Assembly: GCF_000024845.1 (NCBI RefSeq)
Contig: NC_013501.1
Span: 748,001-812,000, forward strand
From: Rhodothermus marinus DSM 4252
GTDB taxonomy: Bacteria; Bacteroidota; Rhodothermia; Rhodothermales; Rhodothermaceae
Direction of reading: 5' to 3'
Length of the DNA: 64,000 bases
Below, piece after piece: positions 1-64,000 of the stretch. Every line of letters starts with the position of its first letter. The first letter of the stretch is position 1. Below the pieces are notes generated by a model. That model saw only the letters and a list, made by a program, of their open reading frames with translations, was not told where the DNA came from and ran no database searches. A program made the translations under genes and the position numbers.

Positions 1-1
1 T

Positions 2-922
2 GCGCTCTTTGGCGGCCTGCTGTACCGGACCGGCGCAGTGCAGGTGCGCCCGGCTTTTCGCTACGCGTTCAACGACGAGGGGCAGGCGCTGCTGACGCCC
101 GCGTTGAACGTGCGCGTCGATCTGGGCAAGGCCCACACCTGGCGGCTGACGCTGGCGCAGGGCTTCCGGGCCCCGTCGCTGAAAGAACGTTATCTGGACT
201 ACTGGATGACCATCGGTCCCAGCACCTATCACATCACCGGCACGCCCGATCTGAAGCCGGAGGTCTCCTGGCATATCGGCCTTCGGTACGACTACCGGCG
301 CGTGCTGGGTAGCGTGCGGCTGGAACTGGAGACCGCGGCCTTCCTCAACAACGTGCGGGACCTGATTGCGCTCAGTCCGCTGGTGCAGAACGAGCAGGGC
401 ATCTGGACCCGGCATTACGAGAACGTGCAGCGGTACCGGACGCGGGGCGGCACGTTCACGCTGCGTCTCCGCCATCGAGGGCTGCACTTCTGGGCGACGG
501 TCGCCCCGCTGTGGCGCTACGTGGAACTGTCGGAGTCGTACCCCGAGGCGCCGCGCTACGAATTGACCACGGACCTGCTGGGTGGCGTGGAGGTGCAGTT
601 GCCCGGGCAGGTGCAGGGACTGCTTCTGTACCATTACGGCGGCAGCCGGACGGTCTATTACACCGTGCGCGATCGCGCCACCGGTCAGACGCTCCTGCAG
701 CAGGCCGCGGTGCCGGATTATCACCTGCTGGATCTGGCCCTGCAACGCGCCTTCTGGCGACAGCGCCTCTGGCTCACGGCCGGGGTCAGGAACGTGCTGG
801 ACGTGACCAACCTGGGCCAGACCGTCTGGGACACCCGCCGCGCCCACCAGCGCAACCTGTTTCTCTACGGCCGCACGGCTTACGTGCAGCTCCGGCTCAT
901 GCTGGGCGGCCGGCAGCAATAA
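2..922 (+). CDS. TonB-dependent outer-membrane receptor, C-terminal part (5' end outside window)
   Basis: The frame is open from base 2 and runs 306 residues to a TAA, so the true start lies upstream of the window. The visible part is the C-terminal portion of a TonB-dependent beta-barrel: alternating aromatic/hydrophobic strands, the FRAPSLKERY element common in the barrel of colicin I/BtuB-type receptors, a late 'NVLD-TN' turn and a short final strand (YVQLRLML). Such receptors import metal chelates, vitamins or oligosaccharides using TonB energy; the substrate cannot be read because plug and N-terminus are missing. A strong intrinsic terminator follows 25 bases after the stop, so this gene ends its transcript. 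Confidence 0.85.
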   Translation, partial: ALFGGLLYRTGAVQVRPAFRYAFNDEGQALLTPALNVRVDLGKAHTWRLTLAQGFRAPSLKERYLDYWMTIGPSTYHITGTPDLKPEVSWHIGLRYDYRRVLGSVRLELETAAFLNNVRDLIALSPLVQNEQGIWTRHYENVQRYRTRGGTFTLRLRHRGLHFWATVAPLWRYVELSESYPEAPRYELTTDLLGGVEVQLPGQVQGLLLYHYGGSRTVYYTVRDRATGQTLLQQAAVPDYHLLDLALQRAFWRQRLWLTAGVRNVLDVTNLGQTVWDTRRAHQRNLFLYGRTAYVQLRLMLGGRQQ

Positions 923-947
923 GCAGCAGCATGGCTCCGGGGACAGG

Positions 948-982
948 CGCCCGGTGTGCCCCTGCGGCATACCGGGCGTTTT
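948..982 (+). terminator. Rho-independent terminator of the TonB receptor
   Basis: A near-perfect 13-bp stem pairs 948-960 with 966-978 (one G-T pair) around a 5-base loop and is followed by TTTT. It starts 25 bases after the receptor stop codon. Confidence 0.85.
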
Positions 983-1232
983 GTTCTGGCAATCGGGAAA
1001 GGTGGTTACGTCGGGGTACCTGCTGTTTGGTATAGACGAGGGAACATGGCTGAAGTGGCGCTTTCCAGGAGGGCATCTTGCCGGGACTCTGGGGCGAAGG
1101 TATCCGTTTGGCGTAAGCCACGAAGCAAAGCAGAATGGCGCCAGAAAATTTTAAGCCCGAGACAGATGCGCTCGAGACTTTTTGCACACAGCTCCGCAGG
1201 CTGTGCAGCTTATCTGATCTGAAAAAGCCAGG
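983..1232. other. Intergenic stretch, no gene seen
   Basis: Between the terminator and the 3' end of tRNA-Leu I find no convincing coding frame, only short ORFs without a ribosome site or family resemblance. An imperfect hairpin (TGCA-CA-CAGC / GCTG-TGCA, about 1184-1209) lies here without a T-run. The minus-strand bases just past the tRNA contain a T5 run that may serve as a weak stop. Confidence 0.5.
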
Positions 1233-1317
1233 TGCCCGGGGTGGGACTCGAACCCACACGGCCGCGGGGGCCACGTGATTTTGAGTCACGTGCGTCTACC
1301 AGTTCCGCCACCCGGGC
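1233..1317 (-). tRNA. tRNA-Leu (CAA anticodon)
   Basis: Read on the minus strand, the 85-nt sequence has a 7-bp acceptor stem GCCCGGG/CCCGGGC, a D arm with GGTAGACG, an anticodon stem CGTGA/TCACG with loop CTCAAAA (anticodon CAA at plus positions 1281-1283), a long class-II variable arm and a GGTTCGAGTCC T arm. The CAA anticodon reads UUG leucine. The discriminator A is followed by CCT, so the 3' CCA is not fully encoded and must be added after transcription. Confidence 0.96.
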
Positions 1318-1601
1318 AATTGCGCTTCAGTGAACCCCGCGGCCGTGCTTTCGGTTTCGCGAAAATGCAACCGAAGGGGACGAAACGGAGCGGGTCGCGT
1401 CCGGTCATGTAGTGGGGGCGCGACGTGAAGCAGTGGCCGCCGAAACGCCTGGTTGACTCCACACAGCCTGCAGGTGGGCTCAAGGTGCAGGCGAAAGGCC
1501 CTCGGCGCTACGCCGCTTCGGGATGTGAGCAAACAACGGGGCGGCTTTTCGGGCGACGTACCGGTGGTAAGCGGGCGGGTCGGGCGCCGGTCGGTGGGGG
1601 A

Positions 1602-2300
1602 CTACGAGGAAGCATTCGGGGTGTCGGAGGACGGCTCGGCGTCGGGCGTGCTCCAGCGGCGGGCGTCTTCGAGCAACGCGATCACTTCTTCGTCGGTCAC
1701 GGGCCGGAAGTCGTCGTACCACTGGCCGACGGCCACGAAATCTTCGGGCATGGCCACGCACACCAGGTCGTCCACTTCGGGCTCCAGCGCTGCGGCCGTC
1801 TCCGGTGCGCACACCCCGGCGGCCAGCACGATCCGCCGGGGGTGCTGGCGGCGCAGGGCTCGGACGGCCGCCAGCGCCGTGGCGCCGGTCGCCAGCCCGT
1901 CGTCTACCACGATCACGGTCCGTCCCGTTACATCCGGCATGGGCTGATCGCCCCGGTAGCGACGGATGCGGCGTTCGAGCTCCTGCTGCTCGCGCGCTGC
2001 CAGCTGGCGGGCCAGTTCCGGCGAGATGCCCAGCGCCCGCAGCGCATAGGGATAGAAGAACACGACGCCACCGGGCGCCACGGCCCCGATGGCCAGCTCG
2101 GGCTGCTGTGGCGCCCCGATCTTGCGGGCCACGATCACGTCGAGCGGTGCCTGCAGGGCGCGAGCGATCTCGTAGGCAACGACGACGCCGCCGCGCGGCA
2201 GGCCCAGCACCAGCGGATGCTCGGCCCGGTAAGGCATCAGCAGGCGCGCCAGCTGCCGACCGGCGTCGCGCCGGTCGCGAAAGCGAACAAAAGCGGTCAT
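1602..2300 (-). CDS. Phosphoribosyltransferase-domain protein
   Basis: This 232-residue protein carries the type I phosphoribosyltransferase signature VIVVDDGLATGAT at residues 129-141, which binds the PRPP ribose-phosphate, plus an upstream GLPRGGVVVAYEIA segment typical of the family. Proteins of this class are usually annotated as predicted phosphoribosyltransferases and their base substrate is unknown. The frame extends 11 codons further to a TTG at 2333, but the ATG at 2300 (MTAFVRFRDRRDAG) gives the family-like N-terminus and is preferred. It is divergent from the archease gene, with only 50 bases between the two starts that must hold both promoters. The C-terminal 20 residues are low-complexity (S, P, D, E). 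Confidence 0.8.
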   Translation of the reverse strand: MTAFVRFRDRRDAGRQLARLLMPYRAEHPLVLGLPRGGVVVAYEIARALQAPLDVIVARKIGAPQQPELAIGAVAPGGVVFFYPYALRALGISPELARQLAAREQQELERRIRRYRGDQPMPDVTGRTVIVVDDGLATGATALAAVRALRRQHPRRIVLAAGVCAPETAAALEPEVDDLVCVAMPEDFVAVGQWYDDFRPVTDEEVIALLEDARRWSTPDAEPSSDTPNASS

Positions 2301-2350
2301 CTCGGGCGTATGAAGGCCATGGTTTTCGGACAATGTACGATCATTGTGCT

Positions 2351-2782
2351 ATGGAGCAAAGCGCGCCGTCCTGGTTCCGCGAACTCGATCATACGGCCGA
2401 CACGGGCATCGAAGTCTGGGCCGAGTCGCTGCCGGAGCTTTTCGAGCGGGCCGCCTGGGGACTGTTTGCCATCCTGACCGATCCTGACACCGTGACGCCC
2501 CGCGAGGCGGTCTCCTTTGAACTGGAAGCGCCCGACGTGCAGGCGCTGCTGGTGCGCTGGCTGTCGGAGCTGAACTACTACCATATCACGAAACGGTGGG
2601 TCTTTTCGCGCTTCGAGGTGCAGCAGCTCAGCGAGCGGCACCTGGTGGCACAGGCGTGGGGCGAGCCGATCGATCCGGCGCGCCACACGATCTATACCGA
2701 GGTCAAGGCCATCACCTACCATGGACTCAAGCTGGAACGACGCGACGGACAGTGGTACGCCCGCATCATCTTTGACCTCTGA
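2351..2782 (+). CDS. Archease family protein
   Basis: The 143-residue product matches archease over its length: FRELDHTADTGIEVWA at the N-terminus with the conserved His-Thr-Ala-Asp, the ELFERAAWGLFAI helix, the LLVRWLSELNYY segment and the C-terminal 'EVKAITYHGLKLER' strand with the conserved His. Archease activates the RNA ligase RtcB in tRNA splicing or RNA repair by helping guanylylation and metal loading. No rtcB lies in this window, so the partner must be elsewhere if present. The ATG at 2351 is chosen because the family motif begins about ten residues later; the longer upstream open frame is the antisense of the neighbouring phosphoribosyltransferase. Confidence 0.88.
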   Translation: MEQSAPSWFRELDHTADTGIEVWAESLPELFERAAWGLFAILTDPDTVTPREAVSFELEAPDVQALLVRWLSELNYYHITKRWVFSRFEVQQLSERHLVAQAWGEPIDPARHTIYTEVKAITYHGLKLERRDGQWYARIIFDL

Positions 2783-2797
2783 GGGAACCGAAACGGC

Positions 2798-3322
2798 ATG
2801 TTCCAGATTCCGGCGCGGGCAGCAGACGGATCGAAGAACATGGACGTGAAGATTTTCACCACGGGCGGTACCATCGACAAGGTGTACTTCGACGCGAAGA
2901 GCACCTACGAGGTGGGCGACCCGCAGATCGTGGATATTCTCCGCGAGGCGAACGTCACGATCGACTGGGAGCTGGAGACGCTTTTCCGCAAGGACAGCCT
3001 GGACCTGACCGACGAGGACCGGGCGGTCATTGTCGAAAAAGTGCGGCAGGAGCCCTGCCCGCGCATTCTGATCACGCACGGCACCGATACGATGATCGAA
3101 ACGGCCAAGGCGCTGCAGGGCATTCCGGGCAAGACCATCGTGCTGGTGGGGTCGCTCAGTCCGGCCCGCTTCAAGAGCAGCGACGCCGAGTTCAACATCG
3201 GCTTTGCGCTGGCGGCCGTGCAGACGCTGCCGCCGGGCGTGTACATCGCCATGAACGGCCGTATCTTTCACCCGGATCGGGTGCGAAAAAATCGGGAGGC
3301 CAACCGCTTCGAACCGATCTGA
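2798..3322 (+). CDS. Single-domain asparaginase-like protein
   Basis: This 174-residue protein corresponds only to the N-terminal half of type I/II L-asparaginases. The first catalytic threonine motif TTGGTID is at residues 21-27 and the second, THGTDT, at 93-98, so both catalytic threonine loops are present but the C-terminal domain (about 150 residues) is absent. Single-domain homologues of this size exist as a family of unproven substrate. It follows archease by 15 bases, probably in one transcript. An alternative ATG at 2840 (MDVKIFTTGGTID) fits family N-termini as well or better; a GAGGG element 12-13 bases before 2798 keeps the longer start possible. Confidence 0.8.
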   Translation: MFQIPARAADGSKNMDVKIFTTGGTIDKVYFDAKSTYEVGDPQIVDILREANVTIDWELETLFRKDSLDLTDEDRAVIVEKVRQEPCPRILITHGTDTMIETAKALQGIPGKTIVLVGSLSPARFKSSDAEFNIGFALAAVQTLPPGVYIAMNGRIFHPDRVRKNREANRFEPI

Positions 3323-3340
3323 CGGTCACGGGCCGTCAGA
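3318..3340 (+). other. Hairpin overlapping the stop codon of the asparaginase-like gene
   Basis: An 8-bp perfect stem TCTGACGG/CCGTCAGA with a 7-base loop spans the TGA and ends 24 bases before the sigma-factor ATG. There is no T-run after it, so it is a candidate processing, attenuation or coupling element rather than a classical terminator. Confidence 0.45.
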
Positions 3341-3364
3341 CGGCAACGCTCAGGAGGCATCGCA

Positions 3365-3907
3365 ATGGCCCGTGCGCCGAACATTCCGGCCCGGCTGGTG
3401 GCCCGGGCGCGGCAGGGCGAGTCCGAGGCGCAGAACCTGCTGCTGCGTCGACTGGAGCCGGTGCTGCGTGCTTTTTTCTTCAAGCGGCTGGGCGACGTGC
3501 CGGAAATCGATGATCTGGTGCAGAATACGCTGCTCCGGGTGCATACAGGACTTCCGGATCTGAAGGACGACGCCCGGCTCAAGGCGTTCGCCATGAAGGC
3601 GGCGCTGTTCGAGTTGCAGGACTTCTACCGGGGGCGGTATCACGGACGAGAGCAGCTTTTCGATCCGGAGCAGCCACCGTCGGTGGCCGATGATCCCGGA
3701 GAAAGCGAACCCCGGCTGGATCTGGAGCAGGCACTCCAGGCGCTCACCCCGCATGCCCGGCGCATTCTGGAGCTTCGGGCCTATGGCTATCGCTATCAGG
3801 AAATCGCCCGAATGCTCAGCACCACCGAGGCCGCCGTCAAGATGCAGGTCAAGCGTGCCTTCGAAAAGATGCGCCAGCTGCTGCCCGGCTGGTCGGAAAA
3901 GTCCTGA
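3365..3907 (+). CDS. ECF-type RNA polymerase sigma factor
   Basis: A 180-residue sigma-70 family protein of ECF size. Region 2 lies about residues 25-90 (VPEIDDLVQNTLLRVH, then RLKAFAMKAALFELQDFYR) and region 4 about 120-172 with the helix-turn-helix YGYRYQEIARMLSTTEAAVKMQVKRA. An AGGAGG ribosome site precedes the ATG by seven bases. The next genes encode a FecR-like membrane anti-sigma factor and a TonB receptor with an STN signalling domain, so this factor most likely responds to a ligand recognised at the outer membrane and drives expression of the receptor module. Confidence 0.88.
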   Translation: MARAPNIPARLVARARQGESEAQNLLLRRLEPVLRAFFFKRLGDVPEIDDLVQNTLLRVHTGLPDLKDDARLKAFAMKAALFELQDFYRGRYHGREQLFDPEQPPSVADDPGESEPRLDLEQALQALTPHARRILELRAYGYRYQEIARMLSTTEAAVKMQVKRAFEKMRQLLPGWSEKS

Positions 3908-3988
3908 ACCATCCCGTTACCTGCGAAACGCATCCAGCGGCTTTATAAAAGGTACAGCGAGATTCCAGGAAGTTAGCGTAAACCCCCC

Positions 3989-5128
3989 ATGGCCGCCGAT
4001 TTTGACGCATTGCCTTTCCGGGAGGAGTTGCCGCCGGAGGAGCGAGCAGCGTTGCAGGCATTGTTGCAGCGGGAGCCGGCGCTGGCGCAGGCGCTCCGGC
4101 ACTGGGAGGCGCTGCAGGCCCATCTGCGTGAGCGCGTGGAGGCGGCGGTGCCGGATCGGCGGTTGCTCGTACTCTACGCGCTGGTTCGCTGCGGACGCGA
4201 AGCGCTGCTGACGCCGGAAGAACGGGCCGAACTGGAGGCGGCGCGGCCCGCACTGGAGCGGGCGTTGCAGGCGCTACCGGGACTGGAAACGGTCGCGGAA
4301 GATGTTGCGGCGGCCTGTGCCGACTTCGAGGAGGCCTGGGCGGCGCATTTTCCCTCGGAGCAGCGTCGGATGCGTCCGGCGGCCGAACGGCGGCCACGTC
4401 CACTGCACCGTCGGCCGGCTTATCGCTGGGTGGTGCGTGTGGCGCTGAGCGGGGTGGTCCTGGCGCTGGTCGGTATTCTCTGGTGGCAGCAGACCGGGCA
4501 GCGGGTTGAATGGACGGTGGCCGACGGCGCCGTCGAGGTGCGCACGCTGGCCGATGGTTCCACGGTGCGGCTGGTGGGACCGGCCGTGCTGCGCTACGCC
4601 GTCCGCTTCGACCGAAAGGTGCAGCTCGAAGGACAGGCCTTTCTGGAGGTACAACCCGACACGCGACCCTTCGTCGTGGAGACGCCCGAAGCGGTCGTCA
4701 CGGTGCTGGGCACGCGCTTTGGCGTGCGGAGCGCCGGGGGACGGACCGAGGTGGTGCTCGTCGAAGGCCGCGTGGCGCTGAACGGACGGGGGCGCACCGA
4801 AGCGCCGGTCGTGCTGACGCCGGGGCAGCGAAGCCTTGTGGCGGCCGGACAGGCACCCGAACCGCCCGTGCCGGTGCGGGTGCCCGAGGCGCTTCGGTGG
4901 ACCGGTCTGCATATCTTCGACGGCATGCCGCTGGGCGAAATCGCCCGCTATCTCTCGGACTTTTACGGCGTTTCGATTGCCGTGGACGCGTCGCTGGCCG
5001 GGGAGCCCATCGTGGGGACGTTCGCACAGGATCAGCCCCTTCCCGAAATCCTGCAGGCGCTGGCCGCCACGCTGGGTGCTCGAGTGGAGCAACTGCCGGA
5101 TGGTTACCATCTGATTCCCATCGGCTGA
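3989..5128 (+). CDS. FecR-like transmembrane anti-sigma factor
   Basis: This 379-residue protein has an acidic/alanine-rich cytoplasmic N-terminal region (about 1-145), one membrane span (about 147-167, VVRVALSGVVLALVGILWW), a periplasmic FecR domain (about 175-270, with 'VEVRTLADGSTVRL' and 'PFVVETPEAVVTVLGTRF') and a C-terminal DUF4974/STN-like segment (about 305-379, LGEIARYLSDFYGVSIAVD). In this family the cytoplasmic part holds or activates the sigma factor and the periplasmic part contacts the receptor's STN domain. It lies 81 bases after the sigma factor and 70 before the receptor. Confidence 0.87.
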   Translation: MAADFDALPFREELPPEERAALQALLQREPALAQALRHWEALQAHLRERVEAAVPDRRLLVLYALVRCGREALLTPEERAELEAARPALERALQALPGLETVAEDVAAACADFEEAWAAHFPSEQRRMRPAAERRPRPLHRRPAYRWVVRVALSGVVLALVGILWWQQTGQRVEWTVADGAVEVRTLADGSTVRLVGPAVLRYAVRFDRKVQLEGQAFLEVQPDTRPFVVETPEAVVTVLGTRFGVRSAGGRTEVVLVEGRVALNGRGRTEAPVVLTPGQRSLVAAGQAPEPPVPVRVPEALRWTGLHIFDGMPLGEIARYLSDFYGVSIAVDASLAGEPIVGTFAQDQPLPEILQALAATLGARVEQLPDGYHLIPIG

Positions 5129-5198
5129 AGGACAACTCTGGCCCCTTCCGGGCGTAAGATAGGCGCGTTCCTCCACGGCGCCCTGAAGGGTCCTGCAC

Positions 5199-7865
5199 AT
5201 GTCGCGATCGGCCTGGCAACATGTCCGTTTCGGCTGGAAGTATGGCCTGCTGGCCCTGGTGCTCGCGCTGTTCGGTGCGTCGGGTGCGCGGGCGCAGAGC
5301 GCTCCGGTGGAGATCGACGTGCAGGACGTGCCGCTGACAGAGGCGCTACGCAGGCTGGAGGCGCAGACCGGCATCCGGTTGATCTATGCGCAGCGCGTGG
5401 TCGCGCGCCAGCGCAGCACCTGCCGCTACCGGGGCGAACGGGTAGAGGAGGCGCTGGCGTGTATTCTCCAGGGCACGAGCCTGCGGGCCCGCCGCATTCG
5501 GGACGGTCAGTACGTGCTGGTGGCCACGCGCTCGTCCCGGCGGAGCTGGGGACCTTCGACCGGGCTGCTCTCCGGCTTCGTGCTCGATGCGCAGACCGGC
5601 GAGGTGCTGCCCGGGGCGCACGTATACCTGCCGGACCTTCGGCGCGGAGCCATCACGAACGCGGCCGGCTACTTCGCGCTGCCGGCCCTGGCCCGGGCGT
5701 TCTACCGGGTCCGCATTTCCTACCTGGGTTACGCGACGGTCGATACGGTGCTCTGGGCCGGCGGCGAGCCGCTGACGCTTCGCCTCCGGCCGGTCACGCT
5801 GGGCATCGGCGTGGTGCGCATCGACGCCAGTCGGCTCCCTCTGGAAGAACAGGCGACGACGGCCGGGACGTTTGCGCTACCGGTCGGCTATCTGGAACGT
5901 CTGCCGTCGTTTCCAGGCGAGCAGGACCTGTTTCAGGTGCTGCAGTGGCTGCCGGGCGTGCAGCGTTCGGGTGAGGTCAGCGGCGGATTGCTCGTGCAGG
6001 GCGGCGCGCCCGATCAGAACCTGTACCTGCTCGATGGCGCGCCGGTCTATCATCCCTGGCACGCCTTCAGCCTGATCTCGACGTTTCAGACCGAGACCTT
6101 CAAGGGCATTCGTTTCTATCAGGGGGCGTTTCCGGCCGGACACGGGGGGCGGCTCAGTGCCGTCCTGGAGGCCGAAATGCGCGACGGCAACCTGGAGCAC
6201 CCACGCGCCCTGCTGGGGCTCAGTCCGCTCAGCGCCCGATTTGTCGTCGAAAGCCCGATCACGTCCACCAGTTCGTTCATGCTCTCCGGACGCCGTTCCT
6301 ATCTGGATCAGCTCATCGGGCGCGAGCATCCGGTCGAGGATGAAAGCGGCCGGCGCGATACGCTTCGGACCGGCTACTATTTTTATGACGTGAGCGCCAA
6401 GCTGGCCTATCGGCCCGGCGTGCGCCATCGGCTTTCGCTCAGCTACTACGAAGGCGGGGACGACCTGGACCTGCGCCTGCCGTTCGATTTTTCGCTGGAT
6501 TTTTCGTCGTGGCTGCGGCCGGCCGATCTGTTTTTCGAAGTGGACCAACGCTGGGGCAACCGGCTGTTCAGCCTGCGTTATCAGTACCTGCCCACGCGGC
6601 GGTTCTTTGTGAGCACGGTGGCCTACGTGTCGGGCTACCGGGCGCGGGAGGCCTTTTTTGTAAAACCCACCGGAAGCGCGGCCGTGGCTTCAAACTATAC
6701 GGTGCGGCTGGAAGACATGGGCGTTCGTGTGGAGGCCAGCCACTATGCCGCGCTGAAGCACGAAACACAACTGGGCCTGCAGCTTGTGCGTCGCACGTTT
6801 CGCAGCACGCTGGATGCGTGGGTGCAGCGGGCGCCTTCGGCGGTCGATACGCTGGCGCAGCAGAGCCGTCAGCAGGCGCTCGAAGCGGCGCTGTATGCGC
6901 AGCACGTGTGGCGTCCCACCACGCGCTGGGAAGGACAGGCGGGGCTGCGGGTCAGCCGTTTCGACGCGTTGCCGGTGGAGCTGGAGCCCCGGCTGTCCAT
7001 GCGCTACAGCCTGAGCCCGGATCAGGTGGTACTCCGTGTGAGCGTGGGGCGGTACGTGCAGTATCTGCACCAGCTCCGGGACCGGTTTTCGTACCTTTAC
7101 GACGTGGTTTCGACCCGCTGGATTCCGGCGGGTCCCGGCGTGCGGCCGGCCGTGGCCTGGCAGGGATCGACGGAGCTGGAGGCCCGGCCGCATCCCTGGC
7201 TGACGGTGCGCACGCAGCTCTATTACCGCCGGTTGCATGCGACGCTGTTGCCCCGGGACGCGTATCAGACCAAAGACGGGCTGGAAGGGCCGGGTATCGA
7301 GACGGGCGTGTTGCTGGGGCAGTACGTCCCGGCCCGGGCGCGGGCCTATGGGATCGAGGCGCTGATGCGGGTGGACCACGATCCCTGGCAGTTCTGGGTG
7401 AGTTACCGGGGCGGCCGTTCACTGAACCGGGCGCCGGCGCTCGGAGAGCGCTCTGACCGTCCGGCCCGCTTCGACGTGCCGCGGGCGCTGAACGCCTTTG
7501 TGCGCTACACCCGGCCCCGCTGGGAGGTGATGCTGGCTGGCGAGCTGCGCAGCGGCTACCCGACCACCGTGCCCGTGGCCCGCTACGAGCTGGGCGATCC
7601 ACTCGAGCCCGAGCCGATCGTCTATCTCTACCGGCCGGAGATCAACAACGGTCGCCTGCCACCCTACTGGCGGATTGATGCCCGCGTGGCCTATCGCTTT
7701 GGCTGGCTGGGCGCCCGCTGGCAGGTGGAGCTGTACGTGTACAATCTGCTCAACCACCGCAACGTGATCGACCGGCGCTACGAGCCGACGCCCACGGGCG
7801 TGCGCATTATCGACCGGCGGGGTGTCCCGCTGCTCCCGTTGCTGGAACTGCAGATGGAGCTATGA
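5199..7865 (+). CDS. TonB-dependent receptor with STN signalling domain
   Basis: An 888-residue outer-membrane protein. A signal peptide (about 1-33, ending ASGARA-Q) is followed by an STN/secretin domain (about 36-108, VPLTEALRRLEAQTGIRLIYA), a carboxypeptidase-like beta-sandwich (about 120-200, SGFVLDAQTGEVLPGAHVYL), a plug (about 215-330, LPGVQRSGEVSGGLLVQGG) and a long barrel. The STN domain lets the loaded receptor signal to the FecR-like protein encoded just upstream, so transport and induction are coupled. Substrate is not evident; the following DUF4249 gene is the usual partner of this receptor type. Confidence 0.9.
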   Translation: MSRSAWQHVRFGWKYGLLALVLALFGASGARAQSAPVEIDVQDVPLTEALRRLEAQTGIRLIYAQRVVARQRSTCRYRGERVEEALACILQGTSLRARRIRDGQYVLVATRSSRRSWGPSTGLLSGFVLDAQTGEVLPGAHVYLPDLRRGAITNAAGYFALPALARAFYRVRISYLGYATVDTVLWAGGEPLTLRLRPVTLGIGVVRIDASRLPLEEQATTAGTFALPVGYLERLPSFPGEQDLFQVLQWLPGVQRSGEVSGGLLVQGGAPDQNLYLLDGAPVYHPWHAFSLISTFQTETFKGIRFYQGAFPAGHGGRLSAVLEAEMRDGNLEHPRALLGLSPLSARFVVESPITSTSSFMLSGRRSYLDQLIGREHPVEDESGRRDTLRTGYYFYDVSAKLAYRPGVRHRLSLSYYEGGDDLDLRLPFDFSLDFSSWLRPADLFFEVDQRWGNRLFSLRYQYLPTRRFFVSTVAYVSGYRAREAFFVKPTGSAAVASNYTVRLEDMGVRVEASHYAALKHETQLGLQLVRRTFRSTLDAWVQRAPSAVDTLAQQSRQQALEAALYAQHVWRPTTRWEGQAGLRVSRFDALPVELEPRLSMRYSLSPDQVVLRVSVGRYVQYLHQLRDRFSYLYDVVSTRWIPAGPGVRPAVAWQGSTELEARPHPWLTVRTQLYYRRLHATLLPRDAYQTKDGLEGPGIETGVLLGQYVPARARAYGIEALMRVDHDPWQFWVSYRGGRSLNRAPALGERSDRPARFDVPRALNAFVRYTRPRWEVMLAGELRSGYPTTVPVARYELGDPLEPEPIVYLYRPEINNGRLPPYWRIDARVAYRFGWLGARWQVELYVYNLLNHRNVIDRRYEPTPTGVRIIDRRGVPLLPLLELQMEL

Positions 7866-8746
7866 AAAGGCGCGTCGGGCTGCTGTTGCTGGCGATAGGG
7901 TTGGTGGGCTGCGATACCGTGGTGCCCGGTTCGGAGCCCGTCCTGGTGGTGGAGGCGTTTCTGCAGACCGATGCGCCACCGCCGACGATCCGCCTGCGCC
8001 AGACCGGTCCGCTGGCCAGCCCCTACGATCCGGACGGTGCGCAGGCGGTCACGGACGCCTCGGTGATCCTGCGACTCGATTCGCTGGACATTCCCTATCG
8101 AGCCGATCCGGCTGCACCCGGCTACTACCGGCCGGAGCGCACCGATCTGCTGCTGCCACCGGAAGCGGCGTTCACGCTGGAGATCGTCTGGCGCGGTCGC
8201 CTGATCCGGGCCCGCGACGTGCTGCCCCCGCCGATCCGAATCGACAGCGTGCAGGTGTCGTTTCCGGACGCGCCCGTGCCGGCCGTGTTGCTCGACTCGC
8301 TGGTGCTTAACGACTCGCTGGCCATCGGCGCCCGCCAGGGGTATCTGTATCCCGTGGAGGCGACGCTCTGGTGGCAGGCTCCGGACGACCCGGACAGCAC
8401 CTACTGGGTGCGGCCGCACCTGCAACCGGCCGTGCCGTTTTCGTCGGTGGTGGTGGATCTGTTCCTTCGGACCGAGCAGGTACTGCTGGAACAGCAGAGT
8501 CCGACGGACGGCAACGGGCGGCGACGCTGGACCGGCGTCTATGCCGTGCCGGTCGATTCGGCCCGGGCGCCGCTGCCCGTGCACACCTTACGGGTGGCAT
8601 TGCTGCGAAGCGGACGGGCTTATGCCCAATTTGCCGCCACACGCGAGTTCCCGGAGCGCCGGGAGCCCGTCTCCAACGTCGAAGGGGGGCTGGGCATCGT
8701 GGCCGGTATTGCGCTGGATTCGCTTCGACTGACGGTAAACCCATGA
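7862..8746 (+). CDS. DUF4249-type lipoprotein
   Basis: The 294-residue product begins with a lipoprotein signal peptide (KRRVGLLLLAIGLVGC, lipobox Cys17) and continues with the beta-rich pattern of DUF4249 proteins: LVVEAFLQTDAPPPTIRLRQT, then an A-V-T-D-A-S-V strand and a G-Y-Y element. DUF4249 proteins are encoded next to TonB receptors of this type in Bacteroidota and probably sit at the cell surface as receptor partners; their molecular role is unproven. The ATG overlaps the receptor stop by four bases (ATGA), which implies translational coupling, and the stop overlaps recX in the same way. Confidence 0.82.
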   Translation: MKRRVGLLLLAIGLVGCDTVVPGSEPVLVVEAFLQTDAPPPTIRLRQTGPLASPYDPDGAQAVTDASVILRLDSLDIPYRADPAAPGYYRPERTDLLLPPEAAFTLEIVWRGRLIRARDVLPPPIRIDSVQVSFPDAPVPAVLLDSLVLNDSLAIGARQGYLYPVEATLWWQAPDDPDSTYWVRPHLQPAVPFSSVVVDLFLRTEQVLLEQQSPTDGNGRRRWTGVYAVPVDSARAPLPVHTLRVALLRSGRAYAQFAATREFPERREPVSNVEGGLGIVAGIALDSLRLTVNP

Positions 8747-9420
8747 GCCGAGCACGCACATCGAAGGCTCCCGAGCCGCCCGTGTTTCGAGAAGGGGTTG
8801 TAACCCGTCTTGAGCCACAGGTGCGCGATCCGGAGCGCGTGTCGATTTTCATCGACGGGGCGTTCTGGATGGGGGTGCATCGCGACGTGCTGCGCGAGCA
8901 TCCGGTGGAAGAAGGACAGATGCTGCCGCTGGCCGTGCAGCAGGCGCTCTATCGGGCCGAGCTGATCCGGAAGGCACAATCGGTGGCGTTGCGTTATCTG
9001 GAACACCGGCCGCGAACGGTGCAGGAAGTGCGGCGACGGCTGGAACGGGCCGGTTTCCCGGGGGAGGTGATCGATCAGGTGGTGGCCCGACTGGAAGCGT
9101 TGGGCTATCTGGACGATCGGGCCTACGCGCGGGCTTACGTGCAGGGGCGGCTGGCCGGGCGCGGCTACGGACCGCGGCGCCTCGAGGCCGAGTTGCGCCG
9201 ACGTGGCGTGCCGCCGGACGTGGTGGAGGCGACACTGGACGCGGCGCTGGCCGAGACCGATCCGCTGGAGATCGCCCGTCCGCTGGCCCGGCGACGCTGG
9301 AAATTGCTCTGCCAGAACGAACCCGATCGCAGAAAGCGGCGGCAGAAGCTGATCGCTTTTTTGCAACGACGGGGCTTTTCTTCCGAAATTGCCTACAGGC
9401 TCCTGCGCGAACTGGACTGA
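8743..9420 (+). CDS. recX: RecX-family regulatory protein
   Basis: A 225-residue RecX homologue. After a strand-rich N-terminal extension (about 1-65) it shows the three-helix repeats of RecX: AQSVALRYLEHRPRTVQEVRRRLERAGF, 'LGYLDDRAYARAYVQGRLAGRGYGPRRLEAELRRRGV', and a third repeat ending KLIAFLQRRGFSSEIAYRLL. RecX binds RecA filaments and limits recombinase activity. The ATG at 8743 overlaps the DUF4249 stop by four bases; the longer upstream frame is only the antisense-free overlap of that gene and is rejected. recA is not in the window. Confidence 0.88.
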   Translation: MSRARTSKAPEPPVFREGVVTRLEPQVRDPERVSIFIDGAFWMGVHRDVLREHPVEEGQMLPLAVQQALYRAELIRKAQSVALRYLEHRPRTVQEVRRRLERAGFPGEVIDQVVARLEALGYLDDRAYARAYVQGRLAGRGYGPRRLEAELRRRGVPPDVVEATLDAALAETDPLEIARPLARRRWKLLCQNEPDRRKRRQKLIAFLQRRGFSSEIAYRLLRELD

Positions 9421-9423
9421 CCG

Positions 9424-10542
9424 ATGCTGCGACCGGAACCGGAAACGCCTCTCGAACAGGCAGCGCCCGTCTCGGCCTGGCAATTCCTTACCCGGCACTG
9501 GGCGGGCCGGCTGCTGATCGGCCTGGCATTGCTGGGCGGCTTGATCTGGGTGGTCGGTTATTTTACCAACCTGGTGGTTTATCTGGTCGTCGGGCTGTTG
9601 CTGGCCTATCTGTTGCGGCCGGTGGTGGATCGCGTGCAGCAACTGGGGCTGGGGCGCGTCCCTGCCATTCTGCTGACGATGTCGCTGCTGGCCGGGCTGA
9701 TCAGCCTGGTTTTTACTTCGCTGGTGCCTTTTCTGGCACGTCAACTGGCCGAACTGTCGCGCCTGATTTCGCTCGAATCGCTGCAGGGAGCCGTGACGCA
9801 ATTCGAGCGATGGCTGATGCGCTTTTTCCCCATCCAGCCGGGCACGCTGATGGAAACGTTGCGTCAGGGTTTCGAAACATTGATCCGCGAGCGGCAACTG
9901 GCCAGCACGATCGGTTCGATGCTGGATCTGTTTGCCAATCTGTTCTATGCGGTGCTCGTCATTCCATTCGTGACGTTTTTCGCGCTCAAGGACGGTACGC
10001 GGCTGCGGCGCTCGTTGCTTCGGCTGGTTCCCAATCGCTACTTCGAGCTGACGCTGGCCGTACTGGACAAGCTGGGGGCGAACGTGGGCCGCTATTTCCG
10101 GGCGCTTATGCTGCAGAGTCTCTCGGTCGCCACGCTGGCCAGCGTGCTGCTGGCCCTGGTAGGACTGCGCTTTGCCGTGGCCGTGGGACTTTTCACCGGC
10201 ATTGCCAACACGATCCCATATTTTGGCCCGCTGATGGGTTTTCTGGCGGGCACGCTGGTGGGTATCGCCCAGACCGGGGATTTTTCCATGGTACCGGAGG
10301 TGCTCGTTGCAATGGGGCTGACCCAGATTGCAGATAACGTGCTGTTTCAGCCGCTGATATTTTCGCGGGCGGCGCGGGCGCATCCGCTCATCATCCTGTT
10401 TGCCGTGCTGGTGGGCGCGCAACTGGCCGGTATCGTGGGCATGCTGCTGGCCATCCCCATCCTGACCATCGTCCGGGTGGCGGTCGAACAGGTCCGCTGG
10501 GGGGTGCGCAACTATCGCATTCTGAACGCATCGGCCCGATGA
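9424..10542 (+). CDS. AI-2E family transporter / permease
   Basis: A 372-residue polytopic membrane protein of the AI-2E exporter superfamily (formerly UPF0118/PerM). Hydrophobic segments occur at about 25-75, 80-105, 155-180, 220-270, 275-300 and 310-350, with the family's 'FVTFFALKDG' loop and the TGIANTIPYFGPLMG motif. Family members export small molecules (AI-2, indole, Na+/H+ exchange in some); the substrate here cannot be predicted. It follows recX by three bases and overlaps the phosphatase gene by four (ATGA), so it is part of the recX to PNP run. Confidence 0.85.
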   Translation: MLRPEPETPLEQAAPVSAWQFLTRHWAGRLLIGLALLGGLIWVVGYFTNLVVYLVVGLLLAYLLRPVVDRVQQLGLGRVPAILLTMSLLAGLISLVFTSLVPFLARQLAELSRLISLESLQGAVTQFERWLMRFFPIQPGTLMETLRQGFETLIRERQLASTIGSMLDLFANLFYAVLVIPFVTFFALKDGTRLRRSLLRLVPNRYFELTLAVLDKLGANVGRYFRALMLQSLSVATLASVLLALVGLRFAVAVGLFTGIANTIPYFGPLMGFLAGTLVGIAQTGDFSMVPEVLVAMGLTQIADNVLFQPLIFSRAARAHPLIILFAVLVGAQLAGIVGMLLAIPILTIVRVAVEQVRWGVRNYRILNASAR

Positions 10543-13079
10543 GCAGCCGTCGTTTTGCAACGTCAGATCTGGTGCTGGCGCTGGCCGGGGTGATCGGGCT
10601 GGTGCTTGGCCTGTGGCTGTTGCCGCGTCAGCATCCCGACGCGGCCCTGCAGCACATGCTGTCGGCCGAGGCCGCCCGGCATCGGGCCGCTGCTTTTCTG
10701 GCCCAGCGGGGCTACCGGGTCGACACGACGCACGCGCTCGTGGTGCTGCGGCGCGCGCCCGAGCTGTTGCGTCGCTGGCAGACGCGATGGGGGCGGCCGG
10801 AGCTGGTGCGACGCCTGGAGGACTTGCCCTGGCTGCCGGTTTACCGATGGGTGGTGTACCGGTCTTCCGACGAGATGAATGGCCAGCGCTGGCAGGTGGT
10901 GCTGGCCGGCGACGGAACGATCTGGGGCTTTCGCGGACCGGAGACGCCGGGTGAAGATCCGGCCGCCCGGGCGGCCGTCGGGATTGCGGCCGAGGCTTTC
11001 GATCCACTGGCATCGTGGGGGAAGCTCTCCGGCGCGCCGGATTCGTCGGAAACGCCGGAGCGGCCCGGTCCGGCGGCAGCCGTCGCGCTGGCCCGCTATC
11101 ACCTGCAGCGTACGATCGGTTCGGTGCTGCCACTGCGGCCGGATTCGGTCGGGCTGCTGGCGACGAGCAGCCCGCAGCAGGCGGTGGTGCGTTTTCGGGG
11201 CCTGTCCCCCACGGGCGACTCGGTGACGGTGCAGGTGGTGGTGACCGCCAGCGGGCAGTTGCGCGCGCTGGAAGCGACGTGGGGGACGTTGCACCTGCCG
11301 GAGCCGTCTCCGCTCGAAGAAGGACCGCCGCGGCGGGGTGAGCGCGGATTCACGGTGCACGAAGTGCAGGATCTGCTGTCCGTGCTCCTTTTTGCAGGGT
11401 TGGGCATCTGGCTGCTGACCGTGTTTCTACGGCGGTTGCATCGTCGGTTGCTCGACACCCAGGGGCCGCTGCGGGACGCCGTGCTGGGTGGGTTGGCCTT
11501 TACCGTGGCGACGCTGGGTGGTGCATTGCCCGGGATTCTACAGGTGCCGGACCTCTGGTTGCGCCTGCTGATCCTGTTGATGTCGACGCTGGTCGTGGGC
11601 GTTTTCGGGGCGGCCAGTGTCTTCCTGCTGGCCGGTACGTCCGATGCGCTGGCGCGGGATCGCTGGCCGGAAAAACTGGCCGTGCTGACGCTGTTGCGCA
11701 ACGGACAGGTGCGCAACGTGGTGGTGGGGGCTTCGCTGCTACGGGGTCTGGCACTGGGCGGGCTGCTGCTGGGCATGACGGTCGGGTTGCTCGGACTCTG
11801 GCCGCGGGCGGCCCTGCGGCTGGATGCGGGCGCGTGGACCGTCCCGTGGCCCGGCATGCAGGCGGCCGTGTGGCTGGGCTTTGCCGTGTGGGTGGGCATG
11901 CTGCTGGTCTACCTGCTGCTGGCCGTGATGGCCCGGCTGCCCTGGCGCGATGGCGGGCGGGTGGTGGGCACGTTGACCCTGCTGCTGTTGCTGGCTGGCG
12001 TCAGCGCGATCGATCTGGAGCAGGTCGGCTTCGAGTTGCTCGTGCACGCACTCTGGGGCGTGGTGCTGGCATGGGCCTGCTGGCGCTACGAGCCGGCGTG
12101 CAGCGGAATAGGAGCCATGACCGCCTGGGCGCTGTGGCGAAGTGCCTCGGGCTGGATGGCGCCGGACGGACCCTTCGGGCCGGACGGATGGATCGTGCTG
12201 GCCATGGTGGGGACCGGGCTGGTGATCGGCTTTGTGGGCATTCGAAGCCGGCGCTCTGCAGCGGAGTTGCCCCGCTACGTACCCGCCTACCTGCAGGAAC
12301 TGGCCCGGCAGGAACGCCTGGAGCGGGAGCTGGAAATCGCCCGTCAGGCGCAGGCTTCCCTGCTGCCCCGCACGCTCCCGGAGGTCCCGGGCGCCGCGAT
12401 GGCAGCCCTCTGCCGGCCGGCCTACGAGGTGGGCGGCGACTATTACGATGTCTTCGCGTTGCCAGACGGGCGGTTGGCCGTCGTCGTGGGCGACGTAAGC
12501 GGTAAAGGCATTCAAGCGGCCTTCTTCATGACCTTGATCAAAGGCCACGTGCGGGCGCTCAGCCTCTCGACGCGCGATCCCGCCGACGTGCTGCGCCATC
12601 TGAACCGACTCTTCCGGGAGCAGGCGCCGCGCGGCCTTTTCGTGACCATGATCTACGGGGTGCTGGATCCCACGACCCGCACGTTCACGCTGGCGCGGGC
12701 CGGCCATCCGCCGGTGCTACACTACCGGGCCTGCACGCAGCAGGTGCAGTGCCTGCGACCGTCCGGCATGGGCATCGGACTGGCCGACGCCGAACTGTTC
12801 GACAAGGCGCTGGAAAACTGTGTGCTTCGTCTGGAAGCGGGCGACCGCGTGCTGCTCTACACAGACGGCATCACCGAGATGGCGGGGCCGCGGGGAGAGC
12901 GCTGGGGACTCGAGCGCCTGCAACAGTGGTTGCGCGAAAGCAGCAGGCGTGGATACGCACCGGAACAGGCTCTGGGAGCGCTGGAGGAGCAGCTGCGCGC
13001 GTTTGCCGGTACGACCGAGCTGGCCGACGACCTGACGGCCATTCTGCTGGAAGCAAAACAGGACGGGTATGCGAACTGA
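10539..13079 (+). CDS. Membrane-anchored SpoIIE/PP2C-type serine phosphatase
   Basis: This 846-residue protein has an N-terminal membrane span (about 10-28), an extracytoplasmic region to about 265, a cluster of roughly eight hydrophobic segments (about 275-565), a short coiled linker (LARQERLERELEIARQAQ) and a C-terminal PP2C/SpoIIE phosphatase domain (about 600-840). Metal-binding acidic motifs are visible: VGGDYYDVF, VVVGDVSGKG, 'LLYTDGITEM' and TELADDLTAI. RsbU/SpoIIE-type enzymes dephosphorylate anti-sigma-factor antagonists in partner-switching stress circuits. No antagonist or kinase is encoded nearby. Both ends overlap neighbours. Confidence 0.85.
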   Translation: MSSRRFATSDLVLALAGVIGLVLGLWLLPRQHPDAALQHMLSAEAARHRAAAFLAQRGYRVDTTHALVVLRRAPELLRRWQTRWGRPELVRRLEDLPWLPVYRWVVYRSSDEMNGQRWQVVLAGDGTIWGFRGPETPGEDPAARAAVGIAAEAFDPLASWGKLSGAPDSSETPERPGPAAAVALARYHLQRTIGSVLPLRPDSVGLLATSSPQQAVVRFRGLSPTGDSVTVQVVVTASGQLRALEATWGTLHLPEPSPLEEGPPRRGERGFTVHEVQDLLSVLLFAGLGIWLLTVFLRRLHRRLLDTQGPLRDAVLGGLAFTVATLGGALPGILQVPDLWLRLLILLMSTLVVGVFGAASVFLLAGTSDALARDRWPEKLAVLTLLRNGQVRNVVVGASLLRGLALGGLLLGMTVGLLGLWPRAALRLDAGAWTVPWPGMQAAVWLGFAVWVGMLLVYLLLAVMARLPWRDGGRVVGTLTLLLLLAGVSAIDLEQVGFELLVHALWGVVLAWACWRYEPACSGIGAMTAWALWRSASGWMAPDGPFGPDGWIVLAMVGTGLVIGFVGIRSRRSAAELPRYVPAYLQELARQERLERELEIARQAQASLLPRTLPEVPGAAMAALCRPAYEVGGDYYDVFALPDGRLAVVVGDVSGKGIQAAFFMTLIKGHVRALSLSTRDPADVLRHLNRLFREQAPRGLFVTMIYGVLDPTTRTFTLARAGHPPVLHYRACTQQVQCLRPSGMGIGLADAELFDKALENCVLRLEAGDRVLLYTDGITEMAGPRGERWGLERLQQWLRESSRRGYAPEQALGALEEQLRAFAGTTELADDLTAILLEAKQDGYAN

Positions 13080-13908
13080 AGCGTCTTTGCAGTCGGCGCT
13101 GGACTGGCTGCGGCCGAAGCTTCGGGAAGCGCCCGAAGTGGCGCTGATTCTGGGCTCCGGGCTGGGCGCGTTGGCCGAAGCGGTGAGCGAGGCCGTCGAG
13201 GTGCCGGTTCGGGAAATCCCGGGCTACCCGGCACCGACCGTCTCGGGGCATGCCGGACGTCTGGTCTTCGGCCGGCTGGAAGGGTGCCGCGTCGTGGTGC
13301 TCCAGGGACGGTTGCACTGCTACGAGGGCTACCCGCCGCAGACCGTCACGCTGCCGGTGCGGCTGGTCCATGCGCTGGGGGCGCAACGCCTGATCGTGAC
13401 GAATGCAGCCGGCGGACTGAATCCCCATTTCCGCCCCGGCACGCTCATGTTCATCGTCGATCACATCAACGCCGCGTTCCGCAATCCGCTGGTGGGCCAG
13501 CTCGCCGATCGGCGGCCGCTGATGCGCGGGGCGCCGGACATGAGCCGGGCCTACGACCTGGACTGGCTGGCCGAGGCCGAAACCGTGGCGCTGCGTCTGG
13601 GCATTCCCACGCAGCGGGGCGTCTATCTCTGGACGCTGGGACCCAGCTACGAGACGAAGGCCGAGATCCGCATGTACCGCCGCATGGGGGCCGACGCCGT
13701 CGGCATGAGCACGGTGCCCGAAGTGTTGCAGGCACGCCAGCTGGGCATGAAGGTGCTGGGCATCTCCACGATCACCAACATGGCGGCCGGGCTCCATGCG
13801 GGTCCCCTCACGCACGAAGAGGTGCTGCAGGTGGGACTCCAGGTGCGCGATCGGCTGGAGCGACTGATCCGCGGCATTCTTTATCAACAATCTGCGAAGA
13901 AATTTTAG
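13069..13908 (+). CDS. Purine-nucleoside phosphorylase (PNP/MTAP family)
   Basis: The 279-residue product has the trimeric PNP signatures in order: ALILGSGLG, GHAGRLVFG, LQGRLHCYEGY, the TNAAGGL phosphate/base loop, GPSYETKAE, and the DAVGMSTVPEV region followed by STITNMAAG with the base-binding Asn. It cleaves purine ribo- or deoxyribonucleosides with phosphate to free base and sugar-1-phosphate. The ATG overlaps the end of the phosphatase gene by 11 bases. Length and motifs fit the inosine/guanosine-type enzyme. Confidence 0.93.
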   Translation: MRTEASLQSALDWLRPKLREAPEVALILGSGLGALAEAVSEAVEVPVREIPGYPAPTVSGHAGRLVFGRLEGCRVVVLQGRLHCYEGYPPQTVTLPVRLVHALGAQRLIVTNAAGGLNPHFRPGTLMFIVDHINAAFRNPLVGQLADRRPLMRGAPDMSRAYDLDWLAEAETVALRLGIPTQRGVYLWTLGPSYETKAEIRMYRRMGADAVGMSTVPEVLQARQLGMKVLGISTITNMAAGLHAGPLTHEEVLQVGLQVRDRLERLIRGILYQQSAKKF

Positions 13909-13945
13909 AATCGACGGGCCTGTAAACAAAAAATCAGACGGGGCA

Positions 13946-13974
13946 TTGAGTTTTCAGAGATTTCTTCGCATATT
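13946..13974 (+). promoter_or_regulatory. Candidate promoter for the DUF3276 gene
   Basis: TTGAGT (13946-13951), a 17-base spacer and CATATT (13969-13974), each matching 4 of 6 consensus positions, lie in the only AT-rich stretch upstream of the gene. Predicted start of transcription is about 13981, immediately before the hairpin at 13983. Confidence 0.4.
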
Positions 13975-13982
13975 TAAGGCCG

Positions 13983-14013
13983 ATTGGCTTTTCCGACCAC
14001 TGGAAAAGCCAAT
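13983..14013 (+). promoter_or_regulatory. 12-bp perfect inverted repeat in the DUF3276 leader
   Basis: ATTGGCTTTTCC (13983-13994) and GGAAAAGCCAAT (14002-14013) are exact inverse copies around a 7-base loop. No T-run follows, so it is not a standard terminator. It would form the very 5' end of the DUF3276 mRNA or act as an operator. Confidence 0.6.
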
Positions 14014-14055
14014 TCAGGGAAGTATGTATGTCTGTGAAGCAGCGAAGGGACGTTC

Positions 14056-14457
14056 ATGAGCTACGAACCACACACCGACTACGGGTACCAGGGAGCGCAT
14101 TCGGACGGCTACAACATGCAGGATCGGCGCGCTCCGCGGGAGGACCGGCACTACCGGGAAGAGGTGTACTCCAAGCGCGTACCGGCCGGTAAGCGCACCT
14201 ACTTCTTCGATGTGAAGCCGACGCGCTCCGGTGACGACTACTTCATCACGATCACCGAGAGCAAGCGCATCGACGATCACCACTACGAAAAGCACAAAAT
14301 CTTCCTTTACAAGGAGGATTTCGGCAAGTTCATTGCCGCCATTCACGAAGTGGTGCAGCATATTCGTGAGGAATATCTGCCCGACTACGACTTCAAGGAT
14401 CTGCCCGAACTGCCGCTGGCGCCGCGGCATTCGCGGGATGATGAAGCGACCGATTGA
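14056..14457 (+). CDS. DUF3276 / PUR-alpha-like nucleic-acid-binding protein
   Basis: A 133-residue protein. The core (about 35-105: EEVYSKRVPAGKRTYFFDVK, then 'GDDYFITITESKR' and KHKIFLYKEDFGKFIAAI) has the beta-beta-beta-alpha PUR repeat seen in bacterial DUF3276 proteins, which bind single-stranded DNA/RNA like eukaryotic PUR-alpha. The N-terminal 30 residues are Gly/Tyr/His-rich and the tail is acidic. It is monocistronic: a leader hairpin lies upstream and a strong terminator follows. Confidence 0.87.
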   Translation: MSYEPHTDYGYQGAHSDGYNMQDRRAPREDRHYREEVYSKRVPAGKRTYFFDVKPTRSGDDYFITITESKRIDDHHYEKHKIFLYKEDFGKFIAAIHEVVQHIREEYLPDYDFKDLPELPLAPRHSRDDEATD

Positions 14458-14486
14458 GATAACAACATACGAAAGGATATAAAGGC

Positions 14487-14518
14487 AAAAAGCCGGCAAC
14501 GCCGGCTTTTTGTTTTTT
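14487..14518 (+). terminator. Rho-independent terminator after the DUF3276 gene
   Basis: AGCCGGC-aac-GCCGGCT forms a 7-bp GC stem extended by A-T pairs, flanked by an A4 run before and TTTTTGTTTTTT after. It may work in both directions but matches the upstream gene. Confidence 0.92.
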
Positions 14519-14541
14519 CGGTTCTTGTTGAAGAAAGTGTC

Positions 14542-15873
14542 ATGGAACTGCTTCCCATAGTCCCCTACGAACAGCGCGCCGAGCGGCTGGCGGCGCTCTG
14601 GGCGCGTGGCGGCACGTTCGATCCGGAAATCGAGCGGGCCGTGCAGGAGATCCTGCAGCAGGTGCAGCAGCAGGGTGACGCCGCGCTGCTGGCACTGACC
14701 GAGCGATTCGACGGGGTGCGTCCGCCATCGCTCCGGGTGCCGGAAGCGGAGCTGGCGGCCGCGTACGAGGCCATGGACCCCGAGCTGAAGGCCATCATTG
14801 CCGAGGCGGCCGACAACATCCGGCGCTTCCACGAGCACCAGCGGCGCACGTCGTGGTTCGTCGAGGACGGTGACGGCGTGGTGCTGGGCCAGCGCATCGT
14901 GCCGCTGGAGCGGGTGGGACTCTACGTGCCGGGCGGCCGCGCGTTCTACCCCTCCAGTCTGCTGATGAACGCAATCCCGGCACAGGTGGCCGGCGTGCCG
15001 GAGCTGCATCTGGTCTCGCCGCCGGGGCCTTCCGGGTGGCCGCATCCGCTGGTGCTGGCCACCGCCCACTTTCTGGGTATTCGTCATGTGTATGCCGTGG
15101 GTGGAGCGCAGGCGGTGGCGGCGCTGGCCTTCGGTACGGAGACGATCCCGCGGGTGGATAAAATCGTGGGGCCGGGCAATGCCTACGTGGCGCTGGCCAA
15201 GAAAATGGTCTTCGGGCGGGTGGACATCGACGCCGTAGCCGGCCCCAGTGAGATCGTCGTGCTGGCCGACGACACGGCCGATCCGGAGTTCGTGGCGGCC
15301 GACCTGCTCTCGCAGGCCGAGCACGACGAGCGGGCTTCGGCCGTGCTGGTTACGCCGCACGAGCTGCTGGCCGAGGCGGTCCGGGCACGCGTGCAGCGCA
15401 TGGTGGCCGAGGCGCCTCGTCGCGCGATCCTAGAGGTGTCGCTGGCACGCTACGGCGCCTGCATCGTGACACCGTCGATGACCGAAGCGTACGCGGTGGT
15501 CAACGAGCTGGCGCCCGAGCACTTGGAGCTGATCGTTCGGGATCCCTGGGCGGCGTTGCCGCACATCCGCCATGCCGGGGCCATCTTTCTGGGTCCGTTT
15601 TCGACGGAGCCGGTGGGCGACTACTTTGCCGGACCCAACCACGTATTGCCCACCGGCGGCACGGCCCGCTATGCCTCGGCGCTGAGTGTGGACGACTTCG
15701 TGCGGAGTCAGTCGATCATTGCCTACACGGCCGAGCGGCTGCGCCGGACCGGTCCGCGCATCATGCGCTTCGCCGAAGCCGAGGCGTTGCCGGCGCACGC
15801 CCAGGCGGTGGCCGTCCGGCTGGCCCGGCTGGCGGAACAAGCGCCGGATTCCGCCGTGCGTTCGTCTGCCTGA
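14542..15873 (+). CDS. hisD: Histidinol dehydrogenase
   Basis: A 443-residue HisD of normal length. Key family blocks are present: 'YVPGGRAFYPSSLLMN' (NAD site), GIRHVYAVGGAQAVAALAFGT, 'KIVGPGNAYVALAKKMVFG', AVAGPSEIVVLADD, LLSQAEHDERASAVLVT with the zinc-binding Gln/His, ELAPEHLEL and the GPFSTEPVGDYFAGPNHVLPT end region. It catalyses the last two steps of histidine synthesis, L-histidinol to L-histidine, with Zn2+ and NAD+. hisC follows after 16 bases; other his genes are not in the window. Confidence 0.96.
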   Translation: MELLPIVPYEQRAERLAALWARGGTFDPEIERAVQEILQQVQQQGDAALLALTERFDGVRPPSLRVPEAELAAAYEAMDPELKAIIAEAADNIRRFHEHQRRTSWFVEDGDGVVLGQRIVPLERVGLYVPGGRAFYPSSLLMNAIPAQVAGVPELHLVSPPGPSGWPHPLVLATAHFLGIRHVYAVGGAQAVAALAFGTETIPRVDKIVGPGNAYVALAKKMVFGRVDIDAVAGPSEIVVLADDTADPEFVAADLLSQAEHDERASAVLVTPHELLAEAVRARVQRMVAEAPRRAILEVSLARYGACIVTPSMTEAYAVVNELAPEHLELIVRDPWAALPHIRHAGAIFLGPFSTEPVGDYFAGPNHVLPTGGTARYASALSVDDFVRSQSIIAYTAERLRRTGPRIMRFAEAEALPAHAQAVAVRLARLAEQAPDSAVRSSA

Positions 15874-15889
15874 AACGAAACCAATCGCC

Positions 15890-16999
15890 ATGATTCCCGT
15901 GGCCGATACACTGGAGCAGGCCCTGGCGGCCATTCGACCCGCCGTACGTCAGGGCAAGCCGTACCTGGTGGGGACGCCGCCCGAGGCGCCCATCAAACTG
16001 AATCAGAACGAAAGCCCCTGGGATCTACCCGAGGCGCTCAAGCGCGAGCTCCTGGAGGCATTTTTCGCGCTGCCGTTCAATCGCTATCCGGCCGAGCACC
16101 CGGAACGGTTGCGCCGGGCGCTGGCCGAATACCTGGACTGGACCCCGGAGGGCGTTATCGTGGGCAACGGCTCGAACGAGCTGGTCTTCACGGTAGGGCT
16201 GGCCGTGATCGACGAAGGTACGCCCGTGGTGCTGCCCCGGCCCATGTTTTCGCTCTACGAGATGATCGTGCGCCTGCACTGCGGCCGCCTCCATGCCGTG
16301 GCCCCGCGCCCGGACCTGCACTTCGACGTCGAAGGATTGCTGGAGGCTATGCGCCGGCACCGGCCGGCGCTGGTAGTCCTGACCACGCCGAACAACCCGA
16401 CGGGGCTGGCCATGGCGCCCGAGGACGTCGAGGCGGTGGTGGCGGCGGCGCCCGGTCTGGTGCTGATCGACGAGGCCTATGTGGAGTTTGCCGACGGGGT
16501 GGGGGCCCGGCCACTGCTGGACCGCTACCCGCATGTGTTGCTGCTGCGGACGTTCTCGAAAGCCTTCGGGCTGGCCGGGTTGCGACTGGGCTATCTGGTA
16601 GGCCACCCGGACGTGGTCCGTGAACTCTACAAGGCGCGCATCCCCTTCATGGTGGATCGGCTGGCCGAGACGGTGGCGCTCACGCTGCTCCGACACCTGG
16701 ACCTGGTGCGGGAGCGCGTGGCCGAGATCAAAGCCGGCGTGCAATGGCTCTACCGGGAGCTGGCCGCGCTGCCGGGCGTCGAGCCGATACCCTCGCAGGC
16801 CAATTTTGTAATCTTTCGGACACCGCTGGAACCCGACGTGCTGCTCGCTCGTCTGGCGAAAGACGGGATCCTGATCCGCAACATGAGCGGTTATTCCGAG
16901 CTGCGCGGGTATGTGCGCATGAACGCGGGGCGGGCCGAGGAGAACCGGGCTTTTATGGTCGCGTTGAAGAAGGCGCTCGCCGGCCACGAGACCCCGTAA
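15890..16999 (+). CDS. hisC: Histidinol-phosphate aminotransferase
   Basis: This 369-residue fold-type I PLP enzyme shows 'IKLNQNESPWD' near the start, the YPAEHPERLRRALAEYL block, VGNGSNELVF, TTPNNPTGLAM, LIDEAYVEFA with the PLP-binding Asp, and the Schiff-base lysine in RTFSKAFGLAGLRLGY. It transaminates imidazole acetol-phosphate with glutamate in histidine synthesis. The ATG at 15890 follows the hisD stop by 16 bases; a longer upstream frame overlapping hisD is rejected because homology starts at MIPVADTLEQ. Confidence 0.94.
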   Translation: MIPVADTLEQALAAIRPAVRQGKPYLVGTPPEAPIKLNQNESPWDLPEALKRELLEAFFALPFNRYPAEHPERLRRALAEYLDWTPEGVIVGNGSNELVFTVGLAVIDEGTPVVLPRPMFSLYEMIVRLHCGRLHAVAPRPDLHFDVEGLLEAMRRHRPALVVLTTPNNPTGLAMAPEDVEAVVAAAPGLVLIDEAYVEFADGVGARPLLDRYPHVLLLRTFSKAFGLAGLRLGYLVGHPDVVRELYKARIPFMVDRLAETVALTLLRHLDLVRERVAEIKAGVQWLYRELAALPGVEPIPSQANFVIFRTPLEPDVLLARLAKDGILIRNMSGYSELRGYVRMNAGRAEENRAFMVALKKALAGHETP

Positions 17000-17059
17000 C
17001 GCCAGGTCGCGCAGCCGGAGGCCTGATCCAGAGGTTGTTTAACCGTTTGCGCGTGCGCG

Positions 17060-17653
17060 ATGGAATTGATTCAGGTTGACATTGTCGGGCTTTCGACCAG
17101 TCCTACCAGTGGGGGCGCGTATGCGCTGGTCCTGGGAGAAATCCAGGGAAATCGTCGGTTGCCCATCATCATCGGTGCGTTCGAGGCGCAGGCCATCGCG
17201 CTGGAGCTGGAAAAGATTCAGCCGCCGCGTCCGATGACGCACGACCTGTTGCGTGACCTGTTCGAGGCCGTCGGTGCCGAGGTGCTCAGTGTGGTAATCG
17301 ACGAGCTGCGCGACGGCACGTTCTACGCCAAGATTCGCTTCGTGCACAACGGCCGCGAGCGGCAACTGGACGCGCGTCCGAGCGATGCGGTGGCGCTGGC
17401 CGTGCGGGTGGACGCCCCGATCTTCGTGGCGCCGGCCGTGATGGAAGAGGCCGGCATCCCCACCGAAGAGGGAGCAGGACTGTCAATCGGAAGCGAAGCG
17501 CGTCCGGAAGAGGAAGAACCCGAGCCACCCATGTCGCGCCTGGAACGCCTGCAGCGGATGCTGGAGAAAGCCGTTGAGGAAGAGGATTACGAGCGGGCCG
17601 CTCAGCTGCGCGACGAGATCGCCCGCCTGAAAAAAGAACAGGGCCAGAACTGA
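17060..17653 (+). CDS. DUF151 bifunctional nuclease with C-terminal UVR motif
   Basis: A 197-residue protein in two parts. Residues 1-135 are the DUF151/BFN domain (VDIVGLSTSPTSGGAYALVLGE, LPIIIGAFEAQAIALELE, then 'ARPSDAVALAVRVDAPIFV'), linked to nuclease activity in plant and bacterial homologues. After a Glu/Pro linker, residues about 153-195 form a UvrB/UvrC-type UVR motif (LERLQRMLEKAVEEEDYERAAQLRDEI), a protein-protein contact module. A clean terminator follows, so transcription of this unit stops here. Confidence 0.88.
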   Translation: MELIQVDIVGLSTSPTSGGAYALVLGEIQGNRRLPIIIGAFEAQAIALELEKIQPPRPMTHDLLRDLFEAVGAEVLSVVIDELRDGTFYAKIRFVHNGRERQLDARPSDAVALAVRVDAPIFVAPAVMEEAGIPTEEGAGLSIGSEARPEEEEPEPPMSRLERLQRMLEKAVEEEDYERAAQLRDEIARLKKEQGQN

Positions 17654-17682
17654 TACGCCCGCCCGTGTTGCTGCTACATAGA

Positions 17683-17722
17683 AGCGAAGCTTTCCGGTCT
17701 TTGCCGTGAAGCTTCGCTTTTT
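17683..17722 (+). terminator. Rho-independent terminator after the DUF151 gene
   Basis: AGCGAAGCTT (17683-17692) and AAGCTTCGCT (17709-17718) are exact inverse copies around a 16-base loop, followed by a TTTTT run and TGTTT. Confidence 0.85.
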
Positions 17723-17750
17723 GTGTTTCTGCTGACTGAAACCGCATGCC

Positions 17751-19397
17751 ATGGAAACCAACCTGCAGGTCCTCCAGCACGAACGCGTGCCGCTGACCGC
17801 CCTGCGGGATTTTTCCACGCTGTTCGTCACCTACGCCACCGAATACGAGCCGCTGGCGGCCTTTTACGCCGGCAATTACCGTGATCCGGAGGTGCGCCGC
17901 GGGCTGGCCATGCGGGTAGCCGCCCACCCGCGCGATCGGGCGACACTGGTCGAGGTGCTCGAGGAGCAGAACGCACGCTGGGGTCTGGACGCGGCCACGC
18001 GGAGGCACATCGAGGCGCTGCGCGATCCGGAATGTGTGGCCATCGTGACCGGTCAGCAGGTGGGGTTGCTGGGCGGGCCGCTTTTCACGCTCTACAAAGC
18101 GTTGACGGTGGGCAAACTGGCCCGCGAGCTGGCCGACGAACTGGACCGCCCCGTGGTGCCCGTCTTCTGGCTGGCCGGCGAAGATCATGATTACGAGGAA
18201 GTCGCGTCCGTCACGGTGCTGCAGGGAGCCGAGCCGGTGACGCTTCGGCTGGAGCGGCCCGACCCGGACTATGCGGGACCGGTGGGGCGACTGGCCCTGC
18301 CGGAAACGATCCGGACGCTGCTGGACGAACTGGCCGATCTGTTGCCGCCTACGGAATTTCAGGAGCCGCTGCTGGCGCTGCTGCAGGAGACCTATCGGCC
18401 CGGCGTCTCCTTCCAGGACGCATTTGCCCGATTGCTCAAACGTCTGGTACCCGAGGAGGTCGGTCTGGTGCTGATCGACCCGGACGATGCCCGCCTGAAG
18501 GCGCTGGCCCGGCCGCTTTTTGAACGGGAGCTGACCGACTGGGAGACCGCGCACGCCCGGCTCGAAGCGGTGAGTCGGGAGCTGGGGGCGCGCTACCACG
18601 TGCAGGTGCAGACCCGGCCGCTTCACCTGTTTCTGCTGGAAGATCATCGGCGCATTCCGCTGGACGCCGAACCGGACGGATTCCACCTGCGGGGCGAAGA
18701 CCGCGTGCTTTCGCGGGCCGAAGCCCTGGCGTTGCTGCAAAAGGCGCCCGAACGCTTCAGTCCGAACGCCCTGCTTCGGCCGCTCTATCAGGACTGGCTG
18801 CTGCCCACGCTTGCCTACGTGGCGGGACCGGCCGAGATCGCCTACTGGGCTCAGCTCAAACCCCTGTACGAGTGGGCCGGGCTGCCGATGCCACTCGTCT
18901 ATCCGCGGGCGCTGATGCTGCTGGTGGAACCCCGAATTGCCCGCTGGCTGGAACGCTATCAATTGCGCCCCGAAGCACTGCAGGAAGAACCGGACCGGAT
19001 TTTCCACCGCCTGGTGAAGGAACAGCTCGACGGCGAACTGGAGGCTGCTTTCGAGGAGGCCCGGCGGCAACTCCGCGAACTGGGCGTCCGGCTGCGGCCG
19101 CTCGTCGAACGGGTGGATCCGTCGCTGGGACCGGCCACCGAGGCCTGGGCCACCGGGCTGGAGCATGAGCTGGATCGCTTCTGGGCCCGTGTGCTGAAGG
19201 CCGGCAAACGCCGCGAAGAGACGCTGCGTAACCAGCTCGTGCGGGCGCGGAACAGCCTCTTCCCCAACGGCGTGCTGCAGGAGCGCGTGCTCTCGCCCGT
19301 GTACTTTCTGAACAAATACGGGCTGGAGTTGCCGCGCCGATTGCAGCAGGTGCTCTCGACCGACACATCAGCGCTCCAGGTGGTGTATCTGCAATGA
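17751..19397 (+). CDS. bshC: Bacillithiol biosynthesis cysteine-adding enzyme BshC
   Basis: The 548-residue protein matches BshC (YllA family) in length and blocks: 'ECVAIVTGQQVGLLGGPLFTLYKA' near 100-125, FWLAGEDHDYEEV, 'LRPLYQDWLLPTLAYVAGPAEIAYWAQL' and the C-terminal coiled-coil region ending in SLFPNGVLQERVLSPVYFLNKYG. BshC joins cysteine to glucosaminyl-malate in the last step of bacillithiol synthesis. bshB1 lies 3.5 kb downstream beyond the HD gene and leuS; bshA is not in the window. It overlaps the next gene by four bases (ATGA). Confidence 0.93.
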   Translation: METNLQVLQHERVPLTALRDFSTLFVTYATEYEPLAAFYAGNYRDPEVRRGLAMRVAAHPRDRATLVEVLEEQNARWGLDAATRRHIEALRDPECVAIVTGQQVGLLGGPLFTLYKALTVGKLARELADELDRPVVPVFWLAGEDHDYEEVASVTVLQGAEPVTLRLERPDPDYAGPVGRLALPETIRTLLDELADLLPPTEFQEPLLALLQETYRPGVSFQDAFARLLKRLVPEEVGLVLIDPDDARLKALARPLFERELTDWETAHARLEAVSRELGARYHVQVQTRPLHLFLLEDHRRIPLDAEPDGFHLRGEDRVLSRAEALALLQKAPERFSPNALLRPLYQDWLLPTLAYVAGPAEIAYWAQLKPLYEWAGLPMPLVYPRALMLLVEPRIARWLERYQLRPEALQEEPDRIFHRLVKEQLDGELEAAFEEARRQLRELGVRLRPLVERVDPSLGPATEAWATGLEHELDRFWARVLKAGKRREETLRNQLVRARNSLFPNGVLQERVLSPVYFLNKYGLELPRRLQQVLSTDTSALQVVYLQ

Positions 19398-20086
19398 TGG
19401 TGGGAGGCAAAGACGGACGGGCGCTGTTCAGTCCGCTGGTGGAGCAGGCCATCGAGCTGGCCGCCCGCTGGCACGACGGAACCTATCGCAAAAGCCAGTG
19501 GCGGCCGCCGCTGATGCCTTCGCCGGACCCTGACGACCTGGTGCCCGTGCCGGTCATGGCCCACCTGACGACCGTGGCGCTGCTGGTGGACCGGGCCGGC
19601 TGGGACGACGTGACCGTGGCGGCGGCCTTTCTGCACGACGCCCTGGAAGACACGAACCGCCACGGCCAGCAGCTTCGCTACGAGGTACTGCGCGAGCGCA
19701 TGGGTGAGGCGGTGGCCCGACTGGTGCGCGACGTGACCGAACAGAAATACGACGAACAGGGACGACGTCGGAGCTGGGAGGAGCGTAAGGCCGATTACCT
19801 GGCCCGCCTGCGCACGGCCACGCCGGCCGCCGTCGCCATCAGTCTGGCCGACAAGCTGCACAACCTGTGGACGATCAACCAGAGCCTGCAGGCCGGCGTC
19901 GATGTGTTCACGGACGGTCCCGGTCGGCGGGCGCTCAGTGCCGGGCCCGAAGCGCAACTTCGTTTCCACCGGGCTCTGCTGGAACTGGCCGCCGGGCACG
20001 ACGACCCCCGCCTGGAGCCGTTGCGCGCGCGCCTGGCCCACGAAGTCGAGCGCTTCGCCCGCCGGGTGGCGTCCGGGCAAGGGTAG
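19394..20086 (+). CDS. HD-domain hydrolase resembling small alarmone hydrolases
   Basis: A 230-residue protein with the metal-dependent HD pattern of RelA/SpoT hydrolase domains: HDGTYRK (H27), MAHL (H57), FLHDALEDT (H81, D82, E85, D86) and SLADKLHNL (D153). These correspond in order to the Mn ligands and catalytic Glu-Asp of (p)ppGpp hydrolases such as SpoT and Mesh1. Unlike those, about 15 proline-rich residues are inserted between RK and the second His. No synthetase or TGS domain follows. Substrate is therefore inferred only; a general HD phosphohydrolase role remains possible. It is translationally coupled to bshC. Confidence 0.78.
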   Translation: MMVGGKDGRALFSPLVEQAIELAARWHDGTYRKSQWRPPLMPSPDPDDLVPVPVMAHLTTVALLVDRAGWDDVTVAAAFLHDALEDTNRHGQQLRYEVLRERMGEAVARLVRDVTEQKYDEQGRRRSWEERKADYLARLRTATPAAVAISLADKLHNLWTINQSLQAGVDVFTDGPGRRALSAGPEAQLRFHRALLELAAGHDDPRLEPLRARLAHEVERFARRVASGQG

Positions 20087-20163
20087 AGCCCTGGCTTTTG
20101 ATCGCCTTCGCGAGCAGGCCCTTCTGCACATTTTTCCGACAAACAATCTCTCGATTCGCGGCG

Positions 20164-20169
20164 TATATT
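20164..20169 (+). promoter_or_regulatory. Candidate -10 element for leuS
   Basis: TATATT lies in a locally AT-rich patch 42 bases before the leuS ATG and resembles the -10 box of the efp promoter at 23876. No good -35 hexamer sits 16-18 bases upstream, so this is a weak call. Confidence 0.3.
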
Positions 20170-20210
20170 GCCCCTGCTTTTGAAAAAAATGGCGCAAGCG
20201 AGCACGGACC

Positions 20211-22931
<2,721 letters not shown>

Positions 22932-22945
22932 CCGGCGGTGCGCTC

Positions 22946-23746
22946 ATGGAAGATCGGCGTGTGGTGCTCATCGAAGATGCCGAGCCCGGCCGGCCGCTCG
23001 ACGTGCTGGCGCTGGCGGCGCATCCCGACGACGTGGAGCTGTGCGCGGGCGGTACAGTCTGCCTGCTCGCCCGCCAGGGCTACCGGGTGGGCATTGTGGA
23101 CTTCACGCGGGGCGAGCTGGGCTCGCGCGGCACGCCGGAAGGCCGTCTGCAGGAAGCCACCGAGGCCGGCCGTATCATCGGCCTGACCGTGCGCGAAAAC
23201 CTGGGCCTGCCCGACGGACGCCTGGAAGACACCTGGGAGCAGCGCCTGGCCGTCGTGCAGGCCGTCCGGCGTTACCGACCCCACATCGTGCTGATCAACG
23301 CGCCGGAGTGCCGTCATCCCGATCATGGGGCGGCCGCCCGGCTGGCCGCCTCGGCGCTGTTTCTGGCCGGGCTGCGCCGCATCGAGACCTTCGAACCCGA
23401 CGGCACCCCCCAGGAGCCCTGGCGACCGCACCACGTGCTCCACTACATGCAGGCCGTGCCCTTCGAGCCCACCTTCGTGGTGGACGTCACCGAGGTGTGG
23501 GAACAGCGCATCCAGGCCCTGCTGGCTTTTCGCTCTCAGTTCTACAATCCCGAATACGAGCCGGCCGAGGACGAACCGGAGACGTTCGTCTCCAATCCCG
23601 AGTTTTTCCGCTGGATCGAAGCGCGCGCCCGGAGCTACGGCTACATGATCGGCGCCACCTACGGCGAGCCTTTCCTGTACCGACACGGGCCGGTGGGCGT
23701 CAGAGACCTGATGGCTGTGCTGCGCCACGAAAAACCGTACCGTTAA
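22946..23746 (+). CDS. bshB1: Bacillithiol biosynthesis deacetylase BshB1
   Basis: A 266-residue LmbE-family zinc deacetylase: LDVLALAAHPDDVELCAGGT (HPDD zinc motif), 'VDFTRGELGSRGTPE' and NAPECRHPDHGAAARLA with the second zinc histidine, then HYMQAVPFEPTFVVDVT. These are hallmarks of BshB1, which removes acetyl from GlcNAc-malate in the second bacillithiol step. Together with bshC it suggests that this organism uses bacillithiol as a low-molecular-weight thiol. It starts 14 bases after leuS and is likely co-transcribed with it. Confidence 0.92.
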   Translation: MEDRRVVLIEDAEPGRPLDVLALAAHPDDVELCAGGTVCLLARQGYRVGIVDFTRGELGSRGTPEGRLQEATEAGRIIGLTVRENLGLPDGRLEDTWEQRLAVVQAVRRYRPHIVLINAPECRHPDHGAAARLAASALFLAGLRRIETFEPDGTPQEPWRPHHVLHYMQAVPFEPTFVVDVTEVWEQRIQALLAFRSQFYNPEYEPAEDEPETFVSNPEFFRWIEARARSYGYMIGATYGEPFLYRHGPVGVRDLMAVLRHEKPYR

Positions 23747-23851
23747 CGGGACGGAACCGCGGCGTGCCTTCGTGAAATCTCTGTGATTCGGGAGACGAAG
23801 CCCGGCCTGGAAGGTTTGCACGGCGCCCGCTGCACCCGCGAGGCGGTTTCG

Positions 23852-23881
23852 TTGACACCTGTGCGGCGGGCGGCCTATATT
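23852..23881 (+). promoter_or_regulatory. Sigma-70-type promoter of efp
   Basis: A perfect TTGACA (23852-23857) and TATATT (23876-23881) are separated by 18 bases, 48 bases upstream of the efp ATG. This is the best consensus promoter I see in the window. Confidence 0.7.
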
Positions 23882-23928
23882 GATCTACTGCGTGGCGTAT
23901 TTTATAGCAAACGAAACCCGTTGCACCG

Positions 23929-24507
23929 ATGGCGGACACGAGCGATTTCCGAAACGGACTGGTCCTTGTCTGGAAAGGCGATCTCTGGCAGATCGTCGAA
24001 TTTCTCCACGTGAAGCCCGGCAAAGGCGGGGCCTTCGTGCGCACGAAACTGAAGAACGTGCGGACCGGACAGGTGGTGGACAACACCTTCCGGGCGGGCG
24101 AGCGCGTCGAGACGGCCCGCATCGAGCGCCGGCCGCACCAGTTCCTGTACGAGGACGAGCTGGGGCTGCACTTCATGAACCTGGAGACCTACGAGCAGAT
24201 TACGATTTCACCCGATCTGGTGCCCCGGCGGGGGTTCCTGAAGGAGGGCGGTGAGGCCGACGTGCTCGTGCATGCCGAGACGGAGACGCCCATTACCGTC
24301 GAGATCCCCAAACATGTGGAGCTGCGCGTGGTCGAGACCGAGCCCGGCGTGCGGGGCGACACGGCCACGGGTGGCTCGAAGCCGGCCAAACTGGAAAGCG
24401 GGGCGGTCATTCAGGTGCCGCTCTTCATCAACGAGGGCGACGTGGTGCGCGTGAACACCGAGACGGGCGAGTACATCACGCGCGTGGCCACGGCCGAGGC
24501 CGGCTGA
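23929..24507 (+). CDS. efp: Elongation factor P
   Basis: A 192-residue EF-P with all three beta-barrel domains: KOW-like N-terminal domain (1-65), OB domain (65-130) and the C-terminal S1-like domain ending GDVVRVNTETGEYITRV. The ribosomal P-site loop reads KPGKGGAF with the modifiable lysine at residue 32. EF-P relieves stalling at polyproline. Neither epmA nor epmB is in the window, so the modification state is unknown. It has its own consensus promoter and leads the accB-accC group. Confidence 0.96.
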   Translation: MADTSDFRNGLVLVWKGDLWQIVEFLHVKPGKGGAFVRTKLKNVRTGQVVDNTFRAGERVETARIERRPHQFLYEDELGLHFMNLETYEQITISPDLVPRRGFLKEGGEADVLVHAETETPITVEIPKHVELRVVETEPGVRGDTATGGSKPAKLESGAVIQVPLFINEGDVVRVNTETGEYITRVATAEAG

Positions 24508-24534
24508 TCCTCCCCCAACCATCCCAGCCCTACC

Positions 24535-25098
<564 letters not shown>

Positions 25099-25105
25099 GC
25101 AAGCC

Positions 25106-26464
<1,359 letters not shown>

Positions 26465-26487
26465 CGAACCAGAAACCCAACGACGCC

Positions 26488-26871
26488 ATGGAATTCCCCA
26501 GCGAATTACGCTACACCAGAGAGCACGAGTGGCTGCGACTGGAAGCCGACGGCAAGGAAGCCACGGTCGGCATCACGGACTTCGCCCAGCGGGAGCTGGG
26601 CGACATCGTTTACGTCGAGCTGCAGCCCGTCGGAACTGAACTGGCCAAGGATGAGGTATTCGGGACGGTCGAGGCCGTCAAGACCGTGTCGGAATTGTTC
26701 ATGCCGGTCTCGGGCACTATCATCGCCGTCAACGAGGCGCTCCAGGATCATCCGGAACTGGTCAACCAGTCGCCCTATGGCGACGGCTGGATGATCCGCA
26801 TTGCGTTGAAGGATCCGTCGGAGGTAGAGACACTGCTGACGGCCGAGGAGTACGCGGACATGGTGGGGTAA
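26488..26871 (+). CDS. gcvH: Glycine cleavage system H protein
   Basis: A 127-residue lipoyl carrier: [13 protein letters not shown] at the start, [23 protein letters not shown], and the lipoylation site [13 protein letters not shown] with K65. H protein shuttles the methylamine intermediate between the P, T and L proteins of glycine cleavage. The ATG at 26488 lies 23 bases after accC; the longer frame overlapping accC has no homology. gcvT and gcvP are not nearby, so the gene is detached from the rest of its system. tdh-kbl, 30 kb away, make glycine. Confidence 0.95.
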
Positions 26872-26893
26872 GCAGGAAGGGAAACGCGCGGCA

Positions 26894-28462
26894 ATGCACG
26901 AAAAGATCGTCATTCTCGACTACGGTTCGCAGTACACGCAATTGATCGCCCGGCGCGTGCGGGAGGCCGGGGTTTACTCGGAGATTCACCCCTGCACGCT
27001 TACGCCGGACGAAGTGGCGGCGCTGCGTCCGAAGGGATTGATCCTTTCGGGCGGTCCCTGCTCGGTCTACGATCCGGGCGCGCCGCAACTGCCCCGCGAG
27101 ATGCTGGAGCTGCGGCGCGAAGACGGCTCGCCGCTGCCCGTGCTGGGCATCTGCTACGGGTTGCAGGCGATGGCCCAGACGCTGGGCGGGGCCGTCGAAC
27201 GGGCCGATCGGCGCGAATTCGGACGGGCCCACCTGCAGATCGACGACGACTCGGATCTGTTTGCCGGAGTGCCTTCGGGGACCACGGTCTGGATGAGCCA
27301 CGGCGACCACCTGACGCGCCTGCCCGAGGGCTTCGAGGTCATTGCCCACACCGAAAACGCGCCAATTGCGGCCGTACGGGCCGTCGATCGTCCGCTCTAC
27401 GGCGTGCAGTTTCACCCCGAGGTGGTGCACACCGACTACGGGCGCCAGATCCTGCAGAACTTCGCGCTGCGGATCTGTGGCTGTCGGGGCGACTGGACGC
27501 CGGCCTCGTTCATCGAAGAAAAGATCGCCGAGGTGCGTGAGCGGGTGGGCGATGAGCACGTGATTCTGGGCCTGTCGGGCGGGGTCGATTCGTCCGTGGC
27601 GGCCGTGCTGCTGCACCGGGCGCTGGGCGACCGGCTCACCTGCATTTTCGTGGACAACGGCCTGCTTCGCAAAGGCGAGGCCGCCCAGGTGGTGGCCACG
27701 TTCCGGGACCACTTTCACATCCGGCTGAAGGCCGTCGATGCCGGGGCGCTGTTTCTCTCGCGCCTGGAAGGCGTGGTCGATCCCGAGCAGAAGCGCAAAA
27801 TCATCGGGGCCACCTTCATCGAGGTTTTCGAGCAGGCCACGGAGGAGCTGACGCGCGAGCTGGGGCGCCGTCCGCGCTTTCTGGCCCAGGGCACGCTCTA
27901 CCCCGACGTGATCGAAAGCGTGTCGTTCCGGGGGCCTTCGGCCACGATCAAAACGCATCACAACGTGGGCGGCCTGCCCGAAAAGCTCAATTTTGAGATC
28001 ATCGAGCCGTTTCGGGAGCTTTTCAAAGACGAAGTGCGGGCCATCGGCCGTTTACTTCAGGTGCCCGAGGTGATCCTGCACCGCCATCCGTTCCCCGGAC
28101 CGGGCCTGGCCGTTCGGGTGATCGGTCCGGTGACGAAGGAACGGCTGGACCTGCTGCGCGAGGCCGACGCGATTTTCATCGAAGAGCTGCAGCGGCACGG
28201 CCTCTACGATCAGGTATGGCAGGCCTTTGCCGTGCTGCTGCCGGTGCAGACAGTGGGCGTGATGGGTGACGAGCGCACCTACGAGTACGTGTGTGCGCTG
28301 CGGGCCGTGACCAGCGTCGATGGCATGACGGCCGACTGGGCCCGCCTGCCGCACGAATTCCTGGCGCACGTGTCCAATCGCATCGTCAACGAGGTGCGGG
28401 GCATCAACCGGGCCGTTTACGACATCAGCTCGAAGCCACCGGCCACGATCGAATGGGAATGA
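26894..28462 (+). CDS. guaA: GMP synthase (glutamine-hydrolysing)
   Basis: A 522-residue single-chain enzyme. The class I amidotransferase half has [18 protein letters not shown], the nucleophile in [10 protein letters not shown] (C87) and the His/Glu pair in QFHPEVVHT. The ATP-pyrophosphatase half carries the P-loop [11 protein letters not shown] (SGGVDS 228-233) and ends with the dimerisation domain '[17 protein letters not shown]'-like (here [12 protein letters not shown]). It converts XMP, ATP and glutamine to GMP. The last codons overlap the next gene by four bases. Confidence 0.97.
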
Positions 28463-29889
28463 GCCGCCGCGGCATACAGGCGCTTCTGATGGTATGGCTG
28501 CTGGGCCTGACGGGGCTCGGCGCGTGGGCCCAGCCGGCCGAGATCCCGCGCATCGAAGCGGCCGAAACCGAATTTGTGCAGGCGCTGCAGGCCTTCGAGC
28601 GGGGTGACTACGGACTGGCCTACCGGCAATTCCGGCGGGTGATCGACGCCTATCCGGCGCATCGGCGCACGACGGCCGCCTGGATCATGGCCGCCAAGGC
28701 ACTCTATCGCATGGGGGAGTACGACCATGTGATCCGGTGGGCCGACGAGTTCGTGGCGCGATACCCGACGAGCCGCTACCGCTCCGAGGCCGAACGGCTG
28801 CGGCATCTGGCCGAGGCGGCACTGCATCGGCGCCAACAGGCGACCCGTCTGATCACGCTGGGCATCCTGCTGCCCATGGACGCCGACAACGTACCGCTGA
28901 CCCAGGCGCTGTTCGACGGGATTCGTCTGGCCGTCGCGGCGCACAATGCCGACAGCCTGGCCGCACCGGTGCGCATGGTGTTCCGGGACGCCGGAAACGA
29001 TCCGGCCCGGGTGCAGGCCGCGCTGCGGGCGCTCATCGATGAACAGCAGGCCGATCTGGTGATCGGTCCGCTCTACAGCGAACAGGCCCGGGCGGCCGCC
29101 GAGGTGGCCGAGCAGCGGGGCGTCGTGCTCGTGGCGCCGCTGGCGACCGACGAGCGGGTGTCTGAAGGCCGTCGTTTCGTGTTTCAGGCCAATCCGACGC
29201 TAACCGTGCGCGGTGCGCTCATGGCCCGTATGGCCGTCTATGGCCTCCGGCTCGACAGCATCGGCGTGGTGGCTCAGTTTGGCGACCCGACCGCCGAGCG
29301 CATGGCCGAGGCGTTTCAGGCCGAAGTGCTCCGTCTGGAAGCTGCCGTTCCGTTCTACAAGCTGCTGCCCAGCGCACAGGCCTGGGCACAGCTGGTGCAG
29401 CACGTCGGTCGCGACACACTGGCCCGGGTGCAGGCACTCTACCTGCCGCTTTCGGGCGCGAATGCGCCTGTGCTGGCCCGGGCGGCGCTGAGCAGCCTGG
29501 ACCGCTCCGGGCTGACGCCGCGCGTGCTGGGCAACGCCGCCTGGCGCGACGTGCAGGCGGCCCTGCAGGCCAGTCGCTACCTGCTGACCTTCAGCAACGA
29601 CTTCTACCTCGATACCAGTCGGGCCGAAGTCAAGGCGTTCGTGCAGCGCTATCAGGCCCTGGGGCGCATGGAAGCGCCCGACCGGCTGGTCTACACCGGC
29701 TACGACGTGACCCGCTTTCTGCTGGCGCAACTGCCGGATCGCGCGGCGCTGACGGATCTGGCCGACCGCATCCGAACGGCGCCCTTCTACCAGGGACTGG
29801 GCATCCGGCTGCACTTCGAGGGCGGCCAGGTCAATCGCGCCCTGTATTTCCATCGCTACCGGGACGGACGGCTTGAGCTGCTGCGCTGA
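28459..29889 (+). CDS. LpoA-like protein: TPR region plus type I periplasmic-binding fold
   Basis: This 476-residue exported protein has a signal peptide (about 1-24, cut near AWAQ), a TPR-like helical region (about 33-115, with '[28 protein letters not shown]' and [16 protein letters not shown]) and a type I periplasmic-binding/branched-chain amino acid receptor fold (about 125-470: [32 protein letters not shown]). The same order, TPR then binding fold, defines LpoA, the outer-membrane activator of penicillin-binding protein 1A. Unlike LpoA it has no lipobox cysteine. A ligand-binding ABC role is possible but no ABC genes are near. The ATG at 28459 overlaps guaA (ATGA); an in-frame ATG two codons earlier is less likely. 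bamD follows after 57 bases. Confidence 0.78.
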
Positions 29890-29946
29890 GAGGAACAGGC
29901 CCTCCAACGCTTCGTACCAGTCGCGGCATTTTGAAAACAGAAGCTT

Positions 29947-30789
29947 ATGCTGAAAAGCTTTCGACAGATTGGAGGCGGGTGGCTGCTGGTGATCGGCCTG
30001 CTGGTGGCCGGTTGTGCGGGGAGCGGGCGCCTGCGGCACAGCTCGCCGCAGGAGGCCTTCGAGCGCGCCATGGAATTCTACAATCAGGGGAAATACGACC
30101 GCGCCATCGAATACTTCAAGGCGGTCTTTACCTACGGGCGCACGCACGAATGGGCCGCCGACGCGCAGTTCTACCTGGCCCGTGCTTACTACCAGAACAA
30201 GGAATATCTGCTGGCCGCCAGCGAGTACGAGCGTTTCATCCAGATCTACCAGATCGACCCCCGCGTGCCGCAGGCCGAGTACGAGCGGGCCATGTGCTAC
30301 TACAAGCTCTCGCCGCCCTACGAATTGGACCAGACCGACACGCGCAAGGCCATCGAGGCTTTCCAGCTTTTCATCGACCGCTACCCCAATCACGAGCTGG
30401 TCGACGACGCCACTCAGAAAATCCGCGAACTCCGCGCGAAGCTGGCCCGCAAGCAATACGAAGCCGCCCGGCTTTACGAGCGCCGCGAACTCTACGAGGC
30501 GGCCGCCGTCACCTACGAGGCGGTCTTCGACGCCTATCCCGACACGCCCTGGGCCGACGACGCGCTGGTAGGCGCCATGCGGGCCTACATCGCCTATGCC
30601 GAGCAGAGCGTGCGGGCTCGGCAGCCGGAACGCTACCGGCGAGCCGTCGAACTTTACGAGCGCCTGCTTCAGATCTTCCCCGACAGCCCGCTACTGCGCA
30701 CGGCCGAAGAACTTTATACCCGGGCCCGGCAGCGACTGACGGAGCTGGAAGGCGATGCTTCGCTGGCCCAGGGACAACGTCAGAACTGA
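29947..30789 (+). CDS. bamD: Outer-membrane assembly lipoprotein BamD
   Basis: A 280-residue lipoprotein: signal peptide with lipobox LLVAGC (Cys about 25), then five TPR-like repeats ([26 protein letters not shown], '[26 protein letters not shown]', then a degenerate repeat, a further one around [30 protein letters not shown] and a last near the C-terminus). The size, lipobox and the [26 protein letters not shown] block identify BamD of the beta-barrel assembly machine. It fits the abundance of outer-membrane receptors here. nadD starts three bases later. Confidence 0.9.
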
Positions 30790-30792
30790 CGC

Positions 30793-31392
30793 ATGGCACG
30801 GCAGCGCGTCGGGCTCTTCGGCGGTTCGTTCAATCCCCCGCATCTGGCCCATCTGATCGTGGCCGAACAGGTGCGCGAGCAGGTCGGACTGGACCGGGTG
30901 CTCTGGGTACCCTGTCACACCCCGCCCCACAAGGACGAACAGGAACTGGCCCCGCCGCATCACCGACTGGCCATGGTGCGGCTGGCCGTCGAGGGCAATC
31001 CGTTTTTTGAGGTTTCCGATATAGAAATCCGTCGAGGGGGCCGCTCCTACACGATCGACACGATCCGCGCGTTGCAGGCGCAGCATCCTGACTGGGAGCT
31101 GATGCTGATTCTGGGCGAAGATAGCCTGCGCACCTTTCACACCTGGCGCGCTCCGGAAGAGATCGTCGCCCGCGTGCCGCTTATCGTTTATCACCGGCCC
31201 GACGCGCCCGATCATCCGGTCGATCCGCGTTTTCTGGCCCGTACTACGTTCGTCGAGGCTCCGCTGCTGGAGATTTCGGCCACCGAGATCCGCCAGCGCT
31301 GTCGCGAAGGCCGTTCCATTCGCTACCTCGTACCCGAGCCGGTTCGACAATACATCATCCAAAATCAACTCTACGGCGTTTCGGTGCGCTAA
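30793..31392 (+). CDS. nadD: Nicotinate-nucleotide adenylyltransferase
   Basis: The 199-residue nucleotidyltransferase starts with the family motif FGGSFNPPHLAHLIVAE; the usual HxGH is HLAH here, a variant common in this family. The ISATEIRQRCREG signature lies near the C-terminus and is followed by YLVPEPVRQYI. It makes deamido-NAD from nicotinate mononucleotide and ATP. It is separated from bamD by three bases and likely ends this transcript. Confidence 0.95.
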   Translation: MARQRVGLFGGSFNPPHLAHLIVAEQVREQVGLDRVLWVPCHTPPHKDEQELAPPHHRLAMVRLAVEGNPFFEVSDIEIRRGGRSYTIDTIRALQAQHPDWELMLILGEDSLRTFHTWRAPEEIVARVPLIVYHRPDAPDHPVDPRFLARTTFVEAPLLEISATEIRQRCREGRSIRYLVPEPVRQYIIQNQLYGVSVR

Positions 31393-31530
31393 AGGCGCAC
31401 CACCGGGTGCGTCAGAGGCGATATTTCAGGTGACAAAAAATCCATTTATTGGACGCGTGCGTGCGATTCGTTCAATTCTGAACGAGAGAAGGGTTCGGCA
31501 TGGTCACCCCGGTAGTAACATGGACGTCGT

Positions 31531-31746
31531 ATGCCGAACGCTCACTCCGGCTCCGTCGAGCAATTGCTGCAGCGTGCCCTTGAACTCGGGCTCATCGATC
31601 GTTACGAGCACCGTGGCGATCGCGTCTATATTGAAGCCGCTTCCCTGCAGATTGAACTGACCGAAACGCAGGCGCTGCACTGGCTCGAAGCCGCTCTCGA
31701 TGCCTTTCTTCGTATGCAGGGTGGATTGAAAGCAAACAACGAATAG
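31531..31746 (+). CDS. Small hypothetical protein (71 residues)
   Basis: I do not recognise a family. The predicted product is acidic and mostly helical: SVEQLLQRALELGLIDRYEHR, then a short strand (RVYIEAASLQIELTE) and a C-terminal helix TQALHWLEAALDAFLRMQ. Codon choice (GC-rich third positions) matches the neighbours. No ribosome site is obvious before the ATG. The pattern resembles small adaptor or regulatory proteins rather than random open frame. It lies alone between nadD and the TPR gene. Confidence 0.5.
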   Translation: MPNAHSGSVEQLLQRALELGLIDRYEHRGDRVYIEAASLQIELTETQALHWLEAALDAFLRMQGGLKANNE

Positions 31747-31854
31747 CGCCGCGCCAGGCAGGAGGCGAAAGCCGCCAGGTGTTGCAGCTATGGTATCCTG
31801 AAACGCCGCCGATGCTGGATCGTTTGTTCGCTGGATTTCAGCATTAGTGGATAT

Positions 31855-32982
31855 ATGAGTGAAACACCTGCACGACAGCAGCTCAAAAGCCAGACGCTGC
31901 TGCAACGCGCGCGGGCGGCCCATGCAAGCAGTCAGTTTGCCGAGGCGGCCCGCCTGTATCTGGCGGCGGCACGCCTGCTGGGCGACCATCCCGACCGGCG
32001 CGCCGAGGCTCTGCTGGAGGCCGCGCATGCGCTGCGTCTGGTGGGATACTTTCGGAGGGCCCTGCAGCTCTACGAGCGGGTGCAGGCGCTGGCGCAACAA
32101 CTCGGCGACGAGGCGCTCTGGATGGACGCGCGCGTCGGCGAGGGGATGGCTCGCCGCGCCATGGGCGACCTTGAAGCGGCCATCGCCTGCTTCCGGGAAG
32201 CGCTGGACTATTACCAGGAGCAGGAAGATCCTGAAGGAATCGGCTACACGCTCTGGTGCCTGGGTGGCGCGCTGCGCCTGACCGGCGACTTTGATGAAGC
32301 GCTCGACTGTCTGCTGGAGGCACTGGACATCTTCGAAGACGAGGAGCCTTCGACGGCCGAGGGATACGTCCGCTGTGCACTGGGCGGTCTGAGCCGCATG
32401 CGGGGCGAATACGACGCCTCGCTGGCCTACTACCAGGCGGCCGAGCGCATCCTGACGGCCTGCGACGACCTCTTCGGCCGCGCCTATGCCGCCTGTGGTA
32501 TCGCCAATGCCTACCGCATGCTGGGCAACGTCGAGGCCGCCCATCACTACTTTGCCCGGGCCCAGCAGCGCTACCACCAGATTGGCGATCGGGTCAGCTA
32601 CGCCTACACGCTCTGGGGCGAGGGAACCCTTTTCAAGGTGACCCACCGGCTCGAGCAGGCCCGCGAGCGATTTCGTCAGGCCCTTGCCCTCTTTCGCGCC
32701 ACAGGCGACGACCGGGGCATCGCCTACGCCTACACGGGCCTGGCCGAACTGCTGCTGCTCGAAGAACGGGCGCCGAAGCAGGCCCGGAGCTACCTGGAAG
32801 CGGCTCGTGAACGGGCCGGCCGACACGGCTATACCTTCGAGCGGTTGCACGCCGAGCTGCTGTTGCATCTGTCCGGATTTCAACCGGCCGAAGGGGGACT
32901 GGAGGCGCTGCGCGAAGCCTATCGACGTTGTGGTTCGCAATGGCTCGAAGGTGAAGTCTTCCTTCCACTCAACATCCCGTAG
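31855..32982 (+). CDS. Tetratricopeptide-repeat protein
   Basis: A 375-residue cytoplasmic protein made almost wholly of TPR units of about 40 residues: ASSQFAEAARLYLAAARLLGDHP, GYFRRALQLYERVQALAQQLGD, 'GDLEAAIACFREALDYYQEQEDPEGI', TGDFDEALDCLLEALDIFED, RGEYDASLAYYQAAERILTACDD, LGNVEAAHHYFARAQQRYHQIGD and a last one around RLEQARERFRQALALFRATGD. No signal peptide, catalytic domain or DNA-binding domain is visible. It probably scaffolds or senses protein partners. The glycosidase gene starts three bases after its stop, which suggests co-expression. Confidence 0.82.
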   Translation: MSETPARQQLKSQTLLQRARAAHASSQFAEAARLYLAAARLLGDHPDRRAEALLEAAHALRLVGYFRRALQLYERVQALAQQLGDEALWMDARVGEGMARRAMGDLEAAIACFREALDYYQEQEDPEGIGYTLWCLGGALRLTGDFDEALDCLLEALDIFEDEEPSTAEGYVRCALGGLSRMRGEYDASLAYYQAAERILTACDDLFGRAYAACGIANAYRMLGNVEAAHHYFARAQQRYHQIGDRVSYAYTLWGEGTLFKVTHRLEQARERFRQALALFRATGDDRGIAYAYTGLAELLLLEERAPKQARSYLEAARERAGRHGYTFERLHAELLLHLSGFQPAEGGLEALREAYRRCGSQWLEGEVFLPLNIP

Positions 32983-32985
32983 CCG

Positions 32986-34407
32986 ATGGCGCGCGACCGC
33001 TGGCCCCGTCCGCTGTTGCACTTTGCTCCGCCGCAGGGCTTCATGAACGACCCGAACGGGCTGGTTTACCACCGCGGCCGCTATCATCTCTTTTACCAGC
33101 ACAATCCTTATGCGCCGGTATGGGGACACATGAGCTGGGGACACGCCGTCGGGCCTTCGCTGCTGGACTGGGAAGATCGGCCTGTGGCACTACCGGAGCA
33201 GCCCGACTACATGGTCTTTTCGGGCTCGGCCGTCGTCGATCGGGACAACACCGCCGGTTTCGGAGCCGACGCCCTGGTGGCCGTCTATACGGCACACTAC
33301 CGGGACGACCGGGAAGCGCAATGCCTGGCCTACAGCCTGGACGGTGGGGAGCGGTGGACGTTCTACGAGGGAAATCCGGTGCTGGTGGACGGGGAGCGGC
33401 CGCACGTGCGCGACCCGCAGGTCTTCCGGTACGAACCGGGCGGCTACTGGGTGATGGCCGTGGCCCGCGCCGACGATCGGCAGGTGGCCTTTTACGCCTC
33501 GGACGATCTGAAGCGCTGGGAGCTGCTGAGCACGTTCGGTCCGGCCGGCTGCTGGCAGGAGGCGCCCCACTGGGAATGTCCGGCTCTGCTGGAATTGCCT
33601 GTGGACGGTTCCGACCGCACGCACTGGCTGCTGAAGGTGGACGTGGACGGCGGGGCCCCGACAGGCGGCTCGGGCGCGCAGTATTTCACCGGATATTTCG
33701 ACGGCGTGCGCTTCGTGCCGGATGATCCGCCCGAAACGGTACGCTGGGTGGAGGCCGGACCCGATTTCTATGCGGCGCAGGCCTTCAATCACATGCCCGA
33801 CGGGCGCCGGGTGTGGCTGGGCTGGATGAACAACTGGCGCTACGCGAACGCGTTGCCCACCTATCCGTGGCGGGGCATGCTGACGATCCCGCGCGCGTTG
33901 TCGATGGTGGAAGTCAAGGGCCGCCACCATCTCGTGCAGCGTCCCTGTCGGGAGTGCTACGCACGCATGCAGCCGGTGGAGGCGCCACAGACCGGGCGTT
34001 CGTTTCCGCTACCCGAAGCCGGGCTGCTGCGGCTCCGGATGCGTACCGGCGGCCCATGGCACGTCCGGTTTTTCACAGGCACCACGCCGGGCGTGGTCGT
34101 GGGCTACGACACCGAAAACCGCCGTCTTTTTCTGGATCGCCGCGCGGCCGGCCGGACCGACTTTTCGCCCGATTTTCCCGGTCGCTTTGAGGCGCTGCTA
34201 CCGCCCGACGCGCCGGAGGAACTCGACCTGGAAATCCTTTTCGACCTTTACAGCCTCGAAGTCTTTGCTCCGCAGGCCCGGCTCGTCCTGAGCGCGCTGG
34301 TCTTCCCGGCGCCCGGGGATTGCGCGGTGGTGATTCACGACGAAGGCGAAACGATCCGGGAGGTGCTGCTCTGCGGCTACGCGGACGCTTCGGCGTCGGC
34401 CGGCTGA
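32986..34407 (+). CDS. Glycoside hydrolase family 32 (fructan/sucrose beta-fructosidase)
   Basis: The 473-residue protein carries the three GH32 active-site motifs: MNDPNG at 20-25 (nucleophile D22), RDP at 142-144 (transition-state stabiliser) and ECP at 197-199 (acid/base E197), in a five-bladed propeller followed by a C-terminal beta-sandwich (about 330-473). Such enzymes release fructose from sucrose, inulin or levan. It lacks a signal peptide, so it acts inside the cell on imported sugars; no fructose transporter or kinase is adjacent. Whether it is exo-fructosidase or sucrose-6-phosphate hydrolase cannot be told from sequence alone. Confidence 0.9.
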   Translation: MARDRWPRPLLHFAPPQGFMNDPNGLVYHRGRYHLFYQHNPYAPVWGHMSWGHAVGPSLLDWEDRPVALPEQPDYMVFSGSAVVDRDNTAGFGADALVAVYTAHYRDDREAQCLAYSLDGGERWTFYEGNPVLVDGERPHVRDPQVFRYEPGGYWVMAVARADDRQVAFYASDDLKRWELLSTFGPAGCWQEAPHWECPALLELPVDGSDRTHWLLKVDVDGGAPTGGSGAQYFTGYFDGVRFVPDDPPETVRWVEAGPDFYAAQAFNHMPDGRRVWLGWMNNWRYANALPTYPWRGMLTIPRALSMVEVKGRHHLVQRPCRECYARMQPVEAPQTGRSFPLPEAGLLRLRMRTGGPWHVRFFTGTTPGVVVGYDTENRRLFLDRRAAGRTDFSPDFPGRFEALLPPDAPEELDLEILFDLYSLEVFAPQARLVLSALVFPAPGDCAVVIHDEGETIREVLLCGYADASASAG

Positions 34408-35597
34408 GCAGTCGGGCGAACCCGTGAAGCAGTTCCACGGGTCGTAGCCGGACTCCGTCTGGAACGGCGCTGTCGCCGCCAGCGCGGAAACCAGATCAGA
34501 AAGCCGGTAATCGGCAGGCTGGCCACGATCAGACAGGCGAAAAACGCCAGAAGTCGTCCGGGCCAGCCGAGAATGGCTCCACTGTGGATGTCGTAGTTCA
34601 TGCGGAGCACTTTGTCGCCCAGATTGCCTTCCTCGAAGCAATCGGTGGCCAGCTTTTCACCGGTGTACGGGTCGAAGTACTGTTCAATCCGTCGGTAGAA
34701 GGTGACCTCATCCGGATAGACGTCGATCTGCAGAGGCATTGCAGGCGTTGCGGGTGCGCGTACGATCACCATATGGGCATCGGGATAGGTCCGCAGCGTG
34801 TGCAGATAGAGGCTGTCCATGAGCGCTTCGGGCGAACGGGATGCGGGAGCAGCGGAAGCGGCGAGTTCGAACCGGGGCGGCTTCGGTATCGACTGGCCGC
34901 CGGAGAACAGCCAGTATACGCCGCTTTTCATCCAGCCGAAGGCCATGACCAGTCCGGTGATCGCCAGGAAAACCACAATCCAGGAGGCGTAGAATCCGAG
35001 TACGTTGTGGAGATCGTAGGTCAGCCGCTTGGGGCCAAGTCCCCAGGTAATCCGGAAGCGGGAGCGGCGGCCCTGTGGCGTGGTCCAGACCCGGCGATTG
35101 CGTGGCCACCAGAGGATGAGTCCGGTGAGCAGCAGGATCACAAAAATAATCGTAGCGCTTCCAACGACGATCCGGCCGATCTCGTGCGGGAGCAACAGCG
35201 TGGTATGAAGGTGCTCGACCGTGGCCCAGAAGGTGTCGTGATAGTTGTAGACTTCCAGAAATTCTCCCGTGTAGGGATTCATGTAAGCTCCGATCCAGTC
35301 TTCCAGATCGTTGCGGTTCCAGGCCCAGACGTGATAGGTGCGGGGTTCATTGGGATAGCTGATCAGGAGCACGCCATATTCAGGTCCGACCCGGGCCTGC
35401 ATGCGGGCAAGTGCCTTGCTGGGTGGAAGCATCGGAGAGGGCTGGGGGGCCACGAAGCGCACGTCCCGATCGAAAAGATCCTGCAGCTCTTCTTCGAAGA
35501 CGTAGAGGGCGCCGGTTGTGGCGACAATGAAAACGACGAGGCCGGTTATCAGTCCGAGCCAGCGATGAAGCGTGACGGCAAACGTGCGAACGGTCAT
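34377..35597 (-). CDS. PepSY-domain membrane protein (possible ferric-siderophore reductase)
   Basis: A 406-residue membrane protein. It begins TFAVTLHRWLGLITGLVVFIV, the typical PepSY-associated TM start with a His in the first helix, followed by a large extracytoplasmic PepSY region (VGPEYGVLLISYPNEP, 'YMNPYTGEFLEVYNYHDTF'), helices near 190-215 and 250-275, a second PepSY repeat (YFDPYTGEKLA) and a last helix near 365-385. Paired with siderophore receptors, such proteins are thought to reduce ferric siderophores or handle heme-like electron transfer. The ATG at 35597 is chosen; 115 upstream codons in the same frame lie antisense-free in the receptor gene and lack homology. Its 3' end overlaps the GH32 gene end by 31 bases, convergently. 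Confidence 0.84.
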   Translation of the reverse strand: MTVRTFAVTLHRWLGLITGLVVFIVATTGALYVFEEELQDLFDRDVRFVAPQPSPMLPPSKALARMQARVGPEYGVLLISYPNEPRTYHVWAWNRNDLEDWIGAYMNPYTGEFLEVYNYHDTFWATVEHLHTTLLLPHEIGRIVVGSATIIFVILLLTGLILWWPRNRRVWTTPQGRRSRFRITWGLGPKRLTYDLHNVLGFYASWIVVFLAITGLVMAFGWMKSGVYWLFSGGQSIPKPPRFELAASAAPASRSPEALMDSLYLHTLRTYPDAHMVIVRAPATPAMPLQIDVYPDEVTFYRRIEQYFDPYTGEKLATDCFEEGNLGDKVLRMNYDIHSGAILGWPGRLLAFFACLIVASLPITGFLIWFPRWRRQRRSRRSPATTRGTASRVRPTAQPADAEASA

Positions 35598-35617
35598 GGT
35601 GGTGCCGATCCGTTTAT

Positions 35618-35645
35618 GGGGCCAGGGAGCAGGCTCCCTGGCCCC
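35618..35645 (-). other. 13-bp perfect stem-loop between receptor and PepSY genes
   Basis: Positions 35618-35630 and 35633-35645 are exact inverse copies with only two bases between. On the minus (transcribed) strand no T-run follows, so it is more likely an mRNA-stabilising or processing hairpin than a full terminator. The T-run is on the plus side (GTTTT), where no gene ends close by. Confidence 0.6.
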
Positions 35646-35656
35646 GTTTTCATTGT

Positions 35657-38002
35657 TTAGAGCGTGTAGCGCACCAGTAGACGGAAGTTGCGGGGTGGCT
35701 CTACCTGCCAGTAGTAGAAGCTGTAGTAGCGCGTGCCGGTGTAGAGTGTGGCATCGAGGATGTTGTTCACGTTCAGCGTAAGCTGCAGGCGATCGTAGCG
35801 CCAGCTCAGCCCGCCGTCCAGCCGGAAATAGTCGGGAAGCGACTCCTGAGCGCCGGGCGAGGCCCAGGCCGAAGTGCGATCCCACATCCAGCGATAGCCC
35901 AGGCTCACGCTGAAGCCAGCGGGCAGATGATAGGTGGCCCATCCGTTGGTAACGTGGCGCGCGCCGCCATAGCGATCCCCTTCGCGTTCCGGGTCCGTGT
36001 CTTTGGAAATGAACGCGTCGGTGAAAGCATAATTGAGCACCACGTCGAGTCGGGGCAGCAGCTCTCCCCGCAGATCAACCTCGATTCCACGGGTGAGCGT
36101 CTCACCGAGCTGAACGGAAAAGTTCGGATTTTCCGGGTCGGTGGTCAGCACGTTGGTTTTGACAATCCGGTAGGCGGCCAGCGTAAGGTTCCAGCGGCCT
36201 TCCCCGCCGTCGTGCTTCAAGCCGACTTCGAGGTTGTGGCCGCGCACGGGTTTGAAAGCGCGGCCCTGTGCGTCGGAGCCAGCCTGTGGCAGGAAAGTTT
36301 GATCGTAGAGACCATATACATGCGTGTTTGGACGAAGCGTTACGCTGAGTCCGGCGCGCGGCGTGATGACGTGTTCCACCAGCTCTTCCCCGAGCGGCGC
36401 ATTGTAACGGGAATTGCTGCGTGCCTGCGTGAAACGTGCCCCCAGTGTTAGCCGCAGGCGCTCCTCGAAGAACCGCAGTTCATCCTGCACGTAGAGCGCT
36501 TCATGGCTGGCGAAGGTCACGTAATTGGCACGATTCCGAAGCGGCTGCGACCGATCGAAGCGGGGCAGTTGCGCGGCAGAGAGGCCATAGGTGGGCCGGT
36601 AGATATTGAAGGGCTGCGCTTCGCTATCGAGCGTGTGGTATTGTCCGAATTCCGCAAAATAATCCTTGTCGGCCAGGTCCAGCCCGATCAACACATGATG
36701 GGCGATGGGACCTGTGTATTCAGTTCCCTGCAGAAATACCTGGGCGGCCTTCTGTTGCAAATGGCTGTCCCATAGGCCGTACATGCGCAGCATGTTGCCG
36801 TTGACATCCAGGGCGGCAGGCCATAGAAAGCTACCAACTACTCGGTAGTCGAAGAAAGTGCCCTGGGCCCGGAGCTGCCAGCGGTCATTGATCTGATGGG
36901 TGAAGTAAACGAACGTGCTGTGTTCGTTGATACGGGTGGGATCTATGCCGGGATCGGCAATGGTGAAGCCTTCGGGTAGAGCTTCGGGCTCAAAGCCTCG
37001 GGCCGAGAATTGGTAAACACTTCCTGGACTGAGCAGGCTGGCCCGCTGGTAGGTGTACTCCACCGTAACCGTTGTGCGAGGATCCAGACGGTAGGTGAGG
37101 ACAGGAGCGATCGCCAGCCGGCTTTGAAAGTCGTGCTGCAGGAAAGATTCGGTGCGGTAGCCGAGTACGTTCAGCCGATAGAGCAGCCGAGGGCTTCCCA
37201 GCTGGCCATCCAGATCGATAGTGGCCCGGTACAGATTGAAGCTGCCCAGCGACAGGGAAACTTCCTGACGGGTGCGCCCGGTCGGTTTTTTGGTCACCAC
37301 ATTATAGAAGCCGACGGGCTCACCGTTGGCCAGCTTGAAGCCGGCCGGTCCTTTGATAAACTCGATGCGCTCCACGAGCGCCATATCTTCCGAAAGCGGC
37401 CCCCACGTCGACGAGACGTCCAGGCCGTTTCGAAAGGCGGCGACGCGGGCGCCGCGCATGTGCACGCGGGTGAACTGGGCCCAGTGTTCGGCTTCAATGG
37501 CCCCACTGACATTGCGCACGACGCCTTCTCGCATGTTCAGCAACTGCTGATTGCGTAGCAGGTCGGCCGTGACGACCTGAATGTTCTGGGGAATTTCGGC
37601 CAATGGCGCCTGCAGCAGCAGCGTAGGGGAGGGATAAGCCGCGCGGTAGTTCGTGGCATATGCCGTGACGACAATTTCCTGAAGCTCGGCAATGCTTTCG
37701 CGCAGCACCACAGGAGGCAGGCTGGTGACCTCACCTGCGCGAATCGTCACACGGCGCGTCTGGGTCTCTAACCCGACCGCCGACACCACCAGCGTGTAGG
37801 TGCCCGGCGGAATCTGTGCAATGAGAAAGTGTCCGGTGGAATCGGTAACACTACCGAGCGAAGTTCCCTGAAGCCAGACGTTGATCAATTCGGCGGGTTG
37901 CCCATCGGAGGTAACGACACGCCCCTGCAGCGTGCCGAAGTTTTCCTGCGCCTGGGCTATCATCGGGGCCAAAAACAGCAGGCCAAGTAACAGCCGTCTC
38001 AT
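35657..38002 (-). CDS. TonB-dependent siderophore receptor
   Basis: This 781-residue outer-membrane receptor has a signal peptide (about 1-19, ending AQAQ), a carboxypeptidase-like domain (about 23-105, LQGRVVTSDGQPAELINVWLQG), a TonB-box-like QEIVVTA, a plug (about 125-260, with 'RVHMRGARVAAFRNGLDV' and VERIEFIKGPAGF) and a 22-strand-size barrel ending RNFRLLVRYTL. The plug and length match the FhuA/FoxA ferrichrome-type family. It is followed by the PepSY gene 59 bases later. Base composition is a little lower in GC than the housekeeping genes. Iron repression is expected but I cannot show a binding box. Confidence 0.88.
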   Translation of the reverse strand: MRRLLLGLLFLAPMIAQAQENFGTLQGRVVTSDGQPAELINVWLQGTSLGSVTDSTGHFLIAQIPPGTYTLVVSAVGLETQTRRVTIRAGEVTSLPPVVLRESIAELQEIVVTAYATNYRAAYPSPTLLLQAPLAEIPQNIQVVTADLLRNQQLLNMREGVVRNVSGAIEAEHWAQFTRVHMRGARVAAFRNGLDVSSTWGPLSEDMALVERIEFIKGPAGFKLANGEPVGFYNVVTKKPTGRTRQEVSLSLGSFNLYRATIDLDGQLGSPRLLYRLNVLGYRTESFLQHDFQSRLAIAPVLTYRLDPRTTVTVEYTYQRASLLSPGSVYQFSARGFEPEALPEGFTIADPGIDPTRINEHSTFVYFTHQINDRWQLRAQGTFFDYRVVGSFLWPAALDVNGNMLRMYGLWDSHLQQKAAQVFLQGTEYTGPIAHHVLIGLDLADKDYFAEFGQYHTLDSEAQPFNIYRPTYGLSAAQLPRFDRSQPLRNRANYVTFASHEALYVQDELRFFEERLRLTLGARFTQARSNSRYNAPLGEELVEHVITPRAGLSVTLRPNTHVYGLYDQTFLPQAGSDAQGRAFKPVRGHNLEVGLKHDGGEGRWNLTLAAYRIVKTNVLTTDPENPNFSVQLGETLTRGIEVDLRGELLPRLDVVLNYAFTDAFISKDTDPEREGDRYGGARHVTNGWATYHLPAGFSVSLGYRWMWDRTSAWASPGAQESLPDYFRLDGGLSWRYDRLQLTLNVNNILDATLYTGTRYYSFYYWQVEPPRNFRLLVRYTL

Positions 38003-38310
38003 AGGATATAAAGGATTTTTTGGTTTAACATAAATTTAGACTTGGTATAGATAATGAACGAGCGACTTCAAAAGCAATCGATGGGCTTCAAGAATCCATA
38101 AAATCAGCGTATCAAGGCTCTGTGTAGCGATCTGGTGGCCTCTGCTCTATTTCGGTAGAGCCCACCGGTTGAGCGAGACCGAGCAGGTCGGGGCAGATCC
38201 GAGCGGCCTATTCGATGGTGGGCTACATTGAATCCCGTCCAGCGATTTCCCGGACATCCATGGCCACGCCTCATTTTCCGGGCACGACAGGGCGGACACG
38301 AAGAGCCACG
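38003..38310. other. Intergenic region between the siderophore receptor and the SorC regulator
   Basis: The left 70 bases are AT-rich and should hold the receptor promoter. The remainder shows no credible gene. A bulged hairpin GGTGG-(5)-GCTCTA-TTTCGG-TAGAGC-CCACC spans 38134-38166; its role is unknown. I see no clear terminator for the regulator gene. Confidence 0.45.
38044..38071 (-). promoter_or_regulatory. Candidate promoter of the siderophore receptor
   Basis: On the minus strand TTGAAG (38071-38066), a 16-base spacer and TATACC (38049-38044) lie about 45 bases before the ATG at 38002. Each hexamer matches four of six positions, so this is tentative. Confidence 0.3.
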
Positions 38311-39264
38311 CTAATCGGCCAGCAGTTGCTCGGCGGTTTCGTGATCGGTGATCAGCACCTTGATGTAGCCGCCGCGCAGGGCGCCACGGATGGCCTCCAC
38401 TTTGGCCGGACCGCCGGCAATGCCCACCACACGCGGAACATGCCGGAGTTCTTCCAGCGTGATCCCGATCAGGTGCTGATCCAGCGACGTCCGCACGGAG
38501 CGTCCCCGGCTGTCGTAGAAGCGCATGGCGATGTCCCCGATGGCGCCGGCCGCTTGCAGTTCTTCGTAAAAACGCTGAAGCTGCTCGTCTTTCGTTTGAA
38601 AGACGGGATTGGTGTTCAGCGCGCCAATGCCGGTGTAGGCCACGGTCAGCCTGGGGAAGAGCGACAGGGCGGCCTGCACGTAACGGTCGCTCAGCAGCAC
38701 CTCGCGGGCTTCCGGGCGGTGCACGATGCCCGGTGCGGGTAGCAGGGTTACCGGGGCCTGCAGGAGCTGGGCCAGCCGGCGGGAGAGATCGGCCGCATAG
38801 GCTTCGGCTTCCGGGGGACCGATGCCGCCTAGGGTCTGGACGACGTGAACTTTCGTGGTGGGCACGCCCTGCAGCTGCTGGATCATGGCCTGCAGCGTGG
38901 TGCCCCAGGTCATCCCGATGACGTCGCCGGCCTGGACGGTACGGCGCAGGTAATCGGCGGCAGCAGCCCCCAGTTGCTTTTTCAGGAGGGCATCATCGCC
39001 TGGCGAGGGCGTCTCCACGATCACCGCTTCCAGCAGGCGATAGCGCCGCTCCAGCTCCGATTCCAGCTCGACGAACTGGCTGGCGCCCCGGATGGTGATC
39101 TGGACGATGCCCAGCCGTCGCGCCTGTTTCAGCAGGCGCGAGACCTTGGGCCGCGACAGCCGCAGCCGCCGTGCAATCTGCTGTTGCGTCAGGTTCTGAA
39201 GGTAATACAGCTCGCTGACCTTCGTCAGCAGCCGTAGATCAAACGGACTCCGCGGTCGGGGCAT
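38311..39264 (-). CDS. SorC/DeoR-type sugar-binding transcription regulator
   Basis: A 317-residue regulator: N-terminal helix-turn-helix (about 12-48, LYYLQNLTQQQIARRLRLSRPKVSRLLKQAR) and a C-terminal SorC sugar-phosphate-binding domain (about 60-315, with IGMTWGTTLQAMIQQL, VQTLGGIG and YTGIGALN, and the end block GGYIKVLITDHETAEQLL). Family members are released from or activated on DNA by phosphorylated sugars. It is transcribed away from the rhamnoside operon across a 191-bp region full of palindromes, so it is the probable regulator of that operon and of itself; the effector may be rhamnulose-1-phosphate or another pathway intermediate. Confidence 0.88.
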   Translation of the reverse strand: MPRPRSPFDLRLLTKVSELYYLQNLTQQQIARRLRLSRPKVSRLLKQARRLGIVQITIRGASQFVELESELERRYRLLEAVIVETPSPGDDALLKKQLGAAAADYLRRTVQAGDVIGMTWGTTLQAMIQQLQGVPTTKVHVVQTLGGIGPPEAEAYAADLSRRLAQLLQAPVTLLPAPGIVHRPEAREVLLSDRYVQAALSLFPRLTVAYTGIGALNTNPVFQTKDEQLQRFYEELQAAGAIGDIAMRFYDSRGRSVRTSLDQHLIGITLEELRHVPRVVGIAGGPAKVEAIRGALRGGYIKVLITDHETAEQLLAD

Positions 39265-39300
39265 GGAGAATTTTCAGCAGATCAGATAAGACCCTGATTG

Positions 39301-39327
39301 GAGAATAAAATATCTGAACATATTCTC
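39301..39327. promoter_or_regulatory. Inverted repeat GAGAATA-N13-TATTCTC
   Basis: Perfect 7-bp arms at 39301-39307 and 39321-39327 lie 37 bases upstream of the regulator start and about 50 bases before the susC promoter. Candidate operator for regulator autocontrol. Confidence 0.45.
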
Positions 39328-39328
39328 A

Positions 39329-39342
39329 CAAATGCCCATTTG
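39329..39342. promoter_or_regulatory. Palindrome CAAATGCCCATTTG
   Basis: Perfect 6-2-6 palindrome immediately beside the previous inverted repeat, upstream of the susC -35 box. Confidence 0.4.
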
Positions 39343-39372
39343 GTAATTTCATCCTATCTTCAAAAACAGATC

Positions 39373-39401
39373 TTGTATAAGCTTTCAAGAAAGGATAAAA
39401 T
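39373..39401 (+). promoter_or_regulatory. Candidate promoter of the rhamnoside operon
   Basis: TTGTAT (39373-39378), a 17-base spacer and TAAAAT (39396-39401). The -10 matches five of six positions; the -35 three. A small palindrome CTTTC-AA-GAAAG sits in the spacer. The predicted transcript start is near 39408, 48 bases before the susC-like ATG. Confidence 0.45.
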
Positions 39402-39415
39402 TCTATCGCATTAGA

Positions 39416-39433
39416 TTGATCATATGTGATCAA
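39416..39433. promoter_or_regulatory. 18-bp palindromic operator candidate TTGATCATATGTGATCAA
   Basis: Perfect 7-4-7 inverted repeat located just downstream of the predicted transcript start and 12 bases before the GGAGG ribosome site of the susC-like gene. A bound repressor would block transcription here. Confidence 0.6.
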
Positions 39434-39455
39434 ATGTTCAAAAAAAGGAGGCGCC

Positions 39456-42400
39456 ATGTTAAACGACTGGTACAATGTCTGGCGGAACGGCTGGAAGCGA
39501 TTCGGCTTCTGGTTGGTGCATGTCTGGCTGCTCACAGCAAGCGCTTCGATAGCCCAAGCGCAGACGGGAGCGGTTACGGGACGCGTGACAGATGCCGACA
39601 CAGGCGAACCGCTTCCCGGTGTGAATGTGGTGGTGGAAGAACTGGCGACCGGAGCGGCCACCGATGTGGAAGGACGGTATACGATCTCCGGACTGCGGCC
39701 GGGTACCTACACGCTGCGGGCCTCGTTTGTGGGCTATGAAGACCAGACGCAAGCGGTTGCGGTGCGTGCCGGAGAGACGGTGGAGGTGAATTTTGCCCTG
39801 CAGCCCACGACCCTGGGCTTGCAGGAGGTGGTCGTGGTGGGGTATGGCACGCAGCGGTGGGAGGATGTGACGGGTTCGGTGGCGGCAGTCCGTACGGAAA
39901 ACCTGGCGTTGATGCCCGTGACGGGGCCCGATCAAGCGCTGGCCGGTCAGGTGGCCGGGGTGCAGGTGCTGCAGGGGAGCGGCATCCCCGGTGGTGGTCC
40001 ACAGATTCAGGTGCGTGGTGTCGGTGCGATCGGCGCGGGAAATCAACCGCTTTTCGTGGTGGACGGCTTCCCGCTTCCCAGCTCGACCAATGAAATTCGC
40101 AATCCGCTCAACGACATTCCCCCCGAAGACATCGAATCGATTACAATCCTGAAGGACGCTTCGGCGGCAGCAATTTACGGCTCCCGGGCGGCCAACGGCG
40201 TGGTGATCATTACGACAAAGAGCGGGCGGGGACAGCGGCCTACCGTAACGATCACCTCTTCGATCGGCGTGCAGCAGATCCCGCCGGAGCGCAAGCCGGA
40301 CATCATGAGTGCCCGGGAGTTTGCCCAGTGGATGAAGGAGCGCTACGAGGATCACGTGCGGATCGACCTGGGCCGGGAGCCAACCCCGGATGATATTCCG
40401 GAGCCCTATCGCAATCCGGAAAGCGTGCAGGGCGTGGACTGGTTCGATGCCGTAACACGGACGGCCCTGATGTCGGACTTGAACGTAAGCGTCAGTGGAG
40501 GAAGCCAGCTCGTTACCGCCTACTTTTCGGCCGGCGTGTTGCGGCAGGAAGGCGTGCTCAGGAACACCGACTTTACGCGGTATTCCCTCCGGGCCAACCT
40601 GCGCTTCTATCCCAACGACTGGATCAACCTGGGATTGAACGTGTCGCCGGTATTTTCACGGCGCAGTCTGCCCGTGCAGGGGGGCGGTGGCATCTGGGAT
40701 GAGACTTTGCAGCGCAATGCAGGGGCCATTTCGATGGGACAGATTCTGGTAACCTGCCCGATTGCCAGTCTCGACGATGTGCAGGTGGGCTGCCCGGGCA
40801 CCTTATCCTGGCCCAATCCCGTCCTGGCGCTGGAAAGCCTGACGCTTGGCACGGAGTCGGCCCGCTTTGTGGGCAGTTCCTTCGTGGAACTCGAACCTGT
40901 CTCGGGTTTGCGGCTGAAGTCGCAACTGAATACGGAAGTGTTCGGGAGCGAGACCCAGTTCTACCGGCCCTCGACGATCGGAACAATTAACACGCCACCT
41001 CCTCTGGCGCCGCAGGGACGCTACCAGACCAGCAGCTATTTGAACTGGCTGAACGAAAATACGGCCACCTGGAATCTGGCGCTCGGGGATCATTCGGTCG
41101 AGGTGCTGCTGGGCACCAGCTTTCAGAAGCACACGCAGCGGACCGGAAGCTTTACCGGCGAGGAATATCCAAGCGACGAGGTCAAGACGCTGAACGCGGC
41201 CGCGCGCATTACGGGCCAGACGCTGATCGAAGAATGGGGCATGATCTCTTATTTCGGACGGGTCAACTACGAGTATCAGAATAAATACTTCCTCACGGCG
41301 TCGCTGCGTCGCGACGGTTCGTCCCGGTTTGGCCCGAGAAATCGATGGGGGACGTTCCCGGCCGTCGCGCTCGGCTGGCGTCTGTCGGAAGAAGGGTTCC
41401 TGCGGGGGGTTAACTGGATTGACGATCTGAAACTGCGGTTTTCCTGGGGCGAGACCGGTAACAACAACATCGGCAACTACGATTACATCAGCCGGGTGAC
41501 CTCGCAGAATTATGTACTGGGCGGCGGCCTGGCTTCCGGTCGCGTGGTTTCCTCGCTGGGCAACGATCTGCTGGGATGGGAGACCACGCGGGAGACCAAC
41601 CTGGGGCTCGATGTGACGCTGCTGAACAATCGCATCAACCTGAGCGCCGAGGTTTACCAGAGCTATACGACGGATCTGCTTCTTGACGTAGAAATCCCGC
41701 TGTCTTCCGGTTTTACCACGATCAAGGAGAATCGTGGCAAGGTCAGAAACCGGGGAATCGAGGTGGCGCTGCAGACGACCCCGGTCAGAAGAAGCAATTT
41801 CGTCTGGATCTCGAGCTTTAACGTGTCGGCCAACCGAAATGTCGTCCTGGAACTGGGTCCCACCGGCGCGCCCATCTACAGCGGTCGCAGCGGTGAGGCA
41901 AACCCCACGCATATCACGATGATCGGCAAGCCGGTGGGTATGTTTTTCGGGTATGTGTTTGAGGGGCTTTATCGCGACTGGGATGACGTCAACAACAGTC
42001 CGCATTTTCCGGGCGCGATCCCGGGGAACGTGAAGTACCGCGACGTGAACGGAGACGGTACGATCTCACCGGTGAGCGACTTCGACATCATCGGAAATCC
42101 CTACCCGGATCTGGTATTCGGTATCACCAACAGTATCACCTATAAAAACCTGGACGTGCAGCTTGTGCTTACGGGGCAACTGGGCGGGGAGAAGCTGATG
42201 GCCTTCAAGGAATCGCTGAACAACATCGACGGCGTGTTCAATGTGGAGCGCGAGATGCTGCAGCAGTGGCGCTCGCCCGAAGATCCCGGAAACGGCCGGG
42301 TGCCCACGACGGCCGGGACCGCACTTGGCCGGGTCCTGTATCGCGATGTCAACTCGCTGTGGGTCAAAGACGCCTCGCACCTGGCCATCAAGAACATCAC

Positions 42401-42656
42401 GGTCCGCTATAACCTGCCCAACCGCTGGTTCCAGTCCTGGATGTCGATCAACCGGGCGTCCGTCTATCTGAGCGCCCAGAACGTGTACTACTTCACGAGC
42501 TATCCGGGCAATCCGGAGCAGACCAACTACAGCGATATTGTGGTTGATGCCAATACTGCTTTGCGCTATGGCAATCCCAACCTGACGCCCGGGCTGGACT
42601 ATGCGCCCTATCCGTTGCCCCGTACGGTGACGCTGGGCATCGAACTCTCGTTCTGA
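39456..42656 (+). CDS. SusC/RagA-family TonB-linked outer-membrane protein
   Basis: A 1066-residue outer-membrane transporter. Signal peptide (about 1-36, ending AQAQ), carboxypeptidase-like domain (about 40-115, GRVTDADTGEPLPGVNVVVEE), the SusC signature LQEVVVVGYGTQ, a plug with 'IQVRGVGAIGAGNQPLFVVDGFPLP' and NGVVIITTKSG, and a large barrel ending PLPRTVTLGIELSF. The start at 39456 is preferred over an upstream in-frame ATG at 39426 because AAGGAGG lies four bases before it and the earlier ATG falls inside the palindrome. With the SusD-like partner it should import rhamnose-containing oligosaccharides. It is the first gene of the rhamnoside operon. Confidence 0.93.
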   Translation: MLNDWYNVWRNGWKRFGFWLVHVWLLTASASIAQAQTGAVTGRVTDADTGEPLPGVNVVVEELATGAATDVEGRYTISGLRPGTYTLRASFVGYEDQTQAVAVRAGETVEVNFALQPTTLGLQEVVVVGYGTQRWEDVTGSVAAVRTENLALMPVTGPDQALAGQVAGVQVLQGSGIPGGGPQIQVRGVGAIGAGNQPLFVVDGFPLPSSTNEIRNPLNDIPPEDIESITILKDASAAAIYGSRAANGVVIITTKSGRGQRPTVTITSSIGVQQIPPERKPDIMSAREFAQWMKERYEDHVRIDLGREPTPDDIPEPYRNPESVQGVDWFDAVTRTALMSDLNVSVSGGSQLVTAYFSAGVLRQEGVLRNTDFTRYSLRANLRFYPNDWINLGLNVSPVFSRRSLPVQGGGGIWDETLQRNAGAISMGQILVTCPIASLDDVQVGCPGTLSWPNPVLALESLTLGTESARFVGSSFVELEPVSGLRLKSQLNTEVFGSETQFYRPSTIGTINTPPPLAPQGRYQTSSYLNWLNENTATWNLALGDHSVEVLLGTSFQKHTQRTGSFTGEEYPSDEVKTLNAAARITGQTLIEEWGMISYFGRVNYEYQNKYFLTASLRRDGSSRFGPRNRWGTFPAVALGWRLSEEGFLRGVNWIDDLKLRFSWGETGNNNIGNYDYISRVTSQNYVLGGGLASGRVVSSLGNDLLGWETTRETNLGLDVTLLNNRINLSAEVYQSYTTDLLLDVEIPLSSGFTTIKENRGKVRNRGIEVALQTTPVRRSNFVWISSFNVSANRNVVLELGPTGAPIYSGRSGEANPTHITMIGKPVGMFFGYVFEGLYRDWDDVNNSPHFPGAIPGNVKYRDVNGDGTISPVSDFDIIGNPYPDLVFGITNSITYKNLDVQLVLTGQLGGEKLMAFKESLNNIDGVFNVEREMLQQWRSPEDPGNGRVPTTAGTALGRVLYRDVNSLWVKDASHLAIKNITVRYNLPNRWFQSWMSINRASVYLSAQNVYYFTSYPGNPEQTNYSDIVVDANTALRYGNPNLTPGLDYAPYPLPRTVTLGIELSF

Positions 42657-42686
42657 ACGTCAGGATTTCAAACAGCGAGGCAAGCC

Positions 42687-44189
42687 ATGAAACGATATAC
42701 ACTCATTCTGATTGCCGGCCTGCTGATCGCTTCGTGCGACAGCCTGATCGACGTGCAGCCGCAATCGGACATTTCGACGGAGACCTTCTTCCGCACGCCT
42801 GCGCAGATTGATCAGGCGATCCTGGGCGCCTACGGCTATCTGCAGACGCTTTACAGTGGCACCGATTGGAATGGCGCTTTTGTCATGCTCGAAATGCGTT
42901 CCGATAACACAACATATCAGTTTAATGTGGACAATCGGGGCGCGCTTCATGCCGAGCAGATTGATGAATTCAGAGAGCAGTCTGAGAATGTAGTGTTGCA
43001 GTTTTTCTGGCAGACTTCCTATCAGGGAATTTATCAGACCAATGTGATACTGGATCGAATTGAGTCGGTGAATTATGGCAATAATACTGCTTTGAAAGAT
43101 CAGCATATTGGCGAAGCAAAATTTCTGCGTGCTTTTAACTATTTCAATCTGGTCCGGCTGTTCGGCGGCGTGCCGTTGAAGTTGCACGAAATCAAAACGC
43201 CATCGGAAGTGTATGCCGAAGGGCGGGCTTCGGTGGACGAGGTCTATGCACAGATTCTGTCCGACGTGCAGGATGCGGTGCAGAAGTTGCCCTGGACCTA
43301 TCCGGCGGAACAGGCCGGCCGGGCCACGAAAGGAGCGGCGCTGATGCTGCTGGCCGAAGTGCATATGACCCGCCAGAACTTCAGCGAGGCGCGTGCCGCT
43401 CTGGAGCAGATCGTAAGTGCGGGGATCTACGAACTGCTTCCGGATTACGCGGAGGTGTTCAACCCGGCCAGTAAAAACCACCCGGAATCCATCTTTGAGA
43501 TTCAGTACAGCAACAACTACGAGGGCGAAGAGGCGGACTGGATCTTTCAGTTTGCGCCGTTCAATTCGGGCTGTGCGCTGATGCAGGGGCCGTGTCAAGG
43601 ATCTCGTCAATATGCTTGGAATATTCCTACTCGAGATATCATAGAAGCCTATGAGCCCGGTGATCTGCGCAAGGATGTGTCCATCGGCTGGTACGAAGAT
43701 CCTTCCAATGTGCAGTATGACGTCGCCATTGGCGATTCCATTCCCTACGTCAAGAAGTTTGCCTGGCCCTTCAACGCACTGAACCGGACGAACGAAAACT
43801 GGCCGGTTTACCGCTACGCGGAGACGCTGCTGCTCCTGGCCGAAGCGCTGAACGAAGAAGGACGTACGGCCGAGGCGGAGCCCTATCTGAACGCGGTGCG
43901 GGCACGGGCCGGGCTGGCGCCGCTCACGGGGCTGTCTCAGGAGGAATTCCGGCAGGCCGTCTGGCATGAGCAGCGGGTGGAACTGGCCTTCGAGAACAAG
44001 CGCTGGTTCCAGTTGCTCCGGACCGGCCGGGCGCTGGACGTGATGCGTGCCCACGGAGAGCAGATGCGTCAGATTTCGGAGCGCATGGCCCGCGAAAATG
44101 CCTACCAGATCGAGCCGTACCGGCTGCTCTACCCCATTCCGCTGCGCGAAGTTATCTTGAATAACCTGGAACAGAACCCCGGCTATTAA
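42687..44189 (+). CDS. SusD/RagB-family glycan-binding lipoprotein
   Basis: This 500-residue lipoprotein has a lipobox (LLIASC, Cys 17) and SusD signatures: DVQPQSDISTETFFRTPAQIDQAILGAYGYL, AKFLRAFNYFNLVRLFGGVPL, KGAALMLLAEVHM, the YRYAETLLLLAEALNEEGR helix and VELAFENKRWFQLLRTGRA. It forms the lid on the SusC channel and binds glycans at the surface. It starts 30 bases after susC. A segment of about 180 bases (42961-43140) has only about 39% GC by hand count, far below the surroundings, suggesting mosaic ancestry of the binding region. Confidence 0.93.
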   Translation: MKRYTLILIAGLLIASCDSLIDVQPQSDISTETFFRTPAQIDQAILGAYGYLQTLYSGTDWNGAFVMLEMRSDNTTYQFNVDNRGALHAEQIDEFREQSENVVLQFFWQTSYQGIYQTNVILDRIESVNYGNNTALKDQHIGEAKFLRAFNYFNLVRLFGGVPLKLHEIKTPSEVYAEGRASVDEVYAQILSDVQDAVQKLPWTYPAEQAGRATKGAALMLLAEVHMTRQNFSEARAALEQIVSAGIYELLPDYAEVFNPASKNHPESIFEIQYSNNYEGEEADWIFQFAPFNSGCALMQGPCQGSRQYAWNIPTRDIIEAYEPGDLRKDVSIGWYEDPSNVQYDVAIGDSIPYVKKFAWPFNALNRTNENWPVYRYAETLLLLAEALNEEGRTAEAEPYLNAVRARAGLAPLTGLSQEEFRQAVWHEQRVELAFENKRWFQLLRTGRALDVMRAHGEQMRQISERMARENAYQIEPYRLLYPIPLREVILNNLEQNPGY

Positions 44190-44210
44190 TAACCAACCCC
44201 GGATTTTAAC

Positions 44211-47039
44211 ATGCGAATCTGGCTTTGCTTAATGGTGCTCCTCTTTCTGGGAGGAGCGAAAGAGGGGGCTGCGCAGTCGAACCAGGCGTTGCAGGTTGCT
44301 TCGCTCCGCACGGAATACCTTGTCAATCCGATCGGGATCGAGGTCCGGCAGCCGCGGCTGAGCTGGCAGCTGCAGAGCGACCGACGGGATGTACGCCAGG
44401 TGGCCTATCAGATTCAGGTGGCCACCAGCCGCGAAGCGCTCGCGCGCGGACGCGACCTTGTATGGGACAGCGGCCGCGTCGAGTCGGACCAGTCGGTCTT
44501 CGTCCCCTATGGCGGACCGGCGCTGCAGCGCCGCCAGCGCTACTACTGGCGCGTGCGCGTCTGGGACAACCACGGCCGCAGTTCGGCCTGGAGCGAGCCG
44601 GCCTTCTGGGAAATGGGGCTGCTGTCGCCTGACGAGTGGCGGGCGCAGTGGATCACGTACAACTGGGAAGAAGATACCTCGCAGCCTCAACCCGCACCGA
44701 TGCTGCGCCGGACGTTCCGCGTCGAGGGCCGCGTGCGCCGCGCCCGCCTTTACATAACCAGCCTGGGCCTCTACGAGGCGCACCTGAACGGTCGCCGGGT
44801 GGGCGATCAGCTCTTCACGCCGGGCTGGACGAGCTACCACCATCGCCTCCAGTACCAGACCTACGATGTAACGGACCTGCTGCGTCCGGGCGAAAATGCC
44901 CTTGGCGTGATCCTGGGCGATGGATGGTACCGGGGCTATCTGACCTGGTCAGTCCGGCGCAACGTTTACGGCGACCGGCTGGCACTCCTGGCCCAGCTCG
45001 AAATCACCTACGAGGACGGCCGCACGCAGGTCGTGACCTCGGACCCCGACTGGAAGGCGACGACCGGGCCCATCCGTATGTCGGACATCTACATGGGCGA
45101 GATCTACGACGCCCGCCTTGAAAAAGAAGGCTGGACCGAGCCGGGTTACGACGACAGCGACTGGCGGGGCGTGCGCGTGCTGGAGCACCCGAAAGACATC
45201 CTGATTGCGCCCATCGGTCCGCCCGTGCGCCGCATTCAGGAGATCCGTCCGGTCGCGATCCTGTACACGCCCGCAGGCGATACGGTGGTGGACATGGGGC
45301 AGAACATGGTGGGCTGGGTGCGGCTGCGCGTACGGGGGCCGGCTGGCACGGTTGTGACGCTCCGTCATGCCGAAGTGCTGGACAAGCACGGCAATTTCTA
45401 TACGGAAAACCTCCGCCGAGCCAGACAGACGGACCAGTACATCCTCAAGGGAGAAGGTGAGGAAGTTTTCGAGCCCCATTTCACCTTCCACGGCTTCCGC
45501 TACGTGGCCGTCAGCGGCTATCCGGGGGAGCTGACACCTGAGGCCATTACCGGCATCGTGATCCACTCGGCCTTTGAGCCGACCGGCACATGGGTCAGCT
45601 CGGACTCGCTGCTGAACCGGCTTCAGCTCAACATCCAGTGGGGCATGAAGGGCAACTTCCTGGACGTGCCCACCGACTGTCCGCAACGCGACGAGCGGCT
45701 GGGATGGACGGGCGACGCCCAGGTGTTTGCCCGGACGGCCATGTTCAACGGGCTGGTCGGCGGCTTTTTTACCAAGTGGCTGGGGGATGTGGCGGCCGAT
45801 CAGAGCCCGGAAGGAGCTGTACCCCATGTCGTGCCCAACGTCCTGCCTTCCTTTGCAGGACGGTTTCCGGGCGGTGCGACCGGCTGGGCCGATGCCGCCG
45901 TGGTCATTCCCTGGACGATGTACCAGGTGTATGGCGACCGGCGCATTCTGGAGGTGCAGTATCCCAGCATGAAGGCCTGGGTCGAGTACATGCGCCGGGA
46001 AGCAGGCGACGATCTGATCTGGGACACGGGCTTCCACTTTGGCGACTGGCTGGCATTCGTGCCCGAAGAGAATGTGCGGCGGGCCTATCCGGGGGCGACG
46101 ACCGGGCGCGATTTTCTGGCAACCGCCTACTTCGCCTACAGCACACGGCTGCTGGCGCAGGCGGCCGAAGTAATCGGGAAAACCGACGAAGCCCGGCACT
46201 ACCGGCAGTTGTACGAGGCCATCCGGGAAGCCTTCAACCGCGAATTCGTCACACCCAACGGGCGCGTTGCGCAGGCCACTCAGACGGCCTACACGCTGGC
46301 CATTCAGTTCGATCTGTTGCCCGAGCACCTGCGGGCCGAAGCCGGGCGCCGGCTGGCCGAAGACGTGCGCGCTCATAACATGCACCTGACCACGGGCTTT
46401 CTGGGCACCCCGCAGCTACTGCACGCGCTCAGCAACACCGGCCAGCTCGACGTGGCCTACACGCTGCTGCGGCAGACCACCTACCCCTCGTGGCTCTACC
46501 AGGTGAAAATGGGCGCCACCACGATGTGGGAGCGCTGGGACAGCATCAAGCCCGACAGCACCTTCCAGGACCCCAGCATGAATTCCTTCAACCACTATGC
46601 TTATGGCTCGGTGGGCGACTGGATGTATCGCGTGGTGGCGGGAATCGATACGGAAACGCCGGGTTACCAGCGGCTGCGCATCGCGCCGCAGCCGGGAGGT
46701 GGGCTGAAGTGGGTGCAGGCGCGCTACCATTCGCTCTACGGCGAGGTTGCCTCGAGCTGGGAGCTGGTCGATCCACAGACGTTCGTGCTGGAAGTCACCA
46801 TCCCGCCGAACACCACCGCCACCGTGCGCCTGCCGGGCGCGCAGCTGGCGTCGGTGCAGGAAGGCCGACAGCCGGTGCAATCCGCGGCCGGGGTGCATCG
46901 GGCCTATCAGGACGGCGCCGATGTGGTGGTCGAAGTCGGCTCGGGCACCTACCGGTTCACCTATTCGCCCTCGGCGGAGCTGGTCCGGCGCATTCAGACG
47001 CAGCCTGAGGTTGGACAGCCTGTGACGATGAGCTTTTAG
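44211..47039 (+). CDS. Glycoside hydrolase family 78 alpha-L-rhamnosidase
   Basis: A 942-residue exported enzyme with a signal peptide (about 1-21, ending GAAQ). Domain order fits GH78: N-terminal fibronectin-like domain (EYLVNPIGIEVRQPRLSWQL), the rhamnosidase N domain (RRARLYITSLGLYEAHLNGRRVGDQ), a beta domain, the (alpha/alpha)6 catalytic barrel and a C-terminal beta-sandwich. The general acid region CPQRDERLGW begins at residue 490 (E495), and the base region TMWERWDS has E774. It releases L-rhamnose from glycans, flavonoid glycosides or pectic chains. Located 21 bases after the SusD gene, it defines the operon's substrate. Confidence 0.94.
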   Translation: MRIWLCLMVLLFLGGAKEGAAQSNQALQVASLRTEYLVNPIGIEVRQPRLSWQLQSDRRDVRQVAYQIQVATSREALARGRDLVWDSGRVESDQSVFVPYGGPALQRRQRYYWRVRVWDNHGRSSAWSEPAFWEMGLLSPDEWRAQWITYNWEEDTSQPQPAPMLRRTFRVEGRVRRARLYITSLGLYEAHLNGRRVGDQLFTPGWTSYHHRLQYQTYDVTDLLRPGENALGVILGDGWYRGYLTWSVRRNVYGDRLALLAQLEITYEDGRTQVVTSDPDWKATTGPIRMSDIYMGEIYDARLEKEGWTEPGYDDSDWRGVRVLEHPKDILIAPIGPPVRRIQEIRPVAILYTPAGDTVVDMGQNMVGWVRLRVRGPAGTVVTLRHAEVLDKHGNFYTENLRRARQTDQYILKGEGEEVFEPHFTFHGFRYVAVSGYPGELTPEAITGIVIHSAFEPTGTWVSSDSLLNRLQLNIQWGMKGNFLDVPTDCPQRDERLGWTGDAQVFARTAMFNGLVGGFFTKWLGDVAADQSPEGAVPHVVPNVLPSFAGRFPGGATGWADAAVVIPWTMYQVYGDRRILEVQYPSMKAWVEYMRREAGDDLIWDTGFHFGDWLAFVPEENVRRAYPGATTGRDFLATAYFAYSTRLLAQAAEVIGKTDEARHYRQLYEAIREAFNREFVTPNGRVAQATQTAYTLAIQFDLLPEHLRAEAGRRLAEDVRAHNMHLTTGFLGTPQLLHALSNTGQLDVAYTLLRQTTYPSWLYQVKMGATTMWERWDSIKPDSTFQDPSMNSFNHYAYGSVGDWMYRVVAGIDTETPGYQRLRIAPQPGGGLKWVQARYHSLYGEVASSWELVDPQTFVLEVTIPPNTTATVRLPGAQLASVQEGRQPVQSAAGVHRAYQDGADVVVEVGSGTYRFTYSPSAELVRRIQTQPEVGQPVTMSF

Positions 47040-47061
47040 CCACGCAAAACCTGCCGAACGC

Positions 47062-48495
47062 ATGGCACAATCCTCCCGCATGCAGGCCCTGGCGGCGCGG
47101 CTCGACGCGCTCAACGAATTCGACCGCGAGCCGGTAACGCCCGATCGGCTTCAGGGACTGAGCAGTTTCCTGGGACTCTATGCCGGCGAGCACGTGGCGG
47201 GCACGGAGTTCGTCATCGGGCCGCTGTTCGTCGCGCACGGCGTGGCAGCGGCCGATCTGATCGGCGGATTGCTGCTGGGCAACCTGCTGGCCGTGCTTTC
47301 CTGGGCGTTCATCTGTGCGCCGATCGCCGTCCGCACGCGCCTGAATCTCTACTGGCAGCTCCGCAAGATCACGGGGCCGTACCTGCTGGTGCTCTACAAT
47401 CTCGTCAATGCCCTGATGTTCTGCTTCCTGGCCGGCTCCATGATCTCGGTGGCGGCCACGGCCGTCGGCATGCCCTTCGACATGAAAATGCCCGGGCTCG
47501 ACGATCTGTATCCGAACAGCGTGGGCTGGGTGCTGACCGTGTTTTTCGTCGGGGCGGTGGTGACGGTCTTTGCCATCCTGGGCTTCGAAAAGATCGCCCA
47601 GCTGGGTAAGGTGGCGGCCCTGTGGATGTTTCTGGTGTTTGTGGCCTGTGCGCTGGCCGTCCTGCCGCAACTGGGCGTGCATTCGTGGAGCGACTTCTGG
47701 CGCGTGGCCCAGGAGAAGATCTGGACCGGCGAGCCCATGCCGGGCCGCGTGAAGTTCACCTTCTGGCATGTGGTGTTTTTCTCCTGGTTTACGAATATGG
47801 CCATGCATATCGGCATGGCGGACCTGACCGTGTTGCGCTACGCGCGCAAATGGACCTACGGCTTTGCCAGCGCGGCCGGCATGTACCTGGGGCACTTCAT
47901 CGCCTGGATTGCCTCGGGCATCTTGGTGGCGGCCGCGCTGGAGCAGGGCGGCGACGTGGCCCCCGGCCCCATCGCCTACCTGGGGGCCGGCGTGGCCGGG
48001 CTGATCGCGGTCGTGATCGCCGGCTGGACCACGGCCAACCCCACCATCTATCGGGCCGGACTGGCCATCCAGACGATCACGCCCAACTGGAAGCGCTGGA
48101 AGGTGACGCTGGCCGTGGGCGCCGTGACCACCGTCGCCGCGCTGTTCCCGGCCATCATGATGCGGCTGCTCGACTTCGTGGCGCTCTACGGACTGCTGCT
48201 GATGCCTATGGGTGCGGTGATCTTTGCCGACTTCTGGCTGCTGCCGCGCCTGGGATTGCGCTCCTACTATGCCGAGTGGCGCAGGCTGCTCTTCAGCTGG
48301 CCCGCCGCCGTGGCCTGGAGCGGGACGCTGCTCGTGTGCGGGCTGCTGAACCTGCTGCTGGGCTGGCAGATCTTCTTCCTCGGCTTGCCCGGCTGGTTCG
48401 TGGCCGTGGCGCTCTATGTGGGGCTCAGCTACCTGCAGCAGCGCCGCGCGGCGCCGGTGCCGACACCCGAAGTTACCGCAAACCTGACGAAATAA
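47062..48495 (+). CDS. NCS1-like permease, candidate L-rhamnose transporter
   Basis: The 477-residue product has about 12 membrane spans and an N-terminal soluble stretch (FDREPVTPDRLQG). It resembles the nucleobase-cation-symport-1 (purine/cytosine permease-like) group: GLYAGEHVAGTEFVIGPLFV, GLLLGNLLAVLSWAFICAP and a GWTTANPTIYRAGLAIQ segment in the eighth-helix region. Known NCS1 members move nucleobases, hydantoins or vitamins with H+ or Na+. Placement between the rhamnosidase and rhamnose isomerase, with no other sugar carrier in the operon, implies transport of L-rhamnose. That function is inference. The following 60-residue membrane protein starts four bases after it. Confidence 0.8.
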   Translation: MAQSSRMQALAARLDALNEFDREPVTPDRLQGLSSFLGLYAGEHVAGTEFVIGPLFVAHGVAAADLIGGLLLGNLLAVLSWAFICAPIAVRTRLNLYWQLRKITGPYLLVLYNLVNALMFCFLAGSMISVAATAVGMPFDMKMPGLDDLYPNSVGWVLTVFFVGAVVTVFAILGFEKIAQLGKVAALWMFLVFVACALAVLPQLGVHSWSDFWRVAQEKIWTGEPMPGRVKFTFWHVVFFSWFTNMAMHIGMADLTVLRYARKWTYGFASAAGMYLGHFIAWIASGILVAAALEQGGDVAPGPIAYLGAGVAGLIAVVIAGWTTANPTIYRAGLAIQTITPNWKRWKVTLAVGAVTTVAALFPAIMMRLLDFVALYGLLLMPMGAVIFADFWLLPRLGLRSYYAEWRRLLFSWPAAVAWSGTLLVCGLLNLLLGWQIFFLGLPGWFVAVALYVGLSYLQQRRAAPVPTPEVTANLTK

Positions 48496-48499
48496 AACC

Positions 48500-48682
48500 A
48501 TGTTACGCCGTCTGTTGCAGGGACTGTCCGGCCTGGGGCTGGTCCTGACGGTCGCTCCCTCGTGGCTGGTGTTTGCCGGCCGGATTACCTGGGAGATGCA
48601 CGCCGACCTGATGCTGGTGGGAACGGCCCTCTGGTTTGCCACGGCGCCGTTCTGGATGCGATCGAAAGCGGACATGCTCTGA
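48500..48682 (+). CDS. Small two-span membrane protein
   Basis: A 60-residue protein with two hydrophobic helices: LLQGLSGLGLVLTVAPSWLVFAG (about 5-27) and ADLMLVGTALWFATAPFWM (about 35-53), ending in a short basic/acidic tail. It sits between the permease (four bases upstream) and rhamnose isomerase (six bases downstream) in a tightly packed operon, so it is very probably translated. I do not recognise a named family. By position it may be an accessory subunit of the permease, as small membrane partners are for some sodium symporters. Confidence 0.72.
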   Translation: MLRRLLQGLSGLGLVLTVAPSWLVFAGRITWEMHADLMLVGTALWFATAPFWMRSKADML

Positions 48683-48688
48683 AAAACC

Positions 48689-49975
48689 ATGATCGACGCG
48701 GAAATTCTGGAACGACACAACCGACAGCGTGAGGCCGCACACCGGCGTGATCTGGAGTACCTGGCCGAGCGGCTAGCGCGAAGCGGGATCGCGCTGGAAG
48801 TGGTGCTCGACGAACTGGCCACTTTCGAGGTGGCGCTGCCCACCTGGGCCATGGCGGCCGGCGGCACGCGCTTCGGGCGCTTTCCGATACCGGGCGAACC
48901 GCGCACCATCTTCGAAAAGCTCGAAGATGCTGCCGTCATTCATCAGCTCACGCGGGCCACGCCGCGCGTGTCGCCGCATTTCCCCTGGGACGTGGTAGAT
49001 GACTGGGCGGCGCTGCGGGCCCATGCCGAGGCGCTGGGGCTGGGCTTCGATGCGGTCAACTCGAACACGTTTCAGGATCAGCCCGGCCAGCCACATTCCT
49101 ACAAACTGGGCTCGCTCAGTCACGCCGATCCGGCCGTCCGGCGCCAGGCCATCGCGCACAACCTGCAGGTCGTCGCCTGGGGACAGGAGCTGGGTTCAAC
49201 GGCACTGACCGTCTGGCTGGCCGACGGAAGCAACTATCCGGGCCAGATGCACCTGCGCCGCAGCTTCGAGCGCGTGCAGGAAAGCCTGGCCGAAATCTAC
49301 GCGGCGCTCCCCGAAGGCTGGCGGATGCTCATCGAATACAAGCCCTACGAGCCGGCTTTCTACGCTACGGTCATTCAGGACTGGGGCTCGGCGTTGCTGC
49401 TGGCCCAGGCGCTGGGCGAGCGGGCGCAATGCCTGGTCGATCTGGGCCACCACCTGCCCAACACCAACATCGAACTCATCGTGGCACGGCTCATCGGGGT
49501 CGGCAAGCTGGGAGGGTTTCATTTCAACGATGCCAAGTATGGCGACGACGATCTGACGGCCGGTTCTATCAAGCCCTACCAGCTTTTTCTCGTATTCAAC
49601 GAACTGGTCGATGCAGCGCGCGAGGGCGTGCCGGGCTTTCGGCCGGCCTACATGATCGATCAGAGCCACAACGTGAAAGACCCGATCGAGGCGCTGCTGC
49701 AGACGGTCGATCATCTGCAGCGGGCCTATGCGCGGGCGCTGCTGGTCGATCGCGAGGCACTCAGCCACTACCAGGAGACGGGCGACGTGCTCATGGCAGA
49801 GCGCACGCTACGGGCGGCGTTCGAGACCGACGTCGGGCCGCTGGTGGCCGAAGTGCGTCGCCGTCGCGGTGGCGCCCTGGACCCCGTGCTGGCCTTCCGG
49901 GAGTCCGGCTACCGTCAGCAGAAGGCCCGCGAACGGAGCACCCCGGCAACTGCACAAGCACCCGGCTATGCGTGA
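48689..49975 (+). CDS. rhaI: L-rhamnose isomerase (RhaI type)
   Basis: A 428-residue TIM-barrel isomerase of the Pseudomonas stutzeri-like class. The putative metal ligands E216, D251, H278 and D324 for one ion and H254, D286 and D288 for the other occur in motifs MLIEYKPYEPAF, CLVDLGHHLPNTN, 'GFHFNDAKYGDDDL' and MIDQSHNVKDP; the spacing equals that of the P. stutzeri enzyme with a shift of three. It converts L-rhamnose to L-rhamnulose. The 3' end overlaps rhaB by eight bases. Confidence 0.94.
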   Translation: MIDAEILERHNRQREAAHRRDLEYLAERLARSGIALEVVLDELATFEVALPTWAMAAGGTRFGRFPIPGEPRTIFEKLEDAAVIHQLTRATPRVSPHFPWDVVDDWAALRAHAEALGLGFDAVNSNTFQDQPGQPHSYKLGSLSHADPAVRRQAIAHNLQVVAWGQELGSTALTVWLADGSNYPGQMHLRRSFERVQESLAEIYAALPEGWRMLIEYKPYEPAFYATVIQDWGSALLLAQALGERAQCLVDLGHHLPNTNIELIVARLIGVGKLGGFHFNDAKYGDDDLTAGSIKPYQLFLVFNELVDAAREGVPGFRPAYMIDQSHNVKDPIEALLQTVDHLQRAYARALLVDREALSHYQETGDVLMAERTLRAAFETDVGPLVAEVRRRRGGALDPVLAFRESGYRQQKARERSTPATAQAPGYA

Positions 49976-51407
49976 GCGGCGAGCAGGCTACCTGGCCTTC
50001 GACCTGGGCGCCTCCAGCGGGCGTGCCATGCTGGGCTGGCTGGAAGGACCGGTCCTGCACATGGCCGAGGTGCACCGCTTCGAGACGTCCTTGATCGAAC
50101 GGGACGGCCACCTCTTCTGGGACGTGGAGGCGCTGGAGCAGGAGATCTGGACCGGCCTGCAGCAGGCGCTGGCGCAGATGCCGGCGCTGCGTGCGGTGTC
50201 GGTGGATTCCTGGGCGGTCGATTACGTGCTGCTGAACCGGGAGGGGCGTCCGCTCCGGCCGCCTTACAGCTACCGGGACACGCGGACGCGCCCGATGATG
50301 GCGCGGGCCTTTGCCCGCGTCGCGCCGGCCGAACTCTACGCCCGGACGGGTATCCAGCTGATCCCTATCAACACGCTCTACCAGCTCTTGGCCGACCTGG
50401 AAGAGGACCCGGCGGTGCTTCGTCGGGCCGAACGGCTGCTGCTGATCGCCGACTACTTCAACCACCGGCTGGGTGGGCAGCCCGTGGTCGAAGTCTCGAT
50501 GGCCAGCACCACCCAGCTCATGAACGTGCATACCCGCCAGTGGGACGCGGAGCTGCTGCGCGCCTTCGGGCTCGATTTTCCGTGCTGGCCCGAAATCGTG
50601 CCTTCAGGCCAGGTGATCGGCCAGGTGCGGGGGCATCCATCTGTGGCCGTGATCGCTTCGTGCTCGCACGACACGGCCTGCGCGGTGGCGGCCGTGCCCG
50701 CCCGTCCGGGCACCCGCTGGGCTTACATCAGCCTCGGCACCTGGGCGCTGCTGGGCGTGGAGCGCACCACGCCGATCCTGACCGACGCCGCCCGGGAGGC
50801 CGGCTTCACGCACGAGGCGGGGCTCGACGGCACGATTCGTTTCCTGAAAAACCTGACGGGCCTCTGGGTGCTGCAGGAGTGCCTCCGGGCGTGGCGCCAG
50901 GAAGGACCGGTCTCGTGGGAAGCGCTCGAAGCCGAAGCGCGTGCGGCGCCCGCCGAACGGTGCTACCTCGACCTGGACGATCCCTACTTCTTCGAGCCGG
51001 GACAGATGCCCGAGCGCATCGTGGCCTATTGCCGGCAGCACGGCCTTCCGGTACCGGAAAGCCGGGGCCAGATGGTACGGGCCATCCTGGAAAGCCTGGC
51101 CCGGAACTTCCGGCGGGCGCTGCGCCAGCTGGAGGCGCTCCTCGAAGCGCCCGTCGACACGCTGCACATCGTGGGCGGCGGCGCCCGTAACCGGCTGCTC
51201 TGTCAGCTCACGGCCGACACGTGCGAGGTGCGCGTGGTGGCCGGTCCGGCCGAAGCGACGGCCATGGGCAACCTGCTCATTCAGGCCCGCACGCTGGGCG
51301 ACCTGCCCGAAGGCTACACGCTGCGCGACGTTGTGGCCCGCTCCGAGACCTGCTGGATCTACGAACCTCATCAGAAATCCATCCCGCAACCCGCAACCGA
51401 AAGATAG
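49968..51407 (+). CDS. rhaB: Rhamnulokinase
   Basis: This 479-residue FGGY-family sugar kinase starts with the phosphate-binding loop YLAFDLGASSGRAML, has VSVDSWAVDYVLLN and YRDTRTRPMM in the first domain, the catalytic-base region ASCSHDTACAVAAVPA and the second ATP loop HIVGGGARNRLLCQLTAD. These are characteristic of RhaB, which phosphorylates L-rhamnulose at C1. The ATG at 49968 overlaps the rhaI stop; the open frame upstream lies within rhaI and lacks homology. Its stop is immediately followed by the aldolase start. Confidence 0.94.
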   Translation: MRERRAGYLAFDLGASSGRAMLGWLEGPVLHMAEVHRFETSLIERDGHLFWDVEALEQEIWTGLQQALAQMPALRAVSVDSWAVDYVLLNREGRPLRPPYSYRDTRTRPMMARAFARVAPAELYARTGIQLIPINTLYQLLADLEEDPAVLRRAERLLLIADYFNHRLGGQPVVEVSMASTTQLMNVHTRQWDAELLRAFGLDFPCWPEIVPSGQVIGQVRGHPSVAVIASCSHDTACAVAAVPARPGTRWAYISLGTWALLGVERTTPILTDAAREAGFTHEAGLDGTIRFLKNLTGLWVLQECLRAWRQEGPVSWEALEAEARAAPAERCYLDLDDPYFFEPGQMPERIVAYCRQHGLPVPESRGQMVRAILESLARNFRRALRQLEALLEAPVDTLHIVGGGARNRLLCQLTADTCEVRVVAGPAEATAMGNLLIQARTLGDLPEGYTLRDVVARSETCWIYEPHQKSIPQPATER

Positions 51408-53600
51408 ATGGAAACGCAGATGACGTTCACGTTCGTGGAAAACCGCTGGGACGATGCGGTCGCGGATCAACTGGATCCGCTGGGACGCCTGGTGTACCGT
51501 TCCAACCTGCTGGGCAGCGACTGGCGCATCACGAACACCGGCGGTGGCAATACGTCCTCCAAGCTGATCGAGCGAGATCCGATCACCGGTGAGCCCGTCG
51601 AGGTGCTCTGGGTCAAAGGCTCCGGAGGCGATCTGCGCACGGCTACGCGGAAGAACTTCGCCTCGCTTTACCAGCAGAAATTGCTGGCGCTGCAGGAAAT
51701 TTACGCCCGCATGGAACCACGTGGCCCCAAGACGCCGGCCGAAGATGCCATGGTCGAACTGTTTCGCCATTGCGTCTTCAACCTGAACCCCTGCGCGCCC
51801 AGCATCGACACGCCGCTGCATAGCTTCATCCCTTATCGGCATGTCGATCATACCCATCCGGTCCCCTGCATTGCCATCGCTACGGCCAAAGACGGCCCGG
51901 ACCTGACGCGGGAGATCTACGGCGACGAGGTGCTCTGGGTGGACTGGCAGCGGCCCGGATTCGAGCTGGGGCTCAAGCTGCAGGAACTCTGTCGCCGGCA
52001 TCCTTCGGCCCGCGGGGCGATTCTGGGCGGTCATGGCCTCATCAACTGGGCCGACGACGACAAAGAGTGCTACCTGCTCACGCTCCGATTGATCGACCAG
52101 GCCGCGCAATATCTGGCCCGCTTCGATCGGGGGATCGAAACGTTCGGCGGACGGAAATATCCGGCGCTTTCCGAAGCCGAACGGGAAGCCGTGCTGGTCG
52201 AAATCCTGCCCTGGCTGCGTGGCCAGCTCAGCCAGGAAAAACGGGTGATTGCTACCGTCGAGACGAGCGAAAACGTCCTGGATTTTGTCAACGCGAACCG
52301 GGCGCCGGAGCTGGCCGAGCTGGGAACGTCGTGCCCGGATCACTTCCTGCGCACGAAGATCAAGCCGCTCTACGTGGACTGGAATCCGACGGTCGAGTCG
52401 GTGGAGGTGCTCAAAGAGCGCCTGCAGGAAGGGCTGGAGCGGTACCGCGCCGACTATCGGGCCTACTACGAGGCGCATCGCAAACCCGACTCGCCGCCCA
52501 TGCGCGGCGCCGACCCGACCGTGGTGCTCATTCCCGGCGTCGGCATGATCGCCTGGGGCAAGACCAAAAGCGAAAGCCGCGTGACGGCCGAGTTTTACAA
52601 GAGCGCCATCGAGGTGATGCGCGGGGCCGAGTCGGTCAGCACCTACACGGCGCTGCCGCGCCAGGAGGCGTTCGACATCGAGTACTGGGCGCTGGAGGAG
52701 GCCAAGCTGCGGCGTATGCCGCCCGAGAAGGAGCTGGCCCGGCAGATTGTCGCCGTCGTGGGAGCGGGTAGTGGTATCGGCCGTCGCGTGGCCGAACGGC
52801 TGGTGCAGGAAGGCGCGGTGGTGGCCGCACTGGACCTGAACGGTCCGGCCGCCCGCGAAACGGCCGATCGCATCCTGGAGCAGGTGGGCATGGGCATCGG
52901 TGTGGCCGGTACGGGCATTTCGGCCTGCGGCGACGCCATCGGGCTGGAAGTGGACATGACCGATCGCGAGGCCGTGCGCCGGGCGCTTCGTTGGGTGATT
53001 CTGGCCTATGGTGGACTGGACCACCTGGTGATCACCGCTGGACTTTACGTGCCGCCGCCGCCCACCGGCGAGATTCCCGATGCCCGCTGGGACGACACCT
53101 TCCGGGTGAATGTGACGGGTCCGTTCATCGTAGCGGACGAGGCCCGGCGCATCTGGGAAGCCCAGGAACTGCCCGGTTCGCTGGTCATTACCACCAGCGT
53201 CAACGCTGTGGTGCCCAAGGTGGGTAGTATGGCGTACGACACGAGCAAGGCGGCCGCCAACCACTTGGTGCGTGAGCTGGCCCTCGCGCTGGCGCCGCTC
53301 GTCCGGGTCAACGGCGTGGCGCCCGCGACGGTCGTCGAAGGCAGTGCCATGTTTCCGCGCGAGCGGGTCATCGCTTCCCTCCTGCGCTATGGCATCCCCT
53401 TCGACGAAAACGAAGACACCGAAACGCTTCGCCAGCGGCTGGCCGACTTCTACGCGCGGCGCAACCTGCTCAAAGCGCCGATCACGCTGGACGATCAGGC
53501 CGAAGCGATCTTTCTGCTGGTGAGCGGACGCCGCCTGAGCAAAACCACCGGCCAGGTGCTCCACGTGGACGGCGGCATTCCGGAAGGCTTTCTGCGATGA
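51408..53600 (+). CDS. rhaD: Bifunctional rhamnulose-1-phosphate aldolase / short-chain dehydrogenase
   Basis: A 730-residue fusion. Residues about 1-420 are a class II zinc aldolase (TNTGGGNTSSK substrate loop, 'LHSFIPYRHVDHTHP' with zinc histidines, then ILGGHGLI). Residues about 445-730 are a short-chain dehydrogenase with the NAD loop VVGAGSGIGRRVAERL (G452 onward) and the catalytic YDTSK (Y610, K614). The aldolase splits rhamnulose-1-phosphate into dihydroxyacetone phosphate and L-lactaldehyde; the dehydrogenase then probably oxidises lactaldehyde to L-lactate, as in the RhaEW-type enzymes. The ATG abuts the rhaB stop; an alternative ATG is at 51420. lutA overlaps its end by four bases. 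Confidence 0.93.
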   Translation: METQMTFTFVENRWDDAVADQLDPLGRLVYRSNLLGSDWRITNTGGGNTSSKLIERDPITGEPVEVLWVKGSGGDLRTATRKNFASLYQQKLLALQEIYARMEPRGPKTPAEDAMVELFRHCVFNLNPCAPSIDTPLHSFIPYRHVDHTHPVPCIAIATAKDGPDLTREIYGDEVLWVDWQRPGFELGLKLQELCRRHPSARGAILGGHGLINWADDDKECYLLTLRLIDQAAQYLARFDRGIETFGGRKYPALSEAEREAVLVEILPWLRGQLSQEKRVIATVETSENVLDFVNANRAPELAELGTSCPDHFLRTKIKPLYVDWNPTVESVEVLKERLQEGLERYRADYRAYYEAHRKPDSPPMRGADPTVVLIPGVGMIAWGKTKSESRVTAEFYKSAIEVMRGAESVSTYTALPRQEAFDIEYWALEEAKLRRMPPEKELARQIVAVVGAGSGIGRRVAERLVQEGAVVAALDLNGPAARETADRILEQVGMGIGVAGTGISACGDAIGLEVDMTDREAVRRALRWVILAYGGLDHLVITAGLYVPPPPTGEIPDARWDDTFRVNVTGPFIVADEARRIWEAQELPGSLVITTSVNAVVPKVGSMAYDTSKAAANHLVRELALALAPLVRVNGVAPATVVEGSAMFPRERVIASLLRYGIPFDENEDTETLRQRLADFYARRNLLKAPITLDDQAEAIFLLVSGRRLSKTTGQVLHVDGGIPEGFLR

Positions 53601-54331
53601 CCGTCGCGCTTTTTGTGCCCTGCTATATCGATCAGTTTTACCCGCACGTGGCGCGGGCAGCGCTGACGCTGCTGGAGCGGCTGGGCTGTCGTGTGGAGGT
53701 GCCGCTGGACCAGACCTGCTGCGGGCAGCCGCTGGCCAACACGGGATTTGCCCGGGAGGCGCGGCCTGTTATGGCGCACTTCGTGCGGGTGTTCGCGCCG
53801 TACGAGTACATCGTGGCGCCTTCGGGCAGTTGCGTCTTTCACGTGCGACACCACCTGGAGGCGGACGATGCCGGAGCCGTCCGGCACGTGCAGCAGCGCA
53901 CCTACGAGCTGTGCCAGTTTCTGCGCGAAGTGCTGCAGGTCGAGCGGATTCCGGCGCGTTTCCCGCACCGAGTGGCGGTGCACGACAGCTGCCACGGCCT
54001 GCGCGGCCTGGGGCTGGGCCGTCCGTCCGAGCGCATGACGCCCGCCTACAGCATGGTGCGCGACCTGCTGCGGCAGGTCGACGGACTGGAGCTGGTCGAG
54101 CCGTCGCGCCCCGACGAGTGCTGCGGTTTCGGCGGAACGTTCGCCGTCGAAGAAGAAGCGGTGTCGGTGCGCATGGGGCAGGATCGGCTCGACGACTTCC
54201 TGCAGGCCGGCGCCGAAGTGGTCGTCAGTACCGATATGTCCTGCCTGATGCATCTGGAGGGGCTGGCGCGGCGAGAGCGGCTGCCCCTGCGCTTTTTGCA
54301 CGTGGCCGAGATCCTTGCCGGAGCGGACTGA
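53597..54331 (+). CDS. lutA: L-lactate utilisation protein LutA (iron-sulfur, CCG domain)
   Basis: The 244-residue protein has two cysteine-rich CCG domains: DQTCCGQPLANTG near the N-terminus and DECCGFGGTFAVEEE in the C-terminal half, plus HDSCHGLRGLGL. This is the LutA (YkgE) pattern; with LutB and LutC it forms an iron-sulfur L-lactate dehydrogenase complex that makes pyruvate. It overlaps the aldolase gene by four bases and lutB by one, so it is expressed with the rhamnose genes. Confidence 0.94.
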   Translation: MTVALFVPCYIDQFYPHVARAALTLLERLGCRVEVPLDQTCCGQPLANTGFAREARPVMAHFVRVFAPYEYIVAPSGSCVFHVRHHLEADDAGAVRHVQQRTYELCQFLREVLQVERIPARFPHRVAVHDSCHGLRGLGLGRPSERMTPAYSMVRDLLRQVDGLELVEPSRPDECCGFGGTFAVEEEAVSVRMGQDRLDDFLQAGAEVVVSTDMSCLMHLEGLARRERLPLRFLHVAEILAGAD

Positions 54332-55731
54332 TGGAGGGATTCATCGAACTGCCTGTGGTCGATCATGCCCGGCTGGCCGCCCGCTTTGCGGCCGATGCCG
54401 AACGTGTGCAGTGGCACGATGCACTGCTCTGGCAGGTGCGGCTAAAGCGCGATCGGGCCGCTGCCGAGGTGCCTGAATGGGAGGAATTGCGGCGACTGGC
54501 CTCGGAGATCAAGGCGCACGTGCTCACGCATCTGGATCGCTACCTGGAGCAGTTCGAGGCACAGGCGCGCGCCTGCGGTATCCAGGTGCACTGGGCGCGC
54601 GATGCCGCCGCCCACAACCGTATCGTGCATGAGCTGCTGGCCGCCCGCCACGTGCGGCGTGTGGTCAAAAGCAAGTCGATGCTGACCGAAGAGTGCGGTC
54701 TGAACCCCTACCTGGAGGCGCGTGGCATCGAGGTGGTCGATACGGACCTGGGCGAGCGCATCATGCAATTGCTCCGGCAGCCGCCCAGCCACATCGTAAC
54801 CCCGGCCATCCACCTGCGTCGCGAAGAGGTGGCCCGGCTCTTTCATGAAAAGCTCGGCGTGCCCGAAAACCTGACGCCCGGTGAACTGGTGGCCGTCGCC
54901 CGCCGGGTGCTTCGCCAGAAGTTTCTGGAAGCCGAGGCGGCCATCACGGGCGTCAACTTTGCCGTGGCCGAAACCGGAACGCTCGTCGTCTGCACGAACG
55001 AGGGCAACGCCGATCTGGGCATGCACCTGGCACCGGTGCACATTGCCGCAATGGGGATCGAAAAGCTCATCCCGCGCCTGGTCGATCTGGGCGTGTTTCT
55101 GCGGTTGCTGGCGCGCAGTGCTACCGGCCAGCCCCTCACGGTGTACACGACGCACATCGGTCGGCCGCGTCCCGGCCAGGAAGTGCACGTGGTGCTGGTC
55201 GATAACGGCCGAAGCCGTCGGCTGGGGCTGCCACGCTTCTGGCCGGCGCTGAAGTGCATTCGGTGTGGGGCCTGTATGAACACGTGCCCGGTCTATCGCC
55301 GGAGCGGTGGTTACAGCTACGGAGCCACGGTGCCCGGACCGATCGGCGCCATTCTGATGCCAGGCTACGACACGGCCCGCTATCGGACGCTGCCCTATGC
55401 TTCATCGCTGTGCGGCTCGTGTCGCGAGGTGTGTCCCGTACAGATCGACATCGACGAGCAGCTGTATGCCTGGCGACAGGAGGTCGGTCCGCGCTATGCC
55501 TCCCGTCTGAAGCGCCTCGTCATGCAGCTGGCCGCCCGGGTGCTGGCTTCGCCGAAGCGTTACCGGTGGGGCGGACGCCTGCTGCGCTGGAGCCTGCGGC
55601 GCCTGTCACGTCGGGTCCTCTATGGCCCCTGGAACGGCTGGGGACGTGCCCGCGAGCTACCCCCGGCCCCGGCGGAAAGTTTTCTGGAATGGTATCGGAA
55701 AACCAGGGCCTCGGCCACGGGGCAACAATAA
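54331..55731 (+). CDS. lutB: L-lactate utilisation protein LutB (4Fe-4S, LUD domain)
   Basis: A 466-residue protein. The N-terminal LUD domain (about 60-300: VVKSKSMLTEECGLNPYL, GVNFAVAETGTLVVCTNEGN) is followed by a ferredoxin-type pair of 4Fe-4S motifs, CIRCGACMNTCPVY and CGSCREVCPVQIDI, and a basic C-terminal helix region. This is LutB (YkgF). The ATG lies within the TGATG junction with lutA. The longer upstream frame inside lutA is rejected. Gap to lutC is 71 bases, the largest in this part of the operon. Confidence 0.95.
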   Translation: MEGFIELPVVDHARLAARFAADAERVQWHDALLWQVRLKRDRAAAEVPEWEELRRLASEIKAHVLTHLDRYLEQFEAQARACGIQVHWARDAAAHNRIVHELLAARHVRRVVKSKSMLTEECGLNPYLEARGIEVVDTDLGERIMQLLRQPPSHIVTPAIHLRREEVARLFHEKLGVPENLTPGELVAVARRVLRQKFLEAEAAITGVNFAVAETGTLVVCTNEGNADLGMHLAPVHIAAMGIEKLIPRLVDLGVFLRLLARSATGQPLTVYTTHIGRPRPGQEVHVVLVDNGRSRRLGLPRFWPALKCIRCGACMNTCPVYRRSGGYSYGATVPGPIGAILMPGYDTARYRTLPYASSLCGSCREVCPVQIDIDEQLYAWRQEVGPRYASRLKRLVMQLAARVLASPKRYRWGGRLLRWSLRRLSRRVLYGPWNGWGRARELPPAPAESFLEWYRKTRASATGQQ

Positions 55732-55802
55732 TTAATCCGGCAGATTCGGTAGGAATATGCCCCGGTTTACGCTCGATGGGCTTTCATAAATCGACGAACG
55801 CC

Positions 55803-56387
55803 ATGTCGGACCCGGATCGTCGCCATATGCTGGAAGCCATTCGCCGAAACCGGCCGCCCGCGGCGCGGCTGCCCGAGATTCCGGCCTTTGCCACGGCAGG
55901 GGAGGCGGCGTTGCGGGAACGCTTCGTGGAAAAAGTCCGGCAGGCCGGTGGCGAGGTCCTCGAAGCGTTGGAGGATGCACTGGCGGCGGTGCTGCACCCC
56001 CTGCTTCCGGCGCAATGGGCTTCGACGGTACCGGGACTGGCCGGGCCGGTGCCCCTGGAAACCGTGGACGACCCCCACGTGCTGGCCGACCTGGAGGCGC
56101 TGGTGTGCCCTGCGCGGCTGGGCGTGGCCGAAAACGGAGCCGTCTGGCTCGACGACGAAGCGCTCGGCCACCGGGCCGCCGCCTTTCTGGTCGAGCACCT
56201 GATCGTCGTGCTGGATGGCCGCCACCTTGTGGCCGACCTGCACGAAGCCTATGCCCGACTGGCTCCGACGTGGCAGGGGTTCGGGCTCTGGGTGGCCGGT
56301 CCTTCCAAAACGGCCGACATCGAGCAGACGCTCGTCCACGGCATCCACGGCCCACGACGGTTTACGGTGGTGCTGCGGATCCCTTAA
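55803..56387 (+). CDS. lutC: L-lactate utilisation protein LutC (LUD domain)
   Basis: A 194-residue LUD-domain protein that ends with the hallmark WVAGPSKTADIEQTLVHGIHGPR. Upstream blocks include GVAENGAVWLDDEALGHR. LutC (YkgG) is the third part of the L-lactate oxidation complex. The ATG at 55803 is used; an in-frame ATG at 55776 would add nine residues and cannot be excluded since neither has a clear ribosome site. It is the last gene of the rhamnoside operon. Confidence 0.92.
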   Translation: MSDPDRRHMLEAIRRNRPPAARLPEIPAFATAGEAALRERFVEKVRQAGGEVLEALEDALAAVLHPLLPAQWASTVPGLAGPVPLETVDDPHVLADLEALVCPARLGVAENGAVWLDDEALGHRAAAFLVEHLIVVLDGRHLVADLHEAYARLAPTWQGFGLWVAGPSKTADIEQTLVHGIHGPRRFTVVLRIP

Positions 56388-56822
56388 AACAGAGGACAGG
56401 TGCGTAAAATCTCCTGAACACACGCCATTTCTCGGACCGAAAGCATGGGCGTTTCCGGCGGTACGTTGCTACCGGATAAACGATACCATTTCTAACACGT
56501 AGGACTGACCGCGTGTCCGCCCCTACATGTCTGCGGATCAGGTTCGGCACAGGGAGGCGATCAGCCGGGTAGCAGCCAGGACACGAGCGCGCCGCTCGCT
56601 CATAAACTTCATGGCGGGCAGAACGGTTGGAACAAATCCGGACCGTTTGAACGACAGGGGCCTGCGGGATCGGGCCTTCAGCAAGAAGCTATCCCGGGCG
56701 TCCATCAAATGGATGCCCACATCTTTTTCACTGAAGCCCCCCGGTTGAAACCCTCGCGCGTTGTATTTTTCGACAAAAACGTCGGGGTTCTGTGCCCCTG
56801 AGCTTTGTGGGAGCCTATGAAA
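56388..56822. other. Long intergenic region between lutC and tdh
   Basis: This 435-bp stretch holds an imperfect inverted repeat at 56499-56526 and an AT-rich patch (about 56755-56785, TTGTATTTTTCG) that may contain the tdh promoter. No clear terminator for the preceding operon is visible. Short open frames exist on both strands (plus 56527-56748; minus 56538-56705), neither with convincing ribosome sites or family resemblance; they could be remnants of a decayed gene. Confidence 0.45.
56499..56526. repeat. Degenerate inverted repeat, REP-like (GTAGG...CCTAC)
   Basis: GTAGGACTGAC (56499-56509) and GTCCGCCCCTAC (56515-56526) pair with one mismatch and one bulge around CGCGT. The GTAGGGGCGGAC-type arm resembles small palindromic repeats scattered in many GC-rich and thermophilic genomes; only this copy is seen here. 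Confidence 0.4.
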
Positions 56823-57872
56823 ATGAAAGCACTGGCCAAGATGCGCCCGGGGCCCGGGCTGGAACTGATCGAGACCGAGGTGCCGCAGCCCGGCCCGCGG
56901 GATGTGTTGATTCGCGTAACGGCGACGTCGATCTGTGGCACCGACGTGCACATCTACCGGTGGGACGCCTGGAGCCAACAGCGCATCCGGCCGCCGCTGA
57001 TCCTGGGCCATGAGTTTGCCGGCGAGATCGTGGCGGTGGGCGAGGAGGTGGAAGGGCTGGAGGTGGGCCAGTCGGTTTCGGCCGAAGGGCACATCGTGGA
57101 CCATACCTGTGCCGCCTGTCGGGCCGGTCAGCCGCACCTGTGCCGCAATGCGCGCGTGATCGGCATCGACCGTCCCGGCGCCTTCGCCGAGTACGTGTGC
57201 GTGCCGGCCGAGAACGTCTGGGTCAACGCGCCCGACGTACCGCCGGAGATCGCCTCGTTGCAGGATCCGTTTGGCAACGCCGTGCATGCCGTCTACACGT
57301 TCGACCTGGCGGGCCGCTCGGTGCTGGTGAGCGGGTGCGGGCCGATCGGCCTCATGGCCATTCCGGTGGCGCGCGTGGCGGGCGCCCGGTTGATCATTGC
57401 CACCGATCCCAACGAACAGCGGCTGGCGCTGGCCCGGCGCATGGGTGCCGACGTGGTGCTCAATCCCCGGCGCGACGAGGTGGCCGAGCAGGTGCGGGCG
57501 TTGACCGGCGGGGACGGCGTGGACGTTGTGCTGGAGATGAGTGGAGCGCCGACGGCGATTCGCGCCGCGCTGGAAGCGCTTCGCCCCGGGGGACAGGTGG
57601 CCGCGCTCGGCCTGACGTCCGAACCGATCCGGCTCGACTGGAACGACCTGGTGGTCATCAAAGGCGCCACCGTCCAGGGCATCTACGGCCGCAAGATCTG
57701 GGACACCTGGCACCGGATGCGGGCGCTTTTGCAGACCGGCGCCGTCGATCTCAGCCCGCTCATTACGCATTGGCTGCCGCTGGAGGCCTACGAGAAGGCG
57801 TTCCGGCTGCTCATGAATCCCGGCGACGAAGTGGTCGCCAAAATCATCCTCTATCCCAACGGCATGGACTGA
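56823..57872 (+). CDS. tdh: L-threonine 3-dehydrogenase
   Basis: A 349-residue zinc alcohol dehydrogenase family enzyme. The ATG at 56823 gives the typical MKALAK start, with a GGGAG ribosome site nine bases upstream; ATG 56817 and TTG 56805 are less suitable. Catalytic zinc ligands C38 (SICGTD), H63 and E64 (GHEFAG) are present, as is the coenzyme loop [15 protein letters not shown]. The structural-zinc loop has C96, C99 and C107 but Asp at position 93 where the E. coli enzyme has Cys. It oxidises L-threonine to 2-amino-3-ketobutyrate. kbl follows after 58 bases. Confidence 0.95.
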
Positions 57873-57930
57873 GGCCCGGAAACCTGCTATCTTTGAGGAA
57901 AAGCCGCGAACCCAACCGGAGGAGCCTGCC

Positions 57931-59118
<1,188 letters not shown>

Positions 59119-59119
59119 C

Positions 59120-60085
59120 TCAATGGCGGGCGCGCTGCGTGGAAGCGCGCTTCCGCAGGCGGCACAGGAAGAAGCCTTCCATTTCGGTGGTGGGCAGGAT
59201 GCGCCGGGCGTGGCGGAGGTCGGGGTGGAACGAACGACCCTCCCAGCTTTCGAGACCGGGGAGCTGGTTGGAAACGGGCAGGTCCAGGGGCTCGACGGTC
59301 AGCACGCCGTCGAAAGTGCGGAGCAGGCGATCGAGCACGGCCTCGTTCTCTTCCGGTGCCATCGTGCAGGTGGCATAGACGAGCACGCCGCCGGGGCGCA
59401 GGCTCTGGACGGCCGACACCAGCAGCCGATATTGCTTGCGGGCCATCTCGCGGATCTTGCGCGGGCTCCAGTAGGCGAACGTGTCGGGATCGCTCAGGTG
59501 AAAGCGCCCCTCCGAAGAGCAGGGCGCATCGACCAGCACGTAATCGAAGGATTCGGGCCGGTAGCGGCCCACGCGCGTGCCGTCCTGCAGGTACAACCGC
59601 ACATTGGGCGCGCCGTAGGCCTGCACGTTGGCCTTCAGGCGGTAAAAGCGCGGGCGCACGACCTCGACGGCGGCAATTTCGCCCCGGCCCTGCATCAGGC
59701 AGGCCAGTTGCAGCGTCTTGCTGCCCGGCGCCGCGCACAGGTCCAGCACGCGCGCGTCCGGCTCGGGCGCCAGCACCAGCGGCGGCAGCATGCTGGCCAG
59801 GTCCTGCACGTAGATCCAACGCGCGTGGTAGGGCCTGCTTTCGAGCAGCGCCGCGCGCGCTTTCGGGGGCACCTGGAAGGCGTCGGCATACCACGCCACC
59901 GGCCGCGGCTGAATGCCTTCGGCTTCCAGTGCGGCCAGCACGGCGTCGCGATCGGCCTTCAGCGTATTGACCCGGAAGGCCGTGATGCGCGGCTCCTGAA
60001 AGGCCGCTTCGACCACCGGCAACCGGTCCGGCGGCACCAGCCGCCGGAGCCGCGCCAGGAACGCTTCGGGCATGGCAACGGTCAT
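59120..60085 (-). CDS. NOL1/NOP2/Sun-family RNA m5C methyltransferase
   Basis: A 321-residue class I SAM methyltransferase of the RsmB/RsmF type. The SAM site reads VLDLCAAPGSKTLQLA (115-123 core), motif IV is VDAPCSSEG with C189, and motif VI is YATCTMAPEENEAV with C240, the two cysteines needed for 5-methylcytosine chemistry. It is shorter than RsmB (no NusB-like domain) and RsmF (no PUA-like tail), so the exact rRNA or tRNA target is unclear. An in-frame ATG at 60073 is an alternative start. It is divergent from clpX. Confidence 0.88.
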   Translation of the reverse strand: MTVAMPEAFLARLRRLVPPDRLPVVEAAFQEPRITAFRVNTLKADRDAVLAALEAEGIQPRPVAWYADAFQVPPKARAALLESRPYHARWIYVQDLASMLPPLVLAPEPDARVLDLCAAPGSKTLQLACLMQGRGEIAAVEVVRPRFYRLKANVQAYGAPNVRLYLQDGTRVGRYRPESFDYVLVDAPCSSEGRFHLSDPDTFAYWSPRKIREMARKQYRLLVSAVQSLRPGGVLVYATCTMAPEENEAVLDRLLRTFDGVLTVEPLDLPVSNQLPGLESWEGRSFHPDLRHARRILPTTEMEGFFLCRLRKRASTQRARH

Positions 60086-60237
60086 CTGGGAAGAACCAGA
60101 AGCAGGAAAAGGAGTTACGGTAGGTTGCAGGCCCGCTCCTTAACGCACCTCGCGACCGGTAGTTTTGTCCGGTGATTGAAGAGGTTGCGCGAAGATGCCG
60201 ATATTCTTACCATAGCAGGCAGGGGCCGCGTCTTTGG

Positions 60238-60250
60238 TCAGGTAACCTGA
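60238..60250. promoter_or_regulatory. Palindrome TCAGGTAACCTGA before clpX
   Basis: A perfect 6-1-6 palindrome ends seven bases before the clpX ATG, over the region where the ribosome binds. It could be an operator or an mRNA hairpin that hides the start. Confidence 0.35.
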
Positions 60251-60257
60251 GAAGATA

Positions 60258-61517
60258 ATGCGTCGAGGTGACGACACGATTCGCTGCTCGTTCTGTGGAC
60301 GGACGACCCAGGAAGTCCTTTCGATGGTGGCCGGTCCGAACGATGTGTACATCTGTGACCGCTGCATTCACGATGCGGCCGGCATTGTGCGTAATGATCT
60401 GATGGCCCATGCGGCCTCCCGTCGGCGCCCGCAAGCGCATCGGCGTCGCCTGACCCCTCCGGAGATCAAGGCCGCGCTCGACGAATACGTGATCGGTCAG
60501 GAGCGGGCCAAAAAGACGCTGGCCGTGGCGGTTTACAACCATTACAAGCGGATCGACCATCAGCACTATCTGTCCGATTACGACGACGTCGAGCTGGAAA
60601 AGTCCAACATCCTGCTGATCGGTCCGACCGGTACGGGCAAGACGTTGCTAGCGCGCACGCTGGCCCGCATTCTCGACGTGCCGTTTTCGATTTCCGACGC
60701 CACGGCGCTGACCGAAGCCGGTTACGTGGGCGAAGACGTCGAAAGCATTCTGGCGCACCTGCTGCACGCGGCCGACTTCAACGTGGAGCGGGCCGAGCAG
60801 GGCATCGTCTATATCGACGAGATCGACAAGATCGCCCGCAAAAGCGACAGCCCTTCGATCACGCGCGACGTTTCGGGCGAAGGCGTGCAGCAGGCGTTGC
60901 TGAAGATTCTGGAGGGAACGATCGCCGGGGTGCCGCCGAAAGGTGGCCGCAAGCACCCGGAGCAGAACCTGATCAATATCGACACGCGCAACATCCTGTT
61001 CATCTGTGGCGGGGCCTTCGAGGGGCTGGAAGAGATCATTGCCCGTCGCCTTTCGACCTCGTCGATCGGATTTTTTGCCTCGGGGGGCAAGCGGGTCGAT
61101 CCGAAAGATCCGCGTATTTTCTACTACGTCGAGCCCGACGACCTGCTGAAGTTCGGACTCATTCCCGAATTCATCGGGCGTCTTCCCGTCATCACGCCGC
61201 TGGAGGCGCTTTCGGACGAGGCGCTCCGGAGCATTCTGACCGAGCCGAAGAATGCGCTGGTACGCCAGTACCAGAAGCTGTTCGCCATGGACGGCATCGA
61301 ACTGATCTTCGAGGAGGAGGCACTCGATGCCATTGTCGAGCGGGCCAGGGAGCTGGGGACCGGCGCGCGGGGACTGCGGGCCGTCATGGAGGAGGTGATG
61401 CTCGACATCATGTTCAACATCCACACGATGCCCGACGTGGGCGTGTGCCGGATTACGGCCGCGACGGTCCGCTATGGCGAGGCCCCGATCTACGAAGAAC
61501 GTCGCGCCAGCGCGTAA
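60258..61517 (+). CDS. clpX: ATP-dependent Clp protease ATP-binding subunit ClpX
   Basis: This 419-residue AAA+ unfoldase starts with the zinc-binding domain (IRCSFCGR and ICDRCIHDA, four cysteines), then [19 protein letters not shown], Walker A GPTGTGKT at 122-129, the pore-loop [11 protein letters not shown], Walker [12 protein letters not shown], the [19 protein letters not shown] block, an IGF loop (SSIGFF) that docks on ClpP, and sensor 2 [10 protein letters not shown]. It unfolds tagged proteins for ClpP. clpP is not adjacent, unlike in many bacteria. Confidence 0.96.
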
Positions 61518-61606
61518 CGCAACGGTTGCAGAAGCGGCCGGAACCCCTGCAGAGGGGATGGCTTTAGCCCTGGCGTTGTCTGTCCCCGGAACACGTTTGG
61601 CCCGGC

Positions 61607-62575
61607 ATGCGGCTTCGATGGGCGGCTTTTCGTGAGGCTTTGCGGCGCATCTGGCAGACGCTGCGCTACTACCTGGTGGGGCTCTACCATCTGCTCGACC
61701 GTAAGCCGGTCTTCCTCTGGGCGCAGGCCATCGCCTTCAAGGTGCTGGTGACGATCGTGCCCGTGCTCGTGCTGGCAACCGGCGTGCTGGGCCGCATTCT
61801 GCGTCAGGAGCGCCCCTTTCAGACCGTGGCCCGTTTTATCCGGGACTTTCTGCCGCCCTACCAGAGCGACCAGCTCATTCAGTTTCTGGAGCAGCTTCAG
61901 CGGGCCAGCGGCACCTTCACCGTGATCGGTATTCTGGGTCTGCTCTATGCCACGATGACGCTGTTCACCACGCTGCGCGGCGTGCTCAGCCAGGTGTTCG
62001 ACGAGCCCTGGCATCAGGGACGCTCCATCCTGCGCGGATACCTGTTCGATCTGCGCATGATGGTGCAGGTCGGCGGGCTGTTTCTGCTGACGTTCGGTGT
62101 TTCGCTGACGATTCAGGCGATCAACGTGGCCGGACAGGAATGGCTGCAGCGGCTGCACCTGGACTACGTGTGGGTGCAGGAAGGATGGCGGCACATCATC
62201 CAGGTGCTGGGCCTGCTCATTCCTTATCTGCTCAGCCTGGCCATGTTCTTTCAGCTCTACTACTTCACACCGAAGCCCCGGCCGCCCGTCCGGGGAGCGC
62301 TGCTCGGCGCCGTGGTAGCGGCGCTGCTCTGGGAAGCGGCCAAAACCGCCTTTGCCTTTTACGCGGCCCGCTCCACGTTTTTTGAACGCTTTGCGAATAG
62401 CGGCATTTCAGCGATCGGGCACGTCTTCGGCCTGATCCTGGCCTTCGGGTTCTGGGTGTATTATTCGGGCGTGGTGTTTATTCTGGGCGCGCTGCTGGTG
62501 CTGCTCTACGAAAAGTACCAGCGCGACCGGAAGGAAATGCCGGCTACTGCTGCAATCTCCGAAGTGGACGCATGA
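61607..62575 (+). CDS. YihY/virulence factor BrkB family membrane protein
   Basis: A 322-residue protein with about six membrane spans (around 35-60, 105-125, 150-180, 200-225, 235-265 and 270-300) and the family features QAIAFKVLVTIVPVLVLATGVLG, TLRGVLSQVFDEP, the YYFTPKPRPPVRGALLGAVVAALLWEAAK loop and 'GFWVYYSGVVFILGALLVLLYE'. These proteins were once called ribonuclease BN, which is now considered wrong; the function is unknown, perhaps transport. It overlaps the Omp85-type gene by four bases (ATGA). Confidence 0.86.
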   Translation: MRLRWAAFREALRRIWQTLRYYLVGLYHLLDRKPVFLWAQAIAFKVLVTIVPVLVLATGVLGRILRQERPFQTVARFIRDFLPPYQSDQLIQFLEQLQRASGTFTVIGILGLLYATMTLFTTLRGVLSQVFDEPWHQGRSILRGYLFDLRMMVQVGGLFLLTFGVSLTIQAINVAGQEWLQRLHLDYVWVQEGWRHIIQVLGLLIPYLLSLAMFFQLYYFTPKPRPPVRGALLGAVVAALLWEAAKTAFAFYAARSTFFERFANSGISAIGHVFGLILAFGFWVYYSGVVFILGALLVLLYEKYQRDRKEMPATAAISEVDA

Positions 62576-64000
62576 AGCGCGGGCGTTGTCGGATCGGGAT
62601 CGTCGCGGCACTGCTGCTGGGGCTGGTGCGGCCGCTCATGGCGCAGGCGCCGCTGTGGCTGGTCAACGAGCGCACCACGATCCGGACCATTTCGTTTCGG
62701 TTCGTGGACACGAAAAGCTTCGAGGAGGACCAGCTCCGGGCGCAGATGGTGCTGCAGGCGCCGTCCTGGTGGGATCGTGTCAAAGGCTGGCTGCCGTTCG
62801 TCTCCCCGGCCCATTACCCGTTCGATCCCATCGAACTGGCCCGCGACGTGGTACGGCTTCGCCGCTTCTATGCCCGCAACGGCTTTCTGCATACGGAGAT
62901 CACCTATCCGGCCTCGCAGCTCGACACCGTACGCAACCAGATCCACATCGTGCTGAGCATTCGCGAGGGGCCGCCGCTCGTCATCCAGGACGTGGGCTTC
63001 TTCGATCCGGAGGATCGCTATCTGGTGACCACGCTCGATCCGGAGCTGCGGGAGCGATGGCGTCGATTTCGGGATCAGATCGCCTTTCGGGTGGGCGACC
63101 GCTACACTGAAGCGCGGCGCGTGGAGATTCAGGACGCCGTGCTGAACTGGTTTCGCGACCGGGGCTATGCCTTTGCACGCGTGCGTTCCGACGCCCGTAT
63201 CGATTCGACCTTCAACACGGTGGACCTGCGCTTCGTGGTGGACACGGGGCCGCGCGGCTATTTTTCGGAAATTCAGATCGAAGGCAATCGGCGGGTGAGC
63301 GATCGGGTACTGCGCCGGGAGCTGCCGTTCCGCGAAGGCGATGTGTTCGCGCAGCGTAAGGTGGTGGAAGGACAGCGCCAGCTGTTCGGGCTGGAGATCT
63401 TCCGCGTGGCGCTGGCCGACATCCCGCCGCAGCCACGCGACAGCACGGTGACCGTACGCTACCGGGTGGCCGAGTCGGCGCTGCGTTTTCTGGTGCTGCA
63501 GGGCGGCTTTGGCCGCAGCGAGGGGCTCGGGGCCGAGGTGCGCTGGACGCATCGCAACTTTCTGGGCGATGCCCGCACGCTGACGCTGAACCTGGCGGCG
63601 CAGACCGGCCTGCTGGCCCGTCGGGGACCGGGCACGCCACCCCCCCGGCTGTTTCGCTTCAGCGCGCTGTTTCGCCAGCCCTATCTGTTTTCGCGGCGGA
63701 TGGAGCTGCTGCTCTCACCCTTCCTGGAGTATCAGCGCGATCCGCTGCTGGAAGACAGCGACGAGCCGCTCCAGATCAACACGCGCGAGTTCGGTCTGAA
63801 CACCACGCTGTTTTATGAAATCTATCCGTTTCGCACCGTTACGTTGCAGCACGCCTTCAGCCGGGCGCTGCAGCTCACGCAGCAGCGGCGCGACACGACG
63901 AGCACGCGCGACCTGTTCGACAAAAGCATCCTGTCGCTGACGGCCACCTTCGGCCGCACGAACAACTACTTTAATCCCCGGCGCGGCTATCTCATCCGAC
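62572..64000 (+). CDS. Omp85/BamA-TamA family outer-membrane protein (3' end outside window)
   Basis: The frame stays open from the ATG at 62572 to the end of the window (476 residues seen). A signal peptide (about 1-25, ending LMAQA) precedes POTRA-like repeats (about 35-120, 125-215 and 218-290: IRTISFRFVDTKSFEEDQL, 'PLVIQDVGFFDPEDR', YFSEIQIEGNRRVSDRVLRRELPFREGD) and then the beginning of a barrel with FGRSEGLGAEVRWTHRNFLGDARTL and NNYFNPRRGY. It could be BamA, TamA or a paralogue: fewer POTRA repeats than the usual five of BamA and coupling to yihY favour a TamA-like role. Confidence 0.85.
   Translation, partial: MKRGRCRIGIVAALLLGLVRPLMAQAPLWLVNERTTIRTISFRFVDTKSFEEDQLRAQMVLQAPSWWDRVKGWLPFVSPAHYPFDPIELARDVVRLRRFYARNGFLHTEITYPASQLDTVRNQIHIVLSIREGPPLVIQDVGFFDPEDRYLVTTLDPELRERWRRFRDQIAFRVGDRYTEARRVEIQDAVLNWFRDRGYAFARVRSDARIDSTFNTVDLRFVVDTGPRGYFSEIQIEGNRRVSDRVLRRELPFREGDVFAQRKVVEGQRQLFGLEIFRVALADIPPQPRDSTVTVRYRVAESALRFLVLQGGFGRSEGLGAEVRWTHRNFLGDARTLTLNLAAQTGLLARRGPGTPPPRLFRFSALFRQPYLFSRRMELLLSPFLEYQRDPLLEDSDEPLQINTREFGLNTTLFYEIYPFRTVTLQHAFSRALQLTQQRRDTTSTRDLFDKSILSLTATFGRTNNYFNPRRGYLIR

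Follow-up and report, generated by a model that had tools for sequence, protein, structure and literature searches.

A putative Na+-coupled L-rhamnose importer with an NCS1-type fold and a probable small partner protein in the rhamnose operon of Rhodothermus marinus

L-rhamnose is a plant sugar, and the known NCS1 members carry nucleobases and related rings. The two meet at a locus in Rhodothermus marinus DSM 4252, where a stretch of 64,000 nucleotides (the window) contains a set of rhamnose genes with a membrane protein of NCS1-like appearance, P0001, encoded among them. This raises the question of what P0001 carries across the inner membrane, and to which class of carriers it belongs.

The operon and its carrier gene

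The genes follow one another in the order susC, susD, GH78, carrier, 60-aa ORF, rhaI, rhaB, rhaD-SDR, lutA and lutB (Table 1). Neighbouring genes are no more than 30 bases apart, with 22 bases between the end of GH78 and the start of the carrier gene, and the 193-base gap between the carrier gene and rhaI is occupied by the 60-aa ORF; no excess of RNA structure over shuffled sequences was found in this interval. The rhamnose content that the preliminary description had read from the operon is confirmed by curated models for RhaI, RhaB and RhaD-SDR, together with GH78, SusC and SusD, the RhaI (TIGR02629) and RhaB (TIGR02627) scores lying slightly below the curated cut-offs. The L-rhamnose operon around P0001 is complete. 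P0001 had also been taken as the only inner-membrane carrier of the operon; it is indeed the sole multi-pass carrier, but the small two-helix protein encoded behind it had been overlooked.

Table 1. Features of the rhamnose operon and its upstream regulator, in window coordinates
Feature	Position	Strand	Basis
SorC/DeoR-type sugar-binding regulator, divergent, upstream of the operon	38311..39264	-	PF04198 E 1e-69
SusC-like TonB-dependent outer-membrane transporter; true start probably 39456	39426..42656	+	TIGR04056 E 3e-250
SusD-like outer-membrane lipoprotein	42687..44189	+	PF07980, PF14322
GH78 alpha-L-rhamnosidase, apparent signal peptide (by eye)	44211..47039	+	PF17389 E 2e-125
P0001, NCS1-fold carrier, 477 aa, putative L-rhamnose:Na+ symporter	47062..48495	+	ORF, fold match, residue conservation
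Two-helix membrane protein, 60 aa, putative carrier subunit	48500..48682	+	conserved; no known family
rhaI, L-rhamnose isomerase	48689..49975	+	TIGR02629 E 6e-184
rhaB, rhamnulokinase; start inferred from sequence	49968..51407	+	TIGR02627 E 8e-137
rhaD-SDR, rhamnulose-1-phosphate aldolase-dehydrogenase fusion	51408..53600	+	PRK08324.1-3, TIGR02632, above cut-off
lutA-like CCG-domain protein, probably L-lactate oxidation	53597..54331	+	PF02754
lutB-like L-lactate oxidation protein; start inferred	54331..55731	+	ORF; name from sequence and position

The carrier gene starts with ATG, has no internal stop codon and is present in a single copy in the genome (3,386,737 bases in two contigs). Its reading frame stays open in relatives at 45–80% identity from many phyla, so P0001 is a real gene. 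An antisense ORF of 660 aa that lies over it (46957-48939, minus strand) was rejected as a gene; it is a shadow ORF of GC-rich coding DNA.

Fold and conserved residues of the carrier

P0001 matched nothing in Pfam, even at an E-value of 10. PF02133 (Transp_cyt_pur) was accordingly missed by P0001 at this threshold and also by 42 relatives at E 0.1, among which the other Pfam matches were stray only. Within NCBIfam, P0001 is weakly matched by CytX (TIGR02358, E 3e-9), and a few relatives weakly match the cytosine permease model PRK11017 (2e-12) or TIGR00800 (ncs1), the latter with only 2 of the 43 members and 1.6e-11 at best. A profile assignment to a non-sugar transport class had been named as an argument against a rhamnose carrier; the matches of this kind all lie far under the family cut-offs, and it is the fold that gives the NCS1 placement.

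Since a search of the PDB with the P0001 sequence (phmmer and profile) matched nothing, a fold comparison was needed. We have built an AlphaFold2 model of P0001 on 43 sequences (mean pLDDT 89.5), for which Foldseek returned CodB at rank 1 (E 4e-10). Structural alignment with VIA-align gave Z scores of 31.0 for CodB and 28.4 for Mhp1 over about 400 residues at 15–17% identity, as compared with 22.9 for SMCT1, 21.4 for vSGLT and 21.1 for SiaT, which are SSS carriers. Because both NCS1 proteins score above all of the SSS carriers, the predicted fold is that of NCS1, clearly nearer to it than to other LeuT-fold families, which bears out the NCS1 likeness first noticed by eye. P0001 is then a protein whose model has the NCS1-type fold and whose sequence lacks the NCS1 family profile (PF02133 or TIGR00800). 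The SSS proteins vSGLT, SiaT and SGLT are LeuT-fold, Na+-coupled sugar carriers of a separate family, and from these examples it is clear that the LeuT fold can carry sugars.

CodB (cytosine) and Mhp1 (hydantoin) are NCS1 carriers (TC 2.A.39) of nucleobase or related rings (PMC9379551). Their likeness to P0001 extends beyond the fold to TM8, where the alignment of CodB LNIWTTNDNALYASGLG with P0001 IAGWTTANPTIYRAGLA contains a common W-T-T motif, and where T323-T324 of P0001 fall on the Na2 residues T278-T279, both of which bind the sodium ion in CodB (PMC9379551). T323 and T324 are conserved to at least 97% in 76 rhamnose-type sequences, and in 14 of 14 sequences of the mannitol type described below. 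From these residues we infer that the carrier is coupled to Na+ at a Na2-type site. The carrier family also has invariant residues of its own, namely E43, H44 and E49 on TM1 and W242, N245, H249 and D254 on TM6, to which the fixed Y330 and R331 can be added. P0001 differs from CodB and Mhp1 by other residues on TM1, TM3 and TM6, as well as by low identity, lack of PF02133, linkage to a sugar operon and the small partner. For the aromatic pair W108/F204 of CodB, carrier TM3 has no conserved Trp and the F204 counterpart is non-aromatic, in an alignment of about 15% identity that places the invariant W242 nearby.

Genome context, exchange with RhaT and the mannitol-linked branch

Scanning for the carrier in a single genome of each species, we obtained 66 loci from about ten phyla, among them Rhodothermota, Balneolota, Gemmatimonadota, Bacteroidota, Acidobacteriota, KSB1, Latescibacterota, Aminicenantes and Planctomycetota. 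A rhamnose isomerase, kinase, aldolase or GH78 gene is found inside the 8-kb flanks of 50 of these loci (isomerase in 31, GH78 in 23), and 16 have no rha gene in the available stretch, some of these contigs ending early. We have also observed a set of Acidobacteria carriers (L038, L039, L040, L042, L043 and L050) with no rhamnose genes nearby and a weakly similar small ORF downstream. Four loci (L012, L036, L056 and L060) have RhaA, which is unrelated to RhaI, as their isomerase and still keep the carrier; the carrier is thereby retained while the isomerase is exchanged, RhaI or RhaA.

Co-occurrence with RhaI, which had been suggested as a check on the rhamnose assignment, was counted in three samples of whole genomes: the class of the window (195 genomes, of which 35 have the carrier, 38 RhaI and 34 both), a second family (149, of which 27 have the rhamnose-type carrier, 31 RhaI and 27 both) and a third family (248; 56, 71 and 55, respectively). 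RhaI is present in 34/35 carrier genomes against 4/160 others in the first (Fisher p 2e-32), 27/27 against 4/122 in the second (p 9e-26) and 55/56 against 16/192 in the third (p 3e-39), p values that overstate independence because the sampled genomes are related. Pooled over the 592 genomes, 116 of 118 with a rhamnose-type carrier have RhaI. The sole class genome with the carrier and without RhaI (G144) is a contig of 4,188 bases that breaks off early in a rhaD-like gene. Of the genomes in the window's own genus, two contain carrier and RhaI together, and five contain neither. At flavobacterial and Balneola loci the carrier is paired with RhaI and RhaD. Genome context points to a carrier function tied to L-rhamnose use.

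RhaT, an L-rhamnose:H+ symporter of the DMT superfamily, has the job proposed for P0001 and occupies the same type of rha locus, but is unrelated to it in family and fold. A further rhamnose carrier gene in the genome had been raised as an objection; a PF06379 search found no RhaT in the window's genome, and the E. coli and Bacteroides controls matched. In the second family, RhaI without the carrier is seen in four genomes (G211, G417, G543 and G556), all of which have a strong RhaT at about 232–238 bits; in G211 it adjoins rhaD. One of them, G543, has an intact RhaT followed by a 156-residue carrier remnant (L148, 4721-6317), whereas G439 has an intact carrier and, next to rhaD, a RhaT of which an internal deletion has left 84 residues (L150, 5238-6638 and 13110-13325). 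Such reciprocal decay at the same type of locus is the pattern expected of two carriers that share one substrate. The G439 carrier was considered as a pseudogene with three TAA codons, a reading rejected on its 467 codons, which read through without a stop. Four RhaI genomes of the class lack the carrier and RhaT alike, and some flavobacterial genomes contain the two together, so that other uptake routes exist and the exclusion is not strict. A side observation in a genome with the carrier and a strong RhaT (G131) is a rhaI gene apparently in two pieces (L095, 5002-6269).

The 60-aa protein (MLRRLLQGLSGLGLVLTVAPSWLVFAGRITWEMHADLMLVGTALWFATAPFWMRSKADML) matched no family in Pfam or NCBIfam. With a profile made for it, a counterpart was found at E values of 1e-8 or below in 49 of the 66 loci, usually between 1e-20 and 1e-30, and weakly in 8 more; the gene lies nearly always right 3' of the carrier gene, and in Balneolaceae between rhaD and rhaI. 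The partner is not universal, since the profile matched nothing at flavobacterial rhamnose-type loci.

A sister branch of the carrier (L091-L093 and L097-L108; about 572 aa, 37–41% identity) was traced to 14 distinct loci, at every one of which its gene directly precedes that of a mannitol-dehydrogenase-family protein; at one of them it also precedes a PfkB kinase gene. These mannitol-type sequences form one fully supported clade in the tree. Genomes with this branch alone have no RhaI (0/8 and 0/11), and G329 has one carrier of each type at separate loci. The two branches are distinguished by the fixed differences (rhamnose to mannitol) G42>A, L123>I, A124>S, G125>A, T328>N and L369>I and the nearly fixed C121>S/T, N326>I and P327>T/A, several of which adjoin the Na2 site. 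The mannitol-type proteins have an extra C-terminus that aligns with the small protein from end to end (hhalign probability 89%, E 2e-6), as compared with about 2% or less for windows of the same carriers that do not overlap the C-terminus; by this alignment, the small protein is fused to the carrier in the mannitol branch, which becomes a candidate mannitol carrier with a built-in subunit. Planctomycete carriers next to RhaA (L056, 8001-9842; L060, 2579-4408; about 612 aa) also have a C-terminal two-helix extension, modelled in L060 as two extra helices at low confidence. Its profile match to the small protein is weak (13%), so that a fusion here is only suggestive. From its conservation, position and fusion, the 60-aa protein probably serves the carrier as an accessory subunit. 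The small partner, the mannitol-linked branch and the RhaT swaps are all additions to the preliminary description.

Proposed function and alternatives

Taken together, we predict, with a probability of roughly 0.8, that P0001 is a Na+-coupled L-rhamnose importer of NCS1 fold that acts with a small subunit. Glycans that bear rhamnose would pass the outer membrane through SusC/SusD, and the secreted GH78 would release L-rhamnose in the periplasm. P0001, a LeuT-fold symporter from a sister branch of NCS1, would then take one sugar into its central pocket and move it inward with Na+ at the Na2-type site, the 60-aa protein probably being bound to it as a subunit on which its assembly, stability or transport activity depends. 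RhaI, RhaB and RhaD-SDR, enzyme steps that rest on curated models, would convert L-rhamnose into DHAP and lactate, and the Lut proteins would oxidise the lactate.

Instead of free rhamnose, the carrier could import L-rhamnosides (di- or oligosaccharides, or rhamnosyl glycosides) that a glycosidase cuts inside the cell. GH78 adjoins the carrier in many loci, and in a Bacteroidia branch (L041-L065) the genes of the carrier and the small protein are followed by that of a GH78 in which no signal peptide is obvious, with a RhaT relative close by in L049 (6655-9467), L051 (6710-9491) and L059 (2031-9458); the carriers of this branch may transport a rhamnoside. The GH78 of the window, however, begins with a signal-peptide-like segment, so that free rhamnose is expected outside the inner membrane, and the pockets of known NCS1-fold carriers take small ring substrates. 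The pairing with RhaI and RhaD at flavobacterial and Balneola loci, and the trade with RhaT, a monosaccharide carrier, also speak for free rhamnose, and we regard rhamnoside import by P0001 as unlikely.

It is less probable still that the carrier serves to export or exchange L-lactate, lactaldehyde or 1,2-propanediol formed when rhamnose is degraded. Its gene does sit among catabolic genes, and the lut-like genes indicate lactate handling in the cell, but they imply that lactate is consumed, the Na2 site suggests Na+-driven import, and import best explains the RhaT swap; moreover, the mannitol route, to which the sister carrier is as tightly linked, would not yield these products. Lastly, an ordinary nucleobase, hydroxymethylpyrimidine or hydantoin permease placed in the operon by chance would agree with the CodB/Mhp1 fold and with CytX, cytosine permease and generic NCS1 as the sole profile matches, but we give this hardly any credence in view of the weakness of those matches, the missing Pfam Transp_cyt_pur, the near-constant company of RhaI and, in the low-identity alignment, the unconserved TM3 tryptophan of CodB and Mhp1.

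In their survey, Rodionova et al. 2013 give RhaT, RhaFGHJ and RhaY as the only L-rhamnose carriers, and the main text mentions neither NCS1 nor Rhodothermus (PMC3870299); RhaFGHJ (ABC) and RhaY (MFS) serve rhamnose uptake in rha regulons, as proposed for P0001, but belong to other transporter classes. The main text of PMC9007349 contains no rhamnose case, and our search of the open literature for NCS1 together with rhamnose or mannitol transport found no paper.

The carriers look like an unrecognised family of sugar carriers. We lean towards viewing them as a two-component, Na+-coupled sugar/polyol family of NCS1 fold, with a rhamnose branch in about ten phyla, its subunit mostly a separate gene, and a mannitol branch whose carriers include the subunit as a fused part; the family would stand in for RhaT and other carriers. 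Echvi_1617 of Echinicola vietnamensis is reportedly listed as an L-rhamnose transporter in GapMind / Fitness Browser, from mutant fitness; if it belongs to the carrier family, the function is partly known already. The paired branches differ at few fixed positions (TM1, TM3 and TM8), which makes the choice of substrate directly testable. If the proposal is true, names such as 'cytosine permease' would be corrected, the small partner would be a new accessory subunit, the missing rhamnose uptake step would be filled in Rhodothermota, Balneolota, Gemmatimonadota, Flavobacteria and others, and a widespread sugar/polyol branch would widen the known substrates of the NCS1 fold.
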